From NCBI GenBank assembly GCA_029881055.1, contig JAOUNH010000005.1, forward strand, positions 1 through 35,365: a stretch of 35,365 nucleotides of DNA, written 5' to 3'. A program made the position numbers and the translations under genes. Shown one piece after another: positions 1-35,365 of this stretch (the first letter of the stretch is position 1; every line of letters begins with the position of its first letter). Source of the stretch: Gammaproteobacteria bacterium (GTDB lineage Bacteria; Pseudomonadota; Gammaproteobacteria; Steroidobacterales; Woeseiaceae). The notes under the pieces were generated by a model. It saw only the letters and a list, made by a program, of their open reading frames with translations, was not told the origin of the DNA and ran no database searches.

Positions 1-217
1 CGTCAATGTCGTGGTAACCGAGCAGACCCTCGAGCCAGAAGTGCTCGCTCATCTCCCTACCGAGCTGAATCTGCACGCCCGAAAAGGAATCGTCGATCTT
101 TCGATCAGGGTCATCGTCGGTGTAGCCGATCGACGGGCTAATGTACCAGTCGCCCTCGTCAGCTTCCGCCGCCAGCGAAACCAAAAGGAATAGTGCGAGA
201 ATGAGTAGCTTGCGCAT
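1..217 (-). CDS. Outer-membrane beta-barrel (OmpA-like) protein, N-terminal part only
   Basis: The reverse strand opens with ATG at 217 and stays open to the window edge, giving 72 residues. They begin with a clear Sec signal peptide (MRKLLILALFLLVSLAAEA) followed by an acidic mature start and alternating segments such as WYISPSIGYTDDD, GVQIQLGREMSEHFWLEGLLGY. That pattern of short amphipathic strands with a Gly-Tyr ending is typical of OmpA-like or other small outer-membrane barrels. The C-terminus is outside the window, so a peptidoglycan-binding OmpA domain cannot be confirmed. I see no strong ribosome binding site upstream, but the signal peptide supports this start. Confidence 0.72.
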   Translation of the reverse strand, partial: MRKLLILALFLLVSLAAEADEGDWYISPSIGYTDDDPDRKIDDSFSGVQIQLGREMSEHFWLEGLLGYHDID

Positions 218-451
218 ATTGGCCGCGTCGCATGATGTCGTCGGGTAACAAGGTCCCCAGTTTAAACCCGCCGTGGCGTAGAAGACAAATGAACGCCCAT
301 TTGCATCAAGCGCAGCAGTAATTGAGTGCTCCCAGGAATATTCCGGAGATGCTCTTACCCGCAAAAAAGGTGCAGCTTTTGACGCCAGAAACTCTACTTT
401 AGAACTGTGGCATTGACGGGGGAGCTTACGCGCCTCTTTGGACGGTTCACA

Positions 452-507
452 CCAATACGCAAAAGGGGTCAGAGCCCTTTTGGTCTCTGACCCCTTTCAC
501 GTATTGG
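452..507. repeat. Long imperfect hairpin (REP/MITE-like) abutting the tRNA
   Basis: An outer arm (CCAATACG, 452-459) pairs with 500-507, and an inner 13-bp arm (AAAGGGGTCAGAG, 462-474) pairs with 485-497 around a 10-base loop. Only two bases per side are unpaired. The outer right arm overlaps the last bases of the tRNA gene, including its encoded CCA. Motifs built on GGGGTCAGAG facing CTCTGACCCC resemble REP-type stem-loops mobilised by REP-associated tyrosine transposases; that assignment is from memory and inference. It could also act as the terminator of the tRNA transcript, although no clean T-run follows. Confidence 0.7.
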
Positions 508-581
508 CGCGCCCGGCAAGATTCGAACTTGCGACCCCCAAATTAGGAATCTGGTGCTCTATCCGACTGAGCTACGGGCGC
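505..581 (-). tRNA. tRNA-Arg (anticodon CCT)
   Basis: Read on the minus strand, a 7-bp acceptor stem GCGCCCG pairs with CGGGCGC. The D arm is GCTC...GAGC, the anticodon loop is TTCCTAA (anticodon CCT, decoding AGG), and the T loop TTCGAAT is closed by GCAAG/CTTGC. The discriminator base is G and CCA is encoded, for a total of 77 bases. The anticodon stem CCAGA/TTTGG has one G-T wobble. It is a single tRNA gene whose 3' end touches a long hairpin. Confidence 0.95.
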
Positions 582-594
582 TTGTGAGGTGCGT

Positions 595-623
595 ACGATA
601 GAGCCTTATCGCCGCGGTCGCAA
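595..623 (-). promoter_or_regulatory. Candidate sigma-70 promoter for the tRNA-Arg gene
   Basis: On the minus strand TTGCGA (623-618) and TATCGT (600-595) are separated by exactly 17 bases. The -10 ends 13 bases before the mature tRNA 5' end at 581, leaving a short leader as is usual for tRNA genes. Both boxes deviate from consensus, so this is an inference from spacing and position. Confidence 0.45.
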
Positions 624-676
624 TCCTGAGTTTTGCGGATGTACGTCTCGCCCATTATTAGTGCCATAATGTACCC

Positions 677-1054
677 ATGCAAGGCATCCTCGTCCGAACA
701 CTGATCATCATGCTGGGATTATTCCTGGCAGATAGGCTCGTTCCCGGCGTCTGGATTAACGGCACCTTCAACTTCCTGCTGGCCGCGCTGCTGCTTGGGC
801 TGGTCAACGCTATCGTACGGCCGTTGCTACTTATTCTCACGTTGCCGATGACGATAATTACACTCGGCCTGTTCATATTCATTTTGAATGCCGCGATGTT
901 CGGGCTGGTCGCCGCGATGCTCGATAATTTCCAGGTCGCGGGATTCTGGTCAGCCCTGTTCGGTGCCATTGTCGTCAGTATTACGAGTACGGTTGCCTCC
1001 TGGTATATAGGCCCGAAGGGTCGCTACGAGGTCCTTGTCGTACGACGCCGATAG
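677..1054 (+). CDS. Phage-holin-family (4-TM) small membrane protein
   Basis: A 125-residue, very hydrophobic protein with four predicted membrane helices, roughly residues 5-22, 29-50, 54-79 and 90-112, and a short basic tail (VVRRR). The layout with LVNAIVRPLLLILTLP in the middle is characteristic of the phage holin superfamily IV proteins (Pfam Phage_holin_4_2), which are common chromosomal genes outside prophages. Lytic function is not implied and no phage genes are nearby. No convincing ribosome binding site precedes the ATG; a possible -35/-10 (TTGCGG at 633, TATTAG at 656, 17-base spacer) would give a leader of about 9 bases, so translation may be near-leaderless. Confidence 0.82.
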   Translation: MQGILVRTLIIMLGLFLADRLVPGVWINGTFNFLLAALLLGLVNAIVRPLLLILTLPMTIITLGLFIFILNAAMFGLVAAMLDNFQVAGFWSALFGAIVVSITSTVASWYIGPKGRYEVLVVRRR

Positions 1055-1103
1055 CGTGGCCGGAAGTTGCAGGGGGAAACGCTGAGTCTACAAGCGCGCC
1101 TGG

Positions 1104-1339
1104 TTGAATACGGCGGGCAACAAGGTTTCGACCAGCGTCCTCTTGTTGCACGGTTGGGACGATCCCATGGCTACGCCGCACTCGGCGCCGACTGGCAGAT
1201 TCATGCCTACGGCAATACGCTGCACGCCTTTACCAACCCGGTCGCCAATGACAGGCAACGAGGTACTTTGTATGATGCAGCGGCCAATCGGCGATCCTGG
1301 ATCGCCATGAATAACTTTCTTGAAGAAATACTCATTTAG
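1104..1339 (+). pseudogene. Dienelactone hydrolase remnant (3' end, frameshifted)
   Basis: Two frames carry consecutive pieces of a dienelactone hydrolase family protein. The frame starting at 1104 reads KVSTSVLLLHGWDDPMA, matching the strand and catalytic-aspartate turn of the family (usually ...VLVLHGADDP). The frame ending at the stop codon at 1337-1339 reads GADWQIHAYGNTLHAF, which holds the catalytic histidine, followed by TNPVANDRQRGTLYDAAANR and RRSWIAMNNFLEEIL, the usual C-terminus. Between the two pieces about a dozen residues expected in intact members are missing and the frame shifts. No N-terminal half with the nucleophile cysteine exists upstream, because the holin-like gene ends at 1054. 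It is therefore a decayed gene fragment, not a functional ORF. Confidence 0.72.
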
Positions 1340-1357
1340 TAATCTGGAGCTTGATAC

Positions 1358-3055
1358 GTGAAAAATTTTGCAGCCATTGTAGTTATCGTCCTGAGTAGCT
1401 TGTCGTTCGGATGCAGTAAACAGGCTCCCGCGCCGGAGACATCCGATACGGGCCCCGTGAACGGCCAGCTCGCCGCGGCGCAGGCGGCGCTGCAGATTGA
1501 TGGCGAATACATGCGCGCAATCGTCAAGGAGATTTCCGACGACCGTTATGAAGGGCGTGGCCCGGGCACGCGCGGTGACGATGCCGCCCGAAAGTACCTT
1601 GCCGATCAGATGGCAGCTCTGGGTTTGCAGCCTGGCGCGGCCGACGGCAGCTGGGATCAGACATTCGACCTGGTTGGTATCAATGCATCACAACCGGCGA
1701 CGTGGATCTTCGAGGAAGACGGCAAGTCTCTTACATTAAAACAGTGGGAGCAGTTTATCGTCGGCAGTGGTGTTCAGGAACCGCAATCCGAAATTAGCGA
1801 TGCGGAGCTCGTCTTTGTTGGCTACGGCATACAGGCGCCGGAATTCGATTGGGACGACTACAAAGGCATCGATCTCAAAGGCAAAGTCCTCGTCATGATG
1901 AATAACGATCCCGACTGGGATCCGGAATTGTTCGCCGGCGAAACCCGGCTCTGGTACGGTCGCTGGGACTACAAATACCTCAGCGCCGCACAGCAGGGTG
2001 CCGCGGGTGCAATCATCATTCATACCGCTCCGTCAGCCGGCTATCCATTCCAGGTCGTGCAGACTTCATGGACAGGTGTGCAATTTGAACTGCCCGCGGG
2101 CGACGAGCCACGTAGTCAGGTCAAAGCCTGGATTACCGAAGACTCCGCGCGTGAACTGGTCGCAATGGCCGGCATGGATCTCGACGAGCTTCGTGAGCAG
2201 GCCTACAACCGTGACTTCAAACCCGTCCCATTGGGTATTACAACGTCGATCGCGTTCGACAATGAATTGACGCGCGTAACCACAGGCAACGTTCTGGGGT
2301 TGTTGCCCGGCAGTGATCCGGAGCTTAAAGACGAAGTCGTGATTTATTCTGCGCACCACGACCATCTTGGAATCGGTACGCCAAACGCCGAAGGCGATGC
2401 TATCTATAACGGTGCTAGGGATAACGGCAGCGGCATGGCACTGACGTTGGCGATTGCGAGGGCCATGGTGGCATTACCGGAAGCGCCACGTCGCTCCGTC
2501 CTGTTCGCGTTCGTTGGTGCGGAGGAGCAAGGACTGCTTGGCTCCGAGTACTACGCAAACCATCCGACATTCCCGCGTGGAAAAATCGCGGCCAATATCA
2601 ACTACGACAGCGTCAATATCTGGGGTCACAGTCATGACGTAACCTACGTTGGCCTCGGCAAGTCAACGATCGACCAGATCCTGACGGACTTCGCGACAAA
2701 ACAAAATCGCGTTGTAAAGCCGGACCAGTTCGCCGACAAGGGCTACTTCTACCGTTCCGACCAGTTCAACTTCGCGAAGATTGGCGTACCTGCGATGTAC
2801 CTGAAAGCGGGCACGGACTTCATCGATCGCCCGCCTGAGTGGGGACGCGAGCAGCAGGACAAGCATACTGAAGAGGATTACCACCAGCCTACCGATGAAT
2901 ACGATCCGAGCTGGACTTTCGACGGCATGGTGGATGACGGCTTGCTTGGATTCTGGACTGGTCTGGCTATCGCTAACGCTGACGAAATGCCAGTCTGGAA
3001 CGTGGGCGACGAGTTTGAAGCGGCCCGAATTGAAGCACTGGCGCCGGCCGAGTAG
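1358..3055 (+). CDS. M28 family zinc metallopeptidase, lipoprotein
   Basis: A 565-residue protein from a GTG start. The N-terminus has a lipoprotein signal (lipobox LSFGC, Cys about 19), so it should be lipid-anchored in the envelope. Residues about 140-270 form a protease-associated (PA) insert (DLKGKVLVMMNNDP, GAAGAIIIHTAPSAG). The C-terminal catalytic domain keeps the M28 co-catalytic zinc site: HHDH at 333-336, Asp in NGARDNGSG near 355, GAEEQG with Glu 389-390, NYDSVN, and a late DRPPEW...KHTEEDYHQPTDEY segment with the last His ligand. It probably removes amino-terminal residues from peptides. The DUF885 gene starts 10 bases after its stop, suggesting one operon for peptide degradation. 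Specificity cannot be read from sequence. Confidence 0.93.
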   Translation: MKNFAAIVVIVLSSLSFGCSKQAPAPETSDTGPVNGQLAAAQAALQIDGEYMRAIVKEISDDRYEGRGPGTRGDDAARKYLADQMAALGLQPGAADGSWDQTFDLVGINASQPATWIFEEDGKSLTLKQWEQFIVGSGVQEPQSEISDAELVFVGYGIQAPEFDWDDYKGIDLKGKVLVMMNNDPDWDPELFAGETRLWYGRWDYKYLSAAQQGAAGAIIIHTAPSAGYPFQVVQTSWTGVQFELPAGDEPRSQVKAWITEDSARELVAMAGMDLDELREQAYNRDFKPVPLGITTSIAFDNELTRVTTGNVLGLLPGSDPELKDEVVIYSAHHDHLGIGTPNAEGDAIYNGARDNGSGMALTLAIARAMVALPEAPRRSVLFAFVGAEEQGLLGSEYYANHPTFPRGKIAANINYDSVNIWGHSHDVTYVGLGKSTIDQILTDFATKQNRVVKPDQFADKGYFYRSDQFNFAKIGVPAMYLKAGTDFIDRPPEWGREQQDKHTEEDYHQPTDEYDPSWTFDGMVDDGLLGFWTGLAIANADEMPVWNVGDEFEAARIEALAPAE

Positions 3056-3064
3056 GGGACACCG

Positions 3065-4822
3065 ATGAAACTACTTCCAGTCCCGGCTCTGGTGTTGGCA
3101 TTGATGCTTTTGTCGAGCGCAGCTCTTGCTGATAAATCCACGGCAGAGCAGCAGCTCGACGCCATCATGGCAGAACACTGGGACTACTCTTTAGAAGAGA
3201 GCCCGACTCTGGCCACTGCGGTTGGCGTTAACGACTACAACGACCGCATGCCGAGTGACACACGCGAGAGCCAGCTAAAGCGCCTTGCTGCGGAGCAGGC
3301 GTTCTTGCGCCGGGTTGACGATATCGACAGCGAATCGTTGAGTCAGGCCGGCCGTGCCAACCTGGCTATCTTCAAGTGGGTGCTTGAGGATTCGATCGGC
3401 GATTACGAACTCAACCTCTCGAGAATTCCGTTCAATACTTTTTCCGGCTTTTTCATGAACGCGTTGTCGGCCAGCGACAGCGTAGCGATGTCGAGCGTCG
3501 ACGACTACGAGGATTACATCGCCCGACTGTCGGATATCCCGCGCTACTTCAATGAGAACATGAACAACATGCGTGCCGGCATTGCGAGTGGCTTTGTCCT
3601 GCCGCAAATCGTCATCGATGGCGTATTGCCGACGATCCAGGCGCAAGTTAAAGACGATCCGGAGGACAGCAGCTTCTACGAGCAGTTTGCCGAGATGAGT
3701 GATCGCCTCAGCGACGCCGACAAAGCGCGCCTGCGTGCGCAGGGCCGAACGGTGATTCGCGACAAAGTGTTGCCAGCGTTTGCCGAGTTGGCAACGTTCC
3801 TCCGGGACGAATACAAAGCCAGCGAAACCGTGGGCGCCGCCGACCTTGACGAAGGTGCGGACTACTACGCGTTTAATATCAAGCGATACACGACGCTAAC
3901 GGATGCGAGCGCTAACGAGATTCATCAAATCGGTCTTGGCGAAGTGAAGCGCATTCGCGCGGAGATGGATGCAATTATCTCGGAACTCAAATTCGACGGT
4001 GATTTTGCTTCGTTCGGAAAATTCTTGCGCACCGACCCTCAGTTCTACGCATCCAGCAAGGAGCAGTTGCTCAAGGAAGCTGCCTACATTGCAAAGCGCA
4101 TCGACTACGTGATGCCCGGATATTTCGGCAAGTTGCCTCGTCAGCCTTATGGCATCGTCCCGGTGCCGGATGAGATCGCACCGAATTACACGACGGGCGC
4201 CTACTACGGCGCACCGCCGGGCTCGCGACATGGCGGTGCATACTGGATCAACACTTACGCGCTCGATCAAAGGCCCTTGTACGAGCTCCCGGCACTGACA
4301 TTGCATGAGGCCGTGCCCGGCCATCACCACCAGAACGCAATCTCGAAGGAACTGGAAGATGTCCCGGCGTTTCGACGTGGTCTCTATTTCAGTGCTTTTG
4401 GCGAGGGTTGGGGCCTGTATTCCGAAAAGCTTGGCGTGGAGATGGGCATTTATGAAACGCCTTACGAGAATTTCGGACGACTCAGTTACGAGATGTGGAG
4501 GGCGTGCCGCCTGGTTGTAGATACCGGTTTGCATTCACAGGGCTGGACTCGCCAGCAGGCAATAGATTTTTTCTTTAACAACACGTCTTTGTCTGAAGGA
4601 AATATTCGTGCCGAAGTCGATCGCTACATTTCCTGGCCGGGTCAGGCGCTGGCCTACAAACTGGGCGAGCTGAAAATTTGGGAATTGCGTCGCATCGCCG
4701 AGCACGACCTGGGCGATCGATTCGACTTGCGGGAGTTTCACGACGTGGTGCTGGGTAATGGCGCAGTGCCGCTCGCGATGCTGGAAGATATCGTTCTGCG
4801 CTGGATAGAGTCGAAAATGTGA
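3065..4822 (+). CDS. DUF885 family exported protein (putative metallopeptidase)
   Basis: 585 residues with a Sec signal peptide cleaved after ALA (about residue 22). The DUF885 hallmarks are present: LTLHEAVPGHHHQ near residues 412-422 (an HExxPGH zinc-type motif) and FGEGWGLYSEKLG about 30 residues later. The N-terminal helical region (about 30-390) is typical of the family. DUF885 proteins are generally regarded as zinc-peptidase-like, so a periplasmic peptidase is likely but inferred. An AGGGGA ribosome binding site lies in the 9-base gap after the M28 gene, so the two are almost certainly co-transcribed. A second, divergent member of the same family lies at 31307-33061. Confidence 0.92.
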   Translation: MKLLPVPALVLALMLLSSAALADKSTAEQQLDAIMAEHWDYSLEESPTLATAVGVNDYNDRMPSDTRESQLKRLAAEQAFLRRVDDIDSESLSQAGRANLAIFKWVLEDSIGDYELNLSRIPFNTFSGFFMNALSASDSVAMSSVDDYEDYIARLSDIPRYFNENMNNMRAGIASGFVLPQIVIDGVLPTIQAQVKDDPEDSSFYEQFAEMSDRLSDADKARLRAQGRTVIRDKVLPAFAELATFLRDEYKASETVGAADLDEGADYYAFNIKRYTTLTDASANEIHQIGLGEVKRIRAEMDAIISELKFDGDFASFGKFLRTDPQFYASSKEQLLKEAAYIAKRIDYVMPGYFGKLPRQPYGIVPVPDEIAPNYTTGAYYGAPPGSRHGGAYWINTYALDQRPLYELPALTLHEAVPGHHHQNAISKELEDVPAFRRGLYFSAFGEGWGLYSEKLGVEMGIYETPYENFGRLSYEMWRACRLVVDTGLHSQGWTRQQAIDFFFNNTSLSEGNIRAEVDRYISWPGQALAYKLGELKIWELRRIAEHDLGDRFDLREFHDVVLGNGAVPLAMLEDIVLRWIESKM

Positions 4823-4880
4823 TGAGCGTGTTCGACCCGGTTGTAATCGATGCGGCAGCCTGGCTGCGGTTGAGTACTGA

Positions 4881-5900
4881 CTAGTCTGCCAGCATCGTCG
4901 CGTTGCGACCGGCGCGTTTTGCGCGGTAAAGCGCTTCGTCAGCCCGGTGCATCCAGTCGTTTTCTGTTTCCGTAGATCGAAGTTCCGCGACCCCAAGAGA
5001 AATCGTCACGGCCTGGTCGGGAACGAGTTCGTTGGCCTGAACCAGTGTCCGGAGTTGCTCGGCCAGGTGACCTGCGCGCTCCAGATCCTGTCCTTCCAGC
5101 ACAACGACAAATTCCTCACCGCCGATGCGGTACAAGCTGTCGGTGACCCGGATTCGCAAATTAACAATCTCGGTGACGCGCACGAGTATCTGGTCGCCGA
5201 CTCTGTGGCCGTGTATATCGTTGACCTTTTTGAAGTGATCGAGATCGAGAATCACTATCGATGCTGTCACTCCTGTACGTCGGTGGACGTTAACAACCTC
5301 CTTGAGTTTACTGTCCAGGTGACGTCGATTGCCGGCTCCCGTCAGCGGATCTCTGGTCGCCATGCGCACAAGCAACTTTCGTTGGCGATTGGAGATAAGC
5401 GAAAAGCCGAACGCAAAGGCACACATAACGATCATCGTAATGACAATGGTCGTCGTCGTGTGTGCGTCGAAATTGCCCGACAAACGTGGCGCCAGCGCAG
5501 CGATCGTAATTATGACCAGCAGAATAGCGAGTCGCGGTCGTACCAGGTAAAAGATTGCCATTAGCGCAGGATAGGCCCAGTAAATCTGGTACGGGCCTAT
5601 GAGCCAGACCGTTGAGATGATGCCCAGAACACAAATGCAGGCGATCGCAATGCTGGCAGCTTCGACACGCCGGGTTTTGTACACGTAGGCGCCGAGAGAA
5701 AAAAGGGCGGTGACGATGGCTGTATCGATAAAGGCGGCCGTCCATTCGCCTTGCATGTAGCGCAACACCATGAAGGGCAAAACGCCGATCGCACCGGCCG
5801 CGCTGAATATCAGCGGCAGGTGGCTTGCCACGAAGCGTGGCTCCTGCTCTGCTTCGATCATGTAGCGCCACCGACCGGACTCTGTGTGCGGATCCTTCAC
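4881..5900 (-). CDS. Membrane diguanylate cyclase (GGDEF domain)
   Basis: 339 residues from a GTG start preceded by AAGGAAG. Six hydrophobic helices (about 28-48, 55-73, 80-100, 104-120, 122-138 and 148-170) form a membrane sensor module. The GGDEF domain runs from about 180 to the end: MATRDPLTGAGNRR, metal ligand Asp in DLDHFKKVND (about 221), and the active-site loop GGEEF at 260-264, a variant accepted by active enzymes. An inhibitory I-site RxxD (RVTD, 251-254) sits five residues upstream, so product feedback is expected. It should make cyclic di-GMP from GTP at the inner membrane. The sensory input is unknown. It converges with the DUF885 gene and follows the ExeA-like gene on the same strand. 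Confidence 0.95.
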   Translation of the reverse strand: MKDPHTESGRWRYMIEAEQEPRFVASHLPLIFSAAGAIGVLPFMVLRYMQGEWTAAFIDTAIVTALFSLGAYVYKTRRVEAASIAIACICVLGIISTVWLIGPYQIYWAYPALMAIFYLVRPRLAILLVIITIAALAPRLSGNFDAHTTTTIVITMIVMCAFAFGFSLISNRQRKLLVRMATRDPLTGAGNRRHLDSKLKEVVNVHRRTGVTASIVILDLDHFKKVNDIHGHRVGDQILVRVTEIVNLRIRVTDSLYRIGGEEFVVVLEGQDLERAGHLAEQLRTLVQANELVPDQAVTISLGVAELRSTETENDWMHRADEALYRAKRAGRNATMLAD

Positions 5901-5960
5901 TCATTCTTCCTTTGCGTATGCAATTTCATTCATGTCGCGTCTGTGAAGCGAATGAGAAAC

Positions 5961-5976
5961 TGCCTGAAAGCAGGCA
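5961..5976 (-). terminator. Weak hairpin downstream of the ExeA-like gene
   Basis: TGCCTG and CAGGCA form a 6-bp stem with a 4-base loop, between the ExeA-like gene and the diguanylate cyclase gene. On the minus strand it is followed by GTTTCTCATT, a poor U-tract. It could attenuate read-through, but the evidence is weak. Confidence 0.3.
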
Positions 5977-6044
5977 AGGTGTCAAAGTGTCGCGCGGGAA
6001 TTATTTGATCATCAGCTCAAAGAATTGCGACTGAGTCTTTCGGT

Positions 6045-8138
6045 CTAGGATCGCTTGAAGCGACTGAAGAAGCCACGCTTGGCATCGCTATCGTCGATGT
6101 GGTCATCGTTAACAGGTGGTCGAACGTTGAGCGCTTTCAATGTCTGTGTCATCGAGGTGTTGATTTGATCTTCGATGGATTCGGGTTTGACGACCGGTTC
6201 AGCATCCAGCCTGTCCGCAGCAGGTTTCGATTCGCGCAAGGGCGAATGATGATCGGCATTCAACGCGCGCACAGTCTTGAGCCGTTGTGACGCCGAAAGG
6301 TCCATGCCGCTATCGTCGAGTTTCCTCGTTGCCTCCAGCGTCACCTGGTATCCGGGCCCTTCATCGTAACTCGATGCTGCTCTCGGCTTGTTGGCGGGCT
6401 TCACTTCGTCGTTGTCATCATTTGCGGATGTATCGCGCGGTCGGTTCGCCATGAACTGCGCTGCAGCGAAGTTGAGTTCGTCGCCAAACAGCGTTTCCGC
6501 CATGCGGTCGTCGATATCCTCGAGCGACTTTGCGCTGGCCAGTGACGTTGCGATTTTCTCGAGTTCTGCGTCCGCTTTCTGGGGCGCTTTTTTCGGCGGA
6601 ATGTAAGCGGGCTTGTTACTGGCGGCTGGTGTTGCAGGTGTCGCCGGTTTGGGTGCGCTAATCTCGCCGGGCTCGTCAATCAGATTATTGGCAATGCGCT
6701 GGCTAATCGCGTGATCCAGCGTAATTTCCGGAATAACGTCCGGTGCTTTTGGCTGCGGTTTCGGCAAAGGCTCGGGAATCGCTGCGACCGGTGCGGGGTC
6801 ATCGCTGCGCCCGAAAGCCAGGGCAGCCTCAAGGGCTTCAATGTCCGGCCTTAGTTCTGCGACAGTTGGGTCGCGATCCCAGGCGGGAACGTCATCGCCA
6901 TCGGATTCGGTGGCGGTCTTGAGTTCGGCGACGGGCTCCGCTTGTAGTTCTGGCACTGGTTCCGGTTCCGGGTCCAGCTCCAGCAGTGATTCCGGTTGGG
7001 CCATGGCGAGTGCCGGTGCCAGGATTTGCAGGTCGGGCAGGGTGTCCTGGATCAGGTCAGGAATTGCCATCTCTGCCGGAGCTTCATTTGCACTCGTTGA
7101 TTCCGCGAAGTCGAAAATCGGAGCGGCGGCGGGCGCTGGTACAGGCTTGGGCTCAGGCTTGGCAACCGGCGCTGGCTGCTGAGCAACCGGCGCAGCTGGC
7201 GACGGTGTAACCGTTTTAGCTGGCGTCGGCGTAACCGCCGCGGCAGTTGGCGGCGCGACCCTGGGTGCGACTGCCTCGGGCTTGAGGACCGGCAATGCCG
7301 TCGGTTGGGCAGTGAGATCAAAGCCCGTTGCGCTCAAGCCGAACTCGTTTTCAGCAACTCTTGCAAGTAATTCAGAAGAAATTTTTCGGAGATCCTGGTC
7401 ATGGGCCGCTGCCATGGCTGCGTCGACCAGCTTATTCGTAGTTCGCAACACGCCGCCGCCGAGGTGATGCAGCAGGGCGGCCGCATTGATTTCGAATAAC
7501 CGTTCAAATTCGCCGCCAGCGAGACGGAAGCAATGCCTGAGGTAACCGCGCAACTCGGCTGCGCACAGGGGAGCCACCGTAAAGCGGTGACGAATGCGTT
7601 GTTTGACGCGGACCAGCTTTGTGTCGAGCAACATCTTGTCCAGGTCCTCACCACCCATCAGGACGACACTCGCCCCGCTGGATTCACCTGCATCGAAGGC
7701 CGTCAGTGCTTCCAGTTCGGCCAGGGTTTCGGCACCCAGATGACTCGCGTCCTCAACAGCGATAAAAACACGAGTACCCTGAGTTTCCAGCTCCTTAAGG
7801 CGACGTCGGAAGAGGCCGAACTTCTGGATTATGCCGTTGGGTCTTTCTTCGGCCGCGAGCTCGTCGAGCAGGAACTCAAGGACATCCTTGCTCTCAAGTC
7901 GCATTCGGGCGAGGCGAACGGTCTTGCACTTCGTGCCCATGGACTCCAAAGCGCGATTGACGAGTGTCGTTTTGCCGGAGCCGATGGGTCCTGCAACAGT
8001 GACAATCGCATCGTCCGCCGCAAGCGCTTTCTTGAGGCCTGCCAGAATGCTCGCAGTCTGCGGCCCGACGAATACATCAGTCCCGGACGCGTTGGCGCGA
8101 AACGGACGCTTTTTAAGTCCAAACTCTTGTTCGTACAT
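6045..8138 (-). CDS. ExeA/GspA-like AAA ATPase with long disordered C-terminal tail
   Basis: 697 residues. The first 265 form an ExeA-type AAA ATPase: opening MYEQEFGLKKRPF, Walker A GPIGSGKTT at about 50-58, Walker B-like VFIAVEDAS at about 124-132, and the VRVKQRIRHRF segment near 176-186. ExeA proteins normally use ATP to help insert secretion machinery through peptidoglycan, or serve exosortase/polysaccharide systems. Residues about 280-460 are rich in Pro, Ala, Glu and Asp (for example KPEPKPVPAPAAAP) and look disordered. The last third is charged and ends in GFFSRFKRS, a basic amphipathic tip. No membrane segment is visible and no secretion or exosortase gene lies in the window, so its partner is unknown. 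The peptidoglycan-binding domain found in ExeA itself is not evident. Confidence 0.85.
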   Translation of the reverse strand: MYEQEFGLKKRPFRANASGTDVFVGPQTASILAGLKKALAADDAIVTVAGPIGSGKTTLVNRALESMGTKCKTVRLARMRLESKDVLEFLLDELAAEERPNGIIQKFGLFRRRLKELETQGTRVFIAVEDASHLGAETLAELEALTAFDAGESSGASVVLMGGEDLDKMLLDTKLVRVKQRIRHRFTVAPLCAAELRGYLRHCFRLAGGEFERLFEINAAALLHHLGGGVLRTTNKLVDAAMAAAHDQDLRKISSELLARVAENEFGLSATGFDLTAQPTALPVLKPEAVAPRVAPPTAAAVTPTPAKTVTPSPAAPVAQQPAPVAKPEPKPVPAPAAAPIFDFAESTSANEAPAEMAIPDLIQDTLPDLQILAPALAMAQPESLLELDPEPEPVPELQAEPVAELKTATESDGDDVPAWDRDPTVAELRPDIEALEAALAFGRSDDPAPVAAIPEPLPKPQPKAPDVIPEITLDHAISQRIANNLIDEPGEISAPKPATPATPAASNKPAYIPPKKAPQKADAELEKIATSLASAKSLEDIDDRMAETLFGDELNFAAAQFMANRPRDTSANDDNDEVKPANKPRAASSYDEGPGYQVTLEATRKLDDSGMDLSASQRLKTVRALNADHHSPLRESKPAADRLDAEPVVKPESIEDQINTSMTQTLKALNVRPPVNDDHIDDSDAKRGFFSRFKRS

Positions 8139-8379
8139 AAACTTCGATCAGCTCTAGTCGCGGCCGTTTATCAGTGATGGCCTTACCGGACGGTCAGTTT
8201 GGGTCTTATGTAGCCGAATTTCAGGGAGTTATGTCACAAAAATTGCTCTGGATGCCCCCAATCAAGCCGTTTTCAGCGATTCAGGCTGCTGTGGATAAAG
8301 GGCTGCACTCCGGCCCAAAAAGACTCAGAATACGCGCTCGCGACGCCAACAAATCCAATGAATGAGGGCACTACCCCGC

Positions 8380-9492
8380 ATGCGCATACTTACGATCCTT
8401 GGAATCCTGATATTTGCCGTCGCCGGCGTTGCGGTGATGAGCACTATGCGGCCCGAACCCCCCAAGAAAGAACGGCAGGATCTGGATCCGCTGGTGGAAG
8501 TACTGGTTCTGGAACCAATGACGGCAAAGTTCGAAATCAGCAGCCAGGGCACCGTAAAACCCCGAACGGAAACGACCTTGAGTGCGGAAGTGTCCGGCAC
8601 TATCAGCGAAATCTCGCCGAAATTCGTCGCCGGAGGCGTATTTCAGGCAGGCGAGGTTCTGATGAGAATCGATCCGACGAATTACGACGTCGCGCTTCTG
8701 CAGGCGGAAGCGTTGGTGACGCAACGCCAGATCGAGCATGACGGCGCCAGGAAGCTGCAGAGCCAGGGTTATCGGGCGGAGTCCGAGTACGCGTCTGCCG
8801 TAGCGGCGCTGGCCAGCGCCAAGGCCGAACAGGTGCGTGCGCAGCGTAACCTTGAGCGCACCCATATTCGTGTCCCTTACGAAGGAATTGTGCGCAGCAA
8901 GGATACGGACCTTGGTGAGTTTGTGAGCGCGGGGACGCCACTCGGCGTTGTTTTCGCTACGGACTTCGCCGAGATCCGGCTTCCCTTGACCGACCACGAC
9001 CTGGCTTATGTCGATTTGCCGGATCCAACCGACATAGCCGGTTCAGGTGCAGCGGCGGTCGGGCCCGAGGTCAGACTTTCTGCGAGGCAGAAGGGTCAGG
9101 ATGTTGAGTGGCCGGCGAGAATTGTTCGAACTGAGGGCGTTGTCGACGAAAAAAGCCGCGTAACCTACGCCGTGGCTCGCGTCAAAGATCCCTATCAATT
9201 GCATGGCGATGGCGTTCCCTTACCGGTAGGAACATTCGTCACTGCGATCGTTGAAGGTACGGTCGCCGAAAACATTATTCAGATACCGCGCGGCATCATC
9301 CGCGGGACCAATGAACTGGTATTTGTCGATGCTGAGGACAAAATTGATATTCGCAATGTGCACATCGTTCGATCGGATGCCAAACACGCTTACATATCGG
9401 GTGGCGCTGAGCCCGGCGAAAGGGTGGTCGTTACCGTTCTCGAGTCTGCAATTGATGGCCTGAAAGTGCGCACCAAAAAGGCTGGGGACTGA
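8380..9492 (+). CDS. RND efflux periplasmic adaptor (membrane fusion protein)
   Basis: 370 residues from the ATG at 8380. That start is preferred over an in-frame ATG at 8362 because GAGGG lies 11 bases before it and it directly begins an N-terminal membrane anchor (MRILTILGILIFAVAGVAVM). The family architecture follows: a lipoyl/barrel-sandwich half (GTVKPRTETTLSAEVSGTI), a short alpha-hairpin (about 95-155), the second lipoyl half (THIRVPYEGIVRSKDTDLGE) and beta-barrel plus membrane-proximal domains (VPLPVGTFVTAIVEG). It bridges the inner-membrane RND pump to an outer-membrane channel. The permease gene starts two bases after its stop. No outer-membrane factor gene is nearby, so a TolC-like channel encoded elsewhere is presumably used. 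Confidence 0.94.
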   Translation: MRILTILGILIFAVAGVAVMSTMRPEPPKKERQDLDPLVEVLVLEPMTAKFEISSQGTVKPRTETTLSAEVSGTISEISPKFVAGGVFQAGEVLMRIDPTNYDVALLQAEALVTQRQIEHDGARKLQSQGYRAESEYASAVAALASAKAEQVRAQRNLERTHIRVPYEGIVRSKDTDLGEFVSAGTPLGVVFATDFAEIRLPLTDHDLAYVDLPDPTDIAGSGAAAVGPEVRLSARQKGQDVEWPARIVRTEGVVDEKSRVTYAVARVKDPYQLHGDGVPLPVGTFVTAIVEGTVAENIIQIPRGIIRGTNELVFVDAEDKIDIRNVHIVRSDAKHAYISGGAEPGERVVVTVLESAIDGLKVRTKKAGD

Positions 9493-9494
9493 TA

Positions 9495-12400
9495 ATGCGT
9501 CTACCGGGCGTAACGGCAGAGAAGGGCGTGATCGCCTGGTTCGCCGCAAACCATGTGGCGGCCAACCTGTTGATGGTCCTGATCATTGTAGCGGGTCTCA
9601 TTTCACTGAGTGGCATTCGCAAGGAAACCAACCCGGAAATCGAACTCAACATGATCCAGGTGGAAGTCCCCTACCTGGGCGCAGCGCCCCAGGAAGTTGA
9701 GGAAGGGGTCGTCATCAAAATCGAGGAGGCGATCCAGGACATCCTCGGCATCAAAAGAATACGTTCCAACTCATTTGAGGGTCGTGGCGTTGTGACTATC
9801 GAGGTCAATCCGGATGCGGATTTGACGCAGGTTCTGAGTGATGTCAAGACACGTGTCGATGCGATATCGACTTTTCCAGCGCTCACCGAAAAGCCGGTCA
9901 TCTACAAGCAGGAGGTCAATAATCCGGTCCTGATGGTCGCGCTCAACGGGAACCTTTCGGATCTCACGCGCAAGTCGCTCGGCAACGAAATTCGCGATGA
10001 GCTCCTGGCATTGCCGTCGATCAGCAAGGTGATCTATTTCGGCGATCGACCGTACGAAATCAGTGTCCAGGTGTCCGAGAGAACATTGCGTGAGTATGGT
10101 TTGACGATGAGCGAAATCTCGCAAGCCATCAAGGACTCTTCGGTGGACATGCCCGGAGGAACCATAAAATCCGAAGGCGGCGATATCCTGTTGCGTACCA
10201 AGGGCCAGGTGTACACGGGTAAGGACTTCGCGGCCCTCGTGTTGCGGACTTTTCCTGATGGCACGCGCCTGACGCTCGGGGATATAGCAACGATTAATGA
10301 TGGATTCGTTGAGACCGACGGATACGGACGATTCAACGGTGCACGGACGGCGACACTGCAAGTGGTCGCGGTCGGGCAACAAAACGAAATAGAAACGGCA
10401 AAAGCGGTCAAGGCCTACATTGCAAAGAAAAGCAAGACGCTTCCAGAGGGAATCCGGATGGATGTCTGGATCGATCTTCCGAAATACCTGGAAGGCAGTC
10501 TGGATCGCATGGAAAACAACATCATCTCCGGCGCCATCCTGGTTTTCGTCGTGTTGTCGCTGTTCCTGAGAATGAAAATGGCGTTCTGGGTCATTATCGG
10601 ATTGCCGATAAGCTTCCTGGGTGCGCTCTGGATAATGCCGGCCTGGCCCGTGACCATCAACACGATCAGCTTATTCGGCTTTATCATCGTGCTGGGTATC
10701 GTCGTCGACGATGCGATTATTATTGGTGAGAGCATCTACACCAAGATTCGTCGCGACGGACATACGCTCGACAATGTTATCCAGGGGGCGCATCTTGTTG
10801 CAGTTCCCGCGACATTCGGCGTCCTGACAACAATCGCGGCGTTCGCACCGCTGATGTTGATAGGCGGTGTCGTCGGCCCCTTCTTCGAGGCGATGGCGCT
10901 GGTTGTTATTCTCTGCCTCGCATTTTCGCTGATCGAGTCAAAACTGATCCTGCCGGCGCATCTGGTTAACGCAAAAATCGGCCCCGTCGACGAAGATGAC
11001 CTGTTTCGCCCGCAAAGGCCGATAGGAGCGTGGGAGCGTATTCCACGTGGATTCCTCAAACTGCAGCGACATGTTCAGCATGGCCTCCATAAAGTGATCC
11101 ATGACTACTACAAGCCCTGGCTCGAAAAGGCCGTCGATAATCGGGGATTGACGCTGACCGTCTTCGCGGCAGTCCTGATCCTGTCGATCGGCTTGATGAC
11201 GAGCGGCATTGCCAGGGTGGTGCTCTTTCCTGATTTTGCACAGGATTTCATTCAGGTTGATCTTGAAATGCAAAGCGGCACCGCACCCCATGCGCGAAAC
11301 GCGGCCGTTGAGCGAGTCGAAGGTGCGTTGCTCGAGATCAATAGAAACTACGTTGAGGAACACCCGGATTCTCTGCCGATCATCCAGAACATAGGTGTAT
11401 TTACGCGCGGCGATACCGGCGCGCAGATGTTTGTCGAGATCCCTTTCACCAAAGATCGCCCTTACGAAATGAAGGAAGTCACGCAGATGTGGCGCGAAGC
11501 GGTCGGCGAGATTCCGGGCATGAAGGAGCTCAAGTTTCGCGCAGCTGGCCATATTGGCGGCGGATCGCCGTTGAGTTTCAAACTTAGCGGTTCCAATTAT
11601 GAGGCGCTGGAAGAAGCCGCCGCCGAACTGACGGAGGAACTGGCGAGCTATGAAGGCCTGTTCGACATCAGTAACTCCTCGACCTCGGGCAGCGATGAAA
11701 TAAAACTGACAATCAAACCGGGGGCGGAAGCGCTGGGTCTCACGATGTCATCCCTGGGCCGCCAGGTGCGCCAGGCCTTCTATGGCGAAGAGGCGCAACG
11801 CATCCAGCGGGGCAAAGACGAACTGCGAGTGATGGTGCGTTACCCGATTGAGGAACGTCGTTCCATCGCCGACCTTGAGAATATGCGCATTCGCACGCCG
11901 AGTGGCGACGAGGTTCCATTCAACTCGGTCGCCGAGGTTTCTTTCGGCAAGGGCTACTCAAGAATTTCGCGGCTAAACAGAGAGCGCACCGTCACTGTCT
12001 CATCGGATCTCGATCCCGAGCTTGTGGAACCGCAGCAGATCATAAGTACCATGTCTGAGGAGTTCATTCCCGAGTTACTTTCCCGATACCCGGGCGTGCG
12101 CTACGGCCTTGAGGGTTCGAGCCAGGATCAGGCGGAATTCATAAGCAAGATAATGGTTGCCCTGGTGGCCGCCATGTTCCTCATTTACGCGCTGATCGCG
12201 ATTCCATTACATTCCTACGCGCAGCCATTGATCATCATGTCAGTGATTCCGTTTGGCGCAATAGGCGCAGTCATCGGACATATCATCATGGGGCGTGCGA
12301 TCAGCATGTTCTCCCTGTTTGGTTTGATTGCGCTTGCCGGCGTGGTGGTCAATGACAGCCTGATTCTTGTTGATTTCATCAACAAGGCACGCGCCAGGGG

Positions 12401-12692
12401 CGTGGTCATTCGCGATGCTGTCATCGAAGCGGGTCTCTCTCGCTTCCGCGCCATTATCCTGACCTCGTTCACGACTGCTGCGGGCTTGTTGCCGATCATG
12501 TTCGAAAGCAGTCCGCAGGCGCAGGCTATTATTCCAACGGCGATTTCGATCGGCTATGGGATAATTTTCGCGACAATAATAACGCTGTTTCTGATTCCTG
12601 CCCTGTACCTGTTGCAGGAAGATCTCTTCCGCAGATGGCGACAATTTAAAGCGTGGCTGTTCTATCGCCCTGTCGATGCGCCAGCAGAATAG
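9495..12692 (+). CDS. RND multidrug efflux permease (AcrB/HAE1-like)
   Basis: 1065 residues, a normal length for the family. It opens with a first membrane helix after FAANHVAANLLMVLIIV, then a periplasmic porter domain (about 40-330). Transmembrane helix 4 holds the proton-relay pair in GIVVDDAIIIGE (Asp 405-406). The second half repeats the fold, with GVVVNDSLILVDF near 950-962. PEGIRMDVWIDLPKYLE precedes the first helix cluster. It is a proton-driven exporter of hydrophobic or amphiphilic compounds from the inner membrane or periplasm; the substrate cannot be predicted. It is in one operon with the adaptor (gap of two bases) and its end overlaps the start of the RarD-like gene. Confidence 0.95.
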   Translation: MRLPGVTAEKGVIAWFAANHVAANLLMVLIIVAGLISLSGIRKETNPEIELNMIQVEVPYLGAAPQEVEEGVVIKIEEAIQDILGIKRIRSNSFEGRGVVTIEVNPDADLTQVLSDVKTRVDAISTFPALTEKPVIYKQEVNNPVLMVALNGNLSDLTRKSLGNEIRDELLALPSISKVIYFGDRPYEISVQVSERTLREYGLTMSEISQAIKDSSVDMPGGTIKSEGGDILLRTKGQVYTGKDFAALVLRTFPDGTRLTLGDIATINDGFVETDGYGRFNGARTATLQVVAVGQQNEIETAKAVKAYIAKKSKTLPEGIRMDVWIDLPKYLEGSLDRMENNIISGAILVFVVLSLFLRMKMAFWVIIGLPISFLGALWIMPAWPVTINTISLFGFIIVLGIVVDDAIIIGESIYTKIRRDGHTLDNVIQGAHLVAVPATFGVLTTIAAFAPLMLIGGVVGPFFEAMALVVILCLAFSLIESKLILPAHLVNAKIGPVDEDDLFRPQRPIGAWERIPRGFLKLQRHVQHGLHKVIHDYYKPWLEKAVDNRGLTLTVFAAVLILSIGLMTSGIARVVLFPDFAQDFIQVDLEMQSGTAPHARNAAVERVEGALLEINRNYVEEHPDSLPIIQNIGVFTRGDTGAQMFVEIPFTKDRPYEMKEVTQMWREAVGEIPGMKELKFRAAGHIGGGSPLSFKLSGSNYEALEEAAAELTEELASYEGLFDISNSSTSGSDEIKLTIKPGAEALGLTMSSLGRQVRQAFYGEEAQRIQRGKDELRVMVRYPIEERRSIADLENMRIRTPSGDEVPFNSVAEVSFGKGYSRISRLNRERTVTVSSDLDPELVEPQQIISTMSEEFIPELLSRYPGVRYGLEGSSQDQAEFISKIMVALVAAMFLIYALIAIPLHSYAQPLIIMSVIPFGAIGAVIGHIIMGRAISMFSLFGLIALAGVVVNDSLILVDFINKARARGVVIRDAVIEAGLSRFRAIILTSFTTAAGLLPIMFESSPQAQAIIPTAISIGYGIIFATIITLFLIPALYLLQEDLFRRWRQFKAWLFYRPVDAPAE

Positions 12693-13608
12693 CGGAGTGT
12701 CAGCCATCGATAAGCAGACGCGCGAAGGCATAATCGCGGGCCTTGCCACCTACCTGATGTGGGGGTTTCTTCCGGTCTATTTCGTATTCGTTCGCGAAGT
12801 CGACGCGACAGAGGTCCTGGCACATCGCGTCCTGTGGGCCGTTCCTTTCGGGGCGCTGATACTTCTCTTTCGTCGCCAGTTTCCCGAGGTCGGGCGTGCC
12901 CTGAAGCATCGCTCGATGCTTGGCTGGCTGTCCTTGTCCGCAATGTTTATTGCTATTAACTGGTTCATCTACATCTGGGCGATTCAGGATGGTCGCATAC
13001 TGGAAACCAGTCTTGGGTATTACATTAATCCTCTGACGAACATGCTGGTTGGCGTTTGGTTGTTCGGAGAACGATTGCGGCCCTACCAACTGGCGGCGGT
13101 GGGGCTTGCCACGGTCGGAGTTCTGATACTTACGATCTCGGGCGGCGTATTTCCCTGGGTTGCTCTGTCGCTCGCCGTGAGCTTCACGGTGTACGCCGCG
13201 GTCAGGAAACGAGTCGCAATCGGCGGCATGCCCGGACTGTTCATCGAGACGCTCATGCTTTTGCCCTTCGCAATCGCGTGGCTGGCCTATCTGTACTCGA
13301 CGTCTCAACTCGCATTCGCCAGCGGCAATACCTCGATTACTTTCTGGCTTGCGATGGCGGGACCGGTTACGGCACTTCCTCTCTTGTGTTTTGCCCTGAC
13401 GGCGAGACGGTTGCCGATGATAAGCATCGGTTTTCTGCAGTTCTTGTCGCCCACGATACAATTCGGGACCGGCATCTACTACGGTGAAGTACTCACGGAC
13501 GCACATCTGCTTTGTTTTGGTTTCATCTGGACCGCCGTTTTGTTTTTTGTATTCGACGCTCTGCGGGCAACAAAAAAGCCCCTGCTGAAAGCATCAGCAG
13601 GGGCTTGA
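12676..13608 (+). CDS. rarD: RarD-type EamA/DMT transporter
   Basis: 310 residues with about ten membrane helices. RarD hallmarks are the opening GIIAGLATYLMWGFLPVYF, EVLAHRVLWAVPFG, and NWFIYIWAIQDGRILETSLG followed by YYINPLTNMLVGVWLFGERL, a stretch very characteristic of the family. The transported compound is unproven, although the name comes from early chloramphenicol-sensitivity work. The ATG at 12676 overlaps the permease gene by 17 bases; a GTG at 12697 is an alternative, and neither has a good ribosome binding site. The last codons (KKPLLKASAGA) double as the stem of a terminator facing the convergent EF-G gene. Confidence 0.92.
   Translation: MRQQNSGVSAIDKQTREGIIAGLATYLMWGFLPVYFVFVREVDATEVLAHRVLWAVPFGALILLFRRQFPEVGRALKHRSMLGWLSLSAMFIAINWFIYIWAIQDGRILETSLGYYINPLTNMLVGVWLFGERLRPYQLAAVGLATVGVLILTISGGVFPWVALSLAVSFTVYAAVRKRVAIGGMPGLFIETLMLLPFAIAWLAYLYSTSQLAFASGNTSITFWLAMAGPVTALPLLCFALTARRLPMISIGFLQFLSPTIQFGTGIYYGEVLTDAHLLCFGFIWTAVLFFVFDALRATKKPLLKASAGA
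13576..13606 (-). terminator. Strong intrinsic terminator of the EF-G gene, inside the rarD 3' end
   Basis: AAGCCCCTGCTG (13576-13587) pairs perfectly with CAGCAGGGGCTT (13595-13606) around a 7-base loop. Read on the minus strand the stem is followed at once by a run of six T, which is the classic intrinsic terminator shape, 23 bases beyond the EF-G stop. On the plus strand it is followed by GATTTTATG, so it may also end the efflux operon transcript. It lies wholly within or at the end of the rarD coding sequence. Confidence 0.9.
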
Positions 13609-13628
13609 TTTTATGCGGTGAAAGAAAG

Positions 13629-15713
13629 CTACTTCTTCGCTTTTCTTTCCGCCGCTTCCTTGATGACCTGGTCCGAAACATTCTGCGGACAAGCCGCATA
13701 GTGCGAGAACTCCATTGAAAACTGACCACGCCCGGACGTCAGGGTTCGCAGATGCCCAATGTAGCCAAACATATCAGCCAGTGGTGCATTGGCTTTGACA
13801 CGTACGCCGGTCGGACCGGCATCCTGCGACTTGATCATACCGCGCCGTCTGTTCAGGTCGCCGATAACGTCACCGACATTATCGTCAGGCGAGAACACGT
13901 CGACTTTCATGATCGGCTCAAGCAATTGGGGTCCCGCTTTCGGAATGGACTGGCGGTAAGCCGCTTTGGTCGCAATCTCGAACGCGAGCGCCGATGAGTC
14001 AACGGCGTGGAATGCGCCGTCCATCAAAGTGAATTTGACATCGAGCAGGGGATAACCAGCCATCGTGCCCTCGACCATGCAGGACTTGAACGCTTTTTCG
14101 ACCGCACTCCAGTACTCGCGCGGCACGTTACCGCCCGTCACCTTGGACTCAAATACGTAACCGACATTCGGCTCCGCAGGTTCGATTTCATATTCGATCT
14201 TGGCGTACTGGCCGGAACCGCCCGACTGTTTCTTGTGCGTGTACGTGTCCGAGATCTGCCGCGTAATTGTTTCGCGGTAGGCGACCTGGGGTTTACCCAT
14301 CTCAACGTCGACATGGTGAGTGCGGCGCAGAATGTCGACCTTGATATCAAGATGCAACTCGCCCATACCCTTGATGATCGTTTCGCCCGAGTCCTCATCC
14401 GTAGCAACGTGGAATGACGGATCTTCCTGAACCATCTTGTTCAGAGCGACAGACATTTTCTCGTTACCAGCTTTGTCCTTGGGCGAAATCGCGATGGAAA
14501 TCACGGGATCCGGGAATACCATGGGCTCCAATGTCGCCGGATGATCTGGATCGGCGAGCGTGTGACCCGTTCGGGTCATCTTCATGCCGAGCAGGGCGAC
14601 GATGTCACCAGCTTGCGCTGAATCGAGTTCAGCACGCGAGTCTGCATGCATCTCCACGATACGGCCGATGCGTTCGGTCTTGCCTGTGAAGGTATTGAGA
14701 ACGCTATCGCCTTTTTCAATCCGGCCCGAGTAAATACGCGTAAAGGTCAGCGCACCGTAGCGGTCGTCCATGATCTTGAACGCCAATGCGCGCAGTGGCT
14801 TGTCCGGATCGACAATTGCGAAACCGCCCGTCGGGTTACCCTCAAGGTCGACTTCAGGCTGCGGAGTGACTTCTGTCGGGTTCGGCAGATAATCAATAAC
14901 TCCATCAAGTATGTTCTGTATCCCTTTGTTTTTAAAGGCAGATCCACAATAGGTTGGGAAGAAGTTGAGCGCGATCGTGCCCTTGCGTATGCAACGCTTC
15001 AGGTCCGCAACCGACGGCGTCTTGCCGTCAAGGTAAGCTTCAAGGATGGTGTCGTCCTGCTCAACCGCAGTCTCCACGAGTTTTTCGCGCCACTCGGCGA
15101 CCTGTTCCTTCATGTCCTCAGGGACGTCGCCAATGGTGTAAGACATTGGGTCACTGGAGTCACTCCAGACCCAGGATTTTTCGGTCAAAAGGTCAACAAC
15201 ACCGACGAATTTTTCTTCGACGCCGATTGGCAGCACCATGACAACTGGCTTCGCAGCGAGAATCTCTTCCACCTGCTTTACGACCATGTAGAAGTCCGCG
15301 CCAATGCGATCAAGCTTGTTGACGAAAATGATGCGTGCGACTTCCGAGTCGTTCGCATAACGCCAGTTTGTTTCAGACTGGGGCTCAACGCCGCCGGAAC
15401 CGCAGAAAACGCCGATGCCACCATCGAGCACTTTCAGCGAACGATACACTTCGATTGTGAAGTCAACGTGCCCCGGGGTATCGATGATGTTCAAGCGATG
15501 TTTGTTCCACTCACAGCTCGTCGCAGCGGACTGAATCGTAATGCCGCGCTCCCGCTCCTGATCCATGAAGTCAGTCGTAGTTTCACCATCATGAACTTCG
15601 CCGATCTTGTGGATCTTACCGGTCAGTTTCAGGATTCGTTCTGTGGTCGTGGTCTTGCCCGCGTCAACGTGGGCGAAAATACCGATATTTCGGTAGGTGC
15701 TAAGGTCTTTCAT
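13629..15713 (-). CDS. fusA: Elongation factor G, second type (fusA2-like)
   Basis: 694 residues covering all five EF-G domains. GTPase motifs: [14 protein letters not shown] (P-loop, residues 14-27), [10 protein letters not shown] (switch I), DTPGHVDF (switch II), NKLDRIG and GSAF. Later domains are intact, including domain [15 protein letters not shown] and a C-terminal [20 protein letters not shown]. The start [19 protein letters not shown], the [16 protein letters not shown] segment and [20 protein letters not shown] resemble the extra EF-G of Vibrio and Shewanella rather than the str-operon copy. It stands alone without rpsL, rpsG or tuf, which supports a paralog. It should drive translocation or ribosome recycling; the division of labour is unknown. 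A strong terminator follows. Confidence 0.93.
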
Positions 15714-16023
15714 TTCAATACTTCAGCTCTGTTAGTTGTTTCCTGGCACCGACCTTTCTTGCTTGCCACGCCATAAGCTGTTCTCGTAGCCTTACCTAAA
15801 GCGAGAATCCGGCAGATAATCGAGGTGGGTGCACGTAATTCCATGCCGGTCCTTGGAGCGCTTCCTGACAGCGAGTGCAGTGCTGTGTGTCAGGTAGGAC
15901 GGGCTTTCGGGCGCGGATAATAGCAGTGCCGCGCGCCCTAAACCAGTCCAATCGCGTGCATCGCCGTGTCCTACTGGGCCCCAACAAAAAAGTCTTTTTA
16001 AAACAGAGGCTTGAGATACGGCC
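15714..16023. other. 310-base gene-free interval between the EF-G and zinc peptidase genes
   Basis: No coding region is supported here. It must hold the promoter and leader of the EF-G gene (both flanking genes are on the minus strand), but I could not pick convincing -35/-10 boxes. The ribosome binding site before the EF-G ATG is weak. An A/T-rich run (AAAAAAGTCTTTTTAAAAC, around 15990-16008) lies just downstream of the zinc peptidase gene and may help end its transcript, though no GC-rich stem precedes the T-run. Confidence 0.4.
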
Positions 16024-16707
16024 TTAGCGACGAAGTATGGCGATCCAGCGCGCGATGTTCAGCAGGCTCATGAGCGAAGCTGAAACATAGGTCAATGCGG
16101 CCGCGGTCAGGAGTCTGCGCGCATGGGCGCGGTCCGGCGATTTCAGAATTCGATGCTGGTCGAGCATAGGCAACGCGCGATTGAAACTGGCATCGAATTC
16201 AGTGGGTAGCGTGATGAAATGCACCACCGCCGATGTTCCGAGCGTCAACATACCGGCGAGAAAGGTCAAAAGCCCCAGTGCAGGCACCCGCGTCAGGATA
16301 CCCAGTATGGGTGAAATCACGAGTATCCCCGCGCCGATTTTCTCGATGCCGCTCATCGCCCGGACCAGCCGTGTGCGCCATTTCAGCGCCGCGTAGCCCG
16401 TATGATCCTGCACCGCATGCCCGACCTCGTGGGCCGCTACGGTGATCGCTGTGAGAGAACGTCCGTCATGTTTGTCGCTCGTCAGTCTGACGGCTTTGGC
16501 GATCGGGTCGTAGTGATCTCCAGACTCGGTAACTTCGACAGTTACCGATTGCAGTCCATGCTTATCCAGCAGGTATCGTGCGAGGCTCGCACCGGTACTG
16601 GCATAGCGATCTTCAGGTCGAGCGTATTTTTTGAGTACGTGCTGCACCCATACGCCGGGCCCGAGCACAAGTGCCAGGACGAGGGCAATAATGACGAGAT
16701 AGGCCAT
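16024..16707 (-). CDS. Membrane zinc metallopeptidase (YugP family)
   Basis: 227 residues. An N-terminal helix (3-20) is followed by a soluble stretch with the zinc motif HEVGH at 93-97 (ITVAAHEVGHAVQDHTGY). Next come a pair of hydrophobic helices (about 123-165) and HFITLPTEFDASFNRAL, the conserved YugP/Zn_peptidase_2 (PF04298) signature with a glutamate as probable third ligand. A last hydrophobic segment ends in RRR-type basic residues. The substrate is unknown. AGGA lies seven bases before the ATG. It is divergent from the small membrane protein gene, with 59 bases between the starts and an inverted repeat (GCTAG/CTAGC, 16708-16721) covering its ribosome binding site region. Confidence 0.88.
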   Translation of the reverse strand: MAYLVIIALVLALVLGPGVWVQHVLKKYARPEDRYASTGASLARYLLDKHGLQSVTVEVTESGDHYDPIAKAVRLTSDKHDGRSLTAITVAAHEVGHAVQDHTGYAALKWRTRLVRAMSGIEKIGAGILVISPILGILTRVPALGLLTFLAGMLTLGTSAVVHFITLPTEFDASFNRALPMLDQHRILKSPDRAHARRLLTAAALTYVSASLMSLLNIARWIAILRR

Positions 16708-16766
16708 GCTAGTATCCTAGCGCGGTGCAGGTAGGAACGCTCGTTCTGGCATCGACAGGAGGCACA

Positions 16767-16961
16767 ATGAAAAAAACCGTCGTCATTACGCTTTTCTTCG
16801 CGATCATCACAGCAGCAGTCTTTGGTTGCCTGGTTATCTTCGATGCGATGTCCGTCGAGAGGGCTCTGGAATTGTTGCTGAAATTCGAGGCCGCCATCGT
16901 GTTGCTCGGTGGCTGCACTATGCTAATCGCCGTTCTGTTCAGGAGGAATTCAATTGACTAG
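16767..16961 (+). CDS. Small two-helix membrane protein (hypothetical)
   Basis: 64 residues from the ATG at 16767, chosen because CAGGAGG sits five bases upstream; the longer reading from 16725 lacks such a site. Two membrane helices (about 5-24 and 41-59) flank a short amphipathic piece (MSVERALELLLKFE), and a basic tail (RRNSID) follows, suggesting a cytoplasmic C-terminus. I do not recognise the family. Its last eight bases overlap the TTG start of the amidohydrolase gene, with that gene's AGGAGG inside this ORF, so the two are probably translationally coupled. Confidence 0.7.
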   Translation: MKKTVVITLFFAIITAAVFGCLVIFDAMSVERALELLLKFEAAIVLLGGCTMLIAVLFRRNSID

Positions 16962-19038
16962 GGACGAATACGTATCTGTAGGGCCATACGCCTTCGGTCG
17001 GCTGCTGCTGACTCTGTGCACCCTGTTTCTTGTTGCCTGCAGTCCGGAGGAAGGGAGCGAAGAAGCAACAGCTGCGCCGGCGGTCGGAAGTGTGGCCAGG
17101 TACGACTGGTATATGGGTGGCTCGACTCCCGCTGGCCGAACGACGATCACGAGGAACGGCGATGGCAAGATCACCAACGAGTCCTTCGTGCACTGGAACA
17201 ACCGCGAATGGACGGTGAATTCTGAATTGCAGCTGGACGACAGGGGTCGTATCGCGTCGCAGAAAATCACCGGGATTTCACCGTTCAAATCCGAGATCGA
17301 TGAATTCTACAGCTACGAAAATGGCGTCGCGTCATGGGGTACGCCAGGAGATAGCGGCTCCGCGGCCACCGACGATCCGGCCTTTTACCTCGCGAATGAG
17401 GGCATCACCTTTGGTGCCTTCGGAGCGCTGGTCAGGGCGGCGAGCAGCAATATCGACAGCTCAATCGACCTGTTTCCCAACGGTCGGGCACGTGTCGAGA
17501 GAGTCAGAGATGTCACTGTTGACGCGCCGGGTGGTGAGCAGGTCCTGTCTTTGTACGCTGTCCATGGAATCGCGTTTACGCCGACTTACCTTTGGTTCGA
17601 TGAAAATATGAATGTGGCAGCATTCGACGCAAGTGGCTATCTGGGCATGATTCCTGAAGGTTGGGATGTTGCGGTACTCAGTGAACTGAGTGGCATTCAA
17701 TCCGAACAGGACGGTGAGTTCGTTGCGCAAATGGCTAACGGTCTTGCTACCCGTGTCGCAGAACCTGTCATTTTCGAACACGTTAATCTCGTCGACGTCG
17801 TGAACGGGCGATTAATCGAGGATCAAAGTGTTCTGATTGATCGTGGCGTCATAAAAAGCATATCAGCCGGCACGATCGACAGTCCGGATGCCCGGCGCAT
17901 CGATGGTGGCGGAAAGTCATTGATGCCGGGCCTGTGGGATATGCATGGGCATTTCTCGTTGTCTGACGGTGTCCTGAACATCGCGGGCGGCATCGTCAAC
18001 GTACGCAACATCGGCGGGGTTCATGAAAAAACCATGGAGCTGACGGCGAAACACGACTCCGGCGAAGTCATCGGTCCAAACACATTTCGCGCCGGGTTCA
18101 TGGACAAGGCCGGTCCCTACGCATCAGGCTGGGCAGCCGAAACCCTGAAGGATGCCCTGGATCGCGTCGATTTCTATGCAGAGAACGGTTACATCCAGAT
18201 CAAGTTGTACAGTTCGATCGAACCTGAATGGGTAGCACCAATCGCGGCGCGCGCGCATTCGCTGGGTATGCGAGTGAGCGGCCACATTCCTGCCTTCATG
18301 TCAGCGGAACAGGCCGTTCGCGCTGGCTATGACGAGATTCAGCACATCAACATGGTATTTCTGAATTTCCTCGCCGGCGATCGGGAGGACACGCGGCAGC
18401 AGATCCGCTTCACGCTCTACGGCGATGAAGCCGGGAACCTGGATCTGAAGAGTGCTGAAGTGCAGGCGTTCCTCGAATTGTTGAAAGAAAACGAAGTGAC
18501 GATCGATCCGACGGCGGCCATTTTCGACACCTCGCTACGGCACATCGCCGGCACGCCGGACCCGACGTTTGCGGCTGTTGTCGATCACCTTCCGCCGAAT
18601 GTCGCTCGTGGCATGTACAACGTGGAGATGAACAAGCGAGACCAGGAAGACGCCTGGCTTCGATCAGCCGGGAATCAGGCCGCTATGCTAAAAGCTTTAC
18701 ACGACATCGGTATTCAGCTGGTGCCGGGTAGCGACAACATGGCTGCCTTCACCGTCCACCGCGAACTTGAGCTTTATGTAGAGGCGGGCATTCCTGCCGC
18801 GGACGTTTTGCGGATCGCAACTTTGGATTCGGCGAGAGTTACCGGCGTCGCTGACCGCAAGGGGTCGATTGAGATCGACAAGGATGCGGATCTGGTCCTG
18901 GTCGACGGCAATCCTTTTGAGGACATCAGTGCTGTCCGACGGGCCGTATTGGTAATGAAAGGCGATACTCTGTTTCGCCCGGAAGACCTGTATCGAGCCA
19001 TCGGTATTGAACCGTTCGTGCCGTCCATCGAGATGTAA
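16954..19038 (+). CDS. Amidohydrolase-superfamily lipoprotein
   Basis: 694 residues from a TTG start with AGGAGG seven bases upstream. A lipoprotein signal ends in LVAC (Cys 29). The first about 250 residues form an extra beta-rich domain. The metal-dependent hydrolase core starts with the typical scaffold HVNLVDVVNGRLIEDQSVLI, and then has DMHGH (His 331 and 333), IQIKLY (Lys 417, the usual carbamylated bridge), SGHIP (His 444), IQHIN (His 464) and GSDN (Asp 594). All binuclear-site ligands are present, so it should be an active periplasmic hydrolase of an amide, ester or cyclic dipeptide-like substrate; the substrate is unknown. It overlaps the small membrane gene and is followed after three bases by an SLC13 permease. 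Confidence 0.92.
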   Translation: MTRDEYVSVGPYAFGRLLLTLCTLFLVACSPEEGSEEATAAPAVGSVARYDWYMGGSTPAGRTTITRNGDGKITNESFVHWNNREWTVNSELQLDDRGRIASQKITGISPFKSEIDEFYSYENGVASWGTPGDSGSAATDDPAFYLANEGITFGAFGALVRAASSNIDSSIDLFPNGRARVERVRDVTVDAPGGEQVLSLYAVHGIAFTPTYLWFDENMNVAAFDASGYLGMIPEGWDVAVLSELSGIQSEQDGEFVAQMANGLATRVAEPVIFEHVNLVDVVNGRLIEDQSVLIDRGVIKSISAGTIDSPDARRIDGGGKSLMPGLWDMHGHFSLSDGVLNIAGGIVNVRNIGGVHEKTMELTAKHDSGEVIGPNTFRAGFMDKAGPYASGWAAETLKDALDRVDFYAENGYIQIKLYSSIEPEWVAPIAARAHSLGMRVSGHIPAFMSAEQAVRAGYDEIQHINMVFLNFLAGDREDTRQQIRFTLYGDEAGNLDLKSAEVQAFLELLKENEVTIDPTAAIFDTSLRHIAGTPDPTFAAVVDHLPPNVARGMYNVEMNKRDQEDAWLRSAGNQAAMLKALHDIGIQLVPGSDNMAAFTVHRELELYVEAGIPAADVLRIATLDSARVTGVADRKGSIEIDKDADLVLVDGNPFEDISAVRRAVLVMKGDTLFRPEDLYRAIGIEPFVPSIEM

Positions 19039-19041
19039 GTA

Positions 19042-20814
19042 GTGACGCCCGACCAAATAACCTTATTCGGGTTGCTGTTTTTCGTTTTCGTATTTCTGAT
19101 CTGGGGCCGGTGGCGATACGACCTTGTTGCCTTTGTAGCGTTGATGGTCGCGCTGCTGACAGGGATTGTGCCGAAAGAAGATGCGTTTTCCGGGTTTGGC
19201 CATCCGGCTACGGTCATTATTGCGCTGGTCCTCGTCGTCAGCCGGGGCCTGTCCAACTCCGGTGCCATAGAGCTTGTTGCTCGCTACCTGATTGACGCGT
19301 CGAGAAAACTGGCTACGCACATCGCCATCATGTCCGGCCTTGCGGCGTCACTTTCAGCGCTAATGAACAATGTCGCTGCTTTGGCGTTGCTCATGCCCGT
19401 CGATCTGCAGGCGGCGAAAAAGGCCGGGCGTAGCCCGGCTTTGTCGCTGATGCCGCTGTCGTTTGCATCCATTTTGGGCGGCATGATTACGCTGATCGGA
19501 ACGCCGCCCAACATCGTGATTGCCGAGTTCCGTGGCGATGCGCTGGGCGAGCCGTATCGCATGTTCGATTTTGCGCCCGTGGGTCTGGCCTGCGCGATCG
19601 TCGGCGTCGCTTATGTCGCGCTGATCGGTTGGCGCCTGTTACCGAGCCAGCGCCAGTCCACGGATGCGGGCAGGGAACTATTCAATCTTGCGGATTACAT
19701 TGCCGAGCTGCGGGTGCCAGAGGGGTCATCGGCAATTGGCAAGCACGTCCGTGATCTGGACGAGGCGGCTGCGCGCAGCGACGTTGAAATCCTTGGGCTC
19801 ATTCGGCGCGGACGGCGCCTGCCCGGGCTGGCCAGGGCCGTTGAGATCCGGGAAGGAGACAATCTCATTGTCGAAGCGAGTCCTGACAACCTGGAGGAGG
19901 CGCTGGGCAGCCTGCAACTCGAATACGTAGGCAAAGGTGAGGCTCAACTGGGTAGCGACGACCTGGTTCTCAACGAGGTTGTTCTGCCCGAGTCGTCGGC
20001 ACTGGCGGGTCGCTCGGTGCGGTCGCTGCGCTTGTTGTATCGCTATCGGGTTGCACTGGTCGGGGTGTCACGACAAGGGAAGCGATTTAGCGACAATGTC
20101 AGGAATCTGACGCTCATGCCCGGCGATGTCCTGTTGTTGATTGGCACTGACGAGCGAATCAGTGATACCAACAACCGCCTGGGATTGTTGCCTTTGGCTG
20201 ACCGGGGTCAGCGCGTTATTCAACGCGACAAGGCCTGGTGGGCCGTTGGCATATTTGCGGCGGCCATAATCTTTGCGAGTGTCGGGCTCGTGTATTTGCC
20301 GATTGCCCTGGGCTGCGCAGCGGCGCTGTATGTACTCTTCAACATCGTTCCCATTCGCGATGTTTACACTTCCATCGAGTGGCCCGTGATTGTGTTGCTT
20401 GGCTGCATGATTCCAATAGGCGGTGCCTTGCAGGCGACCGGCGGCACAGCATTGATTGCCGGCAGCATCGTTGATATTTCTGCCGGCTACTCCGCTGTCG
20501 TTGTGCTGACTTTGCTCGTCATAGTGACGATGACGCTTTCCGACGTCATGAACAATACGGCTACTGCCGTCATCGCTGCGCCGATCGCAGTTGAAATTGC
20601 GTCGCGCCTCGGCGTGAGTCCCGATCCGTTTTTGATGGGCGTTGCTGTCGCCGCGTCCTGCGCATTCCTGACGCCGATCGGCCACAAGAACAATACGTTG
20701 ATCATGGGGCCCGGTGGTTACGGGTTCGGGGACTACTGGCGCATGGGACTGCCACTGGAGATATTGATCGTAGTCGTTTCGGTTCCTGCGATCTTATTCT
20801 TCTGGCCACTTTAG
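19042..20814 (+). CDS. SLC13/DASS-type anion permease with two RCK_C (TrkA-C) domains
   Basis: 590 residues from a GTG start three bases after the amidohydrolase stop. The N-terminal membrane half carries ALMNNVAALALLMPV and LIGTPPNIVIAEF, the conserved hairpin/unwound-helix motifs of the family. A cytosolic insert (about 205-375) contains two TrkA-C/RCK_C-like folds (VPEGSSAIGKHVRDLDEA..., LPESSALAGRSVRSLRL...). The C-terminal half repeats the transport motif (SDVMNNTATAVIAAP, CAFLTPIGHKNNTLI). Such proteins import sulfate, dicarboxylates or other anions, and the RCK domains probably sense a ligand. Co-transcription with the hydrolase suggests uptake of a product of that enzyme, which is inference. 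Confidence 0.92.
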   Translation: MTPDQITLFGLLFFVFVFLIWGRWRYDLVAFVALMVALLTGIVPKEDAFSGFGHPATVIIALVLVVSRGLSNSGAIELVARYLIDASRKLATHIAIMSGLAASLSALMNNVAALALLMPVDLQAAKKAGRSPALSLMPLSFASILGGMITLIGTPPNIVIAEFRGDALGEPYRMFDFAPVGLACAIVGVAYVALIGWRLLPSQRQSTDAGRELFNLADYIAELRVPEGSSAIGKHVRDLDEAAARSDVEILGLIRRGRRLPGLARAVEIREGDNLIVEASPDNLEEALGSLQLEYVGKGEAQLGSDDLVLNEVVLPESSALAGRSVRSLRLLYRYRVALVGVSRQGKRFSDNVRNLTLMPGDVLLLIGTDERISDTNNRLGLLPLADRGQRVIQRDKAWWAVGIFAAAIIFASVGLVYLPIALGCAAALYVLFNIVPIRDVYTSIEWPVIVLLGCMIPIGGALQATGGTALIAGSIVDISAGYSAVVVLTLLVIVTMTLSDVMNNTATAVIAAPIAVEIASRLGVSPDPFLMGVAVAASCAFLTPIGHKNNTLIMGPGGYGFGDYWRMGLPLEILIVVVSVPAILFFWPL

Positions 20815-20854
20815 AAATTATGTCAATCACTTGTCGCGATTCTGTTGAATTCCC

Positions 20855-20869
20855 TGTCAAAAACTGACA
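20855..20869. promoter_or_regulatory. Candidate enhancer-type dyad upstream of the sigma-54 promoter
   Basis: TGTCA (20855-20859), a 5-base spacer and TGACA (20865-20869) form an inverted repeat centred about 120 bases upstream of the predicted start of transcription. That is a normal distance for the binding site of a sigma-54 activator. A one-mismatch IHF-like sequence (TCAATCACTTG, near 20821-20833) lies further upstream. Function is inferred from position only. Confidence 0.4.
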
Positions 20870-20957
20870 ATTACTGGCGCTCCGCTTCCTGATAGATAAT
20901 CGGGGAAAACGCCATAACGAATTGAAATTAAAAAGTAAAAGATAGTCCTCCGATTTC

Positions 20958-20973
20958 TGGCACAGCCCTTGCA
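20958..20973 (+). promoter_or_regulatory. Sigma-54 (RpoN) -24/-12 promoter
   Basis: CTGGCACAGCCCTTGCA matches the sigma-54 consensus YTGGCACGRNNNTTGCW at nearly every position. The invariant GG (20959-20960) and GC (20971-20972) are separated by ten bases. Transcription would start near 20984, giving a leader of about 27 bases before the ATG at 21011 with GGAG in it. It points at the 77-residue orphan ORF only, because the next gene is convergent. Confidence 0.85.
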
Positions 20974-21010
20974 ACACCTGGGTTAACTGCTGAACGAATC
21001 GGAGAAAATC

Positions 21011-21244
21011 ATGAGCAGAGCGACGATTCTCGACTGGACCGACTCACAGGTCCTGCTGAAATTCGACGACCACCGGGACGTAAAGTATCGGGTCTATCGT
21101 GACGGCACCGAGCACTTCCTGGACATACGCAGCGCCGACGATGAACCGATACATACGCTGGAATTGCCGGACGGCATGAAACTCGACAAGTCGAGTTATG
21201 AAGTGTTGCTGCGCTACGTCCTGCTGGACGTCGTGGCCGCATAG
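21011..21244 (+). CDS. Small 77-residue protein under a sigma-54 promoter (unknown)
   Basis: The ORF begins MSRATILDWTDSQVLLKFDD with GGAG six bases before the ATG. It is soluble and acidic, has no signal peptide or membrane helix, and appears to be a mainly beta N-terminal half (VLLKFDDHRDVKYRVYRDG, EHFLDIRS) and a C-terminal helix (SYEVLLRYVLLDVVAA). I do not recognise the family. Its reading frame is supported by the ribosome binding site and the near-perfect sigma-54 promoter. It converges on the M19 dipeptidase gene, and the two coding ends overlap by 31 bases, so high expression of one could interfere with the other. Confidence 0.8.
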   Translation: MSRATILDWTDSQVLLKFDDHRDVKYRVYRDGTEHFLDIRSADDEPIHTLELPDGMKLDKSSYEVLLRYVLLDVVAA

Positions 21245-22431
21245 TCCGCGACTGCTTGCCAAACACGGAGCAGATTCTCGCCCAGAATCTTCCGGATGTC
21301 GGCCTCGCTGTAGCCACGATCCAACAGGCCCTTGATGAGGTTAGGGTAAGCGCTGACATCTTTTAGACCGACAGGCAGAGAATCGCCGACGCCATCGAAG
21401 TCTGATCCGATACCGACGTTCTCAATGCTGGTCAGCTTTACGACGTGATCGATGTGGTCTAACACATCGTCCAGCGTTGCGAACGGCAACTTTCCGTGTT
21501 CAGCTTCGAAAATCGCGGGATACAGGCGGTACATATCCCTTTCGGATAACTCCGGATGCTGAGCGGCGTAGGCTTTGCCGGCTTCGGTGCGAGCCGTCAT
21601 ATATTCGCGCGCTGCAGCCGTGATAAAGCTGGATCCGAAATTGATCTGAACTACGCCGCCCTTGCTGGCGAGAGCCCTGATCATGTCGTCACTCATGTTG
21701 CGCTCAAAGTTCGGCGTGAAGTGGCGGGCGGAGGAGTGTGATGCGATGACCGGTGCCTTGCTGAGTTCGATAATTTGCCAAAACGCGTCGTCGGATACGT
21801 GGCTGACGTCAACCATGATTCCCAGGCGATTCATTTCTGCGACGACTTCGGCCCCGAAGTCACTCAAGCCGTTCCATTGCCGTCGCTCGTCATAGGAAGA
21901 GTCGGCGAGGTGGTTTGACGAGCTGTGGGTGAGCGTGATGTAGCGGATACCGCGGTCGTAGAAATATTGAAGATTGGCGAGGTCGCCCTCCAGCGGCGAG
22001 CCATTTTCCATGCCCATCGGGAGCGACATGAGGCCTGCGGCAAACTGCTCGCGAACGTCGGCAGGGGACCTGGCAATTGCAAATTTGTCCGGCGATTGTT
22101 CGACGATGCCCTCGACGATATCGATTAATCCGTCCGCGACGTCCCGGGACCGGCCGGTGGCTTCCAGTGACGCCGGCGTGTAAATCGACATGAATGGCAC
22201 GTTCAGGCCACCTTCCACGGCCCGCGGATAATCGAAATCACCGCTTTCTGTTGCGGCGGAAACGTTGTCGGGCCGGGCCTCCAAGCGGTACGGAACGTCA
22301 ATGTGCGTATCGACAACGATGCCTTCTTTAGCGATTCGCTGTGCCAGGGCGCCCGTATCTGCAGTCTCGGAACGGTCGCAAGCGGAGATTGCAAAGGCGC
22401 AAATAGCCGCAATAAGGAGTTTTTGCATCAT
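21214..22431 (-). CDS. Membrane dipeptidase (peptidase M19), lipoprotein
   Basis: 405 residues from the ATG at 22431, where a lipoprotein signal begins (MMQKLLIAAICAFAISAC, lipid Cys 18); the ORF extends further upstream, but those residues are not signal-like. The renal-dipeptidase fold keeps its zinc ligands: VVDTHID (His 43, Asp 45), MGMENGSPLEGD (Glu 142), VDVSHVSD (His 211) and VIASHSSARH (His 232), plus GIGSDFDG. It should cleave dipeptides, possibly D-residue-containing ones, in the periplasm. Its last codons overlap the convergent 77-aa gene. It is divergent from the DUF4389 gene, leaving about 70 bases for two promoters. Confidence 0.92.
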   Translation of the reverse strand: MMQKLLIAAICAFAISACDRSETADTGALAQRIAKEGIVVDTHIDVPYRLEARPDNVSAATESGDFDYPRAVEGGLNVPFMSIYTPASLEATGRSRDVADGLIDIVEGIVEQSPDKFAIARSPADVREQFAAGLMSLPMGMENGSPLEGDLANLQYFYDRGIRYITLTHSSSNHLADSSYDERRQWNGLSDFGAEVVAEMNRLGIMVDVSHVSDDAFWQIIELSKAPVIASHSSARHFTPNFERNMSDDMIRALASKGGVVQINFGSSFITAAAREYMTARTEAGKAYAAQHPELSERDMYRLYPAIFEAEHGKLPFATLDDVLDHIDHVVKLTSIENVGIGSDFDGVGDSLPVGLKDVSAYPNLIKGLLDRGYSEADIRKILGENLLRVWQAVADYAATTSSRT

Positions 22432-22500
22432 GGGATATTTCGCTGGTTCGGAATGTCGAAGATTGTAACAATATGCAAAGGCCCGCACAGGAGCAATGCG

Positions 22501-22842
22501 ATGAGTGACCAGGATCGACCGGCAGATCATGTATTTGTCGACGAAAACAAGTCCGGCAACCCGATTGAGGAGAATCTGAAATCCAGGGTGACCTGGCTGC
22601 GAGGCCTGTTCATGCTCATCAGTTGTGCATTGATCAGCGTGGCATTCGCCGCGGGTTCATTGATTGTGGTACTTGGATTTTTCTGGGTGCTGTTCACTGG
22701 CGAGGTCAATCGGCAGATTCAGCAGGTGGGGCAGAGCGTGGCCAGCTACATCTACAACATCGCTTGCTATCTGACCTTCAACTCGGACGAGAAGCCGTTT
22801 CCCCTCGGCGGTGAGTGGCCGACGGCAAACAAGGCTGATTAA
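22501..22842 (+). CDS. DUF4389 small membrane protein
   Basis: 113 residues starting at the ATG at 22501 with CAGGAGC upstream. The N-terminal third is hydrophilic, a long hydrophobic region (about 34-68, RGLFMLISCALISVAFAAG...) spans the membrane, and the segment NRQIQQVGQSVASYIYNIAC leads to the family-typical ending YLTFNSDEKPFPLGGEWP. This matches the DUF4389 family of gammaproteobacteria, whose function is not known. It is convergent with the ribbon-helix-helix pair, with a gap of 26 bases. Confidence 0.85.
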   Translation: MSDQDRPADHVFVDENKSGNPIEENLKSRVTWLRGLFMLISCALISVAFAAGSLIVVLGFFWVLFTGEVNRQIQQVGQSVASYIYNIACYLTFNSDEKPFPLGGEWPTANKAD

Positions 22843-22868
22843 GCCAGTCTCCGCCGTTTTGAAGTGAT

Positions 22869-23123
22869 CTAGACGGACAGTTCGCGCTGGCCCGGCTGCC
22901 AGTGCGCAAGATTGATCTGGGCCGCACCAATCCCGAGGCTGCGCACCCAGCGAGCAGCCGCATCCAGGGTAACCCAGGTTTTCACCTTGCCCTTACGCGT
23001 CTCCGCCGTAATGGGCCCGTTTGGCGTTTTGGCCTCGATGTGAAATCGAGCGCCGCTGGCGATAATGTTGATGTTCTTGATGGCGCCCGCCGCAACCATC
23101 GCCCGCAACAATCGTTCATCCAT
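22869..23123 (-). CDS. 84-residue partner of the ribbon-helix-helix protein (unknown)
   Basis: The ATG at 23123 overlaps the stop of the ribbon-helix-helix gene by eight bases, with a G-rich site upstream, so the two are co-translated. The protein begins MDERLLRAMVAAGAIKNINI, then a beta-rich middle (RFHIEAKTPNGPITAETRKG) and a helix with TLDAAARWVRSLGIG. It is soluble and lacks a signal. From memory, similar small proteins sit beside ribbon-helix-helix regulators on plasmids and genomic islands, but I cannot assign a function. Toxin, partition accessory or co-regulator are all possible. Confidence 0.8.
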   Translation of the reverse strand: MDERLLRAMVAAGAIKNINIIASGARFHIEAKTPNGPITAETRKGKVKTWVTLDAAARWVRSLGIGAAQINLAHWQPGQRELSV

Positions 23124-23310
23124 TTGAAGCCCCCGGGAAAAAATCATTTTGTTCCGGAATCGAGATTCCGGTCTTGTCACAATGCCTGCGGATCAGCATT
23201 TCGATCATGTTCGCCACACTGCGATGCTCACGCGCCGCGGCTACCCGAACCGCTTCCTTGAGTCCGGGTTCGATGCGCAGGTTCAGTGTGGATACCTTGG
23301 TCTTTGCCAT
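23116..23310 (-). CDS. Ribbon-helix-helix (CopG/Arc-type) DNA-binding protein
   Basis: 64 residues from the ATG at 23310; an in-frame ATG three codons earlier is possible, and neither has a clear ribosome binding site. The sequence KVSTLNLRIEPGLKEAVRVA is a classic ribbon (beta strand with alternating residues) leading into helix 1, and HRSVANMIEMLIRRHC is helix 2. It should dimerise and bind DNA as a repressor. It overlaps the downstream 84-residue gene, an arrangement seen for antitoxin or partition-type regulators. A dyad (23338-23354) lies in its promoter region and is a likely operator, shared with the divergent MFS gene. Confidence 0.88.
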   Translation of the reverse strand: MAKTKVSTLNLRIEPGLKEAVRVAAAREHRSVANMIEMLIRRHCDKTGISIPEQNDFFPGASNG

Positions 23311-23337
23311 GCGGCACATTGTACTGGCAAATAAACG

Positions 23338-23354
23338 AAAATGTAACGCATTTT
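23338..23354. promoter_or_regulatory. Candidate operator between the RHH pair and the MFS gene
   Basis: AAAATG (23338-23343) and CATTTT (23349-23354) form a perfect 6-bp inverted repeat with a 5-base spacer in an A/T-rich intergenic region, 28 bases upstream of the ribbon-helix-helix start. Autoregulation through this site is inferred from position. Confidence 0.4.
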
Positions 23355-23419
23355 GCGACGTTTTTTAGGTCCAGGCGACCTTGATTGACGCTCGGCGCCC
23401 ACCTCTCTAAGCTCCGCCG

Positions 23420-24604
23420 ATGCACGAACACCCGTGGAAGACCCCGAGAACCCTGTTGATCCTGATGTCTGTGGCGATGCCGGTCGCTTTCAGTACCTGG
23501 TCAGCGCTGCTCAACAATTTTGTTATTGAGCGGGCCGCGTTTACGGGCGTCGAAATCGGCATATTGCAGAGCTTGCGGGAAGTGCCGGGCTTTCTGGCAT
23601 TTACAACGGTATTCGTCCTGCTCGTCGTCAGGGAGCAGCCTTTTGCCGTCATCGCGCTTGCGATTCTCGGCGCCGGCGTTGCGCTCGCGGGATTCTTTCC
23701 AACGCCGATCGGGCTTTACTGCACAACGGTGCTGATGTCTGCCGGCTTTCATTATTTCGAGGTTCTGAAGCAGTCGCTGGCCCTGCAGTGGTTCAGGAAG
23801 GAGGAGGCGCCACAGGCATTCGGAAAACTGATCTCGATCGGTGCGATCACCTCGCTGGTCGTCTACGCGGCTCTCTGGTGCCTGCTGGAACTGCTGCACC
23901 TCGACTACGTCTGGATATTTGCCCTTGGCGGCGGCGTTTGTGTGGGTCTTGCCCTGTTCATGTGGCTGGGATTCCCGAACTTTAAGGCCGAGTACGAGCA
24001 GACGACCGAGCTGGTGCTCCGCAAACGCTACTGGCTTTATTACGCCCTGCAGTTCCTGTCGGGCGCACGCCGCCAGATTTTTGTCGTATTTGCGGCCTTT
24101 CTGATGGTCGAAAAGTTTGGCTATTCCGCATCGCAGGTCGCGCTTTTGTTCCTGATCAACTACCTGTTCAACTGGGTATTCGCGGAGCGGATTGGTGGCC
24201 TGATCGGCCGGATCGGCGAGCGCAAGGCCCTCACAATCGAATACCTCGGTCTGATCGTGGTCTTTGTTGCCTACGCCTACGTCGAGAATCCCTATATCGG
24301 CGCAGCACTGTATGTTGTTGACCACATGTTTTTTGCCCTGGCCATCGCCATGAGCACCTATTTCCAGAAGATTGCGAGCCCCGGGGACATTGCCAGCAGC
24401 GCTGGAGTGTCGTTCACGATCAATCACATAGCAGCAATCGTTGTGCCGGCGGCACTGGGCCTGGTCTGGATGGTGTCGACTGCCGCTGTCTTCCTGATAG
24501 GCGCAGGATTCGCCGTTTGTTCACTGCTCCTGTCACAGAACATTCCCGCCCGGCCCGTAGAAGGCAACGAAGTCAATTGGGGGCGTGTGGAGGCGGCAGG
24601 CTGA
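23420..24604 (+). CDS. Major facilitator superfamily transporter
   Basis: 394 residues with about eleven to twelve membrane helices in two halves joined by a charged loop (KAEYEQTTELVLRKRYW, about 192-208). A loop resembling the MFS inter-helix motif is seen in LQSLREVPGFLAF and again in ERIGGLIGRIGERKAL. It begins MHEHPWKTPRTLLILMS. The substrate cannot be told. It is divergent from the ribbon-helix-helix pair, with 109 bases between the starts, and convergent with the TPR gene. The gap downstream to 24720 holds no recognisable gene. Confidence 0.88.
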   Translation: MHEHPWKTPRTLLILMSVAMPVAFSTWSALLNNFVIERAAFTGVEIGILQSLREVPGFLAFTTVFVLLVVREQPFAVIALAILGAGVALAGFFPTPIGLYCTTVLMSAGFHYFEVLKQSLALQWFRKEEAPQAFGKLISIGAITSLVVYAALWCLLELLHLDYVWIFALGGGVCVGLALFMWLGFPNFKAEYEQTTELVLRKRYWLYYALQFLSGARRQIFVVFAAFLMVEKFGYSASQVALLFLINYLFNWVFAERIGGLIGRIGERKALTIEYLGLIVVFVAYAYVENPYIGAALYVVDHMFFALAIAMSTYFQKIASPGDIASSAGVSFTINHIAAIVVPAALGLVWMVSTAAVFLIGAGFAVCSLLLSQNIPARPVEGNEVNWGRVEAAG

Positions 24605-24719
24605 ACGGTAGGACCAGGTACCTTCCCCGATAGCCCTGACCTTGTTGATGGTTGTGCTGGGAAAGGTCGACGTATAAGCAAGCGGCCAATGACGCCCGTA
24701 GCGGCGGCCAGTGCAGGCT

Positions 24720-26939
24720 CTAGACGGTTTCGGCCTTGGCGAGCAGGGCGCTCCAGTCACCTGAGGATTTTGCGAGCTCGACGTTGCGCCGCATTTCCTC
24801 CAGTCGCTCGTTCATTCGCCGCCGCAGCTCGCCGAATCGAGCATCGCTTCTCAAGGGTTCGATAATCGGGTCTTCGTCGAAAGACCAGAAATCATAGGCT
24901 CGTGAGCTCACGAATCCTTCTGCAACGGCCTGTGTCAGGGCTTCAATCGCTTCGTTCCGGCGTCCTTGCAAGGTCAGCAGTTGCACGTCCCGGATGCCAT
25001 GTCCCGCCATACCCAGCCGGGGAGTGCTGCGGACGATCGGTTCTGCCTGTTGCAGCAGACGCGCGGCAGCCTGTGGGTGATTGCGTTGCTGTTCCACATA
25101 GGCAAGCAAAATGGCGGACTGCAGATTGTACCGGTCCACTGTCGTTTCGGCGTCTTCGCCGAGTTTCGGATTGCTTTTCAATAAATACTCATACGCGCGA
25201 TCAAAATCCCGCGTCATGATGGATGCCGCGATGATGATCGGGTACGTAAAGTCCAGCGGGAAAGCAGAGTCAGTCGCAAAAGGCTCGATTGCGGCAAGGC
25301 TTCCTTCGTAATCGCCGCTTGTGTAGAGCCAGTAGCTTTCGCCAATCGGATACACCGGATGATCTTTTGGGAACGACTCGATGAACGCCATGATTTCTGC
25401 ATCATCGCCGAAATCCTGGTAGATGCCGATCAAGGCGCCTCCGGTCATGGGGTCTTCACTCAAGGAAGACTCCTTTAGGCCCCAGGCGATTGCTTCATCA
25501 AGCCGGCCCAGCCCCTTCATGTGCGCGCTCAGGTAGTTGTAGGGCGTCGCCCACTCGGGAAATATATTGATCGCATGCAACAGGAGTTCGGTTGTTCGTT
25601 CGTTGCGTCCTTCCATCGCGAGCAAGCTGGGCAGGTTCACATAGGGAATACGGCTAAGTGGATCGAGAGTTAACGCCGTCATCAGAAGGTCGACGGCATC
25701 CTCGATTTCGCCTTCTACTCTGCGCAGCGATGCGAACCAAACGTAGGCATCGGAAAGGCTCGGATTGAGTTCGATCGCCTTTTCGAAAGATGCGGCCGCC
25801 GCGAAATTCCCGGAACCGACGCGTGTGCCTTCCCATTGCATCATTTCCATGAGTCCGCGCACCGCGTAAGCCTGCGGCAAACCGGGGTCGATACGCAGAG
25901 CTTCAGCGAGGTGAGTTGCTGCCAGTGAAAACGCTTCATCGGTTGCGATAGATTTATGATTAGACAGCGTGACCAAAATGGTCTCCGCCAGCGAGGCGTA
26001 CGCCTGGGCGTACTGTGGGTCGAGTTCAATGGCGTGTTCGAATTGCTGCCGCGCGGCAATTAGCGTGGCGAAATTTCGCTTGAGAAGGTTCTCTCTGCCA
26101 GCGACGTATTCTGCATACGCCTCGATACTGTTGGTTGGGATCGTCGCAAGGCGAATTTCCTGCTCCGGGGTCAGGGCCGCGCGTAACGATGACGCAATTT
26201 GCGAGGATATTTCCGTCTGCAGCTTGAACAGGCTTTCGATGGACAGCTCCCGATCGTAAGTCGCCGCCCAAATCTGGTCGTCAGTTTTGGCGTCGACCAG
26301 CTGAACCGATATTCGAACCTGGTTGTCGGCCCGCTGCACGGTGCCGACGACGATCGTCGATACACCCAGTTCCTCGCCGATCTCGCGCAGATTCCTGTTG
26401 GTGTCCCGGTATTCATTGACTGATGTTCTGGAAATGACACGCAGGGATTTGATCTCTGCTAGTCGCATCAGTATGTCTTCATGGATGCCGTCAGCGAAAA
26501 ACTGGTTTTCTTCGATTGAACTGCGGCTTGTGAAAGGCAACACGGCAACCGAGTTGTGCAGAGCCGTTTCGACTGCGTCGGGAGCTTCGTCTCGCATGCC
26601 GGTGACGTTGAATGTAATTGAAACGCCAAGTGCCACGACGAGCAGCCCAATGATCAGGTAATTTTTGCTGTCGCCGGAGCGAGGTGCGTACGTAGATCGG
26701 TCGATGTTCCGCTCGAGCTTTATGCCGTCGGGCGTGACTTCGAACACCCACGACAGAATCAACGTGATAGCGAATCCAGCCGAAACGATAATGACGTAGG
26801 TCTTGAAGAACGAGTCGGGGATGCCGAAAGTCGGAAGCAATACGGAACCGGCTTCGATCAGGATCCAGGCGGCGAGGGCGTAGGTCGTGGCGACGCGATG
26901 GACATTTCGGCGCCGAATTTCTTCCAGGAATCTGTGCAT
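24720..26939 (-). CDS. Membrane-anchored TolB-like/TPR protein
   Basis: 739 residues. The opening MHRFLEEIRRRNVHRVATTY followed by helices at about 20-40, 46-66 and 92-110 is typical of a large family of TPR signalling proteins in gammaproteobacteria. A TolB N-like/FlgO-like domain (SVAVLPFTSRSSIEENQFFA, about 128-250, with LRVISRTSVNEYRDT and GVSTIVVGTVQRADNQVRIS) follows. From about 265 a series of TPRs runs to about 690 (for example AIELDPQYAQAYASLAETIL, AIELNPSLSDAYVWFASLRR). The DNA-binding or cyclase domain that heads some relatives is absent. It probably acts as a protein-interaction scaffold at the inner membrane; its partner is unknown. Confidence 0.88.
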   Translation of the reverse strand: MHRFLEEIRRRNVHRVATTYALAAWILIEAGSVLLPTFGIPDSFFKTYVIIVSAGFAITLILSWVFEVTPDGIKLERNIDRSTYAPRSGDSKNYLIIGLLVVALGVSITFNVTGMRDEAPDAVETALHNSVAVLPFTSRSSIEENQFFADGIHEDILMRLAEIKSLRVISRTSVNEYRDTNRNLREIGEELGVSTIVVGTVQRADNQVRISVQLVDAKTDDQIWAATYDRELSIESLFKLQTEISSQIASSLRAALTPEQEIRLATIPTNSIEAYAEYVAGRENLLKRNFATLIAARQQFEHAIELDPQYAQAYASLAETILVTLSNHKSIATDEAFSLAATHLAEALRIDPGLPQAYAVRGLMEMMQWEGTRVGSGNFAAAASFEKAIELNPSLSDAYVWFASLRRVEGEIEDAVDLLMTALTLDPLSRIPYVNLPSLLAMEGRNERTTELLLHAINIFPEWATPYNYLSAHMKGLGRLDEAIAWGLKESSLSEDPMTGGALIGIYQDFGDDAEIMAFIESFPKDHPVYPIGESYWLYTSGDYEGSLAAIEPFATDSAFPLDFTYPIIIAASIMTRDFDRAYEYLLKSNPKLGEDAETTVDRYNLQSAILLAYVEQQRNHPQAAARLLQQAEPIVRSTPRLGMAGHGIRDVQLLTLQGRRNEAIEALTQAVAEGFVSSRAYDFWSFDEDPIIEPLRSDARFGELRRRMNERLEEMRRNVELAKSSGDWSALLAKAETV

Positions 26940-26993
26940 GCGGGGATTATGGCGGGATTCACGGCGTTTCGCAGCTTGACTTCCGGGACGGGC

Positions 26994-27015
26994 GATATCA
27001 AAATGATATCAAAAT
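26994..27015. promoter_or_regulatory. Tandem operator repeat upstream of the SPFH/Arc module
   Basis: GATATCAAAAT occurs twice in tandem (26994-27004 and 27005-27015), placing identical half-sites one helical turn (11 bp) apart; each contains the palindromic core GATATC. A TTGACT box (26976-26981) and CAAAAT (26999-27004, 17-base spacer) suggest that the repeats overlap the -10 region. The Arc-type repressor encoded two genes downstream is the obvious candidate ligand, by inference. Confidence 0.65.
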
Positions 27016-27050
27016 AAATGTAACTCAATAATCCTCGTGAGGAGCACGAC

Positions 27051-27920
27051 ATGATTCGCGAAATCAAAAGAACAGTACCGTCCGGTTACCTGATGCTGGT
27101 TGTGTTGCTGGTGGCGCAGTTGTTTTTCGCCTACCTCGTTATGCGGGCATTTCATGCTCAGTCCATTCCCTTGCTGAGTTTTGCCATCATCGCGTCAATT
27201 ATCGTCCTTATTTGCTGGGTCGGCTTGTTCATGGTGCACCCGAACGAGGCGAAGGTTCTGCAGCTATTCGGAAAATACGCCGGCACGGCGCGCGATCCTG
27301 GACTGAAATGGGCGAATCCCTTTTATACAAAGGCAACAGTCTCTACGCGCATCAGGAATTTCGAGAGCAACAAGCTCAAAGTTAATGACGCTAACGGCAG
27401 CCCGATCGAAATCGCAGCCGTTGTCGTTTGGAAGGTATTCGATACGGCAGAGGCCCTATTCGAGGTCGATGACTATGCTGGATTCGTGCAAATCCAGAGC
27501 GAGTCGGCACTGCGTAACCTGGGCACGACGTACCCGTATGAGCCACATGATGGCGAGCTGATCTCCCTGAGGAGTAATCCGGCAGAAATCGCGGAAGCCT
27601 TGGTAAGGGAGATACAGGATCGGCTGACGACGGCGGGCGTTACGGTTATCGAAGCTCGCATCACGCATCTAGCTTACGCACCGGAAATTGCGAATGCCAT
27701 GCTCCGCCGGCAGCAGGCATCGGCGATTATTGCGGCACGCAAACTCATCGTGAAAGGTGCCGTTAGCATGGTTGACATGGCTTTGGCCGAGCTGCAGGAA
27801 AACAAGATTGTAGAGCTCGATGAGGAACGAAAAGCGGCAATGGTCAGCAATCTTCTCGTCGTACTCTGTAGTGACGAAAGCGCTCAACCCGTCCTGAATA
27901 CCGGCTCGCTTTACACCTGA
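27051..27920 (+). CDS. SPFH (band 7) domain membrane protein
   Basis: 289 residues with GAGGAGC eight bases before the ATG. Two N-terminal hydrophobic segments (about 13-34 and 41-63) anchor the protein. The SPFH domain follows: [39 protein letters not shown], and [21 protein letters not shown], then the coiled region [20 protein letters not shown]. The family makes oligomeric membrane microdomain scaffolds. In many genomes this subtype is directly followed by a small Arc-type DNA-binding protein, exactly as here (gap of 13 bases), so a self-regulated module is likely. Confidence 0.93.
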
Positions 27921-27933
27921 GCCGGACTCAAAG

Positions 27934-28113
27934 ATGCCATCAAAAAAATCATTTGCGCTGCGAGTTGATTCCAGGACACTGGATTCGATGCAGCGTTGGG
28001 CGAAAGACGATCTGCGCAGTTTAAACGCCCAGATCGAATTTGTTTTACGTGAAGCATTGCGCAAGGCAGGACGGCTGCAGGGTTCGGAAAATTCGCAGGA
28101 CGCCTCCGAATAA
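27934..28113 (+). CDS. Arc-type ribbon-helix-helix DNA-binding protein (59 aa)
   Basis: A 59-residue ORF directly after the SPFH gene. It starts MPSKKSFALRVDSRTLDSMQ and continues RWAKDDLRSLNAQIEFVLRE before ALRKAGRLQG. This is the Arc/MetJ ribbon-helix-helix pattern: strand FALRVD, helix 1 RTLDSMQRWAKDD, and helix 2 SLNAQIEFVLREALRKAG. It should form dimers that bind repeated half-sites, fitting the GATATCAAAAT repeat in front of the SPFH gene. It was found by reading the frame by hand. The call rests on strong motif similarity and on the usual SPFH partner context. Confidence 0.87.
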   Translation: MPSKKSFALRVDSRTLDSMQRWAKDDLRSLNAQIEFVLREALRKAGRLQGSENSQDASE

Positions 28114-28134
28114 CGGAGGTGTTACCATCCGCCG

Positions 28135-28272
28135 ATGAGAAGCATTCTTCCTTATGCCGCAATTATCCTGGCACTCATCTCCGCTGGCTGCATTGCTTTT
28201 CTTGCGTGGGAGCTGACTAAAGAAGCCTCCGCTGATGGTGAGAGCAGGGAGGATTCCGGTGACAAGAGCTAA
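28135..28272 (+). CDS. Possible 45-residue single-pass membrane peptide
   Basis: An ORF of 45 codons reads MRSILPYAAIILALISAGCI, then AFLAWELTKEASADGESRED and a short end. One hydrophobic helix (4-25) precedes an acidic, hydrophilic tail. GGAGG lies in the region 15 bases upstream, a longer spacing than ideal. Its position directly after the Arc gene on the same strand makes it a plausible third gene of the SPFH module. No family is recognised; it may instead be non-coding. Confidence 0.5.
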   Translation: MRSILPYAAIILALISAGCIAFLAWELTKEASADGESREDSGDKS

Positions 28273-28275
28273 AGA

Positions 28276-29994
28276 CTAGCGCCTGCTGCGCTCCGCACTT
28301 CGGCTTTGCCGTGCATTGCTTCCCGATCGATCAGAAGGGGCGCTGCTGCTTCTCTCCTGGCTTCGCGGTGGACTCGAGCTTGAAGGCTGTGTCCGCGGCG
28401 GTGGTGAATAGGAAGCGCGATTCTGTTGCGGTGCAGGTGCTCGCTCGGTTCGGGCAGGTGCGGGCCGATTCGAATGCTGCACTGCTTCCTGCCGTCGTGT
28501 ATTGCGAACGGGCGTGACCGCAGCGGGTGCAGCTGTCGTGCGTGGTTGCGTGTCGCGAGCCTGTGCAACGTTTGTACTGCGTTGCTGCGTGTTTGTACTG
28601 CGTTGCTGCGTGTTGCGACTCTGCGAGATTCCCGTGTAACGCGGCTGCGTATCGCGAGCCTGCGAAGTATTAGCGGTGCGCTGCTGCGTGTCACGGGTTT
28701 CGGTAACTGTGGTCGTTTGGCGTCGTCGCGTATCGCGAGCGCTTGCATTGAGCTGCTGGCTCAAGTTTTCGCCTGATGACCTTTCGGTGCGCGCCGAACG
28801 TTGCGTATTTCTCGATTGCGCTGTTACGTCCTGGCGTTGACCTTCTCGAGATTGACCGACGAGGTTTTGTCGAGACACGTCGCGCGATTGATTGGCGACG
28901 TTTGCAGAGCTGCCGCTATTGCGTGTCGACGGAACCCGGGTAGTCGTATTCCGGTTTACCTGTTGTGCATCTCTTTCGCGAAAGGATACCGGTACCCTGG
29001 GCCCTCTCTTTTCGCCGTAACTTTGCCTTCTTTCTCCGTCGTGATTTTCATTGCGTGTATAGCCCTCGCGACGGACATACTCTCGGCGGGATTCCCGGGC
29101 TTGCCAGTGATCGCCATGCGAATACCGGTCGCCTTGCCCATGGTAGTCATTCACGTAGTAGTTGTTATACACATTGATAGACGGGCGGCGGTAATACCAT
29201 TGATTCCAGTACGTGTGGCCATAATACGGATGCCCGTAGTAGCTGTTGTGATAGACGTACAAACTATCCGTGTACCAACCCATGGAGAATGCTGTGGTTA
29301 CACCCCAGAAGTAGCCGTATCGGAAACTGTAGTTCGACGCGTACGGGTAGTAGTAAACGGGATAGGGTCTCGGGTAGTAGTAATAGACCGGCTCCGGTTG
29401 GTAATAAACCACTTTGGCCGGCTCGTAGTAAGGGACATAGATTACGTCTTCCGACACTGGTGAGATTGTGATCACACCGTCGTCGTCGGAAATCGTCTGG
29501 TACTCGTCGCTTTTCAAATTACCGGCGGCATAAGCGCGATCGCGGAAGGTTTCAACAGCGGCTACTACGTCAGCCTGTTGTGCAACCACGGCATCACCCA
29601 GTTGCAGGGTCCAGTCCAGGTCTTCGTTAAGTAGCGCCAGGATTTCCGGGTAGTTGAGCAACGCCACGACGGCATCGTCCCAGTCCTCGTCTGGTGTCAG
29701 ACCTGGATCGGATTCCAGTGCCTTGAGAAATCGGGCCGCCTCGACGATTTGCAGAGGGTAAGCGGACGCTGGCAAGACGATGGCCAGGAGGTCGTCAGGG
29801 TAGAGGGCTATCGGTCCCACAAGTTCCTGCAGGTCCGCATGAGACAACAGCGGGGGTGCGCCATCGCCAATTGACATAATGTCGGCCTGGGATTCGTAGT
29901 GGCTGACAACGTTGCCGTTATCGTCAACAGGTGTCTGGGCCAGGGCGAAAGCTGGCACCAGGAACATCAAAGCTGCTGTGGTTCGAGTATTCAT
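28276..29994 (-). CDS. DUF3300 exported protein with Arg/Gln-rich repeat tail
   Basis: 572 residues with a Sec signal peptide (MNTRTTAALMFLVPAFALAQ). The DUF3300 domain (about 45-200) has LVGPIALYPDDLLAIVLPAS followed by AYPLQIVEAARFL, then ALLNYPEILALLNEDLDWT. A Tyr/Pro-rich strip (about 195-290, YYQPEPVYYYYPRPYPVYYY) follows. The last 250 residues are low complexity, with a repeated R-D/N-T-Q-x-R unit and a Ser/Arg-rich end (SRSAERSRR), very basic and probably disordered. The function of the family is unknown; an envelope-associated role is likely from the signal. The tail contains an exact 21-bp tandem duplication in DNA. Confidence 0.88.
   Translation of the reverse strand: MNTRTTAALMFLVPAFALAQTPVDDNGNVVSHYESQADIMSIGDGAPPLLSHADLQELVGPIALYPDDLLAIVLPASAYPLQIVEAARFLKALESDPGLTPDEDWDDAVVALLNYPEILALLNEDLDWTLQLGDAVVAQQADVVAAVETFRDRAYAAGNLKSDEYQTISDDDGVITISPVSEDVIYVPYYEPAKVVYYQPEPVYYYYPRPYPVYYYPYASNYSFRYGYFWGVTTAFSMGWYTDSLYVYHNSYYGHPYYGHTYWNQWYYRRPSINVYNNYYVNDYHGQGDRYSHGDHWQARESRREYVRREGYTRNENHDGERRQSYGEKRGPRVPVSFRERDAQQVNRNTTTRVPSTRNSGSSANVANQSRDVSRQNLVGQSREGQRQDVTAQSRNTQRSARTERSSGENLSQQLNASARDTRRRQTTTVTETRDTQQRTANTSQARDTQPRYTGISQSRNTQQRSTNTQQRSTNVAQARDTQPRTTAAPAAVTPVRNTRRQEAVQHSNRPAPARTERAPAPQQNRASYSPPPRTQPSSSSPPRSQERSSSAPSDRSGSNARQSRSAERSRR
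28570..28611. repeat. Exact 21-bp tandem duplication in the DUF3300 gene
   Basis: Positions 28570-28590 and 28591-28611 are identical 21-base units (starting GTTTGTACTGCG). They encode the doubled STNTQQR-type heptapeptide in the C-terminal tail, keep the reading frame, and point to recent slippage or unequal exchange. Confidence 0.9.
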
Positions 29995-30082
29995 ACGGCC
30001 TCCGGATGGTCCAATTACCTGCGGACCTGTTGACTATGGGGCAAGTGTAGGTGGCCTTACCTGAACTAACCCTTAACAAGCC

Positions 30083-30541
30083 CTAGTCTTTGCCGCCATG
30101 CCAGCTGAGAAACTTCCACCCATCGTCGGTCCTGACCAGGACATCCGTATATCGTCCGTTCCCCATTTCTATGCTTTCGTCAGTCGATTGAATCGCGCTG
30201 CGATAGAGATAATGTGCGACGGCAACATCGCCGCGAACCACGATAGAAAGAGGATACAGTTCGTGCGCGATCATCTTGCCCGTCATTTCATTGACGCGAT
30301 TCCACATTTTGGTCGACGTCTTGCTGCGAGGCGCCGGAGAATTTTTCAACCAGCCGGTGAAATCCTCGGTCAGCATTTCGTCGGCCCAGTCCTTGTCGCC
30401 TTTTTCCTGCGCATCCCACTGTCCCTCGATAATCGTCCAGACATCCGCCTGATCATTGGCGGAATCCTGGGCGAATGTGGACGTGAACCCCATCAAACAA
30501 ACGCCTGTCAGAACCAGTTTGAGCAATTCCTTGGCTTTCAT
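30083..30541 (-). CDS. NTF2/SnoaL-like (DUF4440-type) exported protein
   Basis: 152 residues from the ATG at 30541, where a Sec signal begins (MKAKELLKLVLTGVCLMGFT, cleavage near TFAQ); GAGGG is eight to ten bases upstream. The longer reading starts outside the signal. The mature part has the cone-shaped NTF2-like fold pattern: VWTIIEGQWDAQEKGDKDWADEM..., a charged MLTEDFTGWL, then strands ending in RYTDVLVRTDDGWKFLSWHG, which is the classic DUF4440 end. Such domains bind or turn over small molecules; none can be named. It probably sits in the periplasm. It lies between the DUF3300 gene and the unrecognised gene at 30614, all on one strand. Confidence 0.82.
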   Translation of the reverse strand: MKAKELLKLVLTGVCLMGFTSTFAQDSANDQADVWTIIEGQWDAQEKGDKDWADEMLTEDFTGWLKNSPAPRSKTSTKMWNRVNEMTGKMIAHELYPLSIVVRGDVAVAHYLYRSAIQSTDESIEMGNGRYTDVLVRTDDGWKFLSWHGGKD

Positions 30542-30613
30542 ACCTTGACCCTCAACGATGTTTCGCGATGAACCTGCGAGCAGTCTATTCTCATTAAACG
30601 GGGACGACAATTG

Positions 30614-31237
30614 TCACGCAGCACTCTTCGACTTAAGTAAAGCGGTCAGTTTCAGCAACGCGTCGGCCGACAGCGATTCAGAGTCGTCGTAATGATAAAT
30701 TTCGAGCAAGTCGGATGACGACAGATGATCGGGGTGGTGGGCCTCAATGATCAGCGCGTACTCGAAAACTTGCGTGTTCTTTACAAGCAGTAATTGGTAG
30801 ACATGCAGCGCCAGAACCTGCGTGCCACGCAGTCGCATCAATTCGCATACTTCCGACGCAGGTCCTTCGACTTCCACGGACCCAATATGCAGGGTCTGTT
30901 TGTGAATGCTCCATCCGTGAGACCGGAAGACCTGGCCAAGAGAGTTTCCTTCAAGAACTTTCGTGTGTTCGTGCCCGTAGCTGCGGTCTGGTTGATCAGT
31001 AAATCGCACAATTGAATAGGTACGGCAGACGCGCTGCTGGTTCGCGATGCTGAACAGGCTGGACCGGCGCAGCCCAGCCTCACTTGCGAGGACATCCACT
31101 CCGTAGCTGCCAAATCGCTGCTCGATTCGTTCGCTGTTCAGGAGCAGGGTCTCGGTTGCACAGGCGCCAAGTGCCGCGGCCAACACGGCGGGGCTCAACT
31201 TGCGCTCTGCCGCAAAATCTTCAAAATAATCCAACAA
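30614..31237 (-). CDS. Hypothetical 207-residue cytoplasmic protein
   Basis: An open frame with no ATG near its beginning. TTG at 31237 is chosen because AAAAGGA lies seven bases before it; TTG at 31255 has no such site. The product begins LLDYFEDFAAERKLSPAVLA. It then has a helix-rich part (RIEQRFGSYGVDVLASEAGL), a beta-looking middle (CRTYSIVRFTDQPDRSYGHE, TLHIGSVEVEGPASEVCELM) and an acidic C-terminal helix. No signal peptide or membrane helix is visible and I recognise no family. It is divergent from the second DUF885 gene, with about 70 bases between them that include a 10-bp palindrome. Confidence 0.65.
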   Translation of the reverse strand: MLDYFEDFAAERKLSPAVLAAALGACATETLLLNSERIEQRFGSYGVDVLASEAGLRRSSLFSIANQQRVCRTYSIVRFTDQPDRSYGHEHTKVLEGNSLGQVFRSHGWSIHKQTLHIGSVEVEGPASEVCELMRLRGTQVLALHVYQLLLVKNTQVFEYALIIEAHHPDHLSSSDLLEIYHYDDSESLSADALLKLTALLKSKSAA

Positions 31238-31306
31238 GTCTGAATCCTTTTGCAACGATCAGGCATCTAAGTACGATGCTACGCGTAGATTAGGGGAGAA
31301 TATTAC

Positions 31307-33061
31307 ATGCGAAATCGGATCACTTTTAGCTTAATTGCTGCAATTCTGCTGGCGAATTCCAGCCCGGCACTGGCGGCAACATGGGTCGAAAAGAGCGACG
31401 CCCATGCGCAGGTTGTGCTCGATGTCCTGGCAAAACTCAGCCCGGAAGGAGCGGGTCGACTTGGCGTGGACGGCCTGGATGAAGAAATATCGGATCTCGG
31501 ACCCGGCATCCAGGAGCGATCGAGAAAGATGTCTGCGGATTTGCTCGAGGAGCTAAAGGTTCGCCGCAAGAACGAGTCCGACAGCAAAGTGAGACAGGAC
31601 CTCGGAATCCTGATCAAGATGCTTGAAGACAACATCATGAGTGCGGATCTGAATTACGCGCAGATGCTGCCTTATTACAACATCAGCCAAACAATCTTTT
31701 TTGGTATACGCGGGATCATCGATCCGCAGAACTCGCGTGACCGTTACCCTGCGGCTATTGCCCGGCTTGAAAAATATGCAGGTGTTGCTGACGGTTACAC
31801 GCCGTTCACGCAACTCGCCAAGGACCGGACTACAGAGCGATTCGATGTCGAGGGCCTGGTCGGTCCATACCGCGGTGAGGTTGAGCAGGACCTGGAGCGT
31901 GCTGAGACGATGATCGCCGGTATCGAAGACCTGCTCGCAGGTACCGACCTGCAGGGATGGGAAGAGAGCTACGCAACCCTTGCCGGCCAAATGCGGGAAT
32001 ATTCCGACTGGGTCAGGGCGGAAATTCTGCCTCGCGCGCGTGACGACTTCCGCCTGCCAGCTGATCTTTACGAGGATGCGCTAAGGCAATGGGGTGTGGA
32101 CGCCGAGCCGATGGATCTGATCGAGCAGGCGACCAAGGGTTACATGGACATTCGCGGTGAAATGGAGGCGCTCGCGCCTTTGATTGCGGCGGAAAAAGGC
32201 TACGACACTACCGATTACCGTGAGGTAATCAGGTTGCTGAAACGCGACGGAGCTATCGACGGCGACAAGTTGCTCGACCATTACAATTCCGTTCTGCAGG
32301 CCATCGAAGAGATTATCGTGCGCGAAAAACTCATCTCGTTGCCCGAGCGCAAGGCTGGAATTCGGATTGCATCCGCCGCAGAGACCGCGGCACAGCCGGC
32401 GCCGCATTTGCAGCCGCCGCGCTTGATCGGAAATACCGGCGAATACCCGTTTTTCGTGATTCCACTGTTGACGCAAAACGACGATGGCAGTTGGAAACAA
32501 ACGGACGACACCTACGAGGCGGGCGCCTGGACGCTGACAGCGCACGAAGCGCGGCCCGGTCACGAGATGCAGTTCTCCAGCATTGTCGAGTCAGGAGTGT
32601 CAATCACCCGTGCGGTCTTCGCTTTCAACAGTGTCAATGTCGAAGGCTGGGGGCTTTATGCCGAGGCTATCGTGCGTCCGTACTTGCCTTTGGAAGGCCA
32701 GATGATCAGTCTGCAATATCGATTGATGCGCGCGGCGCGAATGTTCCTCGATCCCATGTTGAATCTCGGACTGATCACGCCGGAAGAAGCCAAGAGCCTC
32801 ATTATGAATGACGTGGCTATCGGCGAATCCTGGGCTCAGAACGAAGTGGAACGGTACACCTATCGAATGCCGGGACAGGCGACGGCCTATTACTACGGCT
32901 ACAGCAAGATGCAGTCGCTCAGAGCACAGACCGAATTGAAACTCCGTGACAAGTTTGATCAACAGGCGTTTCACGACTTCATTCTGGACCAGGGCATGCT
33001 GCCGCCGCATATTCTCAAGGAAGCAGTAATGAACGAGTTCGTGCCGAGCCAGCTTGATTGA
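31307..33061 (+). CDS. DUF885 family exported protein, second copy
   Basis: 584 residues from an ATG with GGGGAG nine bases upstream. The Sec signal is cleaved after ALA (about residue 23). The DUF885 core is present: TAHEARPGHEMQFSS (HExxPGH at 413-419) and VNVEGWGLYAEAIVRPYLPL about 35 residues later. It is the same length as the copy at 3065-4822, and the HExxPGH motif lies at the same position to within one residue. It is nevertheless clearly diverged in sequence (HEARPGH against HEAVPGH), so the two are old paralogs rather than a recent duplication. It is probably a periplasmic zinc peptidase, by inference. It may be co-transcribed with the zinc-ribbon, SDR and queC genes. Confidence 0.91.
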   Translation: MRNRITFSLIAAILLANSSPALAATWVEKSDAHAQVVLDVLAKLSPEGAGRLGVDGLDEEISDLGPGIQERSRKMSADLLEELKVRRKNESDSKVRQDLGILIKMLEDNIMSADLNYAQMLPYYNISQTIFFGIRGIIDPQNSRDRYPAAIARLEKYAGVADGYTPFTQLAKDRTTERFDVEGLVGPYRGEVEQDLERAETMIAGIEDLLAGTDLQGWEESYATLAGQMREYSDWVRAEILPRARDDFRLPADLYEDALRQWGVDAEPMDLIEQATKGYMDIRGEMEALAPLIAAEKGYDTTDYREVIRLLKRDGAIDGDKLLDHYNSVLQAIEEIIVREKLISLPERKAGIRIASAAETAAQPAPHLQPPRLIGNTGEYPFFVIPLLTQNDDGSWKQTDDTYEAGAWTLTAHEARPGHEMQFSSIVESGVSITRAVFAFNSVNVEGWGLYAEAIVRPYLPLEGQMISLQYRLMRAARMFLDPMLNLGLITPEEAKSLIMNDVAIGESWAQNEVERYTYRMPGQATAYYYGYSKMQSLRAQTELKLRDKFDQQAFHDFILDQGMLPPHILKEAVMNEFVPSQLD

Positions 33062-33090
33062 TTTATCGCCGGAGGTAACTGGACGCTATA

Positions 33091-33122
33091 CTCCGGTTTC
33101 CCGATCGAAAGGGGAACCGGAG
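33091..33122 (+). promoter_or_regulatory. Hairpin covering the ribosome binding site of the zinc-ribbon gene
   Basis: CTCCGGTTTCCC (33091-33102) pairs with GGGGAACCGGAG (33111-33122) across an 8-base loop, with one G-U wobble. The right arm contains the GGGG ribosome binding site and ends on the first base of the GTG start at 33122. In a read-through transcript it would hide the translation start. A TATACT box at 33087-33092 could instead start a transcript lacking the left arm. Confidence 0.5.
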
Positions 33123-33433
33123 TGTCCCACAAGCTAGCCTGTTACCGTTGCGGCGAATCGCTCGCCGCTTTCCCATTGCCACTCTCACGGCGCGACGCGT
33201 GCCCACAATGCAGCGCGGATCTGCATGTCTGCAAAATGTGCCGTCACTTCGATCCTGTTGTGACGCGACAATGCCGCGAGGATGGAGCTGAGGATGTCAA
33301 AGACAAAGAGCGGCCCAACTTCTGCGACTGGTTCGTAGCCAGCGAAACAGCCTTCGATCCAAACCGAAAGTCTGCCGCCGATGCGGCGCAGCGAGCGCTC
33401 GAGGCGCTTTTTGGTGGTGGCAATGACGATTAA
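33122..33433 (+). CDS. Zinc-ribbon protein
   Basis: 103 residues from a GTG; no other start exists upstream in frame. It is dense in metal ligands: C7xxC10, C27xxC30 (CPQC), C37KMC40 with His 42, Cys 51 and Cys 68. This suggests two zinc ribbons or knuckles. The sequence LPLSRRDACPQCSADLHVCK, then RHFDPVVTRQCRED and NFCDWF, resembles a small gammaproteobacterial family of unknown role. No signal peptide is seen. The end is helical and basic/acidic mixed. It overlaps the SDR gene by 11 bases, so the two are co-translated. Its own start lies in a hairpin. Confidence 0.85.
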   Translation: MSHKLACYRCGESLAAFPLPLSRRDACPQCSADLHVCKMCRHFDPVVTRQCREDGAEDVKDKERPNFCDWFVASETAFDPNRKSAADAAQRALEALFGGGNDD

Positions 33434-34487
33434 CCGCCGCCGGTTTCTCGCCTACGCGGGTGCTGCCCTGGGAGCCACCCAGATCGTCGCATGCGGTGAA
33501 AACAAACTTGCGACCGAAGGCATACCGCGCAGCCGGTTCACCGGGAAATCGACCGCCGAGGAAGTTACAGCTGCGATCGACCTTGCCGGCAAAGTGGCTG
33601 TGGTGACCGGCTGCACCTCCGGCATCGGGCTTGAGACCATGCGTGTCCTCGCCGGTCGCGGTGCCTATGTCCTTGGTACCAGCCGTTCGTTAAAGCGAGC
33701 CGAAGACGCCTGCCGCAGCGTAACGGGTGTCACATCGCCGCTCAGCCTCGATCTTGCCGATTTTGATTCTGTCGTGAGGTGTGCTGAAACAATACGCTCG
33801 ATGCGACTGCCGATCGATATGCTCATCTGCAACGCAGGCTACCTTGGCGGCGGCAACAAAAAGCAACTGGTCAATGGCCTGGAAAAACACTTTGTCATTA
33901 ATCATCTCGGGCATTTCATTCTCGTAAACAGGTTGCTGGATCGGCTCGTGATCGCCAAACAGGGCCGTATAGTCGTTGTCGCCAGCCGGACGGCCTACAC
34001 CGAGGCACCTGCAGATGGAATCCAGTTTGACGACCTCGGCTTCGCTAATGACTACAGCGATTTGCGCGCATATGGGCACTCCAAGCTTGCTAACGTGCTG
34101 TTCTCACTGCGCCTGTCCGAACTCTTGCGCGGGACGCGAATCACCTGCAACTCCCTGCACCCAGGGATAGTGGATACGGAAATCGACCGGCACTTCAATT
34201 CTGTCATGCAGTTTGGTTTGCGAGTGGTCGCTGCGGTGGGTGGCAAGACTATTGAACAAGGCGCCGCCACATCCTGTTACGTGGCAACCAGCCCGGCGCT
34301 CGCAACGACCAGCGGGGCTTATTTCGAAGACTGTAATGCGGTGACGGTTCTTGGCCACAATCATCTGTACAACGTCCCCATGTCGGAAAGATTGCTGCAG
34401 ATGTCGGAGGAAATTACAGCGGACTTCCTCGTTGATCAGAAAGAACCAACAAAAGAAAATCTGCTTGATGATCGGGCGGCGACATGA
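33423..34487 (+). CDS. Short-chain dehydrogenase with Tat-lipoprotein leader
   Basis: 354 residues from the ATG at 33423, where a twin-arginine leader begins (MTINRRRFLAYAGAALGATQ) and runs into a lipobox IVAC (Cys 24). The mature part is a classical SDR: TGCTSGIG at 62-69 for NAD(P) binding, LDLAD at 109-113, NAG at 137-139, and the catalytic set Asn 160, Ser 188, Tyr 217 and Lys 221 (YGHSK), with HPGIVDT after it. It resembles retinol-dehydrogenase/WW-domain-oxidoreductase type SDRs. A Tat leader would fit export of a folded cofactor-loaded enzyme, but lipoprotein SDRs are unusual. It overlaps the zinc-ribbon gene by 11 bases and queC by four. Confidence 0.9.
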   Translation: MTINRRRFLAYAGAALGATQIVACGENKLATEGIPRSRFTGKSTAEEVTAAIDLAGKVAVVTGCTSGIGLETMRVLAGRGAYVLGTSRSLKRAEDACRSVTGVTSPLSLDLADFDSVVRCAETIRSMRLPIDMLICNAGYLGGGNKKQLVNGLEKHFVINHLGHFILVNRLLDRLVIAKQGRIVVVASRTAYTEAPADGIQFDDLGFANDYSDLRAYGHSKLANVLFSLRLSELLRGTRITCNSLHPGIVDTEIDRHFNSVMQFGLRVVAAVGGKTIEQGAATSCYVATSPALATTSGAYFEDCNAVTVLGHNHLYNVPMSERLLQMSEEITADFLVDQKEPTKENLLDDRAAT

Positions 34488-35149
34488 ACGAAAAGGCGCT
34501 GGTCGTTTTGTCGGGCGGTCAGGACTCAACGACCTGTGTTTACTGGGCTATTGAGAGGTTTGGTCGTGAGCAGGTATCAAGCGTAACCTTTGACTACGGA
34601 CAACGGCATCGTATTGAACTCGACTGCGCGAAAGAGATCGCCGAATTCGCTGGCATATCGAACGTCATTCTACCGATCGACACCTTCGCCGCCCTGGGCG
34701 GAAATGCACTGACAGATTCCGACATCGCAGTGGAGCGGGTCGTAAATTCGACATCCAGCCTTCCCAACACTTTTGTCCCCGGGCGTAACCTCGTATTCCT
34801 GACGTTTGCGGCCGCTCTTGCGTATCAGCGCGGCATTACTCACCTCGTTACGGGCGTTGCGCAAACCGACTATAGCGGCTACCCGGACTGCCGCGAGGAA
34901 ACCTTGCGCCTGTTACAGGAGGCGCTGCGAAAGGGAATGGAGTCGCAGGTTCAGATTCATACACCGTTGATGCATCTTTCGAAGAAAGAAACTGTTGCGA
35001 TGGCGAACGCACTTGGCGCTTTGCCGGCCATGGCATTGACACACACTTGCTACAACGGTGAACGTCCGCCCTGCGGCCATTGTGCCGCCTGCAAATTGCG
35101 AGCAAAAGGTTTCGTTGAAGCGGGTATCGCCGACCCCCTGCTGGGCTGA
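34484..35149 (+). CDS. queC: 7-cyano-7-deazaguanine synthase QueC
   Basis: 221 residues. The PP-loop motif LSGGQDSTTCVY (residues 9-20) binds ATP. FDYGQRHRIEL, SGYPDCREET and the zinc-binding Cys 189, 197, 200 and 203 (PPCGHCAACKLR) complete the family pattern. It converts 7-carboxy-7-deazaguanine to preQ0 with ATP and ammonia, the step before queuosine. The start overlaps the SDR stop (ATGA), and queE, the previous pathway step, begins two bases after its stop, so the order is SDR-queC-queE in one operon. Confidence 0.97.
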   Translation: MNEKALVVLSGGQDSTTCVYWAIERFGREQVSSVTFDYGQRHRIELDCAKEIAEFAGISNVILPIDTFAALGGNALTDSDIAVERVVNSTSSLPNTFVPGRNLVFLTFAAALAYQRGITHLVTGVAQTDYSGYPDCREETLRLLQEALRKGMESQVQIHTPLMHLSKKETVAMANALGALPAMALTHTCYNGERPPCGHCAACKLRAKGFVEAGIADPLLG

Positions 35150-35151
35150 CC

Positions 35152-35365
35152 ATGACGTATTCAGTCAAGGAAATGTATTACACCTTGCAGGGAGAGGGGG
35201 CTCATACCGGCCGTCCTGCTGTATTTCTGCGCTTTTCCGGTTGCAACCTGTGGTCGGGGCGAGAGGAACACCGCAATCAAGCTATATGCCGCTTCTGTGA
35301 CACGCAGTTTGTCGGCGTTGATGGGCCCGGTGGTGGCAAGTTTGAGTCCGCGCGGGAACTCGCCG
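35152..35365 (+). CDS. queE: 7-carboxy-7-deazaguanine synthase QueE, N-terminal part
   Basis: 71 residues are visible before the window ends. They begin MTYSVKEMYYTLQGEGAHTG, then RPAVFLRFSGCNLWSGREEH and CRFCDTQFVGVDG. The radical-SAM cysteines have the QueE-specific spacing, Cys-x14-Cys-x2-Cys, with the long insert WSGREEHRNQAI found in one large subgroup. It turns 6-carboxytetrahydropterin into 7-carboxy-7-deazaguanine, the substrate of QueC. It starts two bases after the queC stop, so the pair is co-transcribed. The C-terminal part is missing only because of the window edge. Confidence 0.95.
   Translation, partial: MTYSVKEMYYTLQGEGAHTGRPAVFLRFSGCNLWSGREEHRNQAICRFCDTQFVGVDGPGGGKFESARELA

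Follow-up and report, generated by a model that had tools for sequence, protein, structure and literature searches.

A predicted Tat-exported, lipid-anchored short-chain dehydrogenase in Woeseiaceae and related proteobacteria

In a gammaproteobacterium of the family Woeseiaceae, a 35,365-nucleotide stretch of contig JAOUNH010000005.1 (the whole stretch analyzed, hereafter the window) encodes a short-chain dehydrogenase (SDR) that begins with a conserved twin-arginine leader and a lipobox. We consider it likely, with a probability of about 0.6, that this protein is a member of a distinct clade of Tat-exported SDRs. Judging from its sequence and from analogy with known enzymes, it would be lipid-anchored, retain NADP(H) and run a nicotinoprotein cycle on a carbonyl or alcohol group. 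Predicted export and lipid anchoring are the well-supported parts of this reading. SDRs rank among the largest of the enzyme superfamilies; they are ordinarily cytoplasmic and exchange NAD(P)(H) with the pool of the cell. We know of no free NADP(H) pool in the periplasm, and conserved catalytic residues behind a Tat lipoprotein leader raise the question of how an SDR works in such a place. In the literature that we searched, which took in few subscription journals, a Tat-exported SDR family is not described. One Xanthomonas SDR is tabulated as periplasmic among cytoplasmic ones, in a passage that gives no link to Tat (PMC6774946).

The SDR gene and its neighbours are listed below. For the SDR gene, coordinates, overlaps and motifs are as given in the original prediction, which was made from the sequence of the window.

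31307-33061, + strand: DUF885 protein (Pfam), upstream neighbour of the zinc-ribbon gene and the SDR gene
33122-33433, + strand: zinc-ribbon-like Cys-rich protein of 103 aa with a GTG start, overlapping the SDR gene by 11 bases; a constant neighbour in Woeseiaceae, with no Pfam family above its cut-off
33423-34487, + strand: SDR with predicted Tat leader, 354 aa, ATG to stop (open reading frame, motifs, Pfam, NCBIfam, ortholog alignment)
33423-33494, + strand: leader, residues 1-24, with RRRFL, a hydrophobic stretch and the lipobox IVAC with Cys24 (ortholog conservation; helix 5-22 in the structural model)
33435-33449, + strand: RRRFL, residues 5-9 (R5 and R6 at ≥90% in alignments A1 and A2)
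33483-33494, + strand: lipobox IVAC, residues 21-24 (by eye, all 24 same-genus orthologs read have a Cys lipobox)
33606-33629, + strand: nucleotide-binding motif TGCTSGIG, residues 62-69 (sequence, alignments)
33900-33902, + strand: catalytic Asn160 (invariant in the 55-row alignment A2)
33984-33986, + strand: catalytic Ser188 (invariant in A2)
34071-34085, + strand: catalytic YxxxK, Tyr217 and Lys221 (both invariant in A2)
34484-35149, + strand: queC, overlapping the SDR gene by 4 bases; a neighbour outside the SDR system
35152-35365, + strand: queE, N-terminal part (the window ends here), Cx14CxxC type (TIGR04508, 1.1e-35)

The N-terminus of the protein reads MTINRRRFLAYAGAALGATQIVACGENK, where R5, R6, R7, F8 and L9 are followed by a weakly hydrophobic stretch and by a lipobox that leads to Cys24. 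Between codons 2 and 50 there is no in-frame ATG, GTG or TTG, which makes translation of a leaderless product from a downstream start unlikely. The alignments of full-length same-genus orthologs begin at residues 1-5, and on both grounds we discarded a mis-called start with a cytoplasmic product. Separately, we noted putative exported peptidases at window positions 1358-3055, 3065-4822, 21214-22530 and 31307-33061, all assigned by eye except the DUF885 protein at 31307-33061. Several such peptidases in a single window agree with the proteolytic lifestyle proposed for Woeseiales in a passage of PMC7082342.

The catalytic core behind this leader is intact, as had been claimed from the window alone. 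Pfam adh_short matches the protein at 95.8 bits (cut-off 26.6), the motif TGCTSGIG and N160, S188, Y217 and K221 are present, and all four of these residues, together with T62, G63, G67 and G69 of the TGxxxGxG motif, are invariant across the 55 rows of A2. We take the catalytic roles of Asn160, Ser188, Tyr217 and Lys221 from what is known of the SDR family. The AlphaFold model (pLDDT 92.6) predicts a Rossmann fold of the SDR kind. Its best structural matches are tied, namely the light-dependent protochlorophyllide oxidoreductase LPOR (6l1h_B, with Z 34.1 and an rmsd of 2.0 over 273 residues) and 3rd5 (Z 33.7), an uncharacterized mycobacterial protein. Further matches, at Z 25-27, include many short-chain dehydrogenase chains.

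As a rule, a basic residue after the second strand marks NADP(H) use. R88, which occupies this position, is the same in all 55 rows of A2 and aligns with an Arg of LPOR, which favours NADP(H) rather than NAD(H) as the cofactor. With no free NADP(H) pool known in the periplasm, the SDR would most likely retain its nucleotide. We found no extra domain in the SDR able to lock the nucleotide in place. A conserved arm (STAEEV...DL.GK) that precedes the Rossmann core occurs in leaderless relatives as well, and thus it is not an export-specific nucleotide lock. The relatives of the window SDR are presumably of the retinol-dehydrogenase type, and this resemblance to retinol dehydrogenases and protochlorophyllide reductases suggests that the substrate is perhaps lipid-derived. 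Two cysteines, Cys64 (33612-33614, inside the nucleotide-binding motif) and Cys304 (34332-34334), do not vary among the 18 rows of A1; in the larger A2 (55 rows), Cys304 stays at ≥90% but Cys64 does not. A disulphide after export is possible.

The leader itself is conserved well beyond the window. SDR matches at E ≤ 1e-30 occur in 31 of 60 genomes (the window's own included). Inspection by eye showed RR and a Cys lipobox in each of the 24 same-genus orthologs that were extracted, and RR with an AxA-like end and no Cys lipobox in the same-genus paralogs L050, L062 and L063. A scan of named genomes matched at least 595 stretches, at least 543 of them relatives. We took the best 80, and this sample favours leader-bearing rows, because the ranking was by likeness to a query with its leader included. 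Among these best 80 of at least 543 relatives, 77 loci have a twin-arginine leader (L105 was removed by eye) and 66 a lipobox, four of which (L137, L150, L153 and L154) can also be read as AxA. Some relatives carry an AxA-like site in place of the lipobox behind the same twin-arginine start. Scoring of a fixed leader region gave 66 loci with a lipobox, 6 AxA-like, 6 other and 2 without RR; the initial automatic scoring gave 60 lipobox, 9 AxA, 10 unclear and 1 none. The exceptions are L147, which is leaderless, L105, where the leader region is apparently out of frame, and L112, which lies at a contig start with its VAAC end visible. Both R5 and R6 are nearly invariant (≥90%) in A1 (18 rows) and A2 (55 rows), while most of the other leader columns drift.

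In order to assess how often such a leader arises by chance, we applied a strict RR-plus-lipobox pattern to ORFs (≥150 aa, mechanically called) from loci L085-L164. The pattern matched 55 of the 78 ORFs of the SDR cluster (which include some next-door paralogs and leave out a few loci in which the frame chosen was an overlapping antisense one), as against 2 of 560 other ORFs. Shuffles of the window SDR's own N-terminus matched it in 253 of 100,000 cases. The Pfam TAT_signal model scores the window SDR at 13 bits (E 0.11), under its cut-off of 22.7.

The family is not rare in the order, with matches at E ≤ 1e-60 in 104 of the 246 genomes covered by a profile search (the window's own counted). 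Among the matches listed, most of those stronger than about 1e-118 begin at profile positions 1-4 (exceptions are, for example, G895, G980, G972, G883:C81, G873:C41 and G816:C32), and several weak ones near 1e-60 begin at positions 34-59. Another family of the order (f15) has up to five SDR matches per genome at this threshold (G868, G816, G827, G880, G890 and others), with some copies side by side, as in G816:C53. SDRs with the conserved leader occur in one group of proteobacteria from the sea and from soil.

Leaderless relatives are present in both the class and the phylum samples. In the phylum sample, most matches besides the window's own begin at profile positions 20-56, the earlier ones being G600 (position 5) and G693:C17 (position 16). 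We placed the two forms on an SDR core tree of 116 rows (80 with the leader, 34 without and 2 unscored). The leader state requires a single change, on a branch with an SH-aLRT of 94, whereas shuffles of the leader state over the same tree require 29.6 changes on average, and none of the 500 was as low as 1. The leaderless L080 and L147 adjoin the leader-bearing group. This is a tree of the quick kind, midpoint-rooted and with 33 open inner branches. Leader states were set by hand for L147, L177, L178, L179 and L181 (leaderless) and for L134 (leader-bearing), and the two rows without a state are L105, for its apparently out-of-frame leader region, and L112, for its contig start. Left out were L082, where the motif was not found, and L078, which has the same place as L030 and L049; since these two are also absent, one leader-bearing locus is missing. 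Losses inside the leader-bearing clade may be under-sampled, because likeness to a query with the leader decided the rank of the 80 loci. The original prediction had raised the case of orthologs that start near residue 40 without the leader; the leaderless forms that we found are more distant relatives only.

The window genome (83.7% complete) encodes both TatC (225 bits) and signal peptidase II (143 bits). Together with the conserved leader and its one change on the tree, these genes support the exported, lipid-anchored SDR predicted earlier. Tat moves folded, cofactor-loaded proteins. The SDR would thus fold in the cytoplasm and load NADP(H) there, be picked out by the Tat translocase, which would recognize the twin-arginine leader, and pass across the inner membrane in folded form. 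Signal peptidase II would then cut before Cys24, leaving the SDR lipid-anchored on the periplasmic side. There it would most likely keep its nucleotide bound and oxidize one substrate and reduce another in alternation, in a nicotinoprotein cycle like that of glucose-fructose oxidoreductase. The group acted on would be a carbonyl or an alcohol, perhaps of a lipid-derived compound.

The cofactor could have another part to play. The SDR may be Tat-exported and lipid-anchored as above, with a nucleotide that is structural, or it may work on envelope nucleotide together with other exported Rossmann proteins. We regard this as unlikely, though it is the best of the alternatives, and it draws on gene neighbourhoods outside the Woeseiaceae. 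In five related Alphaproteobacteria (L121, L124, L128, L130 and L158), the Tat-SDR gene lies directly downstream of the proton-translocating transhydrogenase genes pntAA-pntAB-pntB, assigned by Pfam in L121 and by clustering in the other four. Each of these loci also has two or three PF03807-type NADP-binding genes beside the SDR gene, 14 in all, of which nine have a Sec-like leader by eye, three have none and two are cut. The window genome has a PF03807 protein of its own, with a Sec-like leader by eye, elsewhere on the genome (L221:1153-1842, G000:C12). Against this reading, the catalytic residues of the SDR are invariant. The five pnt-linked loci, moreover, count as one event because they form a single lineage on the tree, and their leaders were called by eye and their Pfam assignments made on the L121 genes only. 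As a side observation, the stretch beside L221:1153-1842 looks by eye like a DUF885 gene.

In one gammaproteobacterium (L116:2-2095), an operon-like stretch holds a PF03807 gene truncated at the contig start, then an AhpC/TSA peroxiredoxin that by eye has a leader, and then the Tat-SDR gene. This second lineage, next to the alphaproteobacterial pnt loci, would allow the Tat-SDR to form, with other leader-bearing redox proteins, an NADP(H) redox system in the periplasm, which we put forward as a doubtful extension. If it were true, some proteobacteria would use nucleotides to reduce substrates such as lipid-derived aldehydes in a compartment that is not known to have a nucleotide pool.

It is improbable, in our judgment, that the SDR stays in the cytoplasm, held to the inner membrane by an N-terminal segment that is never cleaved off. 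A hydrophobic stretch that looks short and weak to the eye would fit such an anchor, and so would the relative L159, in which no clear cleavage site is seen. However, the near invariance of R5 and R6 amid drifting leader columns argues against such an anchor, as does the recurrence of a lipobox Cys or of AxA-like sites at a fitting distance.

Finally, we examined the proximity of the SDR gene to queC, which the original prediction took for a coupling and proposed to survey in related genomes. Among the best 80 of at least 543 relatives, 31 loci (L085-L115) are of the Woeseiaceae type. The zinc-ribbon gene is present in 30 of them, the contig of L112 beginning inside the SDR gene. In 25 of the 31, queC follows the SDR gene (the start of one queC could not be set), and in the other six it is absent beside the SDR gene with at least 4.9 kb of downstream sequence in each. 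In 5 of the 24 same-genus orthologs, a set that partly overlaps the 31 named loci, the SDR gene is directly followed by the small protein that elsewhere comes after queE, and searches of these five genomes found no queC anywhere at E ≤ 1e-20. Conversely, eight same-genus genomes have queC and no SDR ortholog. In the seven that we inspected (all but G026), the gene upstream of queC is directly the zinc-ribbon gene in five and DUF885 in one, and in the last the contig ends. Within flanks of up to 5 kb, much shorter in some, queC is found in none of the 49 other SDR loci of the best 80. Thus the adjacency, common as it is in Woeseiaceae, is local gene order and the queuosine genes are separable neighbours; the special coupling did not hold up, and queC was discarded as a general partner of the SDR. 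It is very improbable that the SDR works with QueC and QueE in queuosine or deazapurine chemistry: the SDR-queC spacing in Woeseiaceae is short (-11 to +38 bases in 24 of 25 loci, 10 of them with the 4-base overlap), but each gene occurs without the other, no queC was seen in the flanks of the SDR loci outside this group, and the leader would put the SDR on the other side of the membrane.

The context of the queC-queE pair is nevertheless odd, as had been remarked, since in the window and in the Woeseiaceae loci that we read the pair lies away from tol-pal. In four of four relatives from other families of the order (L072-L075), queE-queC stands behind tol-pal genes of the TolQ, TolR, TolB, Pal and CpoB kinds, some of which were scanned with Pfam in each locus and the rest assigned by eye. 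Those pairs resemble the window's in that the QueC and QueE genes adjoin; the window pair lies instead beside the SDR, zinc-ribbon and DUF885 genes. In the Woeseiaceae loci read, no tol-pal genes were seen beyond queE, which is followed by the small protein and then by a membrane protein (by eye), both without a Pfam family. Further genes after queE include a Fic protein (L052) and a formate-tetrahydrofolate ligase (by eye). The two kinds of pair also differ in sequence. Same-genus QueC proteins share 68-81% identity with that of the window, and those of other families of the order 38-46%. All four QueE proteins from those families pass TIGR04349 (rSAM_QueE_gams) at 343-355 bits (cut-off 300), whereas the window QueE is of the Cx14CxxC type: a complete same-genus QueE (L034) scores 336.8 bits against TIGR04508 (cut-off 240), and the fragment in the window reaches 123 bits over its 71 aa, under that whole-protein cut-off. 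Possibly the queC-queE pair was transferred or otherwise replaced in this genus, which would explain its odd gene context.

Returning to the predicted exported SDR, we compared it with three known kinds of enzyme. LPOR provides the closest solved folds, tied with 3rd5, and several of its structures are NADPH or NADP complexes by title. The window SDR is 25-28% identical to LPOR and scores 77.5 bits against TIGR01289 (cut-off 331), and LPOR function is not implied. The best NCBIfam match is to the PRK06196-type SDR oxidoreductases (NF004845, 229.5 bits), which have the same SDR core; the window SDR falls under their cut-off of 414, and the match begins at residue 36, behind the leader. The third, the glucose-fructose oxidoreductase of Zymomonas, belongs to the Gfo/Idh/MocA family rather than to the SDRs, no lipobox is mentioned for it in the passages concerned, and no Gfo/Idh/MocA domain is among the seven Pfam families listed for the window SDR up to E 1. 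It is nonetheless the known NADP case of Tat export, with a twin-arginine leader likewise on a periplasm-bound nicotinamide-nucleotide oxidoreductase, according to passages of PMC7317946 and PMC4628093.
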